Notes under the pieces: generated by a model
What the model saw: the letters and a program-made list of their open reading frames with translations, nothing else
What the model was told of the DNA's origin: nothing
The model's database searches: none
Assembly: GCA_030633305.1 (NCBI GenBank)
Contig: DAOVTB010000006.1
Coordinates: 1 to 58,485, forward strand
Reading direction: 5' to 3'
Length of the DNA: 58,485 bases
Source of the DNA: Candidatus Muiribacteriota bacterium
Lineage (GTDB): Bacteria; Muiribacteriota; DAOVTB01
Shown here: in pieces, positions 1 to 58,485 of the stretch
Position numbering within the stretch: position 1 is the stretch's first letter
Layout of the letters: each line of letters begins with the position of its first letter
Position numbers and translations under genes: made by a program

Positions 1-314
1 TAGTTATTCTCATAAAGATCAAAATCTTTAGTATCAAGATAAACTACTTCCCTGGAATAGCTTGATTTTCTTCCCGGACCAGCTGAAAAAGGGATTCCAT
101 GTTCGGCAGCAAGATTTATCACAAGTTGGAGAAAAGTGGATGTGCCAGCGTTGGAATTTTTAAACTTCCTTGCTTTCAATAAAATTTTATATTCTTTTGA
201 ATCCAGAGATTTTTTACTTTTGGCCAATAATGAATTTGAATTAAAACCTGTAATAAGAAGAAAAAACAGGATAAAAATGCAGGTACCCTCTTTTTTGAAA
301 TTTTTTATATACAA
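1..314 (-). CDS. Exported protein of unknown function, N-terminal part (cut by window edge)
   Basis: The minus strand is open from a TTG at 314 down to base 1, giving about 104 residues of a protein whose C-terminus lies outside the window. A GAGG Shine-Dalgarno sequence (324-321) sits six bases before the TTG, and a TTGACA/GATAAT promoter lies just upstream, so the start is well supported although it is not ATG. The N-terminus has lysines and then a hydrophobic stretch (IFILFFLLITGF), which is a signal peptide with possible cleavage near LLA-KS. The mature part is basic; its last visible segment (YLDTKDFDLYENN) resembles the DT..L strand at the start of CYTH/VTC-type domains, but too little is present to name it. 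Confidence 0.6.
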   Translation of the reverse strand, partial: MYIKNFKKEGTCIFILFFLLITGFNSNSLLAKSKKSLDSKEYKILLKARKFKNSNAGTSTFLQLVINLAAEHGIPFSAGPGRKSSYSREVVYLDTKDFDLYENN

Positions 315-347
315 ATGAAACCTCGATTTATTTTTTTCTATATAATA

Positions 348-375
348 ATTATCTCTAATAACTGGAAAATGTCAA
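348..375 (-). promoter_or_regulatory. Sigma-70-type promoter for the left-edge exported protein
   Basis: On the minus strand TTGACA (375-370) is followed after 16 bases by GATAAT (353-348). The predicted transcript would start near 341, giving a leader of about 27 bases with the GAGG ribosome-binding site and the TTG start at 314. Matches are 6/6 and 5/6 to the consensus. Confidence 0.55.
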
Positions 376-527
376 CTAGGATTAGTTTCTTAATATTTAA
401 TATTTAGTTATTCAACAATGTTATTTTTATGGTATTATTTCTGTATAGAATTTATTGAAAAATGGATTAAAGATGAACCTTTAAAATGATTTGTAGTTAA
501 CTCGTATAAGGAAATTGAAATATAAAA

Positions 528-2852
528 ATGACTGAAAAAAATAATAATTCTGAAAACTGGTTCAGGGCTATTTTTGAAAATACGGTAGATTGCATTCTTA
601 TAGCGGATGTAGAAACAAGAAAATTTCTTGATGCAAATAATGCTGCATGTCAGATATTTGGATACAGTGTCGAAGAATTTAAAAATCTAGAAGTAGATGA
701 TATTCATCCAGTAGAAATATTATCTCAAGTTCATGAAATATTTAAAAAACACTTGAAAGGCGAGTCGTATACTGATGAAGATGATATTTTATGCAAGAGA
801 AAGAATGGACAAGTTTTTTACAGTAATATTAAAGCCTCTCTTTTTGATCAAAATGAAAAAAAATGTGTGATCGTTTTTTTCAGGGATAATACAGAACAGA
901 ATAAGATTAATGAACAAATTCGATTACAGGCTCTTGTACTGGATCAGATTAGTGATAATGTAACAATTACTGACCTTGATGGAAATATTACATATATAAA
1001 TAAAGCTCAAAGTGATTCGATGGAATATATCAAAGGTGATCTTGTCGGAAAAAATGTAGAAATTTTTGGAGATGATCCTGAACGGGGAGCTACGCAAAAA
1101 GAGATTCTACAAAAAACATTGAGTGATGGTTTCTGGCGTGGCGAAATAGTGAATCAAACTTTAGATGGGAATGAAGTTATCATGGATTGCAGGACACAGA
1201 AGATACACGATGCTGATAATAATCCCATTTGCCTTTGTGGAAGCGCAACTGATATAACAGAACGAAAAAAGTTGGAAAAAAGCCTACGTTTGAGTGAAGA
1301 GAAATTTAAAACACTTTTTACTAAAATGCTTAATGGATTTGCATTGCATGAAATCATTTGTGACGATCAGGGAAAACCGATAGATTATCGTTTTGTGGAG
1401 ATAAATTCGTCATTCGAGCATATGACAGGTTTAAAAGCAGAGAATGTTATCGGGAAAACAGTTTTAGAAATTATGCCGAATACTGAAACACATTGGATTG
1501 AAACTTATGGAAAAGTTGCGTTAACTGGTGAAGCAATCTTTTTTGAAACTTATGCAAAAGAGTTGGACAAACATTTTGAAGTGACAGCTTTTTGTCCGTC
1601 AAAAAATCAATTTGCCTGTATTTTTGCTGATGTAACGGAACGCAAACTTGCAGAAAAAAAGAGATTGTTACTTGAACGTCAGGTACAGCATGCTCAGAAA
1701 CTTGAAAGCCTTGGTGTTCTGGCCGGTGGAATTGCCCATGATTTCAACAACTTATTGATGGCTATTATGGGAAATGCTGAAATGGCAATGCATAATTTAT
1801 CTCCTATGTCGTCTGCTTGTGAAAATCTTCATGAAATAGTAAATGTTTCAACTCGTGCTGCGGAATTAGCAAAACAAATGCTTGCATATTCAGGAAAAGG
1901 ACGATTTGTAATTGAATCAATTAATGCTGGAGATATCATTAGTGAAATGGTGCATCTTCTCGAGGTTTCAATTTCTAAAAAAATTGCTTTAAAATTAAAT
2001 CTTGGCAGCGATTTACCTATATTTGATGGTGATACAACACAGATACGTCAGGTTGTGATGAATATGATTATCAATGCCTCAGAAGCGATTGGAGAGAAAA
2101 GTGGAGTTATAACTTTGTCTACAGGTGTGATGGATTGTGATCATTCATATCTAAGTGATGTCAATGAAGTTTTTAGTTCTGGATTGAAGGAACCTCTTTC
2201 TGAAGGGTTATACATATATTTTGAAGTTGCAGATACAGGATGCGGAATGACGGATGAGACTATAGAAAAAATATTTGATCCGTTTTTTACGACTAAATTT
2301 ACTGGCCGTGGGTTGGGGATGTCTGCTACGCTTGGTATTGTTCATGGACATAATGGAGCATTGAAAATTTATAGTGAACTTGAAAAAGGAACTACAATTA
2401 AGATTTTATTCCCAGCAAGCAAATCAAATGCTAATATTTTTACAAGTCCAAAAAATGATGAGAACAGTGAAAATGAATGGCACGGAAGTGGAACTATTCT
2501 GATTGCAGATGATGAAAAAATGCTTTGTACTGTGGGTAAACAGATGTTAGAACGAATGGGATTCAATGTCCTGACTGCTTTAGACGGAGTAGAGGCACTT
2601 AAAATATTCAGAACTCATGCTGCTGAAATAGTGTGTGTCCTCCTGGATTTGACTATGCCACACATGAATGGTGATGAAGCTTTTCGCGAGATGCGTCGTC
2701 TTAAGCCAGGTGTTAAGGTAATTCTTTGCAGTGGTTACAATGAGCAGGATGCAACACAGCGTTTTGTTGGTAAGGGATTGGCTGGATTTCTCCATAAACC
2801 TTATAATGTGGGAGCACTTAGAAAAAAACTTAGATCTGTTTTGACTGATTGA
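528..2852 (+). CDS. Hybrid sensor histidine kinase: PAS-PAS-PAS-HisKA-HATPase-REC
   Basis: The 774-residue protein has three PAS-like sensor domains (about 10-128, 137-255 and 262-380), a dimerisation/phosphoacceptor domain with H404 in AGGIAHDFNN, an ATP-binding domain (N-box NMIINASEA, G1 DTGCGM, G2 GRGLGMSA), and a C-terminal receiver with acidic pair in IADDEK, phospho-acceptor D707 and the K of LHKPYN. There is no membrane segment or signal peptide, so it should act in the cytoplasm. The receiver has no output domain after it, so the signal must pass by phosphotransfer to an HPt protein or by the receiver itself. The start at 528 has only a distant AAGGA upstream. It lies 31 bases before a HEAT protein on the same strand. 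No cognate regulator is next to it. Confidence 0.92.
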   Translation: MTEKNNNSENWFRAIFENTVDCILIADVETRKFLDANNAACQIFGYSVEEFKNLEVDDIHPVEILSQVHEIFKKHLKGESYTDEDDILCKRKNGQVFYSNIKASLFDQNEKKCVIVFFRDNTEQNKINEQIRLQALVLDQISDNVTITDLDGNITYINKAQSDSMEYIKGDLVGKNVEIFGDDPERGATQKEILQKTLSDGFWRGEIVNQTLDGNEVIMDCRTQKIHDADNNPICLCGSATDITERKKLEKSLRLSEEKFKTLFTKMLNGFALHEIICDDQGKPIDYRFVEINSSFEHMTGLKAENVIGKTVLEIMPNTETHWIETYGKVALTGEAIFFETYAKELDKHFEVTAFCPSKNQFACIFADVTERKLAEKKRLLLERQVQHAQKLESLGVLAGGIAHDFNNLLMAIMGNAEMAMHNLSPMSSACENLHEIVNVSTRAAELAKQMLAYSGKGRFVIESINAGDIISEMVHLLEVSISKKIALKLNLGSDLPIFDGDTTQIRQVVMNMIINASEAIGEKSGVITLSTGVMDCDHSYLSDVNEVFSSGLKEPLSEGLYIYFEVADTGCGMTDETIEKIFDPFFTTKFTGRGLGMSATLGIVHGHNGALKIYSELEKGTTIKILFPASKSNANIFTSPKNDENSENEWHGSGTILIADDEKMLCTVGKQMLERMGFNVLTALDGVEALKIFRTHAAEIVCVLLDLTMPHMNGDEAFREMRRLKPGVKVILCSGYNEQDATQRFVGKGLAGFLHKPYNVGALRKKLRSVLTD

Positions 2853-2883
2853 CTGTAAGGGAGTATATCAGTTAAAATTATGC

Positions 2884-4224
2884 ATGAATAAAAAAATCTA
2901 TATATTATCAATAGTTATTTTTGTTTTTATATCCTGTTCTGCTTTTACAGATCAATATCAACTTGATATGAAATATAAAGTAAAAGAACTTCTGAGAGCT
3001 GGAAAGAAATATCATCTGATCCTTCTAGGGAAATCCGCAGTCAAATATCTTGTTAATTCAATTAAATTCAGTGGAACCATGACGAGGATTACTGCAGTAA
3101 GTGCACTTGGTGGGATCAAGGATGAAAGTGCTTTATACATACTTGAGGAATTGATTGAAAGAATACAGAAAAAAAAGAAAACTGTTTTTGTTGAAGAAAA
3201 ACTTCTTATATTATCGGCTGAAGCACTTTTGAATTGTGGATCTCATGATGGTATGAAAATTCTCATGAATAAATTAAAAGATACAGATTCAAGAGTTGTA
3301 GAACAAAGTGTAGCAGCTCTTTCGCGAGTTGGTGGCTTAGGATCTGTAAAAAAAATTATTGATGTAATAAAACGACAGAATCCAAAGATCAAAAATCTTT
3401 TCTCAGCACTGAAATTGATGTATCACAGGCATAAACCGGCCTGGCAAAAAAATGATAAATTGATTAAATATGTGCGGAAAATTATTTTACGATGTATAAA
3501 ATCCAATATTGCTGAATACAGGTTTTCAGCGGTTTGGCTCGCTGGCGAGCTGAATGAACGAAAATTGATTCCTTATTTGAAAAAGCTGTTAAATGATTCA
3601 GATTCCCAGGTGAAAAATCAATCAGCACATTCTCTTTGTTTTCTTGGTGATAAAAGTGGATTAGATATTGTTTTAAAAGATTTGGATGGTACAGGAGAAT
3701 TTTCAGATGATACCAAGAAAAAATCTCTTAGAAGGGACGCTGCACGTTGTTTACGAAATATTCGTCGAAAAGGGATTGCAAAAAATCTGGTTAAAGTATT
3801 GGATGATGAGGATGATGTGTTGGTAAACAATGCTATTTTTTCTATCTATATGATAGGGGATACATCAGTTTTAGGAACTCTTGAAAATATTTTAAAAAGG
3901 ACTGGAAATAATTCAGAACGTAAAAATTTACTGAAAAAAACAATTAAAGCATTCAAGCTTCAGAATTCTTATATCCACCCTGGTGTGGAAGATAAAAATG
4001 TAGAGAAAATTACTATAAAAGCCAGGAATATTGAAGTATGGCGATTATTCCGTATGATAAATAAAATTACGGGAAAACGTATAGTGCTTAATCCTGGTGT
4101 GGAAGGAACCCTTACATATAGTGCTCGTGATAAACATTATCTGGATGTTATTAGGCAGATTGCCGGGAAAATGAATTTCAGGGTAAAAGAAACAAAGAAT
4201 ATGATTGAGATATTTAAAAAATAA
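2884..4224 (+). CDS. Exported HEAT-repeat protein with C-terminal secretin-type (STN/N0-like) module
   Basis: The 446-residue protein starts with a hydrophobic signal segment ending IFVFISC, so a lipoprotein cysteine near residue 18 is possible although the lipobox is loose. Residues about 40-360 are alpha-helical repeats of HEAT type (for example SRVVEQSVAALSRVGG and DSQVKNQSAHSLCFLGD). The last 75 residues are different: KITIKARNIEVWRLFRMINK, then a GKRIVLNPGVEGTLTY strand and a final NFRVKETKNMIEIF. This matches the layout of the small alpha/beta N0/STN domains of secretins and TonB receptors. Family knowledge would put it in the periplasm as a scaffold; its partner is unknown. It may be co-transcribed with the kinase upstream. 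Confidence 0.75.
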   Translation: MNKKIYILSIVIFVFISCSAFTDQYQLDMKYKVKELLRAGKKYHLILLGKSAVKYLVNSIKFSGTMTRITAVSALGGIKDESALYILEELIERIQKKKKTVFVEEKLLILSAEALLNCGSHDGMKILMNKLKDTDSRVVEQSVAALSRVGGLGSVKKIIDVIKRQNPKIKNLFSALKLMYHRHKPAWQKNDKLIKYVRKIILRCIKSNIAEYRFSAVWLAGELNERKLIPYLKKLLNDSDSQVKNQSAHSLCFLGDKSGLDIVLKDLDGTGEFSDDTKKKSLRRDAARCLRNIRRKGIAKNLVKVLDDEDDVLVNNAIFSIYMIGDTSVLGTLENILKRTGNNSERKNLLKKTIKAFKLQNSYIHPGVEDKNVEKITIKARNIEVWRLFRMINKITGKRIVLNPGVEGTLTYSARDKHYLDVIRQIAGKMNFRVKETKNMIEIFKK

Positions 4225-4340
4225 AGAAAAATATTCTCAGCGTTCTCTGCGCGAGATTTTCTTATTTTTTATTTTCTTATTTCTTGACATAGTGCTAAAC
4301 GGGAATTACTATGTTGAGAATTTGATACTTGGTGTTTACT
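4225..4340 (+). promoter_or_regulatory. pyr operon promoter region
   Basis: TTGACA (4284-4289), a 17-base spacer and TACTAT (4307-4312) form a good sigma-70-type promoter; transcription should start near 4319, leaving a leader of about 10-22 bases. That is too short for a PyrR-type attenuator, and no terminator/antiterminator pair is visible. A decayed copy of a dispersed intergenic repeat (CTCAGCGTTCTCTGCGCGAG, 4237-4256) lies between the previous stop and the promoter. Confidence 0.6.
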
Positions 4341-5264
4341 TTGGATTCAAGATTAAAAACTGATTTTCTGGGTTCTGTTTTAAAAACACCATTACTTCTA
4401 CCGGCAGGAGTCATGGGTATTTCTGCATCTTCGCTTCTTTATGCTGTCCAATCCGGCGCAGGTATTGTAACTACTAAATCTTTAACTCTTCAACCACGTA
4501 AAGGTCATGATGGTCCTGTTATATCACCAGTTGAAGGTGGTTTTATCAATGCAATGGGACTTTGTAATCCTGGTATAGAATTTGGAATTAAAGAAATATC
4601 AGAATTCAAGATAAAATCTTTTGTTCCTGTTATAGCAAGTGTTTTTGCGACAGAACCAGAAGGCTTTGTAAAATTAACTGAATTTATTAACGATTCAGAA
4701 GCTGATTTTATAGAATTGAATCTGTCCTGTCCAAATGTATCTGCTGAATATGGTGTTCCTCTATCGTCTTCCCCGGTTATTGTTGAAGAAGTAGTCCGGG
4801 CAGTTACTGATATTTCAAAGATTCCGGTTATTGCAAAACTCTCTCCCAATGTTCCAGATATAAAGTTACTTGCTTTGGCTGCCGAAAAGGGTGGAGCTTC
4901 AGCACTTTGTTTGATCAATACTCTTGGTCCGGGTATGGAGATTGATATCAATATAGGTCGTCCGGTATTGAAAAACATCTTCGGCGGCATGTCCGGACCA
5001 TGTGTCAAGCCAATTGCTGTAAAGCTTGTTTATGAAGCAAGTAGTGTTGTAAAAATACCAATTATTGGACTTGGTGGAATAATGACCGGAGCAGATGCAG
5101 TTGAAATGCTGATGGCCGGAGCAAGTATTATTGGTATAGGTACAGGTATTTATTATCGAGGAATGGATATTTACAGGAAAGTAAATAATGAGTTAAATGA
5201 ATTTCTTATGAAAAAAGACTTTAAACATATAGATGAAATCAAGAGGATTAACATAGATGGATAA
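4341..5264 (+). CDS. pyrD: Dihydroorotate dehydrogenase B (NAD+), catalytic subunit PyrD
   Basis: This is the FMN-binding catalytic subunit of class 1B dihydroorotate dehydrogenase, which oxidises dihydroorotate to orotate and passes electrons to PyrK. Family marks are the N-terminal FLGSVLKTPLLLPAGVMG strand, the NLSCPNV active-site loop carrying the catalytic cysteine, and the C-terminal phosphate-binding IIGLGGIMTGADAVEMLMAGAS. The frame is open from a TTG at 4329; I prefer the TTG at 4341 because GGTG (4331-4334) gives a six-base spacing and the protein then begins close to where the family does. Its end overlaps pyrK by eight bases, as expected for subunits made together. Confidence 0.93.
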   Translation: MDSRLKTDFLGSVLKTPLLLPAGVMGISASSLLYAVQSGAGIVTTKSLTLQPRKGHDGPVISPVEGGFINAMGLCNPGIEFGIKEISEFKIKSFVPVIASVFATEPEGFVKLTEFINDSEADFIELNLSCPNVSAEYGVPLSSSPVIVEEVVRAVTDISKIPVIAKLSPNVPDIKLLALAAEKGGASALCLINTLGPGMEIDINIGRPVLKNIFGGMSGPCVKPIAVKLVYEASSVVKIPIIGLGGIMTGADAVEMLMAGASIIGIGTGIYYRGMDIYRKVNNELNEFLMKKDFKHIDEIKRINIDG

Positions 5265-6057
5265 GAGAATATCCTTAAGAATTGATAAAATTGTTGAAGA
5301 AACTTCCAGTGTAAAGACTTTTTGTTTTTCAAGTCCAATTGATGCTCTGCCCGGACAATTTATCATGTTGAGTGATTTAAGAACTGGAGAAAAACCTTTT
5401 TCGATTTCAAGCTCGGATTCAAATGGCTTTTCAGTAACAGTGAAAGCTTTGGGACCTTTTTCCTCAGGGATGTTCGCTTTTAAAACGGGAGATTTTCTTT
5501 CTATTCGAGGACCTTTTGGAAAGCCATTTGATTTAAGAAAAGGATCGATTCTTATTGCTGGTGGAGGAGTTGGTGTGCCCCCACTGTTTTTTCTTGCCAG
5601 AGAATTAAAAAAAGCTGGAACTGAAGTTGTATTTATAAATGGTGCCAAAAATTCTGATGAACTTATTTTCAAAGACTTGATCAATGAATTGGGAATAAAT
5701 CAGATCATTATGACTGATGATGGTTCTTCGGGCAAAAAAGGAAATGCAGCCGAAGGACTTTTAAATACTTTGAATGAATCAGATTTTGATGCAGTTTATG
5801 TAGCTGGACCTGAGGGAATGTTAAAAAAAATTGCTGATATCAAAACTGATACTTATATGGAATTATTGATTGAAAGATATATGAAATGTGCTGTGGGAAT
5901 CTGTGGACAATGTGCGGTTGATCCATCAGGTATCAGAGTTTGTGTTGAAGGACCAGTATTTAATCAGAATATGATTCGTAAATTGACAGAGTTTGGTGTC
6001 TATAAAAGAGATGCCGCCGGGAGAAAAAAATACTTTGAAAAGGCTTTTTCTAAGTAA
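5257..6057 (+). CDS. pyrK: Dihydroorotate dehydrogenase B, electron transfer subunit PyrK
   Basis: The 266-residue protein is the FAD and [2Fe-2S] subunit that hands electrons from PyrD to NAD+. It has an N-terminal ferredoxin-reductase barrel with the flavin motif KPFSISSSD, a nucleotide-binding fold with GGGVGVPPL, and a C-terminal cluster-binding loop with C211, C216, C219 and C229 (CX4CX2CX9C). The ATG at 5257 lies inside the end of pyrD, with AGAGG further upstream. Its presence shows that PyrD is the NAD-linked class 1B enzyme and not a quinone-linked one. Confidence 0.93.
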   Translation: MDKRISLRIDKIVEETSSVKTFCFSSPIDALPGQFIMLSDLRTGEKPFSISSSDSNGFSVTVKALGPFSSGMFAFKTGDFLSIRGPFGKPFDLRKGSILIAGGGVGVPPLFFLARELKKAGTEVVFINGAKNSDELIFKDLINELGINQIIMTDDGSSGKKGNAAEGLLNTLNESDFDAVYVAGPEGMLKKIADIKTDTYMELLIERYMKCAVGICGQCAVDPSGIRVCVEGPVFNQNMIRKLTEFGVYKRDAAGRKKYFEKAFSK

Positions 6058-7372
6058 TTGTAACCTGGCCGGTAAACATAATGTTGTTGACCGGATATCC
6101 AACATCCTTATCGAGGGTGAATTCATTAAATCTATTGGCAAAGAAAAACATGTTGCAGACAAGTATATTGACTGTAGCGGATATATCGTTATTCCTGGAA
6201 TGATAGATCCTCATGTACATATGAGAGATTTGAATCAATCAAATAAAGAAGATTGGACTTCTGGAAGCCGTGCTGCTTTGAAAGGTGGAATCACAACAGT
6301 TTTAGATATGCCGAATACTAATCCGCCAACAACTTCACTGAGAAATTTAAAAATAAAACTGGATTGTGCGTCAAAATCATTTGTAAATTATGGTTTTTTT
6401 CTTGGAGTTAATTTGAGTAATCTGGCTGATATAAATGTGATTCTGGAAAGTGAGTATAATCATCTTATAGCTGGTTTGAAGGTGTTCATGGGCGGTTCTA
6501 CTGGAACATCAGGAAAGGATCTTGTTTCTGGAGCTGATGATTTGAAAAAAGTATTTGTACTTGCTGAAAAATATTCAAAACCAGTGGTTGTACATTGTGA
6601 ACTTCAATCTGAACTTGAATTATGGCATGAAAAAGAGTTCGATAGAAAGATGAAAAATCATCATCTTTTAAGACATAGAGACTGTGCAATCAAGGGAACT
6701 GACCGAGCGGTTAAAATGGCCTTGGAAACCGGAGTAAAACTTTATGTTGCTCATGTTTCAACTGGGGAAGAACTGGATATTATACGTCGTGGAAAAAAAG
6801 AGGGTAAAATATTTTGTGAAGTAACGCCTCATCACTTGTTATTGAATCTTGATTCTCTTGATTTAAACAGTAATTTTGGAAAAGTAAATCCTCCAATAAG
6901 AGAAGAATCAGACTGTGTTGCATTATGGGAAGGAATATCAGATGGAACAATAGATGCAGTAGGATCAGACCATGCTCCACATATTGAAGCTGAAAAATGC
7001 AGGGAATATGATTATGCACCTTCTGGAATTTCTGGACTGGATACTGCTCTGGCATTACTTATGAATGAAGTAATAAAAAATAGAATAACTATGGATCGAT
7101 TTCTTGATTTATGCAGTAATAACGCAGCCAGTATTTTTGAAATTACTAATCGTGGTCAAATAAAACCTGGATATTTTGCTGATCTTGTAATAATAGATCC
7201 TTCAAAAGAATCTGTTCTTTCTGCTGGAGAATTTGAATCAAAAGCAAAATTTTCACCATTTGATGGTCACAAACTCTCCGGACAGATTATTTCAGTAATT
7301 ATCAATGGGGAAATTGGTTATAGTAAAGGTAAATTTTATAATATAAAGGGAAAGGAAATTAATTGTGGATAA
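6035..7372 (+). CDS. pyrC: Dihydroorotase PyrC (class I)
   Basis: This is the zinc amidohydrolase that closes carbamoyl aspartate to dihydroorotate. Metal-site motifs are DPHVHMRD near the N-terminus, VVVHCEL, YVAHVST and GSDHAPH. The C-terminal GYFADLVIIDP strand is the small beta-sandwich domain typical of class I enzymes. The frame is open from 5993, deep inside pyrK, but the family begins with a short beta strand such as KRLFLSNC, so the TTG at 6035 with GGGAG 11 bases upstream is the likely start, giving 445 residues and a 23-base overlap with pyrK. It overlaps pyrE by eight bases. Confidence 0.92.
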   Translation: MKRLFLSNCNLAGKHNVVDRISNILIEGEFIKSIGKEKHVADKYIDCSGYIVIPGMIDPHVHMRDLNQSNKEDWTSGSRAALKGGITTVLDMPNTNPPTTSLRNLKIKLDCASKSFVNYGFFLGVNLSNLADINVILESEYNHLIAGLKVFMGGSTGTSGKDLVSGADDLKKVFVLAEKYSKPVVVHCELQSELELWHEKEFDRKMKNHHLLRHRDCAIKGTDRAVKMALETGVKLYVAHVSTGEELDIIRRGKKEGKIFCEVTPHHLLLNLDSLDLNSNFGKVNPPIREESDCVALWEGISDGTIDAVGSDHAPHIEAEKCREYDYAPSGISGLDTALALLMNEVIKNRITMDRFLDLCSNNAASIFEITNRGQIKPGYFADLVIIDPSKESVLSAGEFESKAKFSPFDGHKLSGQIISVIINGEIGYSKGKFYNIKGKEINCG

Positions 7373-7955
7373 AAATCAACTTGTAATGTCTCTTAAAAAA
7401 ATCGATTCAGTGAAATTTGGATCATTTACTCTGAAAAGCGGAATTCAATCACCATTTTATATTGATCTACGAAATATTGTGTCCTATCCAGATGTTCTGG
7501 AATCTATTGTGGATTCGATTATTGATAAGATCAAGGTACTGGAGTTTGATGTAATAACCGGGATTCCTTATACTGCACTTCCGATTGCTTCAATTATAGC
7601 ATCTAAGTTAAAAATTCCTTTGATTTATATCAGGAAGGAAAAAAAAGATTATGGTGCAGGCGGGAAAATTGTAGGCCATTATAAAAAAGGTGACAGATGT
7701 CTTGTCATAGATGATGTTATAACTACGGGGGGCAGCAAACTTGAAACCGCAGAGGAACTGGAAGCTTCAGGTGTGGAGGTAAAAGATTTTGTAGTAATCA
7801 TAGATCGCAGTTTTGAAGGCAAAAAAATAATGAAAGATAACGGTTACAAACTTCATTCACTGTTTAACATAAGGGAATTATTGGATATGCTTAGATTAAA
7901 TGATGTAATCAATGAAAATCAGGTAGAAGAAGTTTTAAATTTTATTAATAAATAA
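7365..7955 (+). CDS. pyrE: Orotate phosphoribosyltransferase PyrE
   Basis: The 196-residue enzyme joins orotate and PRPP to make orotidine monophosphate. The PRPP loop CLVIDDVITTGGS is intact, and the N-terminal FGSFTLKSGIQSPFYIDLRN segment is typical of the family. It starts at a GTG (7365) that overlaps the pyrC stop, with AAAGG nine bases upstream. No pyrF (OMP decarboxylase) lies in this operon, so UMP synthesis must be finished by a gene elsewhere. Confidence 0.93.
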   Translation: MDKNQLVMSLKKIDSVKFGSFTLKSGIQSPFYIDLRNIVSYPDVLESIVDSIIDKIKVLEFDVITGIPYTALPIASIIASKLKIPLIYIRKEKKDYGAGGKIVGHYKKGDRCLVIDDVITTGGSKLETAEELEASGVEVKDFVVIIDRSFEGKKIMKDNGYKLHSLFNIRELLDMLRLNDVINENQVEEVLNFINK

Positions 7956-7967
7956 AAGGAGTAAAAA

Positions 7968-8873
7968 ATGAAAAATGTTATTTCAATTCGTGATCTTAGC
8001 AGAGAGGAAATTCTACATCTGCTTGATCAAGGGGAAAAGATTGAAAAAGGTGAGTTAAAGCCTGATCATTCAGAAACAGTAATGTCTATCGTGTTTTTTG
8101 AGTCATCAACCAGAACAAGATTTTCTTTTGAAACTGCAATGAAGCGGATGAATGGAAAAGTTATCACAATGTCTGGAACAAAGGGAACTTCTGTGGATAA
8201 AGGTGAATCTCTTGGTGATACGCTGAAAACCGTAGCTAATTATTCAGATATTATGGTGGTTCGATCTGGTCTTGAAGGGACACAGAGATACGCGTCAGAA
8301 ATTATTCCAATACCTGTGATCAATGCAGGGGATGGAAGTAATCAGCATCCAACCCAGTGTTTACTGGATCTTTATTCAATAAGAAAAACTCAAGGAAAAC
8401 TAGATAATCTTTCTATTGCTGTTGTTGGTGACTTGCGCTATGGCAGGGCAGTTCATTCACTTGTTTATGGTCTTTCGCATTTTTCTCCAAAATTACATTT
8501 GATCTCACCGGATTTTCTTAAAATTCCTGAATATATCAAAACAGATCTTGAAGATAAGAATATAGAAATTCATGAAGGATCAGATCTTTCAGAAGTTATC
8601 AACAAAGTTGATATTATGTATGTGACCCGAATTCAGAAAGAACGTTTTTCGGATCTTGATGCCTATGAACGAGTAAAAAACTGTTATGTAGTCTCAAAAT
8701 CCATGTTTGGAGATGTAAAATCAAACTTCAAACTCCTTCATCCTTTACCTCGTGTTGATGAAATCTCGACTGATGTAGATGATACAAAATATGCTTATTA
8801 TTTTCAGCAGGCTAAAAATGGAGTATACATACGTCAGGCTATAATATCTGAACTGTTAGGAGGGTCGAAATGA
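7968..8873 (+). CDS. pyrB: Aspartate carbamoyltransferase catalytic chain PyrB
   Basis: The 301-residue protein carries out the committed step of pyrimidine synthesis, carbamoylating aspartate. Diagnostic motifs are ESSTRTRFSFE (carbamoyl phosphate site), QHPTQ, and HPLPRVDE near the C-terminus. The ATG is preceded by AAAAGGAGTAAAA, the best ribosome-binding site in the operon. Its stop overlaps the pyrI start as ATGA, so the two chains are translationally coupled. Confidence 0.95.
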   Translation: MKNVISIRDLSREEILHLLDQGEKIEKGELKPDHSETVMSIVFFESSTRTRFSFETAMKRMNGKVITMSGTKGTSVDKGESLGDTLKTVANYSDIMVVRSGLEGTQRYASEIIPIPVINAGDGSNQHPTQCLLDLYSIRKTQGKLDNLSIAVVGDLRYGRAVHSLVYGLSHFSPKLHLISPDFLKIPEYIKTDLEDKNIEIHEGSDLSEVINKVDIMYVTRIQKERFSDLDAYERVKNCYVVSKSMFGDVKSNFKLLHPLPRVDEISTDVDDTKYAYYFQQAKNGVYIRQAIISELLGGSK

Positions 8874-9319
8874 AAAAGGAAAGAAAAGTTGATGCAATAA
8901 AAAATGGTACTGTAATAGACCATATCCCGGCAGGAAAAGCTTTTAAAGTAATAGAAATTCTTAAAATAAAAAATACGGACATGATTAGCCTTGGTATGAA
9001 TCTTCCAAGTTCCAAACATGGTTCTAAAGATATTTTAAAAGTTGAAAATTGGGAGCTTTCACATAATGAGGTTAATAAGATCACTCTTGTAGCTCCTGGA
9101 GCAACACTCAGTATTATAAGAGAATTCGAGATTTCCGAAAAATATAATGTAAAACTTCCACCTGAAGTAAGTGGTCTGATAGGGTGTCCAAATAAAAAGT
9201 GTATAACTAATGAAGTTGAATCCATAAGCAGATTTTATGTTGAAAGTGATGATGGTAAAAAGATGAGATGTCATTATTGCGAAAGGCTGTATCCAGCAGA
9301 ATCATTAAACATAGGATAA
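8870..9319 (+). CDS. pyrI: Aspartate carbamoyltransferase regulatory chain PyrI
   Basis: The 149-residue regulatory chain binds nucleotide effectors with its N-terminal domain and zinc with its C-terminal domain. The four zinc cysteines are present (CPNKKC and CHYC). The N-terminus reads RKVDAIKNGTVIDHIPAGKA, as in enterobacterial PyrI. AGGAGGGTCGAA precedes the ATG. With PyrB it should form the allosteric B-type holoenzyme, so this pathway is controlled by end-product feedback. A long hairpin begins at the last base of its stop codon. Confidence 0.94.
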   Translation: MKKERKVDAIKNGTVIDHIPAGKAFKVIEILKIKNTDMISLGMNLPSSKHGSKDILKVENWELSHNEVNKITLVAPGATLSIIREFEISEKYNVKLPPEVSGLIGCPNKKCITNEVESISRFYVESDDGKKMRCHYCERLYPAESLNIG

Positions 9320-9444
9320 CTGCGTTCTGAATGAGCGAATCTTGAAATTTTCTGCACTAATTTATGCTTGCGGAGTACACAAAAAGTACACCTCAGCATA
9401 AATTAGTTTGAAAATTCCAACCTTCATCTCATTCAAAACGCAGT
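9319..9444. repeat. Long imperfect hairpin element, copy A (abuts the pyrI stop)
   Basis: The outer arms ACTGCGTTCTGAATGAG (9319-9335) and CTCATTCAAAACGCAGT (9428-9444) pair. The inner arms ACTAATTTATGCT and AGCATAAATTAGT pair perfectly, and the tip is GTAC-ACAAAAA-GTAC. It starts in the stop codon of pyrI. A homologous copy lies at 20930-21056. It has no T-run, so it is not a classical intrinsic terminator, though it would fold strongly at the end of the pyr mRNA. Confidence 0.85.
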
Positions 9445-9475
9445 ACAGGGAAAAAATAAAATGTTAGGAATTTAA

Positions 9476-9709
9476 ATGAAATTAAAACTGTATTATTATA
9501 TAGCGTGTCCATTCTGCAGGATGGTAGTGAATTATTTGAAAAACAAGGATTTTGATGTTGAATATGCAGATACAAGAGAAAATAGAGAACTTAGAAAAGA
9601 ACTTGTTTCCATTGGCGGTTCATCTCAAGTCCCATGTCTTCTAATTGATGGAGTTCCTCTTTACGAGTCAAATGATATTATTCAATGGTTTGAAGATAAT
9701 ATGCAATAA
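9476..9709 (+). CDS. Glutaredoxin-like / GST N-terminal thioredoxin-fold protein
   Basis: The 77-residue protein is a single thioredoxin fold: YIACPFCRMV gives the dithiol active site C11-P-F-C14, SSQVPCLLIDG the cis-proline, and YESNDIIQWFE the glutathione-type carboxyl-binding loop. This is the layout of GrxC/NrdH-like and GST N-terminal proteins, which reduce disulfides or mixed glutathione disulfides in the cytoplasm. TTAGGA lies six bases before the ATG. It stands alone between the pyr operon and an outer-membrane protein gene, with no partner to narrow its substrate. Confidence 0.85.
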   Translation: MKLKLYYYIACPFCRMVVNYLKNKDFDVEYADTRENRELRKELVSIGGSSQVPCLLIDGVPLYESNDIIQWFEDNMQ

Positions 9710-9726
9710 CAGTTTTAGCATTATTC

Positions 9727-9756
9727 TTTGTGCCTTAGTGCCCTTTGTGTGAACTA
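9727..9756 (+). repeat. Dispersed intergenic repeat (CTTTGTGCC...CCTTTGTGTG type)
   Basis: The stretch CTTTGTGCCTTAGTGCCC with the following TTTGTGTGAAC resembles 49032-49055 (TCTTCGTGCCCTTCGTGGTA) and the inverted 21335-21351. It is non-coding and lies between the glutaredoxin-like gene and the next gene. Confidence 0.4.
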
Positions 9757-9845
9757 TACTTTTCTTTATTTAATTATTCAGAAAAATTTCCGATATACAG
9801 ATTAAATTGTTTATCAAATATTTTTGATATAAAAGGCGAAATACA

Positions 9846-10823
9846 ATGAAAAAAAATCTGATTTTTCTGTTGGTTTACATGATGGTTGCTGGTATTTGTT
9901 CAGTAAATCTTTACAGCGTTGAAGAATTAACTTCAAGCGAAATTGAAGATCGTGAAATCATGCGGGAAGAAAGAGAAGATAAAAGGGAAAATAAAAAAAG
10001 AAAACCTAAAATAAAGAGCAGGAAAAAGAAAACAAAAAAGATTATAAAAAAGAAAAAAAAATCAAAATATAGTGTATTAAAAAAATGGAATGCCGCCTTA
10101 ATGGGTACGAGTTACAGACCTAGTGGGATTTACTGGGATAATAGTGAAGTTGGTACAACTGATCACCCTTTTGAATCCATGACAGGAGGAGTGACTTATT
10201 ATAAAGGACTTTTAGGCTATACTTTCTATAATGGCTGGAGATTTGAACTGGATGCCGGAAAATGGCGTGAAAAGGGGAGTAAAACTGTCTGGGATAAAAA
10301 TATTAATATAGCTGGAAAATATTTTTTTGGTGATGAAATCACTAATTATGATGCTATGGGCGTTGATCATGTGGATATGAATTATTATATTCGTCCAATT
10401 GAGTTAAGTATTTCATATATCAGGAATCATGCGTCAAACAGATTGAAAACATTTACTGGAATTGGAATTGGAAGTTATAAAAATGATCTGCATTATTACT
10501 ATCGCACTCCGACTGATACTTTGATTTCTATCCATAAAAAGCAGAGTGTACCAGTTTATGTAATTCAGGGAGGTCTTGATTACTTTCTAACTAAGAATCT
10601 AGCATTACGTTTTAAAGCCAAGTATTTATGGGGAGGTCTTGATGTTTTTGTTGGACCACAGGATTTCATCATAAATGAAGTATTAACAGGTACAAACATA
10701 ACTGTTGATGAAAAGCAGGAAATAGTTGATAGATTTAATGATGCCGAGGAAAGGTCTAACCTGGATAGTTTTCAGATTGAGCTTGGAATGTCTATGTTTT
10801 TTGACTTGTTTTCCTCTCCCTGA
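9846..10823 (+). CDS. Exported outer-membrane-type protein with basic coiled linker
   Basis: The 325-residue protein has a signal peptide (MKKNLIFLLVYMMVAGICS...), a highly charged helical segment at about 30-75 rich in E, R and K ending in many lysines, and then a region of alternating aromatic beta strands (for example GLLGYTFYNGWRFELDAGKW) that ends with a terminal strand reading FQIELGMSMFFDLF. This is the pattern of an outer-membrane beta-barrel joined to a periplasmic linker. I do not recognise a specific family. AAGG lies ten bases before the ATG. Its last 52 bases overlap the end of the opposite-strand gene. Confidence 0.65.
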   Translation: MKKNLIFLLVYMMVAGICSVNLYSVEELTSSEIEDREIMREEREDKRENKKRKPKIKSRKKKTKKIIKKKKKSKYSVLKKWNAALMGTSYRPSGIYWDNSEVGTTDHPFESMTGGVTYYKGLLGYTFYNGWRFELDAGKWREKGSKTVWDKNINIAGKYFFGDEITNYDAMGVDHVDMNYYIRPIELSISYIRNHASNRLKTFTGIGIGSYKNDLHYYYRTPTDTLISIHKKQSVPVYVIQGGLDYFLTKNLALRFKAKYLWGGLDVFVGPQDFIINEVLTGTNITVDEKQEIVDRFNDAEERSNLDSFQIELGMSMFFDLFSSP

Positions 10824-12223
10824 TCATACCTTAGAAACCAGAATAGATAAAAAATACAGCATATAGAAATTAAAAGAGATATGCTGAAAATCCATTTCAT
10901 AATCAATGAATCTTTTTTTTGAAAAACACCTCTAAAGAACATGAAGCTGGTTTTCAATTTAGGGAATAAAAAATATGGTGAATACTGGTAATTCCATATG
11001 ATCTGGTCATAAATAGTTTCATTTACCTTTTGAATAGGAATAGAGTTGTTTCTGGCTTGTTTGATCATGATTTTTTGAAATGTGAAGAAATTTTTAAAAG
11101 AATCTATTCTAAGACTCTGGATCTGTACAAAGATTGATAGAGCAAAAAAAATAAGAAGTATAATAGAAATAATTTTTTTGTTCATATTCAAAAGATAACC
11201 CAGCCCAAAAATTAAAAAAGGGTAAACTGGAACCAGAAATCTGGGTCCGAACCCAACTCCGCCATACCACATGATCCATCCTGCATAAAAGAAAAGATAA
11301 GAAACAAAAACAAGTATAGGAAACAGGAATTTCCTCCAGTTTTTTAAAAGTGGCAAAACACCAAGTAATAATACAGGAGAGAGGACAATCAATCCTCGTC
11401 CAGGTGAACACAGTAATCCAGGGAGACCAGTTGAAAAATACTCAAAATAATTCCAGATGTAACCTGCTGGTGAATGTTCTGGATTTAAATCTGTAAAACC
11501 AAATCGGATGTATTTATACCAGAGCAGTACGAGCATCCCACAGGCAGATCCGGGAAGAACCCATAAAAAATTACGTTTATTAAGCGCGTAATCCATTACA
11601 TGAAAAATAAAAATAGAGATTACAAAAGGATATTTTATAATTATTCCTGCAAAAATTAGAAAATTAAGAATAATGATCTGAGATCTTTGGTGTTTTTTAT
11701 AATTCAAATAAAGAAACATGTATAAATGGGCTAAAAGTATAAATGGTTCGGTGAAAAATGTTTTCTGGTAATAACCGAGAAACGGAGTGGAAAGAAAAAT
11801 AATTGATAGGAGGACAGCCTTTTTAGTATCAAATAATATTTCAGAAATGCTGTAAAATATGATCAAACATAGTGAACCTGTAAATAAATTAAATAAAAGT
11901 AAGCCCGTATCGGGTGAATTAAACATGGATGCGATAAAATAAAATGGAATAGCTAGGATTGAAAGCCCTGGAAGATAATTAGTATAACATTTTCCATTGA
12001 ATTTACTTATTTGATCCGGATAATATTTGAAAAGTTCTGAATCAACGGTAAGTGAACCATTGTGAAGGATATTTTTAATCAGATTTTTCCTTATTTTACT
12101 GTCAGGAGAAATTACCGAATTGTTGAAATACATCATGTTTATGGTTAGATTCAGCAGTATTATGCATATAAGTGCTATTATGGAGTTAATATTTTGTTGA
12201 ATGTTTGGATTAAATTTTGCCAC
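10772..12223 (-). CDS. Polytopic membrane protein, GT-C-like (dolichyl-phosphate-mannose transferase type)
   Basis: About 483 residues with roughly ten or more hydrophobic segments. After the first segment comes a long loop with SPDSKIRKNLIK and PDQISKFNGKCYTNYLPG, which fits the first periplasmic loop of GT-C glycosyltransferases (GT39/GT83 type), where acidic residues bind a polyprenyl-phosphate sugar. The LLCSPGRGLIVLSPVLLL and GGVGFGPRFLVPVYPF motifs also suit that fold. The frame is open from 12256, but a GTG at 12223 has GGAG eight bases upstream and is the better start; it overlaps the upstream ElyC-like gene by 14 bases. Probable role: adding a sugar to an envelope glycan. The family call is from topology and loop motifs. 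Confidence 0.65.
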   Translation of the reverse strand: MAKFNPNIQQNINSIIALICIILLNLTINMMYFNNSVISPDSKIRKNLIKNILHNGSLTVDSELFKYYPDQISKFNGKCYTNYLPGLSILAIPFYFIASMFNSPDTGLLLFNLFTGSLCLIIFYSISEILFDTKKAVLLSIIFLSTPFLGYYQKTFFTEPFILLAHLYMFLYLNYKKHQRSQIIILNFLIFAGIIIKYPFVISIFIFHVMDYALNKRNFLWVLPGSACGMLVLLWYKYIRFGFTDLNPEHSPAGYIWNYFEYFSTGLPGLLCSPGRGLIVLSPVLLLGVLPLLKNWRKFLFPILVFVSYLFFYAGWIMWYGGVGFGPRFLVPVYPFLIFGLGYLLNMNKKIISIILLIFFALSIFVQIQSLRIDSFKNFFTFQKIMIKQARNNSIPIQKVNETIYDQIIWNYQYSPYFLFPKLKTSFMFFRGVFQKKDSLIMKWIFSISLLISICCIFYLFWFLRYDQGEENKSKNIDIPSSI

Positions 12224-12980
12224 GCAATTTACTCCATATAATTCCCAGATACTCATGAATCGCGGCGTCTATATGTACAAGTGATACTGCATTTGGAAAT
12301 ATCCTGGTTGGTTGATATTGTTTATGTTTTCTTATTGTTAATCCAGCCGGAGCCGGTACAGGATTCATCCCGTTTTTTTTAAAAAGTAATACCGATCTTG
12401 GAAGATGATTCGCTGATGTTACGAGAATGAATTTTTCAGATTTCACTAGTTCTTTTATTTTTTCTGCCTGGGTCTCTGTATCAACTGAACCAGACTCTGT
12501 TATTATTCTTCTGGGTTCAACTCCAAACTGAAGAGCAACTTTCTTAAGTATTTCAGCTTCAGAGACAGGATCAAAAGTTTTTCCGCCAGAAAGAACAAGT
12601 TTACTGTCAGGATACATGTTAATCAATCTTATTCCTTCTGCAAGTCTTACTAATGATGAAGAATTGATTTGGCTTGTTACGGGAATGTTTTCATCACTTG
12701 TGTGTCCTCCCGCGAGGACTACAACATACTTCAAAGTTTTTTCAAGCTTGGTATCTACTTTTAGATGAGGTTTATGGTGATATTCCAGTGGTCTTAATAT
12801 GAGATCAGAAACAGGTAGAAAACTGAGTATAAGCAGTATTAATATTGAAATTGTAACAAGTCTTTTTCCAGTTTTCTGTTTCCGGGTAAAATGAAGAAGA
12901 TAAAGTCCAGATACAGCTATCAACAAAACTGCTGTAAGTGGCATGAAAAATTGAGATAATATTTTTTTTAGTAAATACAT
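12210..12980 (-). CDS. ElyC/SanA/YdcF family (DUF218) membrane protein
   Basis: The 256-residue protein has two N-terminal membrane segments (FFMPLTAVLLIAVSGLYLL and VTISILILLILSFLPVSDL) and then a periplasmic DUF218 domain: KYVVVLAGGHTSDE, SKLVLSGGKTFDPVSEAEIL, ESGSVDTETQAEKIKEL, FILVTSANHLPRSVLLFKK. E. coli ElyC, of the same length and layout, supports lipid-linked precursor use during cell-wall synthesis at low temperature. No Shine-Dalgarno is present; the promoter below places the transcript start only a few bases before the ATG. It overlaps the GT-C gene downstream, suggesting one operon for envelope glycan work. Confidence 0.85.
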   Translation of the reverse strand: MYLLKKILSQFFMPLTAVLLIAVSGLYLLHFTRKQKTGKRLVTISILILLILSFLPVSDLILRPLEYHHKPHLKVDTKLEKTLKYVVVLAGGHTSDENIPVTSQINSSSLVRLAEGIRLINMYPDSKLVLSGGKTFDPVSEAEILKKVALQFGVEPRRIITESGSVDTETQAEKIKELVKSEKFILVTSANHLPRSVLLFKKNGMNPVPAPAGLTIRKHKQYQPTRIFPNAVSLVHIDAAIHEYLGIIWSKLRGKI

Positions 12981-12989
12981 TATGTTAAC

Positions 12990-13018
12990 AGGATATAATA
13001 AATTTCATTTTTTCTCAA
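12990..13018 (-). promoter_or_regulatory. Promoter for the elyC-like gene (near-leaderless)
   Basis: On the minus strand TTGAGA (13018-13013), 17 bases, then TATCCT (12995-12990). The start of transcription would fall near 12984, about four bases before the ATG at 12980. Confidence 0.4.
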
Positions 13019-13047
13019 AAAAATAATATTCCTTTTCCTGAATTGTG

Positions 13048-13076
13048 TTGAATTAATAAATTGCATCTGTTAGAAT
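13048..13076 (+). promoter_or_regulatory. Promoter for STAS protein gene at 13105
   Basis: TTGAAT (13048-13053), a 17-base spacer and TAGAAT (13071-13076) lie 28 bases before the ATG, divergent from the minus-strand promoter at 12990-13018. Confidence 0.45.
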
Positions 13077-13104
13077 TAACTAAAGTTGTAGGCTGATAAA
13101 TATT

Positions 13105-13455
13105 ATGGTTAAAATTAAAATTTCTGAAAAAGAATTTTTTGTTTATGTCAAACTTGAAGGTAAGCTTGATATTGACAGTGAATTGTATTTCAAGAAAAAA
13201 ATGACTGCTCTTATGGAAAAAGGTTACCACCAACTGATTTTTGATATGGAAGAAGTTACCTATATAAACAGTTTTGGTCTGGGAGTTTTAACCAATGTAT
13301 GGCGTAAGGTAAAAGCTCAGCAAGGTGCTTTAAGGCTTGTATGTCTTTCACCAAAGATCAAAAGATTATTTCAGCTGACATGGTTAACGAAAGTTTTTGA
13401 ACTGTTCGAAACGCTTGAAGAAGCAGAAAATTTGTTTATTGAAGAAAATCAGTAA
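13105..13455 (+). CDS. STAS-domain protein (anti-sigma factor antagonist family)
   Basis: The 116-residue protein is a single STAS domain: opening strand KIKISEKEFFVYVKLEGKLD, then HQLIFDMEEVTYINSFGLGVL, with S56 at the position that SpoIIAA-type antagonists have phosphorylated by an HPK-like anti-sigma kinase. It would act in the cytoplasm in a partner-switching module. No kinase (RsbW/SpoIIAB type) or PP2C phosphatase is next to it. It overlaps the following GT-B-like gene by about 17 bases. A second STAS gene of almost the same length is at 22126-22473. Confidence 0.88.
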   Translation: MVKIKISEKEFFVYVKLEGKLDIDSELYFKKKMTALMEKGYHQLIFDMEEVTYINSFGLGVLTNVWRKVKAQQGALRLVCLSPKIKRLFQLTWLTKVFELFETLEEAENLFIEENQ

Positions 13456-14737
13456 ACTGAGTATCCTGAAAAATCCAGAATTAAACCTCAATATTCATTC
13501 TAAAATTTCCGTAATGTTGCTTGCTTATGGTGGTAGTCACCAGAAAATTATTTCATCTATTGCCGGGATATTGGAATCAGCCCATATTAATTTTATTATT
13601 GTTGCCCCTCCAGGTTCGCAGACGTTTCTGAGAAGCAGGCATAAAAATGTGGTTACTTTCAGTGAAATATGTTGCTTTCCTGAGATTCCAGAAGAATATA
13701 GAACGCTATTTTCAGAAATGATAGAAGATTCACTCCAGAATAATGATCTTTACAAAGATTCGTATTATTATCTTGGAAATTCTTTGATTGATACAATTAA
13801 ACTTATCCAAAGTGGAAAATATGCAGAACTTTTTCCTGGAAATAAATTATCTGCAGTTGAATCAGATAATTATTCTGAAATGATCAGGAAGTTGTTTATA
13901 GAACATAAACGACAATTTCTTTTGCCTGTTTCAACAATGGAGAAGATTATTAAGAAAATTGATCCTGATCTGATTATTACAACTAATTCTCCAAGAGCTG
14001 AAAGGGCATCACAGATTGGAGCATATAATTTAAGAATACCATGCATAACTGTTATTGATGGTTTTGGAACAACAGAACAATACAGGATTACTGATGTGGA
14101 CCATATTTTAGTACCGAATTCATTTGCTTCCAAAAAACTTGAACAAAAAGGTGTAAATTCAGACATAATTACTGTTGCAGGAAATCCAGTCCTTGAAAAT
14201 ATATTAAATATTGATAAAAAAAATGCGCTATTGTACTTGAAAGAAAGGAAGGTTGTCGTTGATAAATATCAAAAAATAATATTGTATCCCAAATCACTTA
14301 GCTATTATGATCACAAGGCATGGAATGTTCTGGATCGCTTTGTTGATAAAATGGCAGAATTACACAGCGATTATCTTTTTATTGTTAAAAATCATCCTGG
14401 AGACCACTGTGGAAAAGAATTTAATAATGAAAATATCGTCCAGCTGGAGGAATCTGTTGATATCCTATCATTTATTCAGCTATCTAATTTATTATTAGCC
14501 AGTCATTCTTTAGCTGCAATTGAAGGTGCGGTAATTGGGAAAACAAGTTTGATTTATCAAACCAGAAATAATTCACCTTTGAAGGGATTAGAGATTGGGA
14601 CCTTTGTTTTTGCTGATACTGAAGCTCAGTTGTATAATCTTTTTGAACAATCTGTAATGAAATTTCAAGCTCCAGTTGAAATAATAAAAAAAGATTTCAG
14701 ATCCAGTTTTCTTAAAATAGTACAGGAATATATGTGA
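13439..14737 (+). CDS. GT-B-fold protein (polysaccharide glycosyltransferase / UDP-GlcNAc epimerase-like)
   Basis: The product has two Rossmann-like halves. The first contains SVMLLAYGGSHQKIISSIAG and the strand PDLIITTNSPRAERASQIGA; the second contains IILYPKSLSYYD, YLFIVKNHPGDH, LLLASHSLAAIEGAVIGK and the end of a nucleotide-sugar site. This is the GT-B layout shared by UDP-GlcNAc 2-epimerases and teichoic/capsule glycosyltransferases (CDP-glycerol type). The exact reaction cannot be read. The frame is open from an ATG at 13397 inside the STAS gene; a TTG at 13439 or an ATG at 13514 just before LLAYGG are alternatives, and none has a clear ribosome-binding site. Confidence 0.65.
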   Translation: MKKISKLSILKNPELNLNIHSKISVMLLAYGGSHQKIISSIAGILESAHINFIIVAPPGSQTFLRSRHKNVVTFSEICCFPEIPEEYRTLFSEMIEDSLQNNDLYKDSYYYLGNSLIDTIKLIQSGKYAELFPGNKLSAVESDNYSEMIRKLFIEHKRQFLLPVSTMEKIIKKIDPDLIITTNSPRAERASQIGAYNLRIPCITVIDGFGTTEQYRITDVDHILVPNSFASKKLEQKGVNSDIITVAGNPVLENILNIDKKNALLYLKERKVVVDKYQKIILYPKSLSYYDHKAWNVLDRFVDKMAELHSDYLFIVKNHPGDHCGKEFNNENIVQLEESVDILSFIQLSNLLLASHSLAAIEGAVIGKTSLIYQTRNNSPLKGLEIGTFVFADTEAQLYNLFEQSVMKFQAPVEIIKKDFRSSFLKIVQEYM

Positions 14738-14788
14738 TTGTTAATACCTTATATGCTCTGATCTACGTCTATAGAGGCTTATTTTTTT

Positions 14789-15925
14789 CTATCGTATAAA
14801 GATAAGTGTTTCATTAAAACCTAGATCCGATTTAAGTTTTTTTAATATTTTCTGCTTGAATCCAAATTTTTCAAAGTGCGTTTTCATGAATACTGTCCCA
14901 ATCTGGTCTGAGTAAAGAAAAAGAAAGATCGCTTTAAATAGGATTTCTGAATCATAATCACAAGTCAGATCACTTTCAAAGATTTCGATTATTTTTTTAT
15001 TGTAATCATCAATTTTGAAACCCGTGAAATTTTCAAAAATTGAATAATTTTTCAACAGTAGAAGAATATCGATTAAAGAGTCTCGTTCTTTAAGCATCAA
15101 AATTATTTCCCGATGGAATCTGAATCCGGAAATTTTATTCATTGCACCTGATTCCATAGCCTTTTGCAAACATTTTTTTGTTGAATCAGACAGTTTAAGT
15201 TTTAAGCGAATAAGAAATTTCAACGCTCTTAATATTCGTGTTGGATCATCTAGAAAACTTTCTGGTTGCAATATATTGATAAGATGTTTTCCAAGATCAG
15301 TGATACCGGAAAATGGGTCTATTAAAATTCCAGGTTTGCCTGTTAGTGAAAGTGCCATTGCGTTTATTGAAAAATCTCTTCTTTTAAGATCATCAACAAT
15401 TTTATCTGTTAGTTTTACTTCTGGAAGTGTACCATGTTTGGAATATGTTTCTTTCCTGGAACTTGCAATATCGATGGTCTGTGTGTAATCAGAAATTTTT
15501 AAAGTATTAAATCTGGTGTGTTTTTTTACTGAAACATCCTTTTTGAAATGAGAGAAATTTTTAAAAAGTTTAATAGCATCGCCTTTGATCATAATATCCA
15601 GATCATTAGTTTTTTTATTAGCAATGATATCTCTTAAAGGTCCACCAACGAGATATGCCTCAATATTGTTAATCAGGCAGAATTCAATTATTTTATGCAG
15701 CAGAGGATTATTATTTATGATTTCAAGTGTTTTAGAATAAAGTTTTTCACTAGTTAAAATGTGGTCAATAGTGCTGGATTCAATAAATTTAAAATGGATA
15801 TTACAGTTTTCTTTATACAATGTGTCAAGCTCTCTAGAAGTAAGAAATACATCAAACTCAGAAATGATAAGTTTCCCCGAGGAAAGCCTTGATAGTTTAC
15901 TGGCAAAATAATCTTCTGTTTTCAT
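14789..15925 (-). CDS. Nucleotidyltransferase of the poly(A) polymerase / tRNA CCA-adding family
   Basis: The 378-residue protein carries all class II nucleotidyltransferase motifs: YLVGGPLRDIIA (nucleotide site), NDLDIMI (metal-binding D-x-D), RRDFSINAMAL, and DDPTRILRALKF, followed by a helical RNA-binding region. It should add nucleotides to RNA 3' ends; whether CCA on tRNA or poly(A) cannot be told from sequence alone. The first about 85 residues before the catalytic core match no motif I know and are longer than usual. Its ATG at 15925 overlaps by one base (TAATG) the end of the outer-membrane protein gene upstream, so they are probably co-transcribed. Confidence 0.85.
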   Translation of the reverse strand: MKTEDYFASKLSRLSSGKLIISEFDVFLTSRELDTLYKENCNIHFKFIESSTIDHILTSEKLYSKTLEIINNNPLLHKIIEFCLINNIEAYLVGGPLRDIIANKKTNDLDIMIKGDAIKLFKNFSHFKKDVSVKKHTRFNTLKISDYTQTIDIASSRKETYSKHGTLPEVKLTDKIVDDLKRRDFSINAMALSLTGKPGILIDPFSGITDLGKHLINILQPESFLDDPTRILRALKFLIRLKLKLSDSTKKCLQKAMESGAMNKISGFRFHREIILMLKERDSLIDILLLLKNYSIFENFTGFKIDDYNKKIIEIFESDLTCDYDSEILFKAIFLFLYSDQIGTVFMKTHFEKFGFKQKILKKLKSDLGFNETLIFIR

Positions 15926-18405
15926 TAAAACTGAATCTCCAGATTAGATTTTAATATTGAAGCTTTATATCCTTTTCCACCCTGATTATTTGGAGAGACA
16001 TTTTCATAAATGTATTCTGTGTGGAAATTAGTATCAGAGGATAACTTGTAATCCACCCTGATTTCACCTCTGTGTTTCCACTCCTTTATCTGACTTTCTT
16101 TTTCGATCAGGGAATAGGTTAATCTTGATTTAAGATTATTCTTGAAAGCTGATATTGTTGTTCCAAGGGTTACTCTATCAGTATTTTCATTTTCCTCAAT
16201 TTTACCTATCTTTGATTTCATGTATTCTATATCACTCTGGATCATGCTGGAAAATCTTTTTTCAATCTTTAAAACTCCAGTCTGAGTATCTGCATTTTCT
16301 GTATTGTTAAATATATTTTCTCTAGTTTGAAACTCCAGGCGGGTTGAAAAATTCAGGCTTGAAGTAAGACTTTTTTTCAATTCAAGAGATTTTGTTTTTT
16401 CAAGTCTTTTACTTGGAACCCTGAGTTCTTCACTTTCGCCAATGCGATACATCAATATTGATGTAAGAGTCCTGTCTGGCGAAACAGTTATCCTTAAAGA
16501 ACCTCTTTTTCTAATTGAATATTTTTCATTCAGAAGTTCATCTTCAACGTCTCTAAAATCATACTGTAACTGTGTATTTATCCTTCTGTCAGGTCTAAAG
16601 TAAGCTCTGGCAGATGCTGTTCGAGTTGTTACAGGAGTTTCGGTTGTAACAAGATTAATTTCATCACGCACCATTTTCTTTTCATGTACTTCTTTATATT
16701 TAAAATTTGTTCTTAATGACCTGAAAGGAGTATATTTTAATCTTAAATCAGCTGTAAGAGAAGTATTTTTTGAATCATTGTAATAATTATTTTCAACACG
16801 ATTTAAAAATATACCTGTCAGACCAAGGTTTCTTCTAATGTTTAATTCAGAATTCAGCGTTGTATTAAGAATATTCTGATAAGGAACGTCGAGCCCTTTT
16901 GTAGTATCTATTTCCTTTGCGCCAACTGAATATTTAAATATACTATAAGCCCTTGAAATATTGAAACTACTGGTATCTCTGTCAATGTCATTTTCAGGAT
17001 TTAATTTATAGTCTTCATTTTCGTTCTGATATCCCAGTCTTATGCTGTTATTAAATATTTTAGTGTCATAGCCGGCTACATAGGTGTCTTTATCTCTTGA
17101 TGTTGGATTTAATATAGTTTCTCTGCCTTCATCGCGATAGCCCAGATGAAGATTGTTTTCATATGGAAAACGGAAATGAACATCGTGACTTATCAAATTA
17201 TAGATTGTTTTTTCCTTGCCTTCAATATCGAGTATATTGGTAGAACTTTCATCATATATTCCTTGATAGCTCCAGCTTTTAAATGGTGCAAGGTTTAGTT
17301 TTAAGGTTAGCTGATCAATGTCATTTACAATCCATGTAGATCCTCCCTGAACAGAGGTTCCTTTATTCCCAACAGACGCAAAATTAGGATCGATCCTTTT
17401 ATGTAGAATATCCAGTTTGCTGCCCCAGTAAGAGATGCTGGTATTTATTTTACTGGCATTACCTTCAATAATATCATCCTCTTCGCTGATCATATCTGTG
17501 TCTCTTCTGGAATGTGCAAGTTCCCCACGGAATGCTAGAATATCCTTGTAGCGTGTTTTCCAGTTAATATCGAATAATTGATGTCCAATTGGTTTTGCAC
17601 TGTTGGAATCCACTTCTATCAAAGGACTAGACTTGTCGTCTGAATTATCTACATAAGTAAAACCAACCATATTGTCATGATCAAAATTGTATGATGTTCT
17701 GAAAGCAAAGAGATTTCTTTTATAGTTAGAAGAAGTTTCCTCATACTCATATTCAACTGTGATAGTTTGAGTATTTTCAATGGGCAAGGCTCGTGGATTA
17801 AAATTGATAGACCCATCTTCATAGTCAATACTGTAATCATTTCCACGGAACATTTGTTTATTGTCGATATAGAGAACTTCACTGTTTTTTACTACCGGAG
17901 TATGGTTACTGGGTAATCTGTATTCCTGTTGTGCGCCTTGACCAGTAGTGCGATAAATGCCGCTTTTTCCCATACTTCTTGTAACAAGTGCTGTTACATT
18001 AAGACCACTTTTAAATTTACCTTCAAGCATTATTCCTTTGAGCTGTTTATTATAAATTGTAAATTCGGTATCTCCGAGTGAAAGGCCAAAATCTCCAAGA
18101 GTAATGTCCCAGATTTTTCCATCAATGATTACAGTCATCTCTTTTTTTTCAAATGCAGAATCATCTAGTTCGGCCTTAATTATCACATTATTTAAAATAC
18201 GACCATCTATTTTAAGTTTGAGTTTCTGATCAAATTCAAATCCAGGTTTCAGGTCAGGATTGTTCATAACGAACTGATTTAGATCACCTTCAAGACCAAC
18301 CTGAGTGACTTCAAAGGTTTTACTTCCGAATATGTTCAATCTTGCAGATAATCTGCATTGAAATATTAAAAGCATTAATATAATTAATATTATAGTCTTT
18401 TTCAT
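15925..18405 (-). CDS. Large outer-membrane beta-barrel protein, unknown family
   Basis: About 826 residues. The signal peptide (KKTIILIILMLLIFQC..SA) is followed by an N-terminal domain with AELDDSAFEKKEMTVIIDGK and DITLGDFGLSLGDTEF, reminiscent of repeated dyadic strands in surface or barrel proteins, then a long C-terminal half of alternating strands (for example RNLFAFRTSYNFDHDNMVGF) that ends in ASILKSNLEIQF, a terminal phenylalanine as recognised by the BAM machinery. The frame is open from a TTG at 18429, but the ATG at 18405 starts the signal peptide. Function unknown; coupled by overlap to the nucleotidyltransferase downstream. Confidence 0.7.
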   Translation of the reverse strand: MKKTIILIILMLLIFQCRLSARLNIFGSKTFEVTQVGLEGDLNQFVMNNPDLKPGFEFDQKLKLKIDGRILNNVIIKAELDDSAFEKKEMTVIIDGKIWDITLGDFGLSLGDTEFTIYNKQLKGIMLEGKFKSGLNVTALVTRSMGKSGIYRTTGQGAQQEYRLPSNHTPVVKNSEVLYIDNKQMFRGNDYSIDYEDGSINFNPRALPIENTQTITVEYEYEETSSNYKRNLFAFRTSYNFDHDNMVGFTYVDNSDDKSSPLIEVDSNSAKPIGHQLFDINWKTRYKDILAFRGELAHSRRDTDMISEEDDIIEGNASKINTSISYWGSKLDILHKRIDPNFASVGNKGTSVQGGSTWIVNDIDQLTLKLNLAPFKSWSYQGIYDESSTNILDIEGKEKTIYNLISHDVHFRFPYENNLHLGYRDEGRETILNPTSRDKDTYVAGYDTKIFNNSIRLGYQNENEDYKLNPENDIDRDTSSFNISRAYSIFKYSVGAKEIDTTKGLDVPYQNILNTTLNSELNIRRNLGLTGIFLNRVENNYYNDSKNTSLTADLRLKYTPFRSLRTNFKYKEVHEKKMVRDEINLVTTETPVTTRTASARAYFRPDRRINTQLQYDFRDVEDELLNEKYSIRKRGSLRITVSPDRTLTSILMYRIGESEELRVPSKRLEKTKSLELKKSLTSSLNFSTRLEFQTRENIFNNTENADTQTGVLKIEKRFSSMIQSDIEYMKSKIGKIEENENTDRVTLGTTISAFKNNLKSRLTYSLIEKESQIKEWKHRGEIRVDYKLSSDTNFHTEYIYENVSPNNQGGKGYKASILKSNLEIQF

Positions 18406-18467
18406 AGTATCTAAATTTTTTATCGGCAATGATTGATATTAATATAGTAGAATAAACTGAACTCGCA

Positions 18468-18490
18468 TGTTGCATGAGTGAATCTTGAAA
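18468..18490 (+). repeat. Partial, decayed copy of the long hairpin element
   Basis: The segment ATGAGTGAATCTTGAAAAT (within 18474-18492) matches the left arm of the hairpin at 9319 (ATGAGCGAATCTTGAAAT). The right arm is missing. It lies immediately before, and partly over, the possible TTG start of the GIY-YIG gene. Confidence 0.35.
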
Positions 18491-18505
18491 ATAAAAAAAA
18501 ATAAT

Positions 18506-18937
18506 ATGAAATCAAAACCAGGAACATATGCAGTTATCTATAAATGTGAATTAAATATAGATGTTCAAATTGGGCGATGGGAAAAAATTACTGTTGAACC
18601 CGGATATTATGTTTATGTCGGTAGTGCTTTTGGTCCTGGGGGAGTGAAAGCGCGAGTATTACGTCATTGTCGTTACGATAAAGCAGTACATTGGCATATA
18701 GACTATCTAAGAGATACTTTAATTCCAATGGGGGCATGGTACAGTCATGAAACCGACCGACTTGAACATAAATGGGCTAAAATTTTTCAAGATATGAAAA
18801 ATATGTATGCGATTCGGGGTTTTGGTTGCAGTGATTGCAAATGTTATTCCCATTTTTTTCGTACTGTTACATTCCCGGATTTTGATTTGTTTAAAACTGA
18901 GGGTACGGCTGAATTATGGTCATATAATGCAGATTGA
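18506..18937 (+). CDS. GIY-YIG nuclease-fold protein of the DUF123 family
   Basis: About 143 residues. PGTYAVIYKCELN corresponds to the GIY strand and GYYVYVGSAFGPGGVKARVLRH to the YIG strand with the catalytic-type arginine; HWHIDYLRD and FGCSDCKCYSHFF complete the DUF123 pattern. In many archaea and bacteria this domain stands alone or is fused to endonuclease III; it is presumed to act on DNA, but the activity has not been shown for the family as far as I know. The frame is open from a TTG at 18485; the ATG at 18506 is closer to the domain start. No ribosome-binding site is seen. Confidence 0.8.
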   Translation: MKSKPGTYAVIYKCELNIDVQIGRWEKITVEPGYYVYVGSAFGPGGVKARVLRHCRYDKAVHWHIDYLRDTLIPMGAWYSHETDRLEHKWAKIFQDMKNMYAIRGFGCSDCKCYSHFFRTVTFPDFDLFKTEGTAELWSYNAD

Positions 18938-18961
18938 TTTGATAAGACTGGTATTTTAAAA

Positions 18962-20023
18962 CTATGGATTATTTGTATATGTAATTGATGCAGATTTTTC
19001 AATACCTGCATTTCCAGAAGTATCAGCAAATTTTATATATATTGTTTTTGTTCCAGCACCCTCTGAAAAAGTCCAGGGCATTGTATCTGTTATTGGTTCC
19101 CAGGTACTTGTGTTATAATCACCACTTGTTGTACTGAGAATCATTTGTGCAGCAGCAGCATTTACAATATTAAGTGTTACATCAAGTGAATTAGTCACTG
19201 GTGCCCCATTATTTATTGTAATTGATCCGGCACCTGGTGCAATTGTATCTTTTGTAGAATTTCCAGAAACTGTAAATGTATCACTTGAAAGTAGTTTTGA
19301 TTCAATTGCTACATAAATTTTAAAAGAAGTCCCATTTGGCCAGCCGTCAGGGATTACATGTGTAAAAAACGCTGATGATGGAACATCGCCTGCAGAAATT
19401 ATTTTTATAGCAGATGCCCATACAAAAGTACCATTTGTAGTTCCTTCATTCCATACTTCAACGTGAATATCATTTCCAGTAGTAAGATGACCAGTTACTG
19501 TAAAAGTCATTGTATCACCCTGAGCATAGATGTCTTTATCTGCAGTAACCGAAAGGATAAGTGTTCCATCTGTATTTAGTTCACGAACAAAACTTGTTAT
19601 TGATATTGAAGCATCTGAGCCAGCTGCAATATTATCAACAAATTCATCACAAATACCATCAGCATTGATATCAATAACTATACAGTACATTGTTCCTTTA
19701 ACGGCAAGATCAAACTGGTAATTACCAGCTGAATCAACATTTACAACCTGTGAATAATTTGCAGTAAATGCTAGCTTTTCAGTCCATCTTTTGTTTGTAT
19801 ACAGCAAGTAAACTTTAGTTGTTTCAGGTGCGCTTTTATATTGAATTTTTGCAGTTGGTTTAGACGTTCCAGCTGTTGGTACATTAACTGTACCATTAAT
19901 TGTAGCATATTCAGTGGCGGCGTCAGTGGCCTTGTTAAAATCACCAAATGTACTATCCATAACACACCCTGATATTATGAAAAATGATATGATAATGGTT
20001 ATGAAAAGTATTTGTTGTTTCAT
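18962..20023 (-). CDS. Lipoprotein with C-terminal Ig-like domain
   Basis: The 353-residue protein has a signal peptide with lipobox FIISGC, so C20 should be lipidated. It continues with a segment like a carbohydrate-active or pre-albumin-type domain (INGTVNVPTAGTSKPTAK and AVKGTMYCIVIDINADGICD), then a middle domain with DTMTFTVTGHLTTGNDIHVE, and ends in a bacterial Ig-like/chitobiase-C-type repeat (TIAPGAGSITINNGAPVTNS to GNAGIEKSASITYTNNP). Surface or periplasmic location is expected. Function unknown. Its own promoter is at 20086-20114. Confidence 0.75.
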   Translation of the reverse strand: MKQQILFITIIISFFIISGCVMDSTFGDFNKATDAATEYATINGTVNVPTAGTSKPTAKIQYKSAPETTKVYLLYTNKRWTEKLAFTANYSQVVNVDSAGNYQFDLAVKGTMYCIVIDINADGICDEFVDNIAAGSDASISITSFVRELNTDGTLILSVTADKDIYAQGDTMTFTVTGHLTTGNDIHVEVWNEGTTNGTFVWASAIKIISAGDVPSSAFFTHVIPDGWPNGTSFKIYVAIESKLLSSDTFTVSGNSTKDTIAPGAGSITINNGAPVTNSLDVTLNIVNAAAAQMILSTTSGDYNTSTWEPITDTMPWTFSEGAGTKTIYIKFADTSGNAGIEKSASITYTNNP

Positions 20024-20085
20024 GTTTAATTTTATATTTCCCTGAACAAAGGGGAATAATATGTCCTTATTTTCATCTGTTATAA

Positions 20086-20114
20086 AATATAATACATTAA
20101 ATTTATTCTGTCAA
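20086..20114 (-). promoter_or_regulatory. Promoter for the Ig-like lipoprotein gene
   Basis: On the minus strand the perfect TTGACA (20114-20109) is followed by a 17-base spacer and TATATT (20091-20086). The leader to the ATG at 20023 would be about 55 bases and contains no evident Shine-Dalgarno. Confidence 0.6.
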
Positions 20115-20279
20115 ATGTACATATTTATACATAATTAAGATTGAAAATTACTAAGATTTTATATTTTAAAAAAATAAAATTCAACCTGAGATACAAAGTA
20201 AAAAGCTCGTAATGAAATCAATATGCAATATAGAGATTATTATGATAAAATTATAAAAAAATCAAGTGAGGTGTACTCA

Positions 20280-20930
20280 ATGAAAAAAGTAATTATTTTT
20301 ATTTTAATATCAATTTTGTTTGTAAGCTTTTCATATTCCAGGGAGCTTGTTGTTGAATATCCACAAAGTTATACTCAACAGGCATATACAGTAAAAGAAC
20401 ACTATGCTCCTGTCACGTATAACAAACTTTATGTATCGCAATATGATGATGTTTATTCCATGAAAAATGGAAATAAAGAGCGTGTTTTGTATAGTGGAAA
20501 ACCATATGAACCCGTAATGTACTGGTCACCAGGCAGAAAATATAAGGTTTATAGAAAGATAAATCCAGAAGTTCTTTATGAAACAAAAGAAACTGTTGTT
20601 TCAATACCGGATGATAGATATTATACAATGACCTATTCACCAAGTGATCCTGACAAGCTTTATCCAGTATTGGCTAGAAGAGTACTGATAAAAAATAAAT
20701 GGGGACAACCAATTTTTCTTACTGGAGTTGATTCTGATGGCCGGATGTGGAAGGAAAATGTAGATAAATCCAAACGATGGTATATTTGTGATACCTGCGG
20801 TAGAGGATATACCAGTCTTAATAACGTTGGTCACGATTTATGGCTGTGTGATGATTGCTATATACACAAGGATTATTCTGGGGTCTCAAGAGACAGATGG
20901 TTGTCGCAGTACGGATTATGGAATAGATAG
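20280..20930 (+). CDS. Exported protein with C-terminal two-CxxC zinc-ribbon-like module
   Basis: The ATG at 20280 is preceded by GTGAGGTG at proper spacing, and the residues after it form a signal peptide (KKVIIFILISILFVSFSYS), so the upstream in-frame ATG at 20223 is unlikely. The 216-residue product has a tyrosine- and valine-rich middle and a C-terminal pair of CxxC motifs (WYICDTCGRGY and LWLCDDCYIH) that look like a small zinc ribbon or rubredoxin knuckle. Exported zinc ribbons are uncommon. I do not recognise the family. A long hairpin (copy B) begins at the last base of the stop codon. Confidence 0.65.
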   Translation: MKKVIIFILISILFVSFSYSRELVVEYPQSYTQQAYTVKEHYAPVTYNKLYVSQYDDVYSMKNGNKERVLYSGKPYEPVMYWSPGRKYKVYRKINPEVLYETKETVVSIPDDRYYTMTYSPSDPDKLYPVLARRVLIKNKWGQPIFLTGVDSDGRMWKENVDKSKRWYICDTCGRGYTSLNNVGHDLWLCDDCYIHKDYSGVSRDRWLSQYGLWNR

Positions 20931-21056
20931 TTATACGTACTGAATGAGCGACTATTGAACTTTTCTGCACCAATTTATGCTTGCGGAGTAGAGTACTACA
21001 CCTCAGCATAAATTGTTTTGAAAAATCCAATATCCATCTCATTCAGAACGTATAAC
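20930..21056. repeat. Long imperfect hairpin element, copy B (abuts a stop codon)
   Basis: The outer arms GTTATACGTACTGAATGAG (20930-20948) and CTCATTCAGAACGTATAAC (21038-21056) pair. The interior CAATTTATGCTTGCGGAGTA and TACACCTCAGCATAAATTG match copy A at 9319-9444. The terminal 8-9 bases and the apical stem (GTAG-AGTA-CTAC) differ from copy A but remain complementary. Confidence 0.85.
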
Positions 21057-21084
21057 AGTTGATAAAAAAACATAGTTAAATACT

Positions 21085-21110
21085 GTAGGGACAGGTCCCT
21101 GTGCCTGTCC
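21085..21110 (+). repeat. REP-like hairpin preceded by GTAG
   Basis: GTAG (21085-21088) is followed by a perfect 7-bp stem GGACAGG/CCTGTCC with an eight-base loop. A GTAG tetranucleotide next to a hairpin is the signature of REP sequences used by RAYT transposases, and a RAYT gene is present at 35828. Confidence 0.55.
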
Positions 21111-21159
21111 GATTCTAAAAAATTAAATAAAAACTGGAAATAGTTAATGTTAAATACTA

Positions 21160-21290
21160 ATATAGATGGGGTCACAATATTAATGTCGGTGCCTGCGTCT
21201 CTCGTTGGACTCGTACCCCATACGAGACCTGGCACCATATATTCATATCAAGTTCATGAAAGTTGCTTTGACCCCTGCGCCAGCTTAGTT
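21160..21290 (+). repeat. GGGGTCA-bounded element, copy C
   Basis: The left end ATATAGATGGGGTCACA (21160-21176) is identical to the inverted 48965-48981. The right end (21251-21290, with TCATGAAAGTTGCTTTGACC) matches inverted 48899-48938 with two differences over 40 bases. The middle (21188-21234) holds its own hairpin, GGTGCC...GGCACC with an inner GTCTC/GAGAC stem. Confidence 0.7.
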
Positions 21291-21334
21291 TATTCCACCA
21301 AAATTTATATAATGGCATAGAATAAAATACAAAT

Positions 21335-21351
21335 TTTACCACGAAGGTAGT
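21335..21351 (-). repeat. Dispersed intergenic repeat fragment (TACCACGAAGG type)
   Basis: TTTTACCACGAAGGTAG is the reverse complement of part of 49032-49055 (CCTTCGTGGTAAAA). Confidence 0.4.
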
Positions 21352-21380
21352 AAGTAAGAAGATAATATGACTATACTGTC

Positions 21381-21403
21381 ATTCTGCGGCTTGACCGCAG
21401 AAT
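21381..21403. repeat. Palindromic repeat ATTCTGCGG/CCGCAGAAT
   Basis: A perfect 9-bp stem around the loop CTTGA, preceded by TGTC. It resembles the GTCATTC...GAATC palindromes scattered in many genomes. The 563 bases between 20931 and 21494 contain four different repeat types and no gene. Confidence 0.5.
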
Positions 21404-21551
21404 CTATTTCAATTGTTAATGCCGAAAAATGGGGCATGTGTTATAAGGTCACAGGAAGACTGGTATCTGCTGATTCTAGAAAATTATTATCAAAATGAAA
21501 ATAATAAAGACTAAAAATAATAATTATGAAATAACGGACGGGAAGGATGTG

Positions 21552-22115
21552 ATGTTTGTACAAGTAAAAGCATTTTTTGATTTATCATTCTCAATCATTT
21601 TATTAATAACACTAAGCCCTATATTTCTTGTAATAACAATAATCAATTCATTTTTTACAGAATTTAAACCATTTTTTTTCCAGAAAAGAATGGGTCTTAA
21701 AGGCAAACCTTTCTGGATGATTAAATTCCGTACAATGAAAAATGGCAGTTCAGGAAGTTGGAATACATTAAAAAATGATCCCCGTATTACATTATTTGGG
21801 AAATTACTGCGGAAGACTTCAATGGATGAATTGCCCCAGTTATTTAATATTATATTTGGTGAGATGAGTTTTGTTGGTCCCAGACCTGATCTGGACAGGC
21901 AGATTAGTATCCTTAAGAAAAAGGATAGGGAACTACGTCTTTCTGTTTTGCCTGGAATAACTGGATTAGCCCAGATAATGGGTAGAAGTAGATTGTCTTA
22001 TAAAGAAAGATTACACTACGATATAATTTATGTAACACGCAAAAACATTGTTCTGGACATTTTTATTCTATTAAAGACAGGACTAGTAGTTTTAAATACT
22101 GGAATATTGAATTGA
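21552..22115 (+). CDS. Polyprenyl-phosphate phosphoglycosyl transferase, PglC/WcaJ C-domain type
   Basis: About 187 residues. One N-terminal re-entrant hydrophobic segment (FFDLSFSIILLITLSPIFLV) is followed by FQKRMGLKGKPFWMIKFRTM, the catalytic dyad in SMDELPQLFNI, SFVGPRPDLD and LPGITGLAQIMGR. This is the small monotopic PGT that moves a sugar phosphate from UDP-sugar to undecaprenyl phosphate, starting an O-antigen, capsule or glycan. The frame is open from an ATG at 21495, but GGGAAGGA lies just before the ATG at 21552 and family members begin there. It stands alone beyond a repeat-rich spacer, not in a glycan cluster. Confidence 0.87.
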   Translation: MFVQVKAFFDLSFSIILLITLSPIFLVITIINSFFTEFKPFFFQKRMGLKGKPFWMIKFRTMKNGSSGSWNTLKNDPRITLFGKLLRKTSMDELPQLFNIIFGEMSFVGPRPDLDRQISILKKKDRELRLSVLPGITGLAQIMGRSRLSYKERLHYDIIYVTRKNIVLDIFILLKTGLVVLNTGILN

Positions 22116-22125
22116 TAATTTGTTT

Positions 22126-22473
22126 TTATTTAATCGTTTCGAAATATTCTTTTAATTCCTTTGGTGTATTTAATATTGGAAGAATGTGCTTGAAATCAAG
22201 TATTTCAAATACACGCTGAACGTTATTTGTTGGTGACAGAATGATAAGCTGATTATCTTCCTGTTTTAATTTTCCGTTACAATTTGCGATAACACCAAAA
22301 CCTGTTGAGCTGATAAAATCTACATTTGCGATATCCAGTACAATATTTTTTCCCTGTTCGGTAAGGTCTAATAATACATCATTGAATTTATCATTGACAT
22401 CCATTGTAATATCATCGAAGATTTTAACTACAATAGCGTTATCATTAAAGTTTTTTATATTGAATGTGAAAAT
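22126..22473 (-). CDS. STAS-domain protein with probable ATT start codon
   Basis: The first ATG (22404) would give a 92-residue protein without the first strands of the STAS fold. The frame is open upstream to a TAA at 22479-22477, and the second codon after that stop is ATT (22473), with AGGAG (22485-22481) seven bases before it. Starting at ATT gives 115 residues beginning FTFNIKNFNDNAIVVKI, complete with opening strands, and places the regulatory serine (VDFISSTGFGV) at residue 56, the same number as in the 116-residue STAS protein at 13105. There is no ATG, GTG or TTG between. Role: partner-switching antagonist; no anti-sigma kinase nearby. Confidence 0.8.
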   Translation of the reverse strand: MFTFNIKNFNDNAIVVKIFDDITMDVNDKFNDVLLDLTEQGKNIVLDIANVDFISSTGFGVIANCNGKLKQEDNQLIILSPTNNVQRVFEILDFKHILPILNTPKELKEYFETIK

Positions 22474-22504
22474 GGTTTATCTCCTATCGATTCTAAATTC
22501 AGAA

Positions 22505-23578
22505 TCAGTATATTTTTAGTATTTTTTCCAAAAAAGGAAATTTATCCTTATATTTTTCAAGTTCTTTTTTTAATGCTGCAAGATTTTTTGCATCATTTAA
22601 ATTCTTATATACAATCAACAATGCAGATTGTAATTTAATTTTTTGTGCCAGATCACTCTTGGACAGTTTCAAAACACTTTCAAAAACAGTCTTTGCCTGC
22701 TCATATTTGCCATTATCAATTAGGACTCTTCCTTTAATAAAAGCAATTTTATGAAGTTGTACAAGATTATTCTTTGTTTTTTTCTCAAGAGAATCAAACA
22801 ACAGGATTATTTTATCAAACGGAAGAGTATTTTTCAATTTATTCAATGCAGGAACAGTAAATTTTGAATTGGGATATTTCGTAATTAGTTCCTTAAGAAG
22901 TGCAGTTGCTAGTTTGTCGTTTTTTAAGCCTTTTTGAACAATGGCTTGTAGAAAAATAAAATACCTGAAAAAATAACCGTTTTCAGGGACTCTTTTTTTC
23001 AATTCCTTGATCAATACTTCGCTTGATGTAAATTTTTTATCTTTAATATTTTCAGAAAGTTTTTTAATTTGACTATTTAGACTTTTGATTTCTTTCAATT
23101 CAGAATCGAATGAAAATATTGAAGAAAAATAATTCATAGCTTTGATGTTATTGCTTTTCTTGAGTCTGGAAAGTAGTGTTTTTCTGATAATTTTTTTTAA
23201 TCCAGGAACTTTGAAATCAGTCATTGTAGCAAGATTTATTTTTTTTAAATCATCAATATTCAGAATTGAGTTTTTTAGCATGATTATGACATCGCCACTT
23301 TCCCTGCTATTCGGGTATTTGTTCATGTAGTTAAGAGCTTCTTCAAAGGATGAAACATAGGACTTATTGTTATACTGGGCGACAAGTCTCATGAAGTAGA
23401 AAACTTTTTTATATTTCAGGTTTTTTTCAGATTTCACAGCATCATTTGAAAGAAGCTTTAAAAGTTCAGTAAATTTTTTTTCTTCAAAATTTTTTTGTGC
23501 ATCGTTGAAAAGGTTACTTGAATATAGGAAATAGGAAAAAAAATAACAAACTAGAAAAAGTAAAACAGTTTTTTTCAT
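22505..23578 (-). CDS. Exported TPR-like protein
   Basis: The 357-residue protein has a signal peptide (KKTVLLFLVCYFFSYFLYS) and is then almost wholly alpha-helical and rich in lysine and leucine, with tetratricopeptide-like pairs (NLFNDAQKNFEEKKFTELLK, GKYEQAKTVFESVLKLSK, YPNSRESGDVIIMLKNSIL). It is likely a periplasmic or envelope-associated scaffold. No partner is evident: the STAS gene downstream is on the same strand 31 bases away and may be co-transcribed. Not recognised as a named family. Confidence 0.65.
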   Translation of the reverse strand: MKKTVLLFLVCYFFSYFLYSSNLFNDAQKNFEEKKFTELLKLLSNDAVKSEKNLKYKKVFYFMRLVAQYNNKSYVSSFEEALNYMNKYPNSRESGDVIIMLKNSILNIDDLKKINLATMTDFKVPGLKKIIRKTLLSRLKKSNNIKAMNYFSSIFSFDSELKEIKSLNSQIKKLSENIKDKKFTSSEVLIKELKKRVPENGYFFRYFIFLQAIVQKGLKNDKLATALLKELITKYPNSKFTVPALNKLKNTLPFDKIILLFDSLEKKTKNNLVQLHKIAFIKGRVLIDNGKYEQAKTVFESVLKLSKSDLAQKIKLQSALLIVYKNLNDAKNLAALKKELEKYKDKFPFLEKILKIY

Positions 23579-23666
23579 TAATGATTTCTCCGAAAAAGTT
23601 CAAAACCTATTTTAGCTAGTATACATCTAATTCCTGTATTCTGCAATTAGATTGAGCTATTTCATT

Positions 23667-23695
23667 TTGCTAAAGATTTGTTGATATGGTATAAT
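23667..23695 (+). promoter_or_regulatory. Promoter for the class II aldolase operon
   Basis: TTGCTA (23667-23672), a 17-base spacer and the perfect TATAAT (23690-23695). The leader of about 19 bases carries GAGG before the ATG at 23721. Confidence 0.6.
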
Positions 23696-23720
23696 CTCAC
23701 CTGAAAAAGAGGGTTTTCAA

Positions 23721-24293
23721 ATGTTCAAATTAAAAAAGAACCTGATTCAAACAGGTAAAATAATATATGAATTGGGATTGATAGATAGTCATAGTGGAAA
23801 CATGAGTGTTTGCAAAGGTAATCAAATGATGGTTTCAGCTTCTGGTTCTATGCTTGGTTATCTGAATCTGGAGGATATTATAGAGTTTAATATGAATAGC
23901 AAGATACCCGAAGCTGCATCTAGTGAGACTTGTGTACATAGGCAGATTTATCGTAAAACAGATGCTAATGCAATTATACATACACATTCCTTTTATTCTC
24001 TTCTATTGAGTTTTTACTATGATAAAATTATTCCTGAAGACTCTGAGGGATTGTTTTTTAATCCAGAAGTTCCAATTCTGGATTGTGGAAATATAACTGT
24101 CGGAAGTGCGTGTGTGGAAGATAATAGTTCTGAATTACTGATAAAAAGTCCAGTAGTTATTATTAGAGGGCACGGAGTCTTTTCAGCTGGCAAGGATCTT
24201 GACTGTGCTTTGAAGCATTTGAGTGCACTGGAAAATTCTTGTAAGCTTATATATTTTAAGTCTAATTTTTCAAAAAATTGGAGAAAAACATGA
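23721..24293 (+). CDS. Class II aldolase/adducin-family protein
   Basis: The 190-residue protein has the L-fuculose-1-phosphate aldolase fold: HSGNMSV phosphate-binding loop, SASGSMLGYL, SSETCVHRQIY with the catalytic-type glutamate, IIHTHSFYS with two zinc-ligand histidines, and VIIRGHGVFSAG with the third. Related enzymes include fuculose/ribulose-phosphate aldolases or epimerases and methylthioribulose-1-phosphate dehydratase; the substrate cannot be read. It is somewhat shorter than the usual 210-220 residues. Its stop overlaps the next start as ATGA. Confidence 0.85.
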   Translation: MFKLKKNLIQTGKIIYELGLIDSHSGNMSVCKGNQMMVSASGSMLGYLNLEDIIEFNMNSKIPEAASSETCVHRQIYRKTDANAIIHTHSFYSLLLSFYYDKIIPEDSEGLFFNPEVPILDCGNITVGSACVEDNSSELLIKSPVVIIRGHGVFSAGKDLDCALKHLSALENSCKLIYFKSNFSKNWRKT

Positions 24294-26251
24294 AAATTAT
24301 TATTTTATTTATTATGCTGCTGGTGATGTCTTTTGAACTTGTATTGCCGATTTCTATATTCAATACAGACTATGGCCTTATTGATCCAAATGCTTCTCAA
24401 CCTGATATAACATTGAAATTTCAAAACAGAGAAGTTTCATTTCGCGAGATGAAGGCTGGATATGAATTTGAAATGAATACTGATACAAACATGTTTTACG
24501 CAGACGTCATTGTAAAAAGAAACCAGTCAGAGTTTATTGCTGAAAAGGTGCAAATAGATCCTGGTAAAAAGAGTATGCTTCTTAATACCTTTGTTCTTGA
24601 AAAATATACTTTTTTTGTAGACTTTCCGTATGACTTCAGGGATACAGATTCTGATTATCCTAATTTTAAACTTTTTTTGTCTGATAGAATGGGGAATATT
24701 CTATTTGAAGGATATACCTATGATCTCGACAAGAATTCCACGGTAAATTTGTATAATAAAGTCGTAAATAATGAATTTCTTACTTTTAAAGTATTTTATG
24801 AAAGAGGTTATGATTCCTTAGAAGAAATATATGCTCTGGATTTTAAAGTATTTAGTAAAGAAAAAAAGGTTTTTGCGATCAGAACTGGTCTAATCCCATA
24901 TTGTGAGTTTCATCTTTTGGATGCCGCGGGAAAAGGGCTTATTGCAGAATATCCAGTTTACTGGATTACTCTGAGTGATGATTTTAAAAAAATCCACAAG
25001 TTTCTTTCTGCATCCCCTGATTTTAAGACAATTAGATTTATTTCTCCGCCTTTTCTGAGCAATAAAAAAGTGATGATGACTTTAATGATGAAGAAAACTG
25101 CAGAAGCAGATCCTGAAATGTTGTTAAAGAAAAGAATATATATCTCCAAAAGATTAGGGAACAAAAAAATAAAATCCTACAATAATACAAGAATATTTAA
25201 GAAACTGGTCATTACTAATTTCAATAGCCTTAAAAATACTTTTATTGGTACTAACTGCTTTTTTATGGAAGTGGAGTATGGAAAAAATAGAAAAATTATT
25301 CCATTTGGTGAACTAACAGAAGAAATCATATTACTTGATTACAGAAGTAATTTGCCGGTTAATATCAGAGTAATTAGAAAAACAGGAAATAAATCAGAGT
25401 TACTTTATTTATTGGAAGATTATAAAAATAATAATTTGATTATTCCGGTATTTCCTCAAAAAGAGTCTACTATTATTGAATTATGCGGTATTGTCGCAGC
25501 TTTTTCTGGAGAGGATTTCAGTATTAGTATTTATAATGGTAGTGGTCATCTTGTAAAACTGATAAAAAGGTTGCAAGTGTTTACTACCAGATATATTAAT
25601 ATTCCAGGTGGAAAATTTGTAACTGGAGAAAAACTTAAGTTAAAAATTAATACCAGAAAAGGAATGATGTTTGAAACTACAGTTAAATCTGGAAAGAAAA
25701 ATAAGGTATTTATTCCTGTAAAAAAAGCGATTACTTTGGCGGTAGCCCCATATCTCCAACATGGAGAGATTCATATTTCCGGTAAGATAAAAAAAATAGA
25801 AAACGGGATATGTTTTATTAATGAATCTGATATTGATGATCAGAATAAAATTTCTATAAGTTTGAATGATTCAGTGATTGAAAAATATGTAGATGAAAAT
25901 CCGATTTTTGTTAATTTTCAAACTCTGGATATTATTTTGCCTATATTGAAACTGGATCGATCTGGAATTCTTGACTTATCTATTACTGATCTAAAAGCTG
26001 TTTCTGGTGATCAAATGGTTGTAAAACTAAAGATTTCTGGAAATGAAAACTCGTTTTTTCTTAGTAAAAATAAAACAACTGATCATCTTGTTATAGCAGT
26101 CCCTGATTTTGGAAAAGTAAAAAGCTATTCAGAGCGTTTTAGAATAATTACCACTCCTGATAACAATGGTTCAGTTGAAGTAACAATAATGAAAAATAAA
26201 AAAGTAGTAACACAGATTTTAAAAAAACTACAGGATATTACAGAAAAATAA
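24290..26251 (+). CDS. Large exported protein of unknown function
   Basis: The ATG at 24290 is preceded by GGAG at six bases and overlaps the aldolase stop. A signal peptide (KIIILFIMLLVMSFELVLP) is followed by about 630 residues of mainly beta-strand character without cysteine-rich or repeat motifs that I recognise; short lysine-rich strands and beta-sandwich-like spacing suggest several Ig-like or jelly-roll domains. Likely periplasmic or surface-attached. It is translationally coupled to the aldolase and sits two bases before a small membrane-anchored protein gene, so 23721-27340 reads as one operon ending in ispF. Confidence 0.6.
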   Translation: MKIIILFIMLLVMSFELVLPISIFNTDYGLIDPNASQPDITLKFQNREVSFREMKAGYEFEMNTDTNMFYADVIVKRNQSEFIAEKVQIDPGKKSMLLNTFVLEKYTFFVDFPYDFRDTDSDYPNFKLFLSDRMGNILFEGYTYDLDKNSTVNLYNKVVNNEFLTFKVFYERGYDSLEEIYALDFKVFSKEKKVFAIRTGLIPYCEFHLLDAAGKGLIAEYPVYWITLSDDFKKIHKFLSASPDFKTIRFISPPFLSNKKVMMTLMMKKTAEADPEMLLKKRIYISKRLGNKKIKSYNNTRIFKKLVITNFNSLKNTFIGTNCFFMEVEYGKNRKIIPFGELTEEIILLDYRSNLPVNIRVIRKTGNKSELLYLLEDYKNNNLIIPVFPQKESTIIELCGIVAAFSGEDFSISIYNGSGHLVKLIKRLQVFTTRYINIPGGKFVTGEKLKLKINTRKGMMFETTVKSGKKNKVFIPVKKAITLAVAPYLQHGEIHISGKIKKIENGICFINESDIDDQNKISISLNDSVIEKYVDENPIFVNFQTLDIILPILKLDRSGILDLSITDLKAVSGDQMVVKLKISGNENSFFLSKNKTTDHLVIAVPDFGKVKSYSERFRIITTPDNNGSVEVTIMKNKKVVTQILKKLQDITEK

Positions 26252-26252
26252 G

Positions 26253-26855
26253 ATGTTAGAATCGATTGTATTTTTATTTAAACCCCTTGTTTATCTGCTG
26301 GGAGTTATATCAGTGATAATTTTCCTTATACGTATTTTTGTTAGAGAAAATGTGTTAAAGAAATCGCTTTTTAATTCTCTTGAACAGGACTTGAAAGAAA
26401 AAGCGGTTGAAATGGCTCAGAAGGAAAAAAATTATCTTTGTGATGTTATGAATGATTTTTCGATTACTTTGAAATTTAAAAATGTAAAAGAAATTTCAAA
26501 TGAACAGGAGTTAAATACATTGTTTAAACAGTATCTCCTGGAACATGAGGAATATAAAAATAAGATAGGAGTGATGTTTGATAGTGAACTCCATATTAAG
26601 TTGTTTGAGCTGAAAACAGAGACTGCAGCACTTGTTAGAACTTCTTCCATAAGGTTTATAAAGAGAAAAAAAATATATTGGATAATTGTAAAAAATATTG
26701 AAATCTTGTTGAATCGTCCTCAGGACCTTGCGCGGATGAAATTAGATATAATTCTACATTTTGTGAAAAAAGGTAATTATTTAAAAGCAAATGAAGAAAT
26801 AAATAATCTGTATCAATTGGCAATTAGTACTTTTCCTGAAAAAGAGGTAGAGTAA
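26253..26855 (+). CDS. Membrane-anchored protein of unknown function
   Basis: The 200-residue protein has one N-terminal membrane segment (FKPLVYLLGVISVIIFLI) and a charged cytoplasmic helical region (about 35-200) with coiled-coil tendency. It lies between the large exported protein and ispF with spacings of one and two bases. No motif is recognised. Confidence 0.6.
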   Translation: MLESIVFLFKPLVYLLGVISVIIFLIRIFVRENVLKKSLFNSLEQDLKEKAVEMAQKEKNYLCDVMNDFSITLKFKNVKEISNEQELNTLFKQYLLEHEEYKNKIGVMFDSELHIKLFELKTETAALVRTSSIRFIKRKKIYWIIVKNIEILLNRPQDLARMKLDIILHFVKKGNYLKANEEINNLYQLAISTFPEKEVE

Positions 26856-26857
26856 TT

Positions 26858-27340
26858 ATGATAAGAGTTGGTATTGGATATGATGTACATAGATTAGTCA
26901 AGGGACGTGACCTTATTATTGGAGGAGTGAATATACCCTATGCGAAAGGATTGGCAGGACATAGTGATGCAGATGTTCTGATTCATGCCTTGATGGATGC
27001 AATCCTTGGTGGTCTGGGTCAAGGAGATATTGGTTTTCACTTTCCTGATACATCTTCAGAATATAAAGGGATCTCCAGCCTGCTTCTTCTTGAAAAGATA
27101 AACGAAATTATGATAAATCAAGGTTATTCTATTGGCAATGTTGACTCTGTTATCATTGCTCAGAAGCCTAAAATGAAAGATCATATTCCGATAATGAGAG
27201 CTAATATTTGTACCGTGTTTGAAACGGAGTTATCGAGGATATCTGTTAAGGCCACAACTGAGGAAGGTTTGGGTTTTACAGGAGATGAATCAGGAATTGC
27301 TGCCTGGGTCTCTGTTTTGCTTCAAAAGGATAAACGATAA
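26858..27340 (+). CDS. ispF: 2-C-methyl-D-erythritol 2,4-cyclodiphosphate synthase IspF
   Basis: The 160-residue enzyme cyclises CDP-methylerythritol phosphate in the non-mevalonate isoprenoid pathway. Motifs: GIGYDVHRL with the zinc ligands D8 and H10, GLAGHSDADVLIHALMDA with the next histidine, GDIGFHFPDT, and VKATTEEGLGFTGDESGIAAW. It has the usual length. AGAGGTAG precedes the ATG. Its last 51 bases overlap the end of the opposite-strand O-antigen-ligase-like gene. The pathway gene ispG lies on the far side of that gene. Confidence 0.95.
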   Translation: MIRVGIGYDVHRLVKGRDLIIGGVNIPYAKGLAGHSDADVLIHALMDAILGGLGQGDIGFHFPDTSSEYKGISSLLLLEKINEIMINQGYSIGNVDSVIIAQKPKMKDHIPIMRANICTVFETELSRISVKATTEEGLGFTGDESGIAAWVSVLLQKDKR

Positions 27341-28795
27341 AAGTAATCCAATATACCAGTTGAACATAATATTGAAGAATATATTTTCTATCAAAGCATA
27401 GATGAAAATAAAAAGCACTGGAAGAAACCAACGATTTTTTTCAGATTTTTTCAATAGAAAATATTGTCCAAAAAAGTAGAATAAAACACCAATGATACCA
27501 GTTTCTACTCCCCAGAAAAGTGGACTGATAAAACAGTCAGATTCATTTGTGCAGAAAGGAGCTGCAGAATCTCTGAAATTACCACTTCCCAGACCAAAAC
27601 CAGGATTTTTAATGAGTTTTTTTACAGCTTTTTCTACGAGGAAAAATCTTCCAAGTGTAGAATAATTTTTTATACTATTTGAATATAAATTAGAGATAAA
27701 CTTACAATCGTTTTTCAAAGTATCTGAAATATGCTTTTTGACATGCTGATCAATAACAGACATTTTATCGCTGCATTGAAATAGAATCGCATAATTTGAA
27801 ATGATAGATCTGTTATTTCCTGAAATTATTGAAACAGTTATTCCACGGACTGATTGTTCTATATGATTTTTAAAGACCTTGTTCCATTTAATTATAAAGT
27901 CCTGGTAAAGAGCAATAGAAAGATCATTGTTTTGTGGAATTGTAATTAAATACGGAGCAGCAAGAATACTTAGATAGATTAGTATAGAAAAAACTGTGAA
28001 TAGTAATGCTTTTTTTTGAGATAGATAAGTGAAAATAGAGAAAATTATCATGAGAGCAAATGCAAGTATATTTCCTTTACTGAGCGTTGAAAAAAGAAGC
28101 ATAAATAAGGCTGTTTTGAGAAGATAATGTGTCTTTTTTTTGTATTGTAACAAAATGCATAAAGTAAGGGCGCAGATTGCTGCAAATAGATTAGGATTCT
28201 GAAACGCAAGATAAATAGGTAGTTTAATGCCAAATTTATAAAAATCTATCCACGCTCTCGAAAAAGTAATCTGTTTAAAAACTTCCCATAGTCCGAACTG
28301 GTATGCTATAAATTCAATAATCGCTCCAGCTATCAAGCTATATCCAAAAAACAGGAAATCCGATTCCTTTATATCATTATAAAATGCTGAAAAAGAAATG
28401 AACATAAAAAATAATGAAGTTACAACTTTCAAATTTTGAGAATCAATACTAGTAAAATGAAACATTAGTACAAAAGGAAGAATAAATACCAGAATTGGAT
28501 ACGAATTACTGATGAAAGTTTTATCATACTCCTTGTTTAGGAATTTGAAAATGAATAGATTGCTGATAAAGATAAAATGAAAGAAAATTGAAAACTCTTT
28601 AAAAACAACTCTTGGATTATAAAAAATGATAATCAATAAAAGCACCTTGATTGTAAGGGGCCTTGATCTATTAAAAAGGATAAGAAAGATTGCTGATGCA
28701 ATGAAAAAATAAGCCAGGGTAAGACCTGTTGCAGAATCAGCAGCGAAATAGACCGCTGCAGTTGTTATGATGGAGCTTAACAAAATACATAGCAT
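27290..28795 (-). CDS. O-antigen ligase/polymerase-like membrane protein (Wzy_C type)
   Basis: About 500 residues with ten or more membrane segments and one large periplasmic loop in the second half, ending in VEKAVKKLIKNPGFGLGSGN, which is the Wzy_C signature after which polysaccharide ligases and polymerases are recognised. It would join or polymerise glycan units on lipid carriers at the outer face of the inner membrane. The frame is open from a GTG at 28831, which lies beside a dispersed repeat; the ATG at 28795 is the safer start. It is a lone envelope gene between ispF and ispG. Confidence 0.75.
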   Translation of the reverse strand: MLCILLSSIITTAAVYFAADSATGLTLAYFFIASAIFLILFNRSRPLTIKVLLLIIIFYNPRVVFKEFSIFFHFIFISNLFIFKFLNKEYDKTFISNSYPILVFILPFVLMFHFTSIDSQNLKVVTSLFFMFISFSAFYNDIKESDFLFFGYSLIAGAIIEFIAYQFGLWEVFKQITFSRAWIDFYKFGIKLPIYLAFQNPNLFAAICALTLCILLQYKKKTHYLLKTALFMLLFSTLSKGNILAFALMIIFSIFTYLSQKKALLFTVFSILIYLSILAAPYLITIPQNNDLSIALYQDFIIKWNKVFKNHIEQSVRGITVSIISGNNRSIISNYAILFQCSDKMSVIDQHVKKHISDTLKNDCKFISNLYSNSIKNYSTLGRFFLVEKAVKKLIKNPGFGLGSGNFRDSAAPFCTNESDCFISPLFWGVETGIIGVLFYFFGQYFLLKKSEKNRWFLPVLFIFIYALIENIFFNIMFNWYIGLLLSFILLKQNRDPGSNS

Positions 28796-28843
28796 ATTCG
28801 AATATATTACACTATAATTACATAAAGACACAAAGAAAAATAA

Positions 28844-28876
28844 GAACTCGCGCAGAGGCGCAATGTCGCAGAGGAA
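28844..28876 (-). repeat. Dispersed intergenic repeat (CTCTGCG...CTCTGCGCGAG type)
   Basis: The reverse complement reads CTCTGCGACATTGCGCCTC and then TGCGCGAGTTCTT, closely like 4237-4256 in front of pyrD (CTCTGCGCGAGA). It lies between the divergent starts of the O-antigen-ligase-like gene and ispG. Confidence 0.45.
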
Positions 28877-28904
28877 AGAAAGAAAAAAATAAGGATAAAT
28901 TAAA

Positions 28905-29954
28905 ATGAAAAAAGTAATTTATTACGGGAAAGTCCCCATAGGCGGGAATAATAAAGTAACAGTACAATCTATGACAAATACATTGACTAGAGATCATGTA
29001 CAAACAATAAAACAGATTATTGAACTGGAAGAAGCAGGTTGCGAGATTGTCAGGGTAAGTGTGCCTGATTCAGATTCATTGAAAGCAATTGACAGAATAA
29101 AAAGAAAAATCAGTATTCCGCTTGTAGCAGATATTCATTTTAATTATAAGCTTGCTCTTGATGTGCTTGATACCCAGATCGATGCAGTAAGATTGAATCC
29201 TGGAAATTTTCCGAAACAATACCTTAAAAAAGTGGTTTTAAAGGCTGAAAGGAATCAGATACCTATTAGAATCGGTGTAAATAGCGGGTCAATTGATAAG
29301 AAAATTTTGAAAAAATATGGAAATACTCCTGAAGCACTTGTAAAAAGTGCAGTACAATATGTTGATTATTTTGAAAGTAACGGGAATAATAAAATAGTTG
29401 TAAGTGTGAAATCTTCTAATGTTGTTGATACTATTGAAGCATATAGATTGGCTGATAAGAAAATTAAATATCCACTTCATATAGGTGTAACTGAAGCTGG
29501 AACTTATATCCGCGGTGCAATAAAAAGCTCGGTTGCTCTGGGAATTCTTCTAAATGATGGAATTGGTGATACATTGAGGGTTTCACTATCATCCCATCCT
29601 GTTAAAGAAATGGCGATAGCGTATCAGATATTAAAAAGCCTTGGTTTAAGAAAGGGTGGAATCAATATTATATCCTGTCCAACGTGTGCTAGAACTTGTA
29701 TTGATATTATTTCAATAAGCGAAGAAATAGAGTCGAGGTTTGGACAGATTTCAGATGATGTTACGATTGCAGTGATGGGATGTGTTGTAAATGGTCCTGG
29801 TGAAGCCATCCACGCAGATATAGGAATTGCTGGGAATCCAGATGGAACTGGAACTTTGTTTGAAAAAGGAAAAATCATTAAAAAAATTCAAAACCCCAAA
29901 ATAGAGTTTCTGAAAATCCTGGAAAATTTTCTAATTAGTAGAAATTCAAATTGA
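28905..29954 (+). CDS. ispG: 4-hydroxy-3-methylbut-2-enyl diphosphate synthase IspG
   Basis: The 349-residue enzyme is the [4Fe-4S] reductase that opens the cyclodiphosphate in the non-mevalonate pathway. Motifs: YYGKVPIGGNNKVTVQSMTN at the N-terminus, PLVADIHFNYKLA, IISCPTCARTCID with cluster cysteines, and VAVMGCVVNGPGEA-like (AVMGCVVNGPGEAIHAD) with the third cysteine. Length fits the bacterial form without insertion. AAGGA lies ten bases before the ATG. It is followed at once by a small dyad and then a sigma-54 promoter that does not serve it. Confidence 0.94.
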   Translation: MKKVIYYGKVPIGGNNKVTVQSMTNTLTRDHVQTIKQIIELEEAGCEIVRVSVPDSDSLKAIDRIKRKISIPLVADIHFNYKLALDVLDTQIDAVRLNPGNFPKQYLKKVVLKAERNQIPIRIGVNSGSIDKKILKKYGNTPEALVKSAVQYVDYFESNGNNKIVVSVKSSNVVDTIEAYRLADKKIKYPLHIGVTEAGTYIRGAIKSSVALGILLNDGIGDTLRVSLSSHPVKEMAIAYQILKSLGLRKGGINIISCPTCARTCIDIISISEEIESRFGQISDDVTIAVMGCVVNGPGEAIHADIGIAGNPDGTGTLFEKGKIIKKIQNPKIEFLKILENFLISRNSN

Positions 29955-29978
29955 AACTGTCTGAATTATCCGACAGTT
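29955..29978. promoter_or_regulatory. Inverted repeat AACTGTC-N10-GACAGTT, possible enhancer site or 3' hairpin
   Basis: A perfect 7-bp dyad starts right after the ispG stop. It lies about 105 bases upstream of the sigma-54 -24 element, a usual distance for an enhancer-binding-protein site. It lacks a T-run and so is a poor terminator. Which role it has, if any, is inference. Confidence 0.4.
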
Positions 29979-30057
29979 AATTCTAGTGTTATAAAAAATA
30001 ATACATTATAATAATTAAAAAACATTATAAAACCAGTAGTTTTAAACAATTGATATC

Positions 30058-30073
30058 TGGCACGGATATTGCA
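30058..30073 (+). promoter_or_regulatory. Sigma-54 (-24/-12) promoter
   Basis: TGGCACG-GATA-TTGCA matches the full sigma-54 consensus (YTGGCACGN4TTGCW); the GG of -24 (30059-30060) and the GC of -12 (30071-30072) are ten bases apart as required. Expected transcription start is near 30084. No ORF follows on this strand before the terminator at 30198-30226. Confidence 0.8.
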
Positions 30074-30083
30074 ACTACCTTTT

Positions 30084-30226
30084 TGTTAAAACGTAGCAAT
30101 AAACGATACAGTTTTGTAGAATAAGTTGAAGTTTTAAGTTGAAGTTTTGGACGCATTTATTTGTTGTAGAATTAGTTGAAGTATTTAGTCGCAGTAGAAG
30201 GGCTCCCATTGGGAGCCCTTTTTTAT
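30084..30226 (+). ncRNA. Putative sigma-54-dependent small RNA (~140 nt) with AGTTGAAGT repeats
   Basis: The interval from the predicted sigma-54 start to the terminator contains no ATG in any frame. It has a perfect tandem repeat of AAGTTGAAGTTTT (30123-30135 and 30136-30148) and a longer direct repeat GTAGAATAAGTTGAAGTTTT (30116-30135) against GTAGAATTAGTTGAAGTATT (30166-30185), two differences in 20 bases, with a period of 50. It ends in a 10-bp GC-rich hairpin and a T-run. Promoter, lack of coding capacity, internal repeats and terminator together support an RNA gene. The target is unknown. Confidence 0.6.
30198..30226 (+). terminator. Strong intrinsic terminator
   Basis: AAGGGCTCCC (30198-30207), loop ATT, GGGAGCCCTT (30211-30220) followed by TTTT and ATTTCTTT. 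The T-run is on the plus strand only, so it ends plus-strand transcripts (the putative sRNA), 244 bases after ispG. Confidence 0.85.
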
Positions 30227-31302
30227 TTCTTTGCTTTTTTCATAAGGATTAATCCGATTATTATGATAATGACGTTTTGAAACCACATAGCTATAAACGG
30301 AGGTAGAATACTGCCTTTGCCAAGAGCTTTTCCTACAGACATGAGAAGATAGTAAAAAAATATGATCAGAATACTCAAACCAATTCCGATTGATTTTCCA
30401 CTTCTCTGGGTATTGATTGCGAGGGGAACACCTATAAAGATAAAACATAAGGATGCAAAAGGAAGAGAAGTCTTGAAATAAAATTCCATAATCAGGTCTT
30501 TTACATTAATATTGGCTTTTTTTAGTTTTTTGATTTCTGATGATAATTCTCTTAATGACATGTCTGTGGCACGTTTATTAGAATAAGATTTATAATCTCC
30601 GTAACTTCCTGACATATATAATTTCATTTTGGTGAAATCCATTCGGTCAACAGATTTTTCAGTGGGTTCAAAATCCCATTTTATGCCATTGTATATTTCC
30701 CAGTTATTTTCTTTCCATTTGGCATTTTTCGCAATAATTATTGCGGGAAAGCGATTAAATCTTTTCTCAAATATTATGAGGTCTTGAAGGGCATCATTTT
30801 TCTTATCAAATTTTCGTACAAAAAATGTTAGTCCATCCTGACCGCTGAAAAATACATTTTCTCCAATTTTTGGAATTGGTTTTTTGAAAGTTATTTTCCT
30901 GAAAATTTTTCTTCGTAGTACGTTTGTTTTTGGAACGACAAACTCATTAAACATTATTGTAAGCAGTGATATTGTAAGGCCGAATATGAGGGCTATACGG
31001 ATTAATCTGTAATAACTGATTCCGCAGGTTAACATTGCAATAATTTCTTTATCTGCAGATAATTTTCCAAATGTTATTAATCCACCCATAAGAGTTGCCA
31101 TGGGAAATGTAAGGATCAGAATTGAAGGAAGGGAAAAAATAAAGAGTTTAAGTACTTCTACAACGGGTATACCCTTGTTGATAACAAAATCAACAAGTTC
31201 CATCGTTAGATCAACTAGAAATATGGTCGTGAAAATAAATAATCCAAACAGAAATGATCCAATTAAATTTTTATAAATATATCTGTCTATTATTTTCAAC
31301 AT
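30223..31302 (-). CDS. LptF/LptG-family permease (YjgP/YjgQ)
   Basis: About 359 residues with the LptF/G layout: three N-terminal membrane segments (NLIGSFLFGLFIFTTIFLVD, FIFSLPSILILTFPMATLMG, LIFGLTISLLTIMFNEFVVP), a periplasmic beta-jellyroll of about 150 residues, and three C-terminal segments (SLCFIFIGVPLAINTQRSGK onward). It would form the inner-membrane part of the LptB2FG extractor that moves LPS onto the Lpt bridge. Only one such gene is here; its F or G partner must lie elsewhere. The frame is open from a GTG at 31311; the ATG at 31302 is the first after it. A terminator hairpin lies only about 23 bases upstream of the start. Confidence 0.87.
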   Translation of the reverse strand: MLKIIDRYIYKNLIGSFLFGLFIFTTIFLVDLTMELVDFVINKGIPVVEVLKLFIFSLPSILILTFPMATLMGGLITFGKLSADKEIIAMLTCGISYYRLIRIALIFGLTISLLTIMFNEFVVPKTNVLRRKIFRKITFKKPIPKIGENVFFSGQDGLTFFVRKFDKKNDALQDLIIFEKRFNRFPAIIIAKNAKWKENNWEIYNGIKWDFEPTEKSVDRMDFTKMKLYMSGSYGDYKSYSNKRATDMSLRELSSEIKKLKKANINVKDLIMEFYFKTSLPFASLCFIFIGVPLAINTQRSGKSIGIGLSILIIFFYYLLMSVGKALGKGSILPPFIAMWFQNVIIIIIGLILMKKAKK

Positions 31303-31324
31303 TGGTTTCACTGTAATAAAGAAA

Positions 31325-31349
31325 AGGGGCAGATTTCATACCTGCCCCT
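31325..31349 (-). terminator. Intrinsic terminator after the CBM48 gene
   Basis: AGGGGCAG (31325-31332) and CTGCCCCT (31342-31349) form an 8-bp stem; read on the minus strand it is followed by TTTTCTTTATT. It lies between the stop at 31375 and the lptF/G start. Confidence 0.7.
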
Positions 31350-31374
31350 GTTTTGTAAAATTTCTAAAGTTTAA

Positions 31375-31743
31375 TTATTCAACAACAAGAACTGATCTCT
31401 GACCGCCATAACCATCATCAACAAATTCTTTTGCATTTGGATCTGCGATCCAGGTTGAATCATCAATAACAAGTTTATATTCGTATCTTCCTGGTTTAAG
31501 GTTTAATGTGATTGTCCATTTTCCTTCTCCAAGATTTACCATCTTGTCAGATGTTGTATCCCAGTTATTGAAATCCCCTGCGATTGCAACTTCTTTTGCA
31601 TCTGGATTTTCATATGAAAGTGTAATGTTTTTGTTTTCCCAGAAAAATTCTTCTTCCTCTTCTTCGTATGCTTTCTTTTTTCCAAGAATGTAGCCAAATA
31701 AGAAAATAAATCCGTAAAACATCATTTTAAAAATTGTACCCAT
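31375..31743 (-). CDS. Membrane-anchored CBM48 / AMPK-type glycogen-binding domain protein
   Basis: The 122-residue protein has one N-terminal hydrophobic segment (FKMMFYGFIFLFGYILG), an acidic run of seven E residues near 30, and a complete CBM48 E-set domain (AKEVAIAGDFNNWDTTSDKM, GKWTITLNLKPGRYEYKLVI, WIADPNAKEFVDDGYGG). The DFNNW and W residues are the ones that bind alpha-glucan in AMPK beta and branching enzymes. A stand-alone, membrane-tethered form is unusual; it may hold glycogen or another glycan at the membrane, or be a pure protein-interaction module. AAGGAGG precedes the ATG. Three bases separate it from the TPR gene upstream. Confidence 0.82.
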   Translation of the reverse strand: MGTIFKMMFYGFIFLFGYILGKKKAYEEEEEEFFWENKNITLSYENPDAKEVAIAGDFNNWDTTSDKMVNLGEGKWTITLNLKPGRYEYKLVIDDSTWIADPNAKEFVDDGYGGQRSVLVVE

Positions 31744-31746
31744 ATA

Positions 31747-32175
31747 TTATTCCTCCTTACCAGTGATTAATTCAAGTTTTTCTAAAGCTTTTCTTGCGCT
31801 GATGGTTTCAGGATAAGTAGAAACCACGTTATTAAAATATTTTTTGGATATTTCGTCATTCCCCATCAAGTGATATGTTTCGCCGAGTTCAAACATCACT
31901 GCATCTGTCAGGATATTTTCAGGATACTGGTCAAGAATTTCTGATAGCTTCTGACATGCTTTTTCATAATCATTCAGCTTATCGCGAAAGATTTTGGCCA
32001 TGATATATTTCATACCGACTATTTCATCGATATCTTCTATTTTTTTGCTGACTTCCGACAGCTTTTCTATTTTTTTATTTATTTTGAATTTACTATTTTT
32101 TCCACGAAAAATAACAAAAAGATAACATAAACCTATGACGCCGAGAACAACCCATATATTAATCTTTTTAAACAT
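31747..32175 (-). CDS. Membrane-anchored TPR protein
   Basis: About 142 residues: one N-terminal membrane segment (INIWVVLGVIGLCYLFVIF), a charged linker and a TPR-type region (LNDYEKACQKLSEILDQYP, AVMFELGETYHLMGNDEISK, YFNNVVSTYPETISARKALE). The pattern matches the outer-membrane lipoprotein/YbgF-like TPR modules but with a membrane anchor instead of a lipobox. The frame is open from an ATG at 32199; the ATG at 32175 lies closer to the membrane segment. No ribosome-binding site for either. Confidence 0.65.
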   Translation of the reverse strand: MFKKINIWVVLGVIGLCYLFVIFRGKNSKFKINKKIEKLSEVSKKIEDIDEIVGMKYIMAKIFRDKLNDYEKACQKLSEILDQYPENILTDAVMFELGETYHLMGNDEISKKYFNNVVSTYPETISARKALEKLELITGKEE

Positions 32176-32213
32176 AATCTTATATATACCATAGAACATT
32201 AATTAAAAAAAGT

Positions 32214-34010
32214 TTAACATAAAGCTTTTCTAGTTGTCAAACCTTCAAACAAACTTAAAACGTAAAAAAGACGCAATTCTCTGAACATATTTCTGTTATT
32301 TTTTTTATGGATTTTTAGTACATTGTTAATGGATGAATAATTGAGAAATTGACTTTCCATGTCCTTTTTTTTGAATACAGAATAAAATTTATCAGGTGCG
32401 TCGGTCAGCCAGTTTGAAAATGGTACTGTAGGCATCTTTTTTTTTCCAAATACAATTGGATATCTTTCGTTGATAATATCTACAAGAAGTGATTTCTGTT
32501 TATCAGGAATAAACAGTTCACTGCTTTTAAGTGAAAAAACGTATTCTATAAGAGGGTAGTAATGAAATATGGAACGAATCTCGAATCCATTTTCCATTGA
32601 AGTCCTGTCTGCTTTGATACTGTTGTTTTTTAAATAAAGAAGATAAATATTTAGAAGAATACAGAGCTTTCCAATTGTTATATCATAATCTATATGTAGC
32701 GTCATGAGTAAGTACTCTGTTGTATAGGAAATAAAGTCTTCAATAGAGTATTCAAGTTTAAATAATGAAGATGCTGTTTCTATATCTGTTTTAATGAGAT
32801 AATGACGAATATATTCTTCGATGAATAGTCTCGTTTTTTTACTATCTTTTAGATATTCAGAAAAAGAGTACCCTTTGGAAACTAAAAAAAATGTCAGATC
32901 TTCATATCCAAGAAATAATTCATCTGAAAAATCTCCTGAAAAAGTGACTATATGATTTTGACTATTTATTTTTTCTGCAAGTTCCCAAAGTGAAAAGAAA
33001 GAAATATCACCATGAGGTTCTTCTTCGATTTCAATTATGTGCTTCATTTTTTCAATAAAAGAATTATGTGAAAGAGTAATGACTTCAGGATTTTTATAAT
33101 TTAGAAATTTTAAAGTTTCTTTCATGTGGGGCAATTCTGAATATTGTTTTGTTGAATCAAGTGTGATGGTTGCGGCTGGAACAATACCTTTTTCTTTCAT
33201 CAGAATAGCTGTTAGAGTTGAGTCAATTCCAGAAGAAAGAAAAAGAGAAAAATCAATTTCTGGAATCCTGGTCTCTAATGATTTTTTAAGGTATTCTTCA
33301 AGGTCTTTATGGTCAGGACTAGTATTTTCTGAAACTAATTTTTCTATCTGGTGATATCTTCCGATAGTCTTTTTTTTATTTATATCAAAAATAATGAATT
33401 CTCCTGGGAGTACTTCGAAAATGCCTTTGAACAAGGACTCGTTGAATATATTATAGCCGGTAAGGATTATGGAGTCCTTTGCCCATTTGTTTATTCCAGT
33501 TTTTCCATTGATCTCAATTATCGGTCTTTGATATGAACTGAAGATTATCCTGTTTCTGGAAAGACTGTAATAAAGTGGAGTCAATCCGAGTCGGTCCCGG
33601 AACAAAGTGATATGGTTTCGTTTAAGATCATAAATTACACCACAGAACTGGCCCTCAAGGTTTTTTAAAGATTGTGGTCCTTTTTTGGCATACATCTCAA
33701 CTAGTACTGCCAATTCGCTTTGAACAGGATTATCTTTATTAAAGATTTTTGAAAGGGATTGATAATTAAAAATTTCTCCGTTGAACATTCCGCAGAAATT
33801 ATTACATTTACTAAAATATGGTGGATTATGTGTTGAAAGGACTGATAATCTGGTATATGAAAGAAATAAGTCTTTTATAAAAGAATTTCCTTGAAAAGAA
33901 GGTCTGGTAGGAGAGGTGCCTCCACGATTTTTATGGAACCTGTTGAACACATCTCTTTTGAAATAAAGTTCATCTTCTTTTAATGGAAATACACCACCAA
34001 AACCACACAT
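32214..34010 (-). CDS. Asparagine-synthase-like (AsnB family) glutamine amidotransferase
   Basis: The 598-residue protein begins MCGFGGVFP, so after removal of Met the N-terminal cysteine is the Ntn glutaminase nucleophile. The class II glutaminase domain (to about 200, with FCGMFNGEIFNY) is followed by the synthase domain with the ATP loop FLSSGIDST and SGDFSDELFLGYED. The SSGIDS loop differs from the usual SGGLDS, and the product may be an amidated glycan, peptide or lipid instead of asparagine. AGGAG precedes the ATG. It lies 15 bases after the HpcH-like gene and shares its strand, which points to a joint pathway. Confidence 0.88.
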   Translation of the reverse strand: MCGFGGVFPLKEDELYFKRDVFNRFHKNRGGTSPTRPSFQGNSFIKDLFLSYTRLSVLSTHNPPYFSKCNNFCGMFNGEIFNYQSLSKIFNKDNPVQSELAVLVEMYAKKGPQSLKNLEGQFCGVIYDLKRNHITLFRDRLGLTPLYYSLSRNRIIFSSYQRPIIEINGKTGINKWAKDSIILTGYNIFNESLFKGIFEVLPGEFIIFDINKKKTIGRYHQIEKLVSENTSPDHKDLEEYLKKSLETRIPEIDFSLFLSSGIDSTLTAILMKEKGIVPAATITLDSTKQYSELPHMKETLKFLNYKNPEVITLSHNSFIEKMKHIIEIEEEPHGDISFFSLWELAEKINSQNHIVTFSGDFSDELFLGYEDLTFFLVSKGYSFSEYLKDSKKTRLFIEEYIRHYLIKTDIETASSLFKLEYSIEDFISYTTEYLLMTLHIDYDITIGKLCILLNIYLLYLKNNSIKADRTSMENGFEIRSIFHYYPLIEYVFSLKSSELFIPDKQKSLLVDIINERYPIVFGKKKMPTVPFSNWLTDAPDKFYSVFKKKDMESQFLNYSSINNVLKIHKKNNRNMFRELRLFYVLSLFEGLTTRKALC

Positions 34011-34025
34011 ATTATTCTCCTGGTA

Positions 34026-34853
34026 TTATATAGAATCAATCAATCTATAAGTATTAACCATGTCTTTAATTTCCTGAACCTTTGTTCTTTCCATGAATGC
34101 TGTTTCCAGTTTTCTGATATACTGTATTTCTTTTTTCAGATCGATATCTTTTTGTAATTCCTCTACTGATGTAGCGCACTTGTGAAAAGCTCGCGAAAGG
34201 AATACTGTTGATGCTTTTTGGTGGACAAGCTCCGCAAGTATTTTCTTTCCAATTACCAAACCTGACCCAGCTGGAGCCAGCCCACCAAAACCAAATTTTT
34301 TTTCTAAAGAGTCAAGCAATCGTATTGCTTCATTTATTATTCCCTTTGAAAGGACAGTAAAAGGGAAATTAAGTTTCAGATCCAGGGACAGGTCATTTAA
34401 CCCAAGATAAAATTCATCAACTTCGTTAAATTTTACGAGTTTATCGATAAGAGACAAACTATCCATTGTTTCAACCAGCAGGCATGTCTGTGTTTTGCCA
34501 TTTATTAATGTTAAAAATCTTTCAACCTCAGCTATTGATCGGAAATATGGCAGAATTATCTGATTCACTCCAGAATCTATGAGAAATGTTATTTCATTTT
34601 CAGTTTCCGGGTATGCAATTGGATTTATTCGTGCCGAAAGGAATCCGTTTGTGATGCTTTCTCTCAGTTTTTTAAAATCTGCAAGGTTATGAGGCCGTTG
34701 TGTTTTGGAACCCTGTCTGGATTCTTTTCCACGTATTTCAAGATCAAGTATAATGCGGTTGGCCCCTGATTTTAAGGCATAATCAGCAATATCAGGTTTA
34801 TTTGTGATATACATTAAATTCAGCTGTTTTTTCAAAATTCTTTTTTCTTCCAA
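34026..34853 (-). CDS. HpcH/HpaI-type aldolase / citrate-lyase beta-like protein
   Basis: The 275-residue protein is a TIM-barrel of the phosphoenolpyruvate/pyruvate superfamily: ANRIILDLEIRGKESRQGSK gives the first strand with the acidic metal-site residue, LVETMDSLSLIDKL the next acidic strand, YLGLNDLSLDL the metal-binding DL motif, and FGGLAPAGSGLVIGKKILAE the C-terminal strand. Relatives cleave or form carbon-carbon bonds with pyruvate or acetyl groups. The frame starts with a TTG at 34853, overlapping the end of the methyltransferase by 22 bases; the ATG at 34814 is an alternative nearer the first strand. Substrate unknown. Confidence 0.8.
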   Translation of the reverse strand: MEEKRILKKQLNLMYITNKPDIADYALKSGANRIILDLEIRGKESRQGSKTQRPHNLADFKKLRESITNGFLSARINPIAYPETENEITFLIDSGVNQIILPYFRSIAEVERFLTLINGKTQTCLLVETMDSLSLIDKLVKFNEVDEFYLGLNDLSLDLKLNFPFTVLSKGIINEAIRLLDSLEKKFGFGGLAPAGSGLVIGKKILAELVHQKASTVFLSRAFHKCATSVEELQKDIDLKKEIQYIRKLETAFMERTKVQEIKDMVNTYRLIDSI

Positions 34854-35698
34854 TACAATACTTTGATCCTTTTAATTATTTTCATTTTGTAACCATTTTT
34901 TGTTTTATGCAGTGTTTTCTTAAAGTATTCTTTCAATCTGTTTGAATTTGTATCGGTGCAGAAATATGAAAAATGGCTAAAATTAGCTAATTCATCATCG
35001 ATAGTGTCAAATTGATGATCCTGTTTAAAATAAAGATGTGTAAATGTTGGAGCATATCCGAGTGAATAAAGAAGGTTGAATGTTGCGATTCCAATACTTC
35101 CTTCCTGTTCCATGTAATCAAAGTCGTGGAAACATTTATAAAAACCTTTTTCAACTGGTAGTCTGAATGCCGGGAAAAAGATGAAAACAAATTTTCTGGC
35201 AAATCGATTCATTTTGTTCAGGCATTTCTTATATTCAGGTATTTCCTCGTTCGTGTGTGCGCTTACACCAAGGGAACGATGTGAAATTACAATATCATGT
35301 ATAGATAAATTCTCTTTAGCATCCATCCAGCGTTCGTTTATGATATCAATATTCGAGATTTCCCTTTTTTTCATATGAGTAGACATGATTTTTAGCATTT
35401 CATTAGAGATGTCTAATGCAGTTACTTTTTTAACCATTTTTGCTAATGGTAATGTCAGAATACCTGTGCCACAGCCTAAATCAAGAATAGTATCTTTAGA
35501 TTTTAAGCCACTTGTATTACGTATAAATTCAACTATCAAATTTGAGTAATCAATTGAAGCAGGACTTTTTAGAATATCTTCGAAATGCTCAGCACGCGAA
35601 TTCCAGAACTTTTTAAGATTCTTTTCCTTACTCCAACTGCTGTTTTCCCATTCATGCCGGATCATATTGTTCCAATCTATTATGTCGAAAGCGTTCAT
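34832..35698 (-). CDS. SAM-dependent class I methyltransferase
   Basis: The ATG at 35698 follows GGGAG at five bases, giving 288 residues. The SAM site is TILDLGCGTGILTLPLAKMV with the acidic VTALDISNEML strand end; NIDIINERW and VISHRSLGVS are motifs II-III. The C-terminal half is long for a small-molecule methyltransferase, so a specific substrate domain is likely. It is first in a minus-strand run with the HpcH-like lyase and AsnB-like protein, perhaps a decoration pathway for a glycan or lipid. Confidence 0.85.
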   Translation of the reverse strand: MNAFDIIDWNNMIRHEWENSSWSKEKNLKKFWNSRAEHFEDILKSPASIDYSNLIVEFIRNTSGLKSKDTILDLGCGTGILTLPLAKMVKKVTALDISNEMLKIMSTHMKKREISNIDIINERWMDAKENLSIHDIVISHRSLGVSAHTNEEIPEYKKCLNKMNRFARKFVFIFFPAFRLPVEKGFYKCFHDFDYMEQEGSIGIATFNLLYSLGYAPTFTHLYFKQDHQFDTIDDELANFSHFSYFCTDTNSNRLKEYFKKTLHKTKNGYKMKIIKRIKVLYWKKKEF

Positions 35699-35792
35699 CA
35701 CATCTCCCTGATTTTTTGGATATTTTAGCATATTCAATGAAAAATTGTTAACAAAATCAATGAAAAAAACAAAGGGGGTCAGGTCTTTATAT

Positions 35793-35821
35793 TTGACATT
35801 TAAAAAAAGATATTGTATTCT
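35793..35821 (+). promoter_or_regulatory. RAYT promoter (leaderless) within a GGGGTCA end sequence
   Basis: TTGACA (35793-35798), a 17-base spacer and TATTCT (35816-35821). The expected start of transcription is at or next to the ATG at 35828. The word GGGGGTCAGGTC (35774-35785) lies directly upstream. Confidence 0.55.
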
Positions 35822-35827
35822 TTAAAC

Positions 35828-36703
35828 ATGGCTAGACCACTTAGAATCGAATATCCTGATGCAATGTATCATATCACATCCCGTGGAGATGGTAAAAAAG
35901 ACATTTTCCGGAATGATAATGATAGAAATTATTTTATTAACTTGCTTTCTGAAATTAAATCAAGATATCGATGGAAATTTTATGCTTATTGTCTGATGCC
36001 AAATCATTATCATCTGCTTGTAGAAACTCCAGAAGGGAACTTGTCAAGAGGTATGCGACATTTAAATGGTTTATATACGCAATTTGTTAATAGGCAGTAT
36101 AATAGTTGTGGACATTTGTTTCAAGGTAGGTACAAATCAATAATTGTTGAAAAAGATAGTTATTATTTTGAACTGAGCAGATATATTGTTTTGAATCCTG
36201 TACGTGCAGGTCTAACTAAATATCCAGATAAGTACGTTTGGTCAAGTTATAACTCGGTTATTAACAGCAGGAAAAATAAGGGATTGATTGAAAGAAAAGA
36301 ATTGCTCCAGATTATTGGTGGCAGTTCAATTCCGGAAGCTATAAAGAGATATATTATTTTTGTGGAAGAGGGAATTGGTGAAAAATCACCATTGGAAAAT
36401 CTTAATGCTGGTTTTCTGTTAGGCTCAGTAGATTTTATTGATAAAGTGTTAAATCATGCGACATCTAAAAGAAATATCAGAAATGTAAAAATTTGTGAAC
36501 GTTTAGCTGATCGGCCTTCATTAGAAGAGATATTCTTAGAACAAAAAAATATCAATGAACGCAATTGTCTTATTTATAAAGCTTTTATTGACTATGAGTA
36601 CAAGTTGCAGGAAATTGGTGATTATTTATCACTGCATTACAGTACTATTAGTCGTAAGATTTCAGAACAAAAGAACAAAAAAATTAAATCTAAAGACTCC
36701 TGA
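35828..36703 (+). CDS. REP-associated tyrosine transposase (RAYT, Y1_Tnp)
   Basis: The 291-residue protein begins MARPLRIEYPDAMYHITSRG, a typical RAYT start, and has the H60-x-H62 metal motif (PNHYHLLVE) and the nucleophile Y119 in RYIVLNPVRAG. The last about 60 residues (KLQEIGDYLSLHYSTISRKI) form a helix-turn-helix DNA-binding tail. These enzymes cut single-stranded DNA at REP hairpins. The frame is open from a TTG at 35813, but the ATG at 35828 is right for the family. It could act on the hairpin elements found elsewhere in this window. No flanking ends are clear, so it may be a domesticated single copy. Confidence 0.9.
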   Translation: MARPLRIEYPDAMYHITSRGDGKKDIFRNDNDRNYFINLLSEIKSRYRWKFYAYCLMPNHYHLLVETPEGNLSRGMRHLNGLYTQFVNRQYNSCGHLFQGRYKSIIVEKDSYYFELSRYIVLNPVRAGLTKYPDKYVWSSYNSVINSRKNKGLIERKELLQIIGGSSIPEAIKRYIIFVEEGIGEKSPLENLNAGFLLGSVDFIDKVLNHATSKRNIRNVKICERLADRPSLEEIFLEQKNINERNCLIYKAFIDYEYKLQEIGDYLSLHYSTISRKISEQKNKKIKSKDS

Positions 36704-36761
36704 ATATTACATTTTAACGTCTACTTTTGTATATAAAAGAATACAACTGTATGGATTTTCA

Positions 36762-36790
36762 TTGAAAAATGTATTGTTTTAGGGTACACT
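36762..36790 (+). promoter_or_regulatory. Promoter for the sigma-54 activator gene (leaderless)
   Basis: TTGAAA (36762-36767), 17 bases, TACACT (36785-36790). Transcription would start at about 36797, at the ATG (36798). Confidence 0.45.
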
Positions 36791-36797
36791 GTTCAAT

Positions 36798-38159
36798 ATG
36801 AAACGACAAAATAAGATTTATGTTCCAGAGAATGAAATAATATCCGGGTTATTGCTTGATAGAAAACAGTACAGTGTAATTCAGAAAGATTATAAAGAGA
36901 TTATTGAACTTCCGATTGAAGAACTTGAATTTTCAACTTTTGTTATTTATATCGATAGTGTAAAAAGATTTGAAAAGTATGTGCTTGGTTTGCTTCAAGT
37001 TACTGATAAAGTTTCTATCCTGTTGATTGTTGAGGATGATCTTTCAAATCTTGGCATAGTAGATGTCCCTGAAGAAGTTCACTGTATTCTAAGAGGTTCA
37101 GCTTCTGGAACAGAATTAGCTGTGAATCTTAAAAATTCTGCTACCCGGATGGAAAGTTTGTTCAACAGGCTTGTGAACCAGAAACACGCAGAAAAAACTT
37201 ATCATTATGACAATATAATAGGTGTAAGCAAGCCGATGCAGACAGTCTATAATATGATCGAAAAAGTAAGTAATCATGATGTAACTGTTCTTATTCTGGG
37301 AGAAAGTGGTACTGGTAAAGAACTTGTTGCCCATGCACTTCATTACAACAGCCCCAGGAAAAATGGTCCATTTATCGCAGTCAATTGTGCGGCATTACCG
37401 GATGATTTACTTGAAAGTGAGTTGTTTGGACATGTTAAAGGAGCATTTACTGGAGCACATCGTGATCGTCGTGGTCGATTTGAATTGGCACATAAGGGAA
37501 CGATTTTTCTTGATGAAATCGCTGAAATGTCGTTAAAGACACAGACGAAGATTTTGAGAGTGATTCAGGATAAGATTATTGAACCAGTAGGTGGCGAAAG
37601 CTCAATGGAAGTAGATGTTCGTATTATTGCTGCAACAAACAGGGATCTTGGAGAGGAAATAGGGATAGGCAATTTCAGGGAAGATCTCTTTTTCAGGCTG
37701 AGCGTTATCAATATTAATTTACCTCCACTAAGGGAGAGAAAAGAAGATATCTATATTCTAGTAAGCCACTTTCTAGAAATATTCAACAAAAAATTCTCTG
37801 CGTTATATGATGAACTTTCTTTTGATGCAATTGAAAAACTGATGTCTTACAACTGGCCTGGAAATGTTCGTGAACTCGAAAATACAATTGAAAGAGCCTG
37901 TATACTTGGACATGGATCAATTCTGAATGAAGGTGATATGATTCTTCCGATGAAACCTATAAAATCCGAAGAATCAAGCATGGATGAAATGATTGATAAT
38001 TTTAAATCACTTCAAGAGGGCAAAGAATATTTTGAAAAATTGATTCTGCAACACTGGTTGAACAGGAATAAATGGAATATCACAAAAACTGCCAGACAAT
38101 TGAAGGTGCAGCGTAGCAGTCTATATAAAAAAATAGAAAAATATAGTATTAAAAAATGA
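36798..38159 (+). CDS. Sigma-54-dependent transcriptional activator (bacterial enhancer-binding protein)
   Basis: The 453-residue protein has a central AAA+ domain with Walker A GESGTGKE (168-175), the sigma-54-contacting GAFTGA loop (215-220), Walker B FLDEIAEM and a conserved arginine pair, and a C-terminal Fis-type helix-turn-helix (NWNITKTARQLKVQRSSLYKKI-like end, within NKWNITKTARQLKVQRSSLY). The N-terminal about 140 residues have receiver-like beta strands (VSILLIVEDD) but lack the usual acidic pocket and phospho-acceptor arrangement, so it looks like a degenerate receiver. GAFTGA is intact, so it should activate sigma-54 promoters. It overlaps the deacetylase gene by four bases (ATGA). 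Confidence 0.9.
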   Translation: MKRQNKIYVPENEIISGLLLDRKQYSVIQKDYKEIIELPIEELEFSTFVIYIDSVKRFEKYVLGLLQVTDKVSILLIVEDDLSNLGIVDVPEEVHCILRGSASGTELAVNLKNSATRMESLFNRLVNQKHAEKTYHYDNIIGVSKPMQTVYNMIEKVSNHDVTVLILGESGTGKELVAHALHYNSPRKNGPFIAVNCAALPDDLLESELFGHVKGAFTGAHRDRRGRFELAHKGTIFLDEIAEMSLKTQTKILRVIQDKIIEPVGGESSMEVDVRIIAATNRDLGEEIGIGNFREDLFFRLSVININLPPLRERKEDIYILVSHFLEIFNKKFSALYDELSFDAIEKLMSYNWPGNVRELENTIERACILGHGSILNEGDMILPMKPIKSEESSMDEMIDNFKSLQEGKEYFEKLILQHWLNRNKWNITKTARQLKVQRSSLYKKIEKYSIKK

Positions 38160-38824
38160 TACTGGCTTTTCATAATATCGGGAAATACTCAAGGCCGCTT
38201 CCTGCAGAAAATGATTTATCCAGTAAAAAAATCAAAAATATTATCTCATTTTTTCACAGGCAAGGATATACTTTTGTGCCCATTAAAGAATATCTATCAG
38301 GGCATAGATATAAGACTGCTGTTATCACATTTGATGATGGATATTATGATCAGTTTAATACATCAGTTGAAATTTTTGCCAGGTACAACATCAAAGCATG
38401 TTTTTTTATTTCGACATCTAAAATCGGGGAAATGTGGAAATCTGTTGATGGTATGCTGATAAATGGAATTTCCTCAACGCAGATCAAGTCTTTATATGAG
38501 AGTGGACACACCATAGGTAGTCATGGGCATAGCCATGAAATACAACAGGATTCTAATTTTTTTTCTGAAGATCTTAAAGAATCTATAAAAGTATTGGTGA
38601 GTATAACGGGTAAAAAGCCTGAATATTATTCAGCTCCATTCGGAGTAATTAATAAGAATCAATACGCGATTTTGAAAGAAACTATGAAGTATTCATTTTC
38701 ACTTGGCAGAATTGGTATGATCTGTTGCAGGAATGAACCCGACTTTCTGATGAACAGGATTCCTGTTAATAACAGAGATACTTTTTTACGATTGCGATTC
38801 AAAAAAATTTTATTTAATATCTAA
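38156..38824 (+). CDS. Polysaccharide deacetylase (NodB/CE4 family)
   Basis: The 222-residue protein has the CE4 motifs TFDDGYYDQF (catalytic and metal aspartates), SHGHSHE (the two zinc histidines), and SAPFGVINKNQ in place of the usual RxPxG loop, where the arginine is missing. It would remove N-acetyl groups from a glycan. No signal peptide is visible; the start ATGA overlaps the activator gene, so this enzyme is likely made under the same control and might act in the cytoplasm or at the membrane. Related bacterial deacetylases serve in exopolysaccharide or lipid A modification. Confidence 0.82.
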   Translation: MILAFHNIGKYSRPLPAENDLSSKKIKNIISFFHRQGYTFVPIKEYLSGHRYKTAVITFDDGYYDQFNTSVEIFARYNIKACFFISTSKIGEMWKSVDGMLINGISSTQIKSLYESGHTIGSHGHSHEIQQDSNFFSEDLKESIKVLVSITGKKPEYYSAPFGVINKNQYAILKETMKYSFSLGRIGMICCRNEPDFLMNRIPVNNRDTFLRLRFKKILFNI

Positions 38825-38834
38825 TCTGGTATCT

Positions 38835-39884
38835 TTATTTAAGAATACATGAAGAACTTGAAGGCCCTTTATGTTTATCCTCCATATTAAATCTCATTGA
38901 AGGGATACTATAACTTAATTTATGAGTTGAAATAACTTCTTTCCCGTCTTTTTTATAAAGAGTATCTATTTTTATGCCCACTTTGACTTCATCAATTACT
39001 TCAATAGACAGATTTTTGAGAGAGAGAATTTTATAACGAAAAAATGCATAATCAGAATTTTCTTTTTTTACAAGTCCTTTTTTCGAATCTTTAAATTCAA
39101 GATATACCGTTTCAGGTGTTAGCAGTTCACCAAAAATAAGGTAATCTGTACTTTTACTTAGATTTGTTCTTAGGTCATTACTTATAATCAAATCAGCAAA
39201 AGTAATAGGAGAGCTTTCAAAGGTCATGAATTTACGAAAATCAGGTGAAATTGTATGAGAAAATTTAAGAAGATAATTTTTATCCAGTTTATTTTTATCA
39301 TCAAATGTGATTTCGCCTAGTTTTATTCTTGTCTTTAATCCCTGTTTTGTGCCAATAAAGGAATTGATAAAGCTTTGAATAGCATAGGAAATATCTTCCA
39401 AATGAAGATTTGATAGTACAACTTTTCTCTTTTCAAGTACAGGTTTCCAGTCATGATTAGGATTGATAAATGCATTTGTAAATTTAACATAACTTTTCAA
39501 TTTTTCTGAAGCTGTTGCAAACATGGCATTATCGATCATTTCCTTGAAAGAGGAAAAGATGGTTGTTAATGTATTCATATTTTTTTGAAAACCTTTTAGA
39601 TCCGTATAAAATGGAGGAGGATTTTTATAGTAGGTCTGGTAGATATTGAAAAGTATAGCATATGCTTTTTCGAATTTATCCAGAGCTAAATTCTTATTAC
39701 GGTTTATTATTTGATAAGCCATATCATCAACTTTCTGAGAAAATGTAGAAAATTCATTAAAAAATGAAAGATCAACAAATTGAGGAGACACGGTTATCAG
39801 GAATTGAATACCTGATGAACATGGATATACAGAGTTAATGACCAGGAATAATAAAAGGAATAAAGTTATAAATTTGATTTTCAT
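38835..39884 (-). CDS. Exported protein of unknown function, last gene of the HEAT/TPR operon
   Basis: The ATG at 39884 has GGAG six bases upstream and starts a signal segment (KIKFITLFLLLFLVINSVYP) followed by a cysteine that may be lipidated. The 349-residue product is helical in its first half and then has mixed strands. No family is recognised. It lies 25 bases after the NTT-HEAT fusion gene and reads as its operon partner. Confidence 0.6.
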   Translation of the reverse strand: MKIKFITLFLLLFLVINSVYPCSSGIQFLITVSPQFVDLSFFNEFSTFSQKVDDMAYQIINRNKNLALDKFEKAYAILFNIYQTYYKNPPPFYTDLKGFQKNMNTLTTIFSSFKEMIDNAMFATASEKLKSYVKFTNAFINPNHDWKPVLEKRKVVLSNLHLEDISYAIQSFINSFIGTKQGLKTRIKLGEITFDDKNKLDKNYLLKFSHTISPDFRKFMTFESSPITFADLIISNDLRTNLSKSTDYLIFGELLTPETVYLEFKDSKKGLVKKENSDYAFFRYKILSLKNLSIEVIDEVKVGIKIDTLYKKDGKEVISTHKLSYSIPSMRFNMEDKHKGPSSSSCILK

Positions 39885-39909
39885 ATTTTCTCCAATAATA
39901 ATACAATTT

Positions 39910-42900
39910 TTATTTTTCATCTGTCTCATTTTTTTTTATAAAATTTGTTTGAATATCATCAATTAAATTCCCCATAAGGGACCAGTCCTGAATTTTTTCC
40001 AATGTTTCTGCAGCAATTTTTTTAACATTGGAATCATGATCTTTAGTTAGTTTTACAAGAGGCAAAATAATTTCACTCATTACTATCTCGCCCAAAATCG
40101 TTGCTGTTACAGATTTCAATGCAGGATCACTCATTTCAAGTAAACCTGTCAGAAATGATATTTCAGGCAGGTTCAGTTTCGGTTCGCTTTCCTTCTTTGA
40201 AATGTCTTCAAGATAAAGTCTTTCAAGGTCACTTATGAGAATGTCTGAGAGTTCTTTTGAAACAATTGAATCAAGTGCTTCGATTGCGTTTGCTCTCATT
40301 TTTTTGTTTGTATCCTTGAGCCGTTGCTTTATTATTTTAAGCTTACTGTCATCAAAATTAAGGCTTAGAAAAGTAAAAATATTATCGAAAATTATGTCAT
40401 CCAGATTAAGCAATTCTTCAATTAATACAGTCGTATTATCATATTTTGCAATCAGCATCTGAAGGTGGTGTATCATGGATTTGTTTTTAAAAAGACATTC
40501 AAGCTCTTTTTTTATATAACTGCATAGTTCCTTGTTTGTCAAATTGATTCCAGCTTTATAAAAACAGGTGATCGTAATGTTTCTAATTCTAGGATCAGGA
40601 CTATCAAGGAGTTGAGTGAAAAAGTTTTTATACTTCACGTTGCTCAGGGCATGCAGGGAATTCAATGCCTTTTCTTTTATGAAAAATTCCTCAGCTTTAA
40701 AAAGGATACTTTTTAAAACAGTTTTTATTGAAATTACTATTTTTTCAGAACTATTAATTTCATCCAGTAAATTGATATTATCTGTCAACAGAATGTTTGA
40801 GAGTGTATCTGATACAACTGAAATATTTTTTATATCACTATCAAAGGAAAGGTTAATATCATTGATAAAATCAGAATTCATTTTTTCTAGTGCAATATAT
40901 GCATTTTTCTGCACATCAATATCTGAATCTTTTGTAGCTTTTATAATAAGCGGTGCATAGTCTTTGTTTTTAAGATCTCCAAAAGCATAAAGGGAGTTTA
41001 TTCTAGTCCATTTATCGTTGCTCCTGAGCATATTCTTCAAAGTCAGGATTCCTTTATCGACACTATATTTACAAAGTATTTTGGCGGCAGTTGCTTTGAC
41101 TCTGTCATTTGAATCGTTCAAGAGAGGTTGAATGTAACTTGAAGGAATTGGTTCTTCAAGGTGGAATATTTCTTCAAGGATATTTGCTCGCACTCGAGGG
41201 TCAGAGTCATCAAGACCGTTTACAAAAATTTTCCAGACATCTGGGATCTCAAATATTCTCAAACTTTTAACGATTTGAGCTCGAATGACAGCATCTTTAT
41301 GTGTAAACATCGATATGATCTGTGATTTGAATTCAATCATATTTGCTGATTCAATAAGATTGATTACTTTTCCAAGTATTTGGGAATTTTCAGACTCAAT
41401 GAGAATTTTCCTGGTTAATTTTGTTTTGATATTATCTGGAAATATTGTAAGCAAGGGAATTAGATTATTCAAAAAAACATATTCAGTATTTTCGTGATTG
41501 AGTGATGAGTGAAATTTTTCTTCAAGCCAGTTTAGTTTATCGTCTGAAATTATGCTTTTAATTGCTGTTATAATAATCTGATTATACGGAGTGTTATTCT
41601 GAAGCATTGATACAAGTAATTGAATTGAATTGATTAGATTCAGGTTGATAATGCATTTGATGGCATTTCTCACAACGACTTCGTTATTCGAATTTTTTAT
41701 TATTTCTATAATCTCTTTTTCAAAACCTTCGATTTTTATGTTACTGATAACAAACAATGCAGATGCTGTCATAAATTTATTTCCGGAGCGGAGCATAAAA
41801 TCCAGTTCTTTTCTAGCAATTTCTTTACCTTCAAGTCCCAACGTGTAAATAGCCATTATTGCATTGCCTTTTACTCGGTTGTTCTTATCTTTTACCAATT
41901 CGATAATCCTGTCTTGAAATTGTGTTAATTTTAGTTCGATGATCGCTTCAATCGTATTGGCTTTTATCCTGCTTTCTTCATTTGAATTTAGATTTTTTTC
42001 TATGATTGGAATTATACCCTTATGAGATAATTTTGATATTACTTTTATTGTTGTTGCTTTGACTCTTCCAACAGACTCTGTTTTTAATATATTGACAAGT
42101 AATTCTATGACTTCGTCATTATTGAAATTTCCAAGACTTTGTACTGCTGAAGCGCGGACGAAAGGATTGGAATCTCTGAGAGCTTTTTTCAGGGAGTTAA
42201 AAATCTGGGTAGAAAATTTAAATTTTCCAAGTGCCATTACTGCATTTGCTCTTACAGTTGGATTTGTATCGTTAAACATAGCATTAATTAATGGCTCTAT
42301 AGCATTGTTATCTCTGATCCCTGAAAGTGATTCTATTGCAGTAAATTTCATGTCGTAATTAGATTCACTTAAATTTTTGATTAAAAGTCTTACATAGTCT
42401 TTTTTCAAATATGATGCAAGTAATATCCAACCGATAAGTAGGATAATAGCAAGAAACATGTAATTTTTGATGTGAAAAGTATTAAGAAAAATAAGAATAA
42501 ATCCTGAAGACATTATAGCAATAGGTACAGCTAGTCCATCCAGAAACAATCGAATTCTTCCTCTGAACTGGTCTGGTATGGAGTTAAATAGAATGTGATA
42601 AACGCTGTCCTGTATTGAGTAAACCATGGAAATTCGACAGGATCTTAATAAAATTGCTGACCAAAGTGTTCCGGGGAAGATCAGGGTATTCAAAACTGCT
42701 AAAAACATTATACATGGAAATATGAACAATGAACTTCCTACTCCAAAATGTTTAAGAATTCGGTATGTTATAAAGATTTGGACGATGATTGCAAAAAAGG
42801 ATGAGCCACCTCTAACAAGTGAGTAAAGTGATGCAAGTTTTTCCGGTGAAGGGGTTTTGCTGCAGGTGATACCGAAATAATAATAATCACATATATAAAG

Positions 42901-43608
42901 TACAAGCCACATGCAGAAAAGAAGTAAGCCGAGTAATGACATGAAAGTTGATTTTCTAAAATACTGAAATCCTTCTGAAAAAGCGGCAATTCCTATTTTT
43001 GACGTTGTTTTTATGTTCAACTGAAAAGAATACTTTTTCATGATTCTAGAAAATAGCATGATGCTGATAATGGTTGCTGCGGACCAGACTAGAATAACAT
43101 GTGTTATCGAAAAGAGTGACAATGTATAACTGATTATAAACCCGGATAAAAGAGAACCGATTAATCCACCTGATGAGATTAATGGGAATAGTCTTTTGGC
43201 TTCACGCGTATTACATAGATCGTTGGCCAGAGCCCAGAATTGCATTATTGTTATAATCCAAATGATCTGGACTACTATGTATATAATAAAAATTCCGATT
43301 CTGTTTTGTAAATGTTGAAAGAATACAGAAATTGCGATTGGGAAACAGAAAATTAAACCCAACGTAATCATAAAAAGTCTGTCTCGTTTGAACCTGTCGA
43401 TGAAAAATAATGAAAAGAATGTAACAATAGAAGTCAGGATGGCGAACAATATGTACATGTATGGAAGACGATTTATTCCTCCAAATGGACTTGATAGAAA
43501 AAGTGAGTTTCCAATATTTATGCCGGTAATATTACCAAAGATCAGGAAAAAATAGAGGAATAGAAGATTATATAGTTTTTCTTTTTCGTTATCATTTATT
43601 ATAATCAT
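39910..43608 (-). CDS. NTT/MFS-like membrane domain fused to a long HEAT-repeat array
   Basis: The 1232-residue protein starts with about 410 residues of roughly twelve membrane helices (GNITGINIGNSLFLSSPFGG, FWALANDLCNTREAKRLFPL, LISSGGLIGSLLSGFIISYT) that look like the ATP/ADP translocase (NTT/Npt) branch of the major facilitator fold. The rest, about 430-1232, is HEAT repeats such as NPTVRANAVMALGKF and NPFVRASAVQSLGNF. Known NTT proteins are about 500 residues and lack this tail, so the fusion looks like a membrane sensor or scaffold. The start ATG overlaps the REC-GAF gene as ATGA. No transport substrate can be assigned. Confidence 0.8.
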   Translation of the reverse strand: MIIINDNEKEKLYNLLFLYFFLIFGNITGINIGNSLFLSSPFGGINRLPYMYILFAILTSIVTFFSLFFIDRFKRDRLFMITLGLIFCFPIAISVFFQHLQNRIGIFIIYIVVQIIWIITIMQFWALANDLCNTREAKRLFPLISSGGLIGSLLSGFIISYTLSLFSITHVILVWSAATIISIMLFSRIMKKYSFQLNIKTTSKIGIAAFSEGFQYFRKSTFMSLLGLLLFCMWLVLYICDYYYFGITCSKTPSPEKLASLYSLVRGGSSFFAIIVQIFITYRILKHFGVGSSLFIFPCIMFLAVLNTLIFPGTLWSAILLRSCRISMVYSIQDSVYHILFNSIPDQFRGRIRLFLDGLAVPIAIMSSGFILIFLNTFHIKNYMFLAIILLIGWILLASYLKKDYVRLLIKNLSESNYDMKFTAIESLSGIRDNNAIEPLINAMFNDTNPTVRANAVMALGKFKFSTQIFNSLKKALRDSNPFVRASAVQSLGNFNNDEVIELLVNILKTESVGRVKATTIKVISKLSHKGIIPIIEKNLNSNEESRIKANTIEAIIELKLTQFQDRIIELVKDKNNRVKGNAIMAIYTLGLEGKEIARKELDFMLRSGNKFMTASALFVISNIKIEGFEKEIIEIIKNSNNEVVVRNAIKCIINLNLINSIQLLVSMLQNNTPYNQIIITAIKSIISDDKLNWLEEKFHSSLNHENTEYVFLNNLIPLLTIFPDNIKTKLTRKILIESENSQILGKVINLIESANMIEFKSQIISMFTHKDAVIRAQIVKSLRIFEIPDVWKIFVNGLDDSDPRVRANILEEIFHLEEPIPSSYIQPLLNDSNDRVKATAAKILCKYSVDKGILTLKNMLRSNDKWTRINSLYAFGDLKNKDYAPLIIKATKDSDIDVQKNAYIALEKMNSDFINDINLSFDSDIKNISVVSDTLSNILLTDNINLLDEINSSEKIVISIKTVLKSILFKAEEFFIKEKALNSLHALSNVKYKNFFTQLLDSPDPRIRNITITCFYKAGINLTNKELCSYIKKELECLFKNKSMIHHLQMLIAKYDNTTVLIEELLNLDDIIFDNIFTFLSLNFDDSKLKIIKQRLKDTNKKMRANAIEALDSIVSKELSDILISDLERLYLEDISKKESEPKLNLPEISFLTGLLEMSDPALKSVTATILGEIVMSEIILPLVKLTKDHDSNVKKIAAETLEKIQDWSLMGNLIDDIQTNFIKKNETDEK

Positions 43609-45998
43609 AATTCATCAAGGAATATGCAGTTATCTACTGATTCGAAATGATTGCAGAGGTTGTTGAACTGAGTAATGATCTTTTTTTCAAGATCAAAATA
43701 GTATTCAGGAAAACTTGCTGCGATAACGTTAGGTATAAGATCAAACTTATTTTTTAATTGTTCAATTATCGTATTCACGACAATATTGTTTCCCTCACGT
43801 GTGGTTTCTGGTAAAAGTATCCAGAATTTATTATCAGGTTCATATGAGGTGATGTCAATATCTCTTAGTTGAGATTGAAGGAATTTACCAATATCAGAGA
43901 CATCTTTAACCGATAATTTGTGATCTGATTTTACCATTGGGAAAAAGATCAGTATCATTGACAGAGGCCTGTCATATCTTTGGGCTCTTATAGTTTCTTC
44001 TTTTAATCTGCTTAAAAAATAAGAGTGATTAAATAAACCGCTTTGTGGGTCTTTAACAGCAAAATGATAAAGCTTTCTTTTATCAATTATTACGCCGATC
44101 TGGTTTGTAATATTTTTGACGATTTTCAGGTCATCAGTAGAAAATTCGTGTTCATGATTACCCAGACATATGATTATTCCATTTGTTTGATTTCCTGTTT
44201 TGATCAATGAATACATTAAATTGAATGTAATACCTTTATTTGAATAATCATTGTGAATGGAATCAGTTTTGGCGTTTATCCATTTATCTGCAAGATTATT
44301 TACAAAATCATAGTAATCACCATGTTCATTATAGCAATTCAGTGAATCATTATCTTTTAAAAATATGAAGATCTCATCGTTGTTTAAAAGTAATTTTGTT
44401 TTTTCCGTAATGATATTGAGGATCTGATTTGTATCATCAAGCATATTGATAGCCTTACTTAAAGAGAAAAGGGTTGATATTTCCCAGTTTTTTCTATCAA
44501 CTTCAGTGAGGTTTTTTTTCATTTTACTATATAGATGAGAGTTTTCTATTATTATTCCGATCATATTTGAAAGTAGACTCATCAATAAAAAATCATCTTT
44601 ATCGAAATGAGCACTGTCATTTTTTCCAGTTACATTTATTACACCAAGCACTTTTTCCTGGTTAATTATGGGTACAGAAATGAATGATGCAGTGGAATAA
44701 TTTCTTTTTGTCCCGGTTTTGAATCTTTCATCCTGTGTAATATTTTTACTGAGTATTCCTTCTTTATGCTTGATAACCCAGTCTGTTACAGAACCTTCTT
44801 CAATTGGAAGGTCTGAATTTTTCAAAATATCACATGAAATTCCAATCCCTACACGAAAAAAGAACTTTTTAAGTGTTTGATCTATCAGGAACAAGGTTAC
44901 TTTGTCTGAATCAAGGACTTTGCTGATTACATTTACGATTGTTTCCATCAATGTAGATACTTCCAGTTGATTTTGTAAAAGTTTTCCTATTTCAAAAACA
45001 GTTTCAAGTTTTAATCCTTTAGTATAATCCGATATTTTAAGAGAATGGTAATTATGTGATGCTGTAAGCAGAGCAGAAAGTTGTTTGGATATAATCTTGA
45101 ATAGTGATGTTGAATCAAATGTTTTATTATTTTGAAAGACAAGTCCGATTTTTCCAATGATAGTATCGCCCAGTTCCAGTTTTGAACAGGTTTCATCATA
45201 ATCAAGGGGATCGTTCGAAAAATCCTTAGGATCAGTGGAAGGATATTTGATAAGCCTTTTGGTTATGGAAACATCTCCCTGTAGATTATAAAATCTGATA
45301 TCGCTTAATAGCGATTGATAATGATCTACAATTAAATTTGGCATATTATTCGGAGCATAAATAAATGTATTAAGTTTGTTATCAGACACTATGGACAGGT
45401 AAGCCATGTCCAGGTTAAAAAATAACAAAAGAAGTTCAAAACATTTTTCAACAGTAGTTGGAAAATCTGTCATGGAATCCGAAAGATTTGATATTTCTTC
45501 GATAATCATAAGATCATTGATTTTATTTTCAAGGATGGTATTTACTTTTTCCAAAAGGAAGCTTTCGTTGATATGTTGATCTTGATATTTTGAAATTATG
45601 CTTTTGGGATAGCTTGGATTATATTTATCAAGAAGATTTTGAATTTTTTGAAACAATATTTCAGGTTCAAAATTTTTGGAGACATATTCATCTGCACCAG
45701 CCTTTTTTCCCTGAAAAATTTTTTCTTTTTTCGTTAACTGGGTCAAAAGAATAAGAGGTATGTTTTTAAAAACGGGATCAGTTTTGAAATATCGACATGT
45801 TTGAAATCCGTTCATGACAGGCATTACAAGATCAAGAATAATAAGATGTGGAAAGAAAGAATAAGCTTTCTTTATTGCATCAACGCCGTTTTCGGCAGTT
45901 TCAACTTCATACCCATGAGAACTTAGCGTAAACTGCATGAGTTTCAGTACAGTTACACTGTCGTCAACTACAAGTATTTTATATTTTGAAGCGGACAT
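43605..45998 (-). CDS. Response-regulator hybrid: REC-GAF-GAF-GAF-degenerate GGDEF
   Basis: The 797-residue protein has a receiver (D12, D13, phospho-acceptor D56 in LIILDLVMP, then a K in EYVSKNF), three GAF-like domains (about 150-320, 325-510 with SVTDWVIKHKEGILSKN and GVINVTG, and 520-640), and a C-terminal GGDEF-type fold (KDPQSGLFNHSYFLSRLKEE). The signature loop GG(D/E)EF is replaced by EPDNKFWILLPET, so it should not make cyclic-di-GMP; it may bind GTP or act as an interaction domain. It is flanked by HEAT proteins in the same operon. Confidence 0.85.
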   Translation of the reverse strand: MSASKYKILVVDDSVTVLKLMQFTLSSHGYEVETAENGVDAIKKAYSFFPHLIILDLVMPVMNGFQTCRYFKTDPVFKNIPLILLTQLTKKEKIFQGKKAGADEYVSKNFEPEILFQKIQNLLDKYNPSYPKSIISKYQDQHINESFLLEKVNTILENKINDLMIIEEISNLSDSMTDFPTTVEKCFELLLLFFNLDMAYLSIVSDNKLNTFIYAPNNMPNLIVDHYQSLLSDIRFYNLQGDVSITKRLIKYPSTDPKDFSNDPLDYDETCSKLELGDTIIGKIGLVFQNNKTFDSTSLFKIISKQLSALLTASHNYHSLKISDYTKGLKLETVFEIGKLLQNQLEVSTLMETIVNVISKVLDSDKVTLFLIDQTLKKFFFRVGIGISCDILKNSDLPIEEGSVTDWVIKHKEGILSKNITQDERFKTGTKRNYSTASFISVPIINQEKVLGVINVTGKNDSAHFDKDDFLLMSLLSNMIGIIIENSHLYSKMKKNLTEVDRKNWEISTLFSLSKAINMLDDTNQILNIITEKTKLLLNNDEIFIFLKDNDSLNCYNEHGDYYDFVNNLADKWINAKTDSIHNDYSNKGITFNLMYSLIKTGNQTNGIIICLGNHEHEFSTDDLKIVKNITNQIGVIIDKRKLYHFAVKDPQSGLFNHSYFLSRLKEETIRAQRYDRPLSMILIFFPMVKSDHKLSVKDVSDIGKFLQSQLRDIDITSYEPDNKFWILLPETTREGNNIVVNTIIEQLKNKFDLIPNVIAASFPEYYFDLEKKIITQFNNLCNHFESVDNCIFLDEL

Positions 45999-46015
45999 TG
46001 GATTTACCTATGCAC

Positions 46016-46705
46016 TCAGAGTTCCGGTTGATCAGTTACTGAATCATCAATATATTTCTCAGCGTACCCGATTAGAGCCAGGACAGCATTTTTTGCAACG
46101 AGTTCATCTTTTTCAGCCAAAGCACTTATGCATTCATCCGTAAATTCCAGAACTCCAATTTCACCAAAAGCATAGAATGCACTTGCGCGCATCCAACGAG
46201 ATGGATCTTTTACCATTTTTTCAAAACATTCAATGATCTTGTCACGTAATTCGTCACATTGCCATAATGCAATAAGTGTATTTGATTTTGTTCTATTATC
46301 TGGATCATCAACCATAGGTAAAAGCAGTTTTTTTAACCGAGAGCTGCCGCATAACGAAAGTGCTTCAACGGTGTTGGCTCTGACCCTGTTATTTTCATCT
46401 CGAAGCAGTTTTGCAAGAAGTGGAATATAATCGTGATTTGAAGCAACGGGAAGAAATTTTACAACGGAAGCTTTTAACCTGTTATCTTTTGCCTGTTCCA
46501 GGTAATTTATTACTTCCTCAATTATCTTTGGATCCTTTGCGCGTGAGAGAACAGTGAGATATTTCAAAATGATATCAATATCTTTATTATTGATTATTTC
46601 ATTCTTGAAGAGAGCTTTTATTTCCTTCTCTCCAAAAGTAGTATTCATTAAATTTTCGATTGCTTTTTTTTCTGGAAGTCTTATGATTTCTTCTAGAGTT
46701 TTCAT
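46016..46705 (-). CDS. HEAT-repeat protein (soluble)
   Basis: About 229 residues of HEAT repeats (NRVRANTVEALSLCGSS, DNRTKSNTLIALWQCDEL, SRWMRASAFYAFGEIG) without a signal peptide or membrane segment. The repeats closely resemble those in the NTT fusion gene downstream (VRANAVMALGKF), which suggests they belong to one system. AGGAG lies eight bases before the ATG at 46705; the frame itself opens at a TTG at 46711. Its start lies 107 bases inside the end of the TPR gene. Confidence 0.8.
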   Translation of the reverse strand: MKTLEEIIRLPEKKAIENLMNTTFGEKEIKALFKNEIINNKDIDIILKYLTVLSRAKDPKIIEEVINYLEQAKDNRLKASVVKFLPVASNHDYIPLLAKLLRDENNRVRANTVEALSLCGSSRLKKLLLPMVDDPDNRTKSNTLIALWQCDELRDKIIECFEKMVKDPSRWMRASAFYAFGEIGVLEFTDECISALAEKDELVAKNAVLALIGYAEKYIDDSVTDQPEL

Positions 46706-48818
46706 CAACAATTCTCCTCTTGGAATTTAGCAGAAACGGAGTAGTCCCATGCTGTGAACATGTGACTGTATTATTAATATCAATAAGATATTTTCCATTA
46801 TCACAGGTATAAGAAATTATATCATAAATAATATTGAATTGTCCATTCTCAATTTCCAGATCAAGGCTTATACCTTCTATTGGAGGAGGCATAAGATATT
46901 TTTCATGTATGAGTTTAGGAATACTGAAATTCCCGCGGGTAACATAACTATTTCTATAAAGACTGCCCTTGAGGTCTCTGTTGAAATTATTAACTGCACT
47001 TTGTAAAACGACCTGCCTTATCCAGCATGATGTGATGGAAGCTATTTTCTTATATTTTTCCTGTTGTTTATATACCGGAAGTTGTTTGCCAAGTTGGAAA
47101 AGAAGTAGAGAGGCAAGGTCATATTTTTTTTGTTTGTAATAGATGAGCATCAGATAATAAATTGATTCTATATCTCCAGGGTTGTTTTCGATCGAAGTGA
47201 TATAGCCGATCCTCATATTTTCCAATCCTTCTTCTTTTTTTTGTGCTTCAAGGAGTATCTGAGCCTTTTCAAAGTAGGATTTTATCTGAGCTTTTATTTC
47301 GCTTGGAACAATTTCCTCTTCTATTGTGTCATTATTTTTTTCTTCAGTGTCATCATGCTGGTTTTGTTTCAGTATAAGATTATTTTCCCATCGCATGATC
47401 AGATTTTTATAATCATCAATATCGTCATTTTCTATTACGGATTTGTCTTCTTTCGCTGTATCTTCTGCATTTATTTCTTTTAGATCATTATTTCTTGAAG
47501 GCTCTTTATTTAAAAAAAGTGTAACAAGTTTTTCTTTTTCAAGGCCAAATGTCTTAACTGGTTTTCCAGGTTCAAATTCTGCATGTGCTTTTTTCAAACT
47601 GTCTACCAGAGAAATTTGAGCTTCACTTGAAAGAATTACATTGCCATGATCAAAAACCAGATCTTCTTCATCGAAATCATCCATGTCAATATCTATCTTG
47701 TCATCTGATGTTGTGTTGATATTAACATCAATATCATCATCTGTTTTTGAAACAGTCTGTATTTCTTTTGTAAAAACAACCTCTGTTTGATCCAGACTTC
47801 CAACTCCCTGCGTTGCTTTAATTGAAGCTTTTGCAATATAGTTTCTGTCTTCCTGGATAGAATCTCCAGGTGTAATTATTTCGAAATCAGTGTTTCTGAT
47901 TGATTCATCAATTTCAGTTTTTTTGGTAACATCAAAATATATCATGCTTTTAATCCTGTCGATTGCTTTTTTGATTCGTTCTTCTTTTGGTTTTCCAATA
48001 AGGCTTCTTTGATAACAAAGGAGTGACTTTCTTAAATCTTTTTTCTTTTCATAATATTTCCCGAGCCAGAACCAGTATGAAGATGGATTTGATGTTTTAG
48101 TAAGTACTTTTTTTTTCTTTTCAATTATTTCAAGATGTGTATTTTTTTCAAGCATGGATTTTGCCTCAGCATTTTCAGGATCAATTGAAAGGACTTTTTC
48201 AAATGCACGTTTTGCTTTGCCGTGTTTTTTTATACTTGTATAAAATTTCCCGCTTTGAAGCCAGCGTAATGCATTTTCGCTTTTAATAATCTTGTCAGAT
48301 TTACCAACTATTTCTACTGTGGACTCTAATTTTTTTTTAACTTCAACTTCAGGTGCATTTTTTACCTTCAATTTATTGAAAAGTGTAATGGCTTTGATAT
48401 TGAATGGATTGAGCTTAAGTGATTTTTTCACTGCGATCATCGATTTGTCAAACTGGCTTTTTTCAAAATGATATTCTGCATTTACATACCATTGAAATGA
48501 TCTTCCTTTTTGAGTAAAATCTACACTTTGAGAACCGGATATTTCATTAAAGGCAGCGTGTTTTTTTCTGATTTCGTAAAGAAGTTCGCTTGCTTTTACA
48601 TTTTCAGGATTAAGGTCAAGAGCCTTTTTAAGAGCTGAAACTGCTCGAGGTATGTCCACCTTTTTTTTGTAGTAATATTTACCATTAAGATACCAGTAGT
48701 ATGAGTTTTCGTCGTTGATTTTCTGGTCTGTTTTTCCGAGTAATGGGAATAAATTTACGAAAAATAAAACAAAAATGAGAATAACAATTCTTCCAAACAA
48801 TTTTGCTTTATTTTTCAT
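46599..48818 (-). CDS. Exported TPR protein heading the HEAT/TPR operon
   Basis: The 739-residue protein has an N-terminal signal or anchor (GRIVILIFVLFFVNLFPLLG) and then TPR-like units built on WYLNGKYYYKKKVDIPRAVS, RSFQWYVNAEYHFEKSQFDKS and similar, with an acidic low-complexity middle. Near the end is a module (YTCDNGKYLIDINNTVTCSQHGTT) of the CxxG...CxxHG kind seen in pseudopilin-like proteins. The last about 35 residues are very basic and overlap the HEAT gene. It is the first gene of a five-gene run 48818-38835. Confidence 0.7.
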   Translation of the reverse strand: MKNKAKLFGRIVILIFVLFFVNLFPLLGKTDQKINDENSYYWYLNGKYYYKKKVDIPRAVSALKKALDLNPENVKASELLYEIRKKHAAFNEISGSQSVDFTQKGRSFQWYVNAEYHFEKSQFDKSMIAVKKSLKLNPFNIKAITLFNKLKVKNAPEVEVKKKLESTVEIVGKSDKIIKSENALRWLQSGKFYTSIKKHGKAKRAFEKVLSIDPENAEAKSMLEKNTHLEIIEKKKKVLTKTSNPSSYWFWLGKYYEKKKDLRKSLLCYQRSLIGKPKEERIKKAIDRIKSMIYFDVTKKTEIDESIRNTDFEIITPGDSIQEDRNYIAKASIKATQGVGSLDQTEVVFTKEIQTVSKTDDDIDVNINTTSDDKIDIDMDDFDEEDLVFDHGNVILSSEAQISLVDSLKKAHAEFEPGKPVKTFGLEKEKLVTLFLNKEPSRNNDLKEINAEDTAKEDKSVIENDDIDDYKNLIMRWENNLILKQNQHDDTEEKNNDTIEEEIVPSEIKAQIKSYFEKAQILLEAQKKEEGLENMRIGYITSIENNPGDIESIYYLMLIYYKQKKYDLASLLLFQLGKQLPVYKQQEKYKKIASITSCWIRQVVLQSAVNNFNRDLKGSLYRNSYVTRGNFSIPKLIHEKYLMPPPIEGISLDLEIENGQFNIIYDIISYTCDNGKYLIDINNTVTCSQHGTTPFLLNSKRRIVDENSRRNHKTSRKKSNRKFNEYYFWREGNKSSLQE

Positions 48819-48846
48819 ATTTTTTGTACTCTTTTTTATCTTGGAC

Positions 48847-48867
48847 CGGCACAGTCAGACTGTGTCG
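48847..48867. repeat. Near-perfect palindrome CGGCACAGTC/GACTGTGTCG
   Basis: Ten-base arms around one base, with a single G-T wobble. It lies 28 bases upstream of the TPR gene start and might be an operator or a repeat. A similar small palindromic style occurs at 21085-21110. Confidence 0.4.
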
Positions 48868-48898
48868 CAATACATTTCTATACCAATTGGGCGGAAAC

Positions 48899-48981
48899 AA
48901 CTAATCTGGCGCAGGGGTCAAAGCAACTTTCATGACCTCGAACTTCGAGTTAACAAAAGTTCCATGTGACCCCATCTATAT
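48899..48981 (-). repeat. GGGGTCA-bounded element, copy D
   Basis: Reverse complement reads ATATAGATGGGGTCACA (48981-48965), a 26-base middle with GAACTT/AAGTTC pairing, and then a 40-base right end (48938-48899) that matches 21251-21290 with two differences. The ends agree with copy C while the middle is unrelated. Confidence 0.7.
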
Positions 48982-49031
48982 TGATATTGGGTATTGTTTG
49001 GACCTTTTTTATTTAATTTTTCCCTTGTTTT

Positions 49032-49055
49032 TCTTCGTGCCCTTCGTGGTAAAAT
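49032..49055 (+). repeat. Dispersed intergenic repeat (TTCGTGCCCTTCGTGG type)
   Basis: TCTTCGTGCCCTTCGTGGTA followed by AAAA. Inverted fragments occur at 21335-21351 and a diverged copy at 9727-9756. The space 48819-49067 holds no gene. Confidence 0.45.
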
Positions 49056-49067
49056 ATTTTTGTTTTT

Positions 49068-50390
49068 TTACAAAAGTTCGGCAGCAAGAGTTGCCAGTTC
49101 ACTTCTTTCACCTTTTTGCAGATAAATATGTCCAGATAAAGGTGATGATTTCATTTTTTCAGCAATATAGCTGAGTCCATTACTGCTTTCGTCGAGATAT
49201 TGCGAATCGATCTGATGCGGATCTCCTGTTAGAACGATTTTCGTATCTTTTCCAGCTCGGGTTACTATAGTTTTTACTTCATGTGGAGAAAGGTTTTGTG
49301 CTTCATCAATAATGATATATGCTCTTGGAAGCGAACGACCTCTAATATAAGTCAGTGCTTCGATTTCAAGAAGTTTCTGGTCCATTAGATATTGATAACT
49401 ATGCTGGGAATAATTTGAAAACAAAAATTCAAGATTATCTGTTACGGGTTGCATCCAGTTCTGGAGCTTATCCTCTTTACTTCCTGGTAAATAACCGATA
49501 TCTTTCCCCATTGGGACGATTGGTCTTGCGACTAAAAGCCTCTCATATTTTTTTTCATCAACTACTTTTAAAAGACCTGTTGCAAGCGCCAGAAGAGTTT
49601 TTCCGGTTCCTGCTTTTCCTACAAGTGTTACAAGCTTTATATCTTCTGAAAGTAACAGTTCGATTGCGAATTTCTGTTCAAGATTTCGTGCTGTAATTCC
49701 CCAAGGTGTAATATTCTGATGGAATAAAGCAACTAACTCTTTTTCATCTGAACTATATTTTGTAAGGATACTTTTTCGCGTTGATTCTTCTTTCAGGAGA
49801 ATCATTTCATTTGGGAAGAAATGTGCAGCAGATTTTTTTGGCAGTGCCTTGACTGATTCCCGACCGCCATTATCGAGAAATTTTTCTATGAATTTTTTAG
49901 TAACATAAATGATTTTATAACCTTTGAAAAGTTCATCAATATCTACTTTGCTGGCTTCGTAATCCTGTGCGACAATGTTAAGAGCGTCTGCTTTTATTCT
50001 CACATTAATGTCTTTTGACACAAGAATCGTAGATATTTTTTTATCTTTTGCATATTTTTTTGCAACTCCGAGGATGAAATTGTCATTTTTTCTTTCAAAC
50101 ATTTCTGAAAGAAAATTGATACTTTCATACTCGACTTCAATTTTAAGAGTAGCGCCATTTTTCAGCTTTACTCCTTCAAAGAGAGAACCATGTTCCATCA
50201 ATGCGTCAAGATTTCTAAGTGTAATCCTTGCGTTTAATCCCGCACCACTGGGACGGTTTTTCAAATTATCAAGTTCTTCTATTACAATAATCGGAAGAAC
50301 GACAAGATGATTTTTGAATTTGAGATATGCATTTGGATCATGCACCAGGACGTTTGTATCAAGGATAAAAACTTTCTTTTTGTTAGCCAT
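49068..50390 (-). CDS. PhoH-family ATPase with N-terminal PIN domain
   Basis: The 440-residue protein has a PIN nuclease-type domain (FILDTNVLVHDPN, VIEELDNLK, LVSKDINVRI with the acidic metal-site residues) joined to the PhoH P-loop ATPase (VGKAGTGKTLLALATG Walker A, YIIIDEAQN Walker B). This is the PhoH2/YlaK architecture, reported to have RNA helicase and ribonuclease activity. AAAAGGAGCAAATA precedes the ATG. Its start overlaps the methyltransferase end by eight bases, so the two are one unit. Confidence 0.93.
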   Translation of the reverse strand: MANKKKVFILDTNVLVHDPNAYLKFKNHLVVLPIIVIEELDNLKNRPSGAGLNARITLRNLDALMEHGSLFEGVKLKNGATLKIEVEYESINFLSEMFERKNDNFILGVAKKYAKDKKISTILVSKDINVRIKADALNIVAQDYEASKVDIDELFKGYKIIYVTKKFIEKFLDNGGRESVKALPKKSAAHFFPNEMILLKEESTRKSILTKYSSDEKELVALFHQNITPWGITARNLEQKFAIELLLSEDIKLVTLVGKAGTGKTLLALATGLLKVVDEKKYERLLVARPIVPMGKDIGYLPGSKEDKLQNWMQPVTDNLEFLFSNYSQHSYQYLMDQKLLEIEALTYIRGRSLPRAYIIIDEAQNLSPHEVKTIVTRAGKDTKIVLTGDPHQIDSQYLDESSNGLSYIAEKMKSSPLSGHIYLQKGERSELATLAAELL

Positions 50391-51135
50391 TATTTGCTCC
50401 TTTTAGAACATAAAGTATTCTTTCTGTATTTTTGTTAGGACTTTTATATGTAAATGATTCTAAAACATCAGTTATTTCAAAATCAAGTTTTAAAAACAAA
50501 TTTTCTAGTTCCATGGGTGAAAAAATGTACTTATAATGTTTTTCTACAGAACGGATTATAACACTTTTTGTCTCGTCGATAAAGGTCGTTGTTATTTCTG
50601 CGCGTTTTACAGAGGGGTCGTAATTACATTCCCATACAGTCAAAATATCTTTGGATATTCTATGTGAAAATGTTCCTTCTGAAAAAAAAGTGGTGATTTT
50701 TTTTTCAGTTATGAAATCAGCAAAAATCAAGAAATCTTTTTTTAAACATGAACGAAGATTCGAGAAAAAGGATTCAAGTTTATCAAGATCACTTATATAG
50801 TTAAGGACTTCGAAAAATGCCACTGCGCAGCTGAAAATTCCTTTTTTAAAGCATAAATTTTCCATTCTGCATCTGACTAATGGCGCTTCTGATGGAGATT
50901 TGCCCGCTGCGATTTTGAGCATTTGATGAGAAAGATCAATTCCTGTGACATTATACCCTATTTTTGCAAGTGGATAAAGCAGGTTTCCGGTACCGGTTCC
51001 TATTTCAAGAACCTGGTCAGGCGGAAAAATATAATTATGGGAACAATAAGAATGAACAATATTTTTCCAGTAATTATAGCTTGTTGATCCCATTAAAGAG
51101 TCATAGTATTTCGAAAAATGGTCATATGAACTCAT
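50383..51135 (-). CDS. SAM-dependent methyltransferase
   Basis: The 250-residue protein has YDSLMGSTSYNYWKNIVHSY at the start, the SAM loop VLEIGTGTGNLLYPLAKIGY, VTGIDLSHQML as motif II and the CAVAFFEVLNYI segment of small-molecule class I methyltransferases. No specific substrate domain is recognised. A TATAAT (51150-51145) lies ten bases before the ATG without a clear -35 or Shine-Dalgarno. It is coupled to the PhoH gene. Confidence 0.85.
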   Translation of the reverse strand: MSSYDHFSKYYDSLMGSTSYNYWKNIVHSYCSHNYIFPPDQVLEIGTGTGNLLYPLAKIGYNVTGIDLSHQMLKIAAGKSPSEAPLVRCRMENLCFKKGIFSCAVAFFEVLNYISDLDKLESFFSNLRSCLKKDFLIFADFITEKKITTFFSEGTFSHRISKDILTVWECNYDPSVKRAEITTTFIDETKSVIIRSVEKHYKYIFSPMELENLFLKLDFEITDVLESFTYKSPNKNTERILYVLKGANNG

Positions 51136-51167
51136 AAAAGCATTATTATATTAAATAACTTTTTTTA

Positions 51168-51197
51168 TTTACTTTCATGACAAAAGTATACTATATT
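51168..51197 (+). promoter_or_regulatory. Promoter for the chemotaxis operon (leaderless start)
   Basis: TTTACT (51168-51173), an 18-base spacer and TATATT (51192-51197); transcription should start at about 51204-51205, the ATG itself. Confidence 0.45.
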
Positions 51198-51204
51198 ATA
51201 TAAC

Positions 51205-52233
51205 ATGCTTATAGCTGATGGCAAGGTATTAACCGAAAAAGACTTTGTAAAACTGAACCGTATAGAGGTATCAACCCAGGTTGGAGTCGCAACTGGTTGG
51301 GGTGGGTATGGCTTTTCAAATTATGTTGTTAGCAGAGAAAAAAAAATCAATCAGGAAGTCTTTTTATTCGAGACTAGAAAGGGCTACCGAATCATGACTA
51401 TGGAAGATCAACAGTTGTTCTGTAAGATCTCCCGTCAAAAAAGGAGCTACTATTTATCTCTTGGCGAAATGGATGACGGTTTCCTCATATTTATCATGGA
51501 TTTTTTCCTGCCTCATAATACTCTTGCAAGTATCCTGAGTACTTTTGACAGGATATGGTTTACAAAATCTTTTGAAGACATCGGCGAAGCTCAGACTGAA
51601 GCGAATATATGTTCTATTAAATATGGTTTGCCCTATGTCAATTTTTTACGTAAAAGAAATTTTCATCTGGATTGTGATCTGGTGAAAAAGATATTTGAAA
51701 ATGTAAATACAGGTGAGAGAACAACTCATTTTTTTGAAACGGAAGGGATCAACCATAATTATCCTCATTTGCAGGGAATCAGGAATAATAAAAAAAAAAT
51801 ACTTAATCTAATTCTTTTTGGCGACAATAACATGTCCCCTGATAATTCTATGTACAAACATAAACTTTATCTTGAAAATGCAGATCATTTTATTGTCAAA
51901 AAAAAGCAGCGATATGATAATCTGAATCTTACTGAACTCGGAGCAACGATTTCTGACTATAAGGAACTTCAGACTTTTGCAGATACACTTACAGTTCTTG
52001 ATGATGCGCAGATCGTATCGAGATACAAGATAACGGATGGAGAATGTTTCTATTCTATTCCAGCATCAAATGTATTTCCTGGTATGGATATGCCGGTATT
52101 TACCGGAAATGAGATTGTTGAGGATGTAATAATTAAACGAAAAAAAATAAAGGTTAATGGCCTGGGAATGGAAGTAAGTGTCCCTGAATACTATAATTTC
52201 ATTTACAATGGCGTTGTGATTAATCTGGTGTAA
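51205..52233 (+). CDS. Protein of unknown function preceding the chemotaxis genes
   Basis: The 342-residue protein has no signal peptide and no membrane segment. Notable stretches are VGVATGWGGYGFSNYVVSRE, a FDRIWFTKSFEDIGEAQTE helix, NLILFGDNNMSPDNSMYKHK and a C-terminal EYYNFIYNGVVINLV. It does not match a family I know. Its place directly upstream of an MCP, CheR and CheA makes it a candidate partner of that system. There is no Shine-Dalgarno; the mRNA is probably leaderless. Confidence 0.65.
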   Translation: MLIADGKVLTEKDFVKLNRIEVSTQVGVATGWGGYGFSNYVVSREKKINQEVFLFETRKGYRIMTMEDQQLFCKISRQKRSYYLSLGEMDDGFLIFIMDFFLPHNTLASILSTFDRIWFTKSFEDIGEAQTEANICSIKYGLPYVNFLRKRNFHLDCDLVKKIFENVNTGERTTHFFETEGINHNYPHLQGIRNNKKKILNLILFGDNNMSPDNSMYKHKLYLENADHFIVKKKQRYDNLNLTELGATISDYKELQTFADTLTVLDDAQIVSRYKITDGECFYSIPASNVFPGMDMPVFTGNEIVEDVIIKRKKIKVNGLGMEVSVPEYYNFIYNGVVINLV

Positions 52234-52273
52234 TAATAAAATTTAAAACAGTTTCAAGGAGGCAGGCAGCGGA

Positions 52274-54475
52274 GTGAACAAATTTAATAAAATATCTTTC
52301 AAGGTAATGAGTATCTTTTTACTTGCATCTTGTGTTGCGATCATAGTTGGGTATAATTCTTACAAAACATTGAGCCAAACAAAAGAAAATGCAGAATATG
52401 TTAAAAATAAGGTGAAACCAATATCAGTAACAATTATGTTTATTGATCGGAAATTCAGTCAGTTAAATCAGGTTGGTGAAAAACTACAGGCAGGAAGTAT
52501 AAGGGAAAAGTCTGATTTTTCTACTTTTGAAAGTATTGAAAGTAAACTTTTTTCATATATTGAAAATCTGAAAGTAGAGGCTGCAAATTCTGAAATCTTT
52601 CAGTTGCGCGACTATGCTATTGGTCTTGAAAGCAGGTTGAAAAGCTATAAACAGGCAATAGTTAAAATAAAAGGTATCAATAAAGAGTTCTCTCTGGTTA
52701 AGACTCAAATAAAGTCAACAAACAGTAAGATAATTACAAATTTTGAAAATTTGATTAAACAAGATGTAGATGGAACATTAGGTATAATGAGTTCTTCCAA
52801 TATTGCAGACTTTTATAATAAATGGCGGAGTATTGAAGGAAAAATTTCCAGGGTTATAGGGAAATCAAAAGGCAGTAAGACTGATATTAAAGAAGAAATG
52901 GTTCTGATTAACAAAAATTTGGAACAGCTTGATAGAAAATATACTGCTATTGGTTCCTCTGAAATTACCAAAACAATTTCTGAGATTAAAAATGATTTAT
53001 CGGATTACTCTAATCAAACAACCAGTCTTGATGTGAAAAAAAAATCTGTGTTTGAGATTCAGAATGAAATAACAAATCTGGTTAAAAAAATCCAGGGTGG
53101 TGGACGAGATTCAGGTGGCGGACTTATCAATGAATGTCTTATGGCGTATAATTTCCAAATGGATTCAAAATTACAGAATATGGGAAAAGTAGCTGATGAT
53201 TCCAGTAGAACAATTTTCATGATCCTTTTGATTGGTATTACAATTGTTCTTATTGTTGGTGGAATGATTACATATAGACTCGTTATTTCCATTCATGAGC
53301 TTGAAGCAAAAGCACTTGATATTGCTGCAGGAAATCTTGATCAGACAATTGAAGTAAAATCTACAGATGAACTTGGTGTTTTTGCAACTGCTTTCAATTC
53401 AATGCTTTCTAATATAAAAGCGATGATGGAAAATGAATCGAATTCAAAACTCTATCTTCAACAGCAGATAACACTTCTTTCTAAAATAATAAAGAAGGCC
53501 AGTGATGGAGATTTTGCAAGCAGGATTACTCAGAATCTTGATGGCGAAATGGAAAAACTGGGGGTTGACTTTAATGTAATGGTTGATAATCTGAGTGAAC
53601 TTATCATGCAGGTAGCCAAACTGGTTGAAAGGGTGGTTGATTCTTCGGAAAATATTAACACCATCGCTAAAGAACAATCAGCGGGCGCAAAAATCCAGAG
53701 TCTTAAGATCAGCGATACCTCTGTCGCGATGGAGGAATTGACTGTTTCGATTCAACAGGTTTCTGATAATGCTGAAATTGCAGAAAGAGAAGCTTTGAGG
53801 GCTACAGAAGTTGCTGTTACTGGAGGGCTTGCTGTACAGAAAACAATAGATGGTATGAAAAATATCAGATTTACTGTACAGGAAACCGCTAAAAAAATTA
53901 AAGGTCTTGGAGAAAGTTCACAGGAAATTGGTGAAATCGTAGAAGTTATAGGAGATATCGCAGAACAAACCAATCTTCTGGCTTTGAATGCTGCTATTGA
54001 AGCTGCAAGAGCGGGGGAACATGGAAGAGGATTTGCAGTTGTTGCAGATGAAATACGGGTATTGGCTGATAGGTCTGGAAAAGCAGCGAAGGAAATTGAA
54101 ATCCTTATCAAAAGGATTCAGTCAGAAACGAATGAATCTGTTATGGCGATGGAACAAGGTACAAAGGGAGTTCTTGCGGGAACCCAACTTGCCGATGAAG
54201 CCGGCCTGGCTTTGAAACAGATTGTAGAAGTTGTAACAAAGACAAATGAAGTAATCAGAGAGATTTCCCTGGCATCTAAACAGCAGGCGACTGCTAGTGA
54301 AGAGGTTGTTGTATCAATGGAGAATATTTCAGAGATTACAAAAAGTGTTACTCAGAGATCCGATACTACATTTGATGCTGCAACCGGGCTTAAACAGGTT
54401 TCTATGGCGCTGAAAAAATCTATTATAAAATTTAAGGTTATTGACGAGGAGAAAGTGAATGATTCTGACGCCTGA
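52274..54475 (+). CDS. Methyl-accepting chemotaxis protein with tandem HAMP
   Basis: The 733-residue receptor has two membrane segments (about 8-28 and 315-338), a helical periplasmic sensor between them, a HAMP domain ([20 protein letters not shown]) and a second HAMP-like unit ([10 protein letters not shown] to [11 protein letters not shown]), and the signalling tip [20 protein letters not shown]. The C-terminus ([12 protein letters not shown]) lacks the NWETF-type CheR pentapeptide. It starts with GTG at 52274 behind AAGGAGG at 11 bases. It overlaps cheR by 17 bases. The ligand cannot be told. Confidence 0.93.
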
Positions 54476-55277
54476 TGAATTCACTGATTTTACAAATTTC
54501 ATCAAGGATAAATTTGGTCTGATATTTAAGAGCAACAAGATTGAATTATTAAGTAAAGTCATTGAAAACAGACTAGAATTTGCAGGTTTTAAAAAAAATT
54601 CGGAATACATTGAATATTTGAAGAATTCATTTGGTATTTCTGGAGAACATGATTATCTGGTTGAAAATCTTACAACAAGAGAAACGTCTTTTTTTCGTTT
54701 TCGTCCTCAACTTGAATCGCTTGAAAAAAAAGTATTGCCAGAAATTTTTGAACAAAAAGTGAAATCAGGGGAAAAGGAATTGAGAATATGGTCAGCAGGA
54801 ATCTCAACTGGAGAAGAACCTTACACTATAGGACTGATTCTTGATAAATTGATTCCTTTGAGAAGGACCTGGAACATTGACATCCTTGGTACGGATATTA
54901 CCAAAGATGTACTTAAAACGGCTGCGGTATGCAGATATCCAATTGAAAGCCTCAAGGAGATTCCGGAGGAATTCCACAAAAAGCTGGTCATAATGTCGAA
55001 TTATTTCACTATTATGCCTGATATAAAAAAAATGATGACATTCAAGTTTTTAAATCTTATAAATGAGATTTATCCTGTTGGAATGGATATTATTATGTGT
55101 AGAAATGTGATGATTTATTTCTCGCATGCAATTAGAAGCAGGATATTTGAAAAATTTTACAGATGTCTTAATAAAGGTGGTTACCTGTTTTTAGGACATA
55201 CTGAAAGCATGCAGTCTTTTAAACATGGGTTCAAACAGAATTTTGTTAAAGATGCAGTTTATTATACCAAGGAGTAA
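54459..55277 (+). CDS. cheR: Chemotaxis protein methyltransferase CheR
   Basis: The 272-residue protein has the small helical N-terminal CheR domain, then [18 protein letters not shown] and [20 protein letters not shown], both diagnostic of CheR, and ends [12 protein letters not shown]. It methylates MCP glutamates with SAM in the cytoplasm. GAGGAG precedes the ATG, which lies inside the MCP gene. No cheB is visible in the window. Confidence 0.95.
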
Positions 55278-55282
55278 GTGTT

Positions 55283-58200
55283 GTGGGCATAGAGGATAAA
55301 GGAAGCATAATAAATTTCTTCATTGATGAGATGTCAGAACATCTTGATGAAGTTACTGAAAGTTTATTGCACCTTGAATCAAATTATGATCCTGAAATAA
55401 TCCATAAGATTTTCAGGATTGCTCATACAATGAAGGGCAGTTCTGCCATGATGGGTTTTTCTATAATTGCAAGAATTTCTCATAAATTTGAAGACATTCT
55501 TGGAGAGGTCCGCAGCGAAAACAGAGTATTAACACCTGAATTGGTAGATCATTTTTTTACAGTGATGGATTCGATAAAAAGTGCTTTAACCAGTATTTCT
55601 GAAGGAATACCAGAAGAAGACATTTTAGAATTGACAGAGATTGAAGAGACTCTTGATAAAGTTGAATTTTTTCAGGAAGAAATCCAGGAAAAAATAATTG
55701 AGATTGAAGAGGTTGAGCCTCAAACTGAGCATTTAACACAGGATAAAACTGGTGTTGTTGGTCGGTTGGAAGAACTTGCAAAAGGATTTAAAGGTTCGAG
55801 GATTAAAAGTGAAAGAGCCATCTCTAATGTGGATTTTCAAAAGGATTTCAACCTTTATGCAAACGAACTTACGATTCATTCAGAAAAGTTAATTTCGAAT
55901 CTGGGAAAAATAATTGATAGTGATGGAAAAAATCTTGATTTGATCGATAGCTGTTTTGTAAAACTGGGAAGACATATTTCGCTGATGTGTGAGATTTCAG
56001 AGACTTATTCTTTCAGTTCCCTTTCGGAAGTTTTTATCAGGTACTCGGCTTTGTTAAAACAGATTATAGAGGATTCCGGTTCAAATGATAAAGAGGTTCT
56101 GTTTTTTTTCAAGGACATTTTCATAGAGCTGAATAAGAGGTTGGAAATATTTAAGGCTCGTTGTTCAAGAAATGATATTATGAAAATAGTTTCTTTTCTC
56201 CTGGCTGCATTTCCTGAAAAGTATCGTGATATATTACTCCTTAAAATAAATAAAGAACAAAAGCTGTCTTTTCCTATTAAAGAATTGATCTCAGATCTTA
56301 CTACTGGTTTTAAAATTGATTCAAAAGTAGACATGGAAGTGGAACTTGATATTGCTGAAAACAATCCAGCCATATCGGTTTCAGAAGTGGAAATGAAACC
56401 TTTGAATCAAAAAGAAGAAAAAAATATAAAAATTACAGAGTCTGAAAATAAAGAAAAACCTGATAAAACTGAAGAAATTTCTGAATCTAAAGCTTGTTCT
56501 GCCGCTTCAACATCAGTAACTGACTGGTTTTCTGTTAAAACTGCTGGTGATCCTATCAATAAACAGTTTCTTGATTTTTTTGTTGAAGAGGCGAATGACT
56601 GTGTTGAATATATTGAAAAAAATATTGATGCAACTGTAAATTTTGAGATGGCTGTTGATCAAATGGAGGATCTGATTCGTAATTCGCATACAATTAAAGG
56701 TTCTTCAGCAATGGTTGGTCTTAAACGGATAAGTTCCATTGGTAAAAGTATGGAATTTATTCTTCGCGAAGTTCATGCCAAGCAACATTCCTTTAATCTT
56801 TCACAGTTGAATATATTCAAGATTGGATTAAAAGGAATTGAATTGTTATTATCTGAATCAAAGGAAAAGGGATATGAAGAAACTGATGTTTCCAAGGTGA
56901 TAGATTCTTTTTCAAACTTTTTTGAATTAGCTGATAATGAAATAGTTGAATTTGGAGTTGTAGAGAAAAGTATAAATATTCCTGATAAATCTCCAACCCC
57001 AGCCCCTGTACCAGAACCTGAAATAGAGAAAAAAACTGTGTTGGAGGAATCAAAGAAGATTTCAATTCCCAAAAAAGCATTACAGTCAGAAATCCAGAAA
57101 GAGAAAAAAATAGAATCTGAGCCAGTTAAGAAAGAAATCAAGAAGAGGAGTGAAAAAGTTAGAGCTCCTCAGCACGAAAAACAGATTTCTGTACCGGTTA
57201 TGGTTCTGTCAGAGAAACCTGAGAAAGCGAAACCTAAAGTTGAAGCAAAAACTCAGGATCGCAGAGCTGATAATGAACGTCGAGAGCCAAAAGATAGACG
57301 TTTGGAGTTTGGTGGACGTCGCACTAAAGATGAAATAAGCAAAACTGTACGTGTAGGAATAGAGAAACTTGATAATCTGATTAATCTTGTAGGAGAACTC
57401 GTTATCAATAAAATTCGTCTTGATCAGCGATTGGGACATTTGACAACCCTGGTAACGAATCTTCACAGCCAGGAAAAACACCTTCAGAAAGTTGGACGTA
57501 ACCTGGAAATGCTTTCAGAACTTTTTGAAGAACTTCCAAAAGAATATCACCGAGGTGGATATTCAGAAGAAGGGATTCAGGAATTTTCAACTTTTGATGA
57601 AGTGAAAGTTGATTTGGTTTCCATAATGTCTCAGCTTATTGAAATATCCACACAGTTTACCGAATTATCTGATGATCTGAATATTACAACTCTGAGGATT
57701 GGGAAAATTACAGTGGATTTGCAGGAAAATATCATGAAAGTCAGAATGTTTCCTGTAGACAGAGTTTTCCAACAATTTCCAAGGGTTGTCAGGGATCTTT
57801 CCAGAAAGACCGGAAAAAAAATGCAGCTTGAGATGTCTGGAGAAGAGACGGAACTTGATAAAACAGTTATTGAGAAAATTGGTGATCCGCTAATGCATCT
57901 TGTAAGAAATTCGATTGATCATGGGATTGAAAGCCCGTCTGAACGAGTACTTCTTGGTAAGTCTGAATCAGGGACTATAAAATTATCGGCTTTTCATAAA
58001 GGAAACAATATTATTATTGAAATCGAAGATGATGGTCGAGGACTTGAAATTGAAAAGATAAAAACAAGTGCTATTGCAAAAGGAATAATATCAGAAAGGG
58101 AAGTTAACCAGTTAACTAAAAAAGAGATCATGAATTTGATTTTTCTTCCTGGATTTTCAACTAGCAAAAGCGTGACAGATATTTCTGGTCGAGGCGTAGG

Positions 58201-58485
58201 AATGGATGTCGTGAGAAGTAATATAAATGAACTTAAAGGAACTATAGAGCTTAATTCTAAACCAGGAAAAGGTACTAAAATTGCAGTTAAACTTCCGCTG
58301 ACTCTTGCAATTATCCAGGCATTGATTGTTGAGACAAATGGTGAAGATTATGTAATTCCTATAAATTCTGTTGTCGAGACGACGATTGTGTATAAGAATG
58401 AGGTTAAGATGGTTGGTGAAAGCAGGGTGTTTTTCAGCAGAAATGAATATATTCCAATTATTTCCCTGGCCGATGTACTTGGTCA
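55283..58485 (+). CDS. cheA: Chemotaxis histidine kinase CheA with two HPt domains (truncated by window end)
   Basis: The frame from GTG 55283 (AAGGAG eight bases upstream) is open for 1067 codons to the end of the window. Two HPt (P1-type) domains are present: H48 in RIAHTMKGSS and H469 in NSHTIKGSS. A long acidic and lysine-rich linker follows, then the dimerisation domain (GIEKLDNLINLVGELVINKI), the HATPase (HLVRNSIDHGIESP N-box, DDGRGL, GRGVGMDVV), and the start of a CheW-like domain (EDYVIPINSVVET). Most CheA proteins have one HPt. The kinase gets its signal from the MCP upstream; its C-terminus and any CheY/CheW genes lie beyond the window. Confidence 0.94.
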   Translation, partial: MGIEDKGSIINFFIDEMSEHLDEVTESLLHLESNYDPEIIHKIFRIAHTMKGSSAMMGFSIIARISHKFEDILGEVRSENRVLTPELVDHFFTVMDSIKSALTSISEGIPEEDILELTEIEETLDKVEFFQEEIQEKIIEIEEVEPQTEHLTQDKTGVVGRLEELAKGFKGSRIKSERAISNVDFQKDFNLYANELTIHSEKLISNLGKIIDSDGKNLDLIDSCFVKLGRHISLMCEISETYSFSSLSEVFIRYSALLKQIIEDSGSNDKEVLFFFKDIFIELNKRLEIFKARCSRNDIMKIVSFLLAAFPEKYRDILLLKINKEQKLSFPIKELISDLTTGFKIDSKVDMEVELDIAENNPAISVSEVEMKPLNQKEEKNIKITESENKEKPDKTEEISESKACSAASTSVTDWFSVKTAGDPINKQFLDFFVEEANDCVEYIEKNIDATVNFEMAVDQMEDLIRNSHTIKGSSAMVGLKRISSIGKSMEFILREVHAKQHSFNLSQLNIFKIGLKGIELLLSESKEKGYEETDVSKVIDSFSNFFELADNEIVEFGVVEKSINIPDKSPTPAPVPEPEIEKKTVLEESKKISIPKKALQSEIQKEKKIESEPVKKEIKKRSEKVRAPQHEKQISVPVMVLSEKPEKAKPKVEAKTQDRRADNERREPKDRRLEFGGRRTKDEISKTVRVGIEKLDNLINLVGELVINKIRLDQRLGHLTTLVTNLHSQEKHLQKVGRNLEMLSELFEELPKEYHRGGYSEEGIQEFSTFDEVKVDLVSIMSQLIEISTQFTELSDDLNITTLRIGKITVDLQENIMKVRMFPVDRVFQQFPRVVRDLSRKTGKKMQLEMSGEETELDKTVIEKIGDPLMHLVRNSIDHGIESPSERVLLGKSESGTIKLSAFHKGNNIIIEIEDDGRGLEIEKIKTSAIAKGIISEREVNQLTKKEIMNLIFLPGFSTSKSVTDISGRGVGMDVVRSNINELKGTIELNSKPGKGTKIAVKLPLTLAIIQALIVETNGEDYVIPINSVVETTIVYKNEVKMVGESRVFFSRNEYIPIISLADVLG

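What the first reader, a model, noticed from the sequence alone, without database searches (positions are those of the whole stretch)
30058..30226. Sigma-54 promoter with no ORF: probable sigma-54-dependent small RNA
Seen: a full-consensus -24/-12 element (TGGCACG N4 TTGCA, 10 bases between GG and GC) is followed by about 110 bases without any ATG, containing a perfect tandem 13-mer AAGTTGAAGTTTT and a 20-base direct repeat (two differences) 50 bases apart, then a 10-bp GC-rich hairpin with T-run. Known: the only sigma-54 activator gene in the window (36798) keeps its GAFTGA loop, so sigma-54 is in use. Inference: the AGTTGAAGT copies are repeated pairing or protein-binding sites, as in multi-site regulatory RNAs. 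I know of no described RNA of this kind here.
Basis: partly seen in the sequence, partly recalled or inferred. Interest (0 to 1): 0.85.

Follow-up and report, generated by a model that had tools for sequence, protein, structure and literature searches.

The report
Sigma-54-driven small RNA candidate
Between two housekeeping genes of an uncultured bacterium lies a perfect switchable (sigma-54) promoter that, unlike nearly every other such promoter in that genome, leads into a short, untranslated, repeat-bearing stretch ending in a strong terminator, so it most likely makes a small regulatory RNA whose targets are still unknown.

Summary
At 30058-30073 there is a perfect -24/-12 element (TGGCACGGATATTGCA). 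After it come about 120 nt without ATG or Shine-Dalgarno, holding a 32-nt direct repeat (84% identity, 50-nt spacing, tandem 13-mer inside), then a 12-bp terminator with a T-run.

Genome context makes the promoter credible. The host has RpoN, about 17 sigma-54 activators and Hfq. The element is about 7-fold over-represented (121 sites against 17 in the control). Of 14 exact sites, 11 lie just upstream of a ribosome site and ORF, mostly secreted, envelope or chaperone proteins. Two are intragenic. This one alone leads into a terminator without an ORF. A unique inverted repeat about 100 bp upstream is a candidate activator site.

I therefore support a roughly 143-nt sigma-54-dependent sRNA. No relative was found in 39 genomes of the phylum, phages, plasmids or Rfam, but no genome closer than phylum level was available. 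It belongs to a known kind (CrcZ, NrsZ, Qrr, Pxr) without family membership. Transcription is unproven.

The parts
29955..29978 (.). Inverted repeat AACTGTCTGAATTATCCGACAGTT, centre about 118 bp upstream of the inferred start; candidate activator (bEBP) site, or a 3' hairpin of ispG
   Evidence: unique in the genome at up to 3 mismatches; TGTC-N10-GACA occurs 5 times in about 500 kb of sampled own-genome DNA and 2 of the 5 lie 86-100 bp upstream of a sigma-54 element. Function inferred only.
30058..30073 (+). Sigma-54 (-24/-12) promoter element TGGCACGGATATTGCA
   Evidence: genome-wide position of the same motif
30084..30226 (+). Inferred small RNA, about 143 nt, no ATG, no SD before the terminator
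   Evidence: start inferred from promoter geometry, end from the terminator
30114..30145 (+). Direct repeat copy 1 (TTGTAGAATAAGTTGAAGTTTTAAGTTGAAGT); contains most of the perfect tandem 13-mer 30123-30148
30164..30195 (+). Direct repeat copy 2 (TTGTAGAATTAGTTGAAGTATTTAGTCGCAGT), 84% identical to copy 1
30196..30222 (+). Intrinsic terminator, 12-bp stem with T-run; directional for the + strand

Best explanation
The interval encodes a free-standing, roughly 143-nt non-coding RNA. It is transcribed from about 30084 by RNA polymerase with sigma-54, activated by one of the cell's bacterial enhancer-binding proteins (possibly bound at the inverted repeat 29955-29978), and ends at the terminator 30196-30222. 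It belongs to a sigma-54 regulon that otherwise makes secreted, envelope, pilus and chaperone proteins. Most likely it works as a trans-acting, Hfq-assisted base-pairing sRNA whose weakly structured body carries repeated A/U-rich segments (AGUUGAAGU) able to contact targets at more than one place. Shown: promoter element, repeats, terminator, absence of ORF, presence of RpoN, activator and Hfq genes. Inferred: transcription, activator, Hfq use, base-pairing and targets.
For: The motif TGGCACN5TTGCW with up to 1 mismatch occurs 121 times in the genome against 17 for the reversed-pattern control. Of 14 exact sites, 11 are followed by an SD and start codon about 20-62 nt after the inferred start, 2 are intragenic, and only this one has neither SD nor ORF but a terminator about 120 nt after the element. 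One-mismatch intergenic sites mostly show the same gene-proximal layout, and none of those inspected looks like a terminated orphan. RpoN with its DNA-binding domain is present, as are about 17 activators and Hfq. The neighbours cannot be served by this promoter: ispG ends upstream and lptF/G is on the opposite strand, ending at 30223. The terminator's T-run is on the + strand only. The repeat exceeds all shuffles.
Against: There is no expression data. No homologue was found in 39 phylum genomes, phages, plasmids or viral contigs, and no Rfam family reaches its cut-off, though no genome closer than phylum level was on hand. Predicted pairing to 230 translation-initiation regions is no better than for shuffled RNAs. 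The body without the terminator folds no better than shuffles (z +1.3); the low overall fold z-score (-2.6) comes from the terminator.
Confidence: 0.6

Rival explanations
1. The transcript is real and sigma-54 dependent, but acts as a protein decoy: the repeated AGUUGAAGU/GUAGAAU segments bind an RNA-binding protein, as CrcZ's CA motifs or CsrB-type GGA motifs do.
For: Repeated near-identical short segments in a weakly structured, A/U-rich body; Hfq present, plus a second protein with an Hfq-like domain; pairing tests negative.
Against: No AANAANAA and no ANGGA in the transcript; the copies are not displayed in hairpin loops and copy 1 is predicted to be mostly paired; only three copies of the core.
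Confidence: 0.17
2. The terminator and the interval are the 3' untranslated region of ispG. The sigma-54 element is a chance match, or drives at most a by-product RNA without function.
For: No other convincing terminator lies between ispG (ends 29954) and 30196; 2 of the 14 exact sites are intragenic and probably non-productive; no conservation detected.
Against: An exact TGGCACG-N4-TTGCA site is expected 0.13 times per genome by chance, and the five other exact sites with G at that place all precede an SD+ORF; a 244-nt 3' UTR with a perfect internal promoter would be a coincidence.
Confidence: 0.15
3. The RNA acts locally: it converges on lptF/G and overlaps the 3' end of its message, so that sigma-54-driven transcription or antisense pairing tunes lptF/G expression.
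For: The RNA ends in the hairpin that lies directly after the lptF/G stop codon (30223) on the opposite strand; lptF/G is an envelope gene, in keeping with the regulon's theme.
Against: The terminator stops the RNA at the end of the lptF/G coding region, so overlap is essentially limited to an lptF/G 3' UTR of unknown length; this does not explain the repeats.
Confidence: 0.07
4. The transcript encodes a very short peptide from a non-ATG start (for example TTG at 30139, 37 codons through the terminator).
For: An open frame of 37 codons starts at TTG 30139; two small proteins of 41 and 58 aa do have sigma-54 promoters in this genome.
Against: No SD-like word before the terminator, whereas almost all other sigma-54 genes here have a clear one; the frame runs through and past the terminator.
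Confidence: 0.03

Closest known systems
CrcZ (Pseudomonas; CbrB and RpoN dependent)
   Same: sRNA needing RpoN and an activator with an upstream site; carries several copies of a short motif (PMC3480352)
   Different: CrcZ copies are the AAnAAnAA CA motif; none is present here; no sequence similarity
NrsZ (Pseudomonas; NtrC and RpoN dependent)
   Same: Sigma-54-dependent intergenic sRNA with a short conserved motif that acts on a target (PMC9308961)
   Different: Motif ACAGGCAG absent; NrsZ is at least 226 nt and processed, and lies next to ntrC
Qrr RNAs (Vibrio; LuxO and sigma-54 dependent)
   Same: sRNA whose transcription is switched by an activator at a sigma-54 promoter (PMC10162802)
   Different: No Qrr hit in the permissive Rfam scan; different organism; targets unknown here
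Pxr (Myxococcus xanthus)
   Same: Roughly 100-nt sRNA read from a predicted sigma-54 promoter in an intergenic region (PMC5568312)
   Different: Pxr is predicted to fold into three stable stem-loops and lies next to an activator gene; here the body is weakly structured and the neighbours are ispG and lptF/G

Membership tests
Sigma-54-dependent small RNAs (as a kind) | -24/-12 promoter of consensus type with correct spacing | tested here: met
Sigma-54-dependent small RNAs (as a kind) | Genome encodes RpoN and enhancer-binding activators | tested here: met
Sigma-54-dependent small RNAs (as a kind) | No likely translated ORF, own terminator | tested here: met
Sigma-54-dependent small RNAs (as a kind) | Activator-binding site upstream | tested here: inconclusive
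   Unique inverted repeat at about -118; binding not shown
Sigma-54-dependent small RNAs (as a kind) | Transcript made and dependent on rpoN | not testable with these tools
   needs RNA-seq or 5' RACE
CrcZ | Several AAnAAnAA (CA) motifs | tested here: not met
   none in 30084-30226
NrsZ | Conserved ACAGGCAG motif | tested here: not met
   absent
CsrB/RsmZ-type sponges | Many GGA (ANGGA) motifs in hairpin loops | tested here: not met
   two GGA, no ANGGA; one of them is in the terminator
Qrr, GlmY/GlmZ and other Rfam sRNA families | Match to the family's covariance model | tested here: not met
   no family at its gathering score; most permissive hits span the terminator hairpin
Pxr | Stable multi-stem-loop fold of the body | tested here: not met
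   body without terminator z = +1.3

The most novel reading that the evidence does not exclude
A multi-site regulatory RNA of a kind not yet described, built on repeated AGUUGAAGU segments and switched by sigma-54, that acts by binding a dedicated RNA-binding protein of this lineage (for example the MshEN-Hfq fusion noticed in the same genome) and so ties an envelope and pilus regulon to post-transcriptional control.
Probability: 0.04. Interest if true: 0.75.

Novelty: new member of a known kind. Interest (0 to 1): 0.4.

Why it matters
The sigma-54-dependent sRNAs known to me, and those in the papers read here, come from Proteobacteria and Myxobacteria. If this one is transcribed, it would add a case from a different, uncultured phylum. 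It sits in a large sigma-54 regulon of secreted, pilus and envelope proteins, in line with the proposal that sigma-54 controls the bacterial exterior (PMC3162934). It would suggest that placing an sRNA inside a sigma-54 surface regulon has arisen more than once. Without expression or target data it remains a good candidate rather than a discovery.

Tried and rejected
(1) DNA relatives of 29960-30240 in 57 genomes: only self; four short low-score hits, three to A/T-rich DNA and one to the terminator hairpin. (2) Further copies of the repeat in the genome: no more than the reversed control (85 against 200 at up to 3 mismatches), and no other copy below 2 mismatches. (3) Synteny around ispG in 29 phylum relatives: no exact sigma-54 site within the 1.5-kb flanks; relatives are too distant (42-47% IspG identity) to judge conservation. 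(4) The first combined promoter+repeat pattern was set wrongly and missed the window itself; repeated with correct gaps, only self. (6) Other orphan sigma-54 sites as paralogous sRNAs: the orphan-looking one-mismatch sites inspected either precede an ORF or lack a terminator. (7) Target pairing: negative. (8) Fold of the body: not significant. (9) Rfam with permissive threshold: hits far below the families' cut-offs, most of them spanning the terminator hairpin.

Full report
What is there. The interval 29955-30222 lies between ispG (28905-29954, +, GcpE family) and an lptF/lptG permease gene (30223-31311, -). Reading on the + strand: an inverted repeat AACTGTCTGAATTATCCGACAGTT (29955-29978), an A/T-rich stretch, a perfect sigma-54 element TGGCACG-GATA-TTGCA (30058-30073), about 120 nt without ATG, and a 12-bp terminator hairpin with a T-run (30196-30222). 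Two 32-nt copies of a direct repeat (30114-30145 and 30164-30195, 84% identical) lie inside. The first contains most of a perfect tandem 13-mer (30123-30148). None of 1000 dinucleotide shuffles and none of 1043 segments sampled along the window has a repeat scoring as high.

Is the promoter credible? The genome (G000, 4.64 Mb, 350 contigs) has RpoN with its DNA-binding domain and about 17 sigma-54 activators, apart from weaker AAA+ matches. TGGCACN5TTGCW with up to one mismatch occurs 121 times against 17 for the reversed pattern; exact copies are expected 2.3 times by composition and 14 are present. I took the DNA around the 100 listed sites and classified them. Of the 14 exact sites, 11 are followed by an SD and a start codon 20-62 nt after the inferred start, 2 lie inside genes, and one is the site in question. 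Of the one-mismatch sites, most lie inside genes, as chance matches would. The intergenic ones mostly sit before genes. The downstream genes are largely secreted or surface proteins. They include a VIT/VWA protein, a C39-like peptidase, a type IV pilin-like protein, an Flp pilin-like protein (just below its cut-off), several small secreted proteins, an ABC transporter ATPase, a band-7/vault-like protein and GroES. A motif that in its exact form so regularly precedes genes is a working promoter class, and its perfect copy at 30058 deserves the same reading. It is the only exact intergenic site that leads to a terminator and no ORF.

Is it non-coding? There is no ATG and no SD-like word before the terminator. 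The longest same-strand frame in the body starts at a TTG without SD and runs through the terminator. Nearly all other sigma-54 genes here have a clear SD. The promoter cannot serve a neighbour, since ispG is upstream and lptF/G is on the other strand.

Regulation. The inverted repeat centred about 118 bp upstream of the inferred start is at a usual distance for an activator site (general knowledge), and is unique in the genome. In about 500 kb of sampled own DNA the core TGTC-N10-GACA occurs five times, two of them 86-100 bp upstream of a sigma-54 element: here, and next to a response-regulator-type activator gene on C148. The numbers are small, the sample is enriched for sigma-54 sites, and both repeats lie directly after a stop codon, so a 3' hairpin is not excluded. 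The activator gene in the window (36798) is one of about 17 and there is no evidence that it is the cognate one.

How might it work? The body without the terminator folds no better than shuffles (z +1.3), with copy 1 of AGUUGAAGU mostly paired and the others partly open. Hfq is present and the RNA has an A/U-rich body with a terminator U-run, as Hfq-type sRNAs do (general knowledge). Base-pairing in trans is the commonest mechanism for such RNAs, and I commit to it. However, pairing with 230 translation-initiation regions was no better than for 20 shuffled RNAs, and neither the extended repeat's complement nor exact complements of the repeat words are enriched near starts. That sample covers only about a tenth of the genome. 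The decoy reading lacks any known motif: no AANAANAA, no ANGGA, no ACAGGCAG.

Known relatives. Sigma-54-dependent sRNAs are known: CrcZ (PMC3480352), NrsZ (PMC9308961), Qrr1 (PMC10162802) and Pxr (PMC5568312). They share the promoter type, and some share repeated or conserved short motifs, but none shares sequence with this one, and the tested defining motifs are absent. No Rfam family matches at its cut-off. No DNA relatives were found in phylum genomes, phages, plasmids or viral contigs. The set held no other genome from the same family, so conservation, the most useful missing test, could not be judged.

Verdict. Observation confirmed; the small-RNA reading is probable; the function of the repeats is open. 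New member of a known kind, moderate interest.

Noticed in passing
L265 (G000:C209:9043-11219), minus strand, 989-1897: A 303-aa frame joins a MshEN domain (residues 81-160) to a C-terminal Hfq domain (241-297), both over Pfam cut-off. In the phylum only the MshEN part matched elsewhere among the listed hits. A possible c-di-GMP-linked Hfq-like protein; the eight papers holding both words did not show such a fusion in title or abstract.
   Followed up: partly
L218 (G000:C215:16321-19321), minus strand, 67-1464: A 466-aa band-7/SPFH protein with major-vault-protein shoulder and repeat matches behind a one-mismatch sigma-54 element: a vault-like protein under likely sigma-54 control.
   Followed up: no
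L013 (G000:C173:2424-5439), minus strand, promoter at contig 3924-3939: A GroES (Cpn10) gene lies directly behind an exact sigma-54 element, an unusual control for a chaperonin.
   Followed up: no
Whole genome G000: A large sigma-54 regulon of secreted, pilus and envelope proteins in an uncultured phylum: 121 elements with up to one mismatch against 17 in control.
   Followed up: partly
L198/L252 (G000:C148:4896-8396): TGTC-N10-GACA inverted repeat 86 bp upstream of a sigma-54 element and directly after the stop of a response-regulator-type activator gene, resembling 29955-29978 of the window.
   Followed up: partly

Follow-up and report, generated by a model that had tools for sequence, protein, structure and literature searches.

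Fusions of an NTT permease to HEAT repeats, some with an additional cNBD, were described as a family in 2017 and are widespread in bacteria, cyanobacteria and pathogenic chlamydiae among them (available part of PMC5381601). As of 2017 none of the cyanobacterial fusions had been functionally characterised, and it was suggested that the cNBD might adjust ATP uptake (PMC5381601). In the available main text of that paper the words HAMP, Cache, receiver, response regulator, GGDEF, TamB, sensor and GAF do not appear. In canonical ATP/ADP translocators the charged residues K155, E245, E385 and K527 are important (PMC3306366; PMC4256464); according to the available sections of the former, the K155E variant of AtNTT1 fails to bind either ADP or ATP, and K527E has lost ATP binding. 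A precedent for a dead GGDEF domain that binds c-di-GMP through its RxxD motif is PelD (available part of PMC7112168). The locus studied here lies in a stretch of 58,485 nucleotides (the window) and is read here as a sensor-gated permease in a form peculiar to its lineage, in which the usual sensor appears to be replaced by a different one.

The five genes of the locus are all on the minus strand, and all five open reading frames were recovered as the first-pass annotation had drawn them: a TPR protein of 739 aa (46599..48818), a soluble HEAT-repeat protein (46016..46705), a REC-GAF-GAF-degenerate GGDEF sensor of 797 aa (43605..45998), an NTT-HEAT fusion of 1232 aa (39910..43608), and an exported orphan protein of 364 aa (38835..39929). 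In this order the spacings are -107, +17, -4 and -20 bases; the stop of the sensor gene overlaps the start of the NTT-HEAT gene by 4 bases (43605..43608), and the exported gene overlaps the NTT-HEAT gene by 20 bases. The 107-base overlap claimed earlier holds if ATG 46705, preceded by an AGAGGAG ribosome site, is the start of the soluble HEAT gene; the 25-base gap claimed with it was not found, the largest gap being 17 bases. Tight packing was judged by spacing alone, and the scans for promoters (62 vs. 51.5 expected) and terminators (10 vs. 4.4 expected) were not drawn on as evidence. Pfam confirmed the domains of the TPR protein (TPR_2, 2.1e-12) and of the soluble HEAT protein (HEAT_2, 1.1e-18). 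By eye, the TPR protein has an N-terminal hydrophobic signal or anchor and the exported protein a signal-peptide-like start. The exported protein has no family match in Pfam, and its single-sequence structure prediction has a mean pLDDT of 33.7. The likeness claimed for the HEAT repeats of the fusion and of the soluble protein is true and not specific: a special likeness was rejected, as the fusion is matched better by three HEAT places elsewhere in the genome than by its neighbour.

The fusion carries an NTT/MFS permease domain with 12 predicted transmembrane helices in an N-in/C-in arrangement (42370..43608; profile envelope 1-413), followed by a HEAT solenoid at about residues 405-1215 (39964..42396), in which Pfam finds HEAT_2 in seven stretches (3.5e-59). 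By Pfam the assignment of the membrane domain as NTT (PF03219-like) is borderline (TLC, 21.2 bits against a cut-off of 21.0). A profile built from 20 homologues matches CpNTT1 (9j3n, E 6.5e-23) and AtNTT1 (E 6.6e-17), and in VIA-align the best match of the predicted structure, a model of moderate quality (mean pLDDT 65.7), is AtNTT1 (9j3m; Z 28.5 over 408 residues). The protein thus belongs to the NTT-HEAT family, having both an NTT domain and C-terminal HEAT repeats, and the earlier description of a permease fused to about 800 residues of HEAT repeats proved correct. Because lysine and arginine number 26 in the even-numbered loops of the membrane domain and 5 in the odd ones, the HEAT tail is predicted to be cytoplasmic. 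As shown by prediction, the protein would be anchored in the inner membrane by its 12-helix domain, with the solenoid facing the cytoplasm.

When the translocator residues were mapped by hand, the window protein was found to have Y at the K155 position, Q at E245 and D at E385, and the K527 stretch contains no lysine; the canonical charged set is therefore not present. Since both key lysines are absent, movement of the substrate by the canonical ATP/ADP mechanism is unlikely, as judged from the residues. One relative outside the phylum (L191) has apparently retained K527.

Counting stand-alone NTTs as well, the permease profile matches at least 90 of 381 genomes; the best four candidates were scored in most genomes, so that match counts are lower bounds. 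A search of the genome contigs with the single window permease sequence found no relative. The nearest genomes sampled were of the same phylum, which also supplied 47 of the 48 neighbourhoods in the first set. Partners were counted by tblastn, as ORFs called by length at high-GC loci had hidden some of them (HAMP genes of L061, L100, L112 and L118; cNBD genes of L064 and L067). In this set a cNBD was found in 26 of the 48 neighbourhoods and an adjacent dCache-HAMP receptor in 21 of the 48, with a PhnD-like binding protein in addition in 12 of these 21. All 21 receptor genes stop shortly past HAMP, and therefore no output is visible except the partner protein. Outside the phylum, a cNBD was found in 31 of 40 places; these places, drawn from 34 genomes, were a non-random choice from the long frames with better scores. 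Pfam confirmed HEAT repeats in the tails of 46/48 places of the first set and 36/39 outside the phylum; the fortieth place (L196), where the NTT part ends the long frame and no NTT-HEAT fusion exists, was excluded from the latter count and retained among the 40. NTT-HEAT genes are thus usually linked to a sensor, either a cNBD or a dCache-HAMP receptor without an output domain.

Neither of these was seen in the window. Pfam found no cNMP_binding match in the proteins of the locus, nor in ten others scanned from the window, and a search of the genome with the HAMP receptor profile gave at least 15 matches, none of those listed lying within an open reading frame of 370-400 aa. Coupled to the permease gene instead is the gene for the sensor protein, which has a receiver domain at residues 8-120 (45639..45977; Response_reg, 8.1e-24), a best GAF stretch at residues 346-485 (44544..44963; Pfam) and a degenerate GGDEF domain at residues 648-749 (43752..44057), below the Pfam cut-off at 19.9 against 23.8 bits. 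In the receiver the motifs VVDDS, ILDLVMP and VSK are visible, which we take to be the acidic pocket, the phosphoacceptor Asp and the conserved Lys. The active-cyclase motif GG[DE]EF reads PDNKF, and the RxxD I-site of degenerate-GGDEF c-di-GMP receptors is retained as RDID. The receiver and the lost GGDEF motif claimed earlier were therefore borne out, and the number of GAF stretches was corrected from three to two. Unlike the sensor, six paralogues examined from the same genome have an intact GGEEF or GGEEL. Dead GGDEFs beside other NTT-HEAT genes retained RxxD in 10 of the 10 examined; their likeness to the window domain is convergent at best, because the window domain scores higher with the intact paralogues of its own genome (31.5-52.6 bits) than with these dead domains (7.0-18.8 bits for eight, no match for two). 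Nor is a dead GGDEF a general mark of NTT-HEAT loci, since the motif in the gene neighbouring an NTT-HEAT-cNBD outside the phylum (L177) looks intact. At E 1e-30, with the best 18 candidates scored in most of 56 genomes, the whole REC-GAF protein retrieved, within its own genome, itself and two places with its REC-GAF part; the other 55 genomes gave no match.

Next, we examined whether the five genes travel together, as expected of the unrecognised five-gene system that the first-pass annotation had proposed. Matches to the window proteins were sought in the ORFs of the 48 neighbourhoods (three ORFs on each side of the fusion) and of 20 neighbourhoods outside the phylum. The exported protein had no match there, a TPR match near the fusion was found once (L070, E 2e-9, generic), and none of the sampled neighbourhoods showed the five-gene set; it is therefore not a conserved system in this sample, and that candidate was rejected. 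A tblastn tally of 88 neighbourhoods, with REC, GAF and the exported protein as queries, gave REC matches near 4 (L120, L180, L184, L196) and GAF matches near 3 (L112, L118, L206, all on the opposite strand); at none of these positive loci does a REC-GAF-GGDEF gene abut the fusion on the same strand. The pairing in the window thus rests on one genome, because the sampled neighbourhoods show no NTT-HEAT gene with a REC-GAF-GGDEF gene abutting it. The five-gene system also fails the refutation test that the first-pass annotation had set for it, as in the sample the genes lie apart and the fusion is common without them; what survives of the earlier membrane-centred assembly is its weaker form, an NTT-HEAT permease of a usually sensor-linked family, overlapped here by a sensor gene. 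The five-gene composition, for which the first-pass annotation knew no named system, is unseen in the sample, and the architecture of the fusion had already been published (available part of PMC5381601).

We propose that the core of the locus is a sensor-gated inner-membrane permease with the REC-GAF-degenerate-GGDEF protein as its sensor in this lineage, a reading to which we give a probability of about 0.45. The HEAT solenoid would be the docking scaffold for the sensor, which in most sampled relatives is probably, as gene linkage suggests, a fused or nearby cNBD or the output-less dCache-HAMP receptor, and in the window lineage may be the product of the overlapping REC-GAF-degenerate-GGDEF gene. 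Such a sensor could integrate phosphorylation of REC, small ligands bound by GAF and c-di-GMP bound at the RxxD motif that it has kept, and the integrated signal would control whether the permease is open or closed, or where it is placed. From their position, the products of the TPR, soluble HEAT and exported genes might be accessory scaffold or periplasmic parts. A plausible competitor, rated somewhat lower, is an ordinary mixed-function operon, in which an NTT-HEAT protein of known family and common TPR, HEAT and REC-GAF parts were packed by chance in a genome rich in such genes. The genome has at least 41 HEAT matches to the fusion (itself included) and abundant GAF/GGDEF and REC proteins, the five-gene order is unseen in the sampled neighbourhoods, and among the matches listed from 56 genomes the exported protein has one weak match beyond itself, with a stop inside; chance packing is disfavoured by the four-base overlap between the sensor and permease genes and by the sensor linkage of the family.

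A broader version of the sensor-gated permease is rather doubtful: NTT-HEAT would be a general signalling output module with a HEAT socket into which different sensors could be swapped, be it a cNBD, a dCache-HAMP receptor together with a periplasmic binding protein, or a REC-GAF protein whose dead GGDEF binds c-di-GMP. In the window lineage the permease, whose substrate would not be ATP/ADP, would then be gated by c-di-GMP and a phosphorelay together, and the TPR, HEAT and exported proteins would be further subunits. It is improbable that the signal runs in reverse, with the NTT-like domain as a receptor or transceptor that senses a solute and signals through HEAT to the REC-GAF protein. The missing exchange lysines mean that ordinary transport may be lost, and no enzymatic output of the REC-GAF protein is intact; however, the loss of two lysines does not equal the loss of all transport, and the dCache-HAMP partner is itself a receptor without an output domain, which argues for flow from sensor to permease. 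Least probable of all, and by our estimate very improbable, is a canonical ATP/ADP carrier with added regulation along the lines of the published cNBD suggestion (PMC5381601, as available): the NTT fold and the acidic D at E385 fit it, but the Y at K155, the Q at E245 and the lysine-free K527 stretch do not, given the binding losses of AtNTT1 K155E and K527E (PMC3306366, as available).

The sensor-swap pattern offers a testable idea of how NTT-HEAT proteins work, with the HEAT tail as a plug-in site for different sensors, and the output-less dCache-HAMP receptors beside NTT-HEAT provide a clean test of a transporter as the direct output of a transmembrane receptor. In a tree of 48 fusion rows and one stand-alone NTT the window protein is weakly placed (85/73) on a long branch. 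The loci of Ca. Riflebacteria with dCache-HAMP, NTT-HEAT and a PhnD-like protein resemble the window in that the sensor gene directly adjoins NTT-HEAT; however, they form a separate clade (100/100), and the window has no adjacent receptor or binding protein. PelD-type receptors share with the window sensor GAF, a dead GGDEF with RxxD and a membrane-linked operon (available part of PMC7112168), whereas the window sensor has an N-terminal REC and its c-di-GMP site is predicted, the two being compared by features only. The membrane domain has the fold of the AtNTT1 and CpNTT1 translocators (PDB 9j3j, 9j3l-9j3o) but lacks the conserved K155, E245 and K527 and has an added HEAT tail. Closest are the published NTT-HEAT and NTT-HEAT-cNBD proteins, which by profile and architecture (NTT permease, then HEAT repeats) are of the same family, whereas the window protein has no cNBD fused or nearby and is coupled instead to a REC-GAF-degenerate-GGDEF gene.

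The open reading frames called at 38835-48818 (minus strand) encode, in order, a TPR protein (739 aa), a HEAT protein (ATG at 46705, preceded by an AGAGGAG site), a REC-GAF-GGDEF protein (797 aa), an NTT-HEAT protein (1232 aa) with an NTT/MFS-like permease domain, and an exported protein (364 aa), spaced by -107, +17, -4, and -20 bases. Upstream on the same strand, across a 249-base gap, lies a PIN-PhoH gene, and the other flank carries plus-strand polysaccharide deacetylase and sigma-54 activator genes. A chemoreceptor (HAMP, MCPsignal) followed by CheR is found at 52274-55277. Pfam analysis of the five proteins detected TPR, HEAT, a receiver, and two GAF stretches, with GGDEF below threshold; in the NTT-HEAT protein HEAT spans residues about 405-1215, TLC reached 21.2 bits (cut-off 21.0), and MFS_1 fell under its cut-off. 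The exported protein had no domain match in family scans, Pfam included, and a search of 56 genomes returned, besides itself, one weak match (7.5e-5) with a stop inside. The first-pass annotation had read the five genes as an unrecognised signalling or transport system, a proposal that did not hold up in the neighbourhoods sampled in or outside the phylum, where the set was not seen.

The permease was matched in at least 30 of 56 genomes, and a profile made from 20 homologues matched at least 90 of 381 genomes at 1e-15, the window's own among them in both searches. Many matches lie in frames longer than 800 aa; stand-alone NTTs of 400-500 aa account for others. The window's genome carries one stand-alone NTT as well (C185). 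Against the PDB, the profile matched CpNTT1 (6.5e-23) and AtNTT1 (6.6e-17), the next match being at 0.0035. Residues 1-567 were modelled using nine relatives (mean pLDDT 65.7). For this model, Foldseek placed MFS multidrug transporters (NorA) at the top and AtNTT1 at rank 6; VIA-align placed AtNTT1 first (Z 28.5) and lactose permease third (25.7), with CpNTT1 at 23.2. The permease contains twelve hydrophobic segments, and K+R residues number 26 in the even loops against 5 in the odd ones; because segment count and loop charges give an N-in/C-in topology, the HEAT part is predicted to be cytoplasmic.

Next to the NTT-HEAT genes of relatives, sensors are the usual partners. Our first set of neighbourhoods comprised 48 places (47 from the window's phylum and one outside), and partners were tallied by tblastn: a cyclic-nucleotide-binding domain (cNBD), fused or nearby, is present at 26 places and a dCache-HAMP receptor at 21, with neither at only one (L109). 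Pfam supported HEAT in the tail at 46 of these 48 places and a cNBD fusion at seven. All 21 HAMP frames stop soon after HAMP, many with an LEKxRxxxxIW-like tail, and their dCache matches are under the Pfam cut-off. Outside the phylum, a looser tally found cNBD at 31 of 40 further places (two more than 5 kb off, one on the opposite strand, and two upstream); among 39 of these tails scanned by Pfam, 36 carry HEAT and 16 a cNBD fusion. At L196:7104-11093, counted among the 40 but left out of the tail scan, the NTT part is C-terminal in a long frame, contrary to the usual order. At L074:6007-10821 and L103:3097-7941, a small cNBD gene and a HAMP-SpoIIE phosphatase gene lie side by side with NTT-HEAT. 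Two genomes outside the phylum (L182:4331-9844 and L179:4640-10458) have three consecutive genes, for a stand-alone NTT, an Omp85/POTRA protein, and NTT-HEAT.

In a tree of 49 NTT domains, a 19-row clade (support 100/100) has the HAMP gene adjoining in 18 rows, that of L113 being a 30-residue fragment at a contig end; a distinct three-row clade likewise has a HAMP gene, downstream. A PhnD-type binding protein accompanies 12 of the 19 rows, called as Phosphonate-bd by Pfam in the three scanned and by likeness to those three in the rest. Ten of 12 named records with HAMP-linked loci are Candidatus Riflebacteria, and two carry other labels. In Ca. Riflebacteria, genes for an output-less dCache-HAMP receptor, NTT-HEAT, and a PhnD-like binding protein thus recur together as a trio (L105:6901-11764, L107, L110, L111, L114, L115, L117, L120, and others). 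On a contig labelled Candidatus Methylomirabilis (L135), the HAMP-NTT locus is 56% identical to a Riflebacteria locus, reflecting either transfer or misbinning.

The window NTT-HEAT is not a member of the HAMP-linked clade, and its grouping with the cNBD-linked rows is weak (85/73, long branch). No cNBD was found among 15 window proteins scanned by Pfam, and no full-length HAMP receptor without an output domain was recognised in the window's genome. Given the sensor linkage typical of the family, the locus is best explained if the REC-GAF-dead-GGDEF gene has replaced the usual sensor, as we infer from one genome with the nearest comparison in the same phylum. The best own-genome matches to the N-terminal part of this sensor are proteins at L079:2-5951 (contig C268), where REC, CheB, and two REC-GAF proteins occur in a row, the second ending in SpoIIE.

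A possible parallel comes from one family in which TamB, NTT-HEAT, and a cNBD-GGDEF gene sit side by side (L063:3661-11830 and 12 places like it), TamB being present at 12 of the 13 and the thirteenth lying near a contig end; this adjacency hints that NTT-HEAT is tied to outer-membrane traffic. The cNBD-GGDEF genes have lost the catalytic motif and kept RxxD, the c-di-GMP I-site, in all ten examined of the 13 places. The window GGDEF shows the same combination, with PDNKF in place of the catalytic motif and RxxD intact. However, the window domain is nearer to its own-genome paralogues, which have GGEEF or GGEEL in six examined of eight found, than to the dead GGDEFs of the TamB places, so the parallel would be convergent if there is any. 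An intact-looking GGDEF gene beside an NTT-HEAT-cNBD gene outside the phylum (L177) also counts against the parallel.

NTT-HEAT and NTT-HEAT-cNBD fusions were reported in 2017, according to the accessible text of PMC5381601. HAMP-linked or REC-GAF-linked NTT-HEAT loci were nowhere described in our literature search, most subscription papers being outside its reach. In the plant carrier NTT1, K155, E245, E385, and K527 are important, as stated in the accessible parts of PMC3306366 and PMC4256464. We placed these residues by hand via the printed profile alignment, in which a single offset of 84 fits all four. In the window permease, the K155, E245, and E385 positions are occupied by Y, Q, and D, respectively, and the K527 stretch, which falls within an insertion relative to the profile, contains no lysine. 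None of the aligned relatives' rows covering the K155 column has lysine there; E245 is retained in several cNBD-linked rows, and K527 is seemingly kept in one outside-phylum row (L191). Compared with canonical ATP/ADP exchangers, the window protein thus departs at the K155, E245, and K527 positions, and judged by these residues it would not be a canonical ATP/ADP exchanger.
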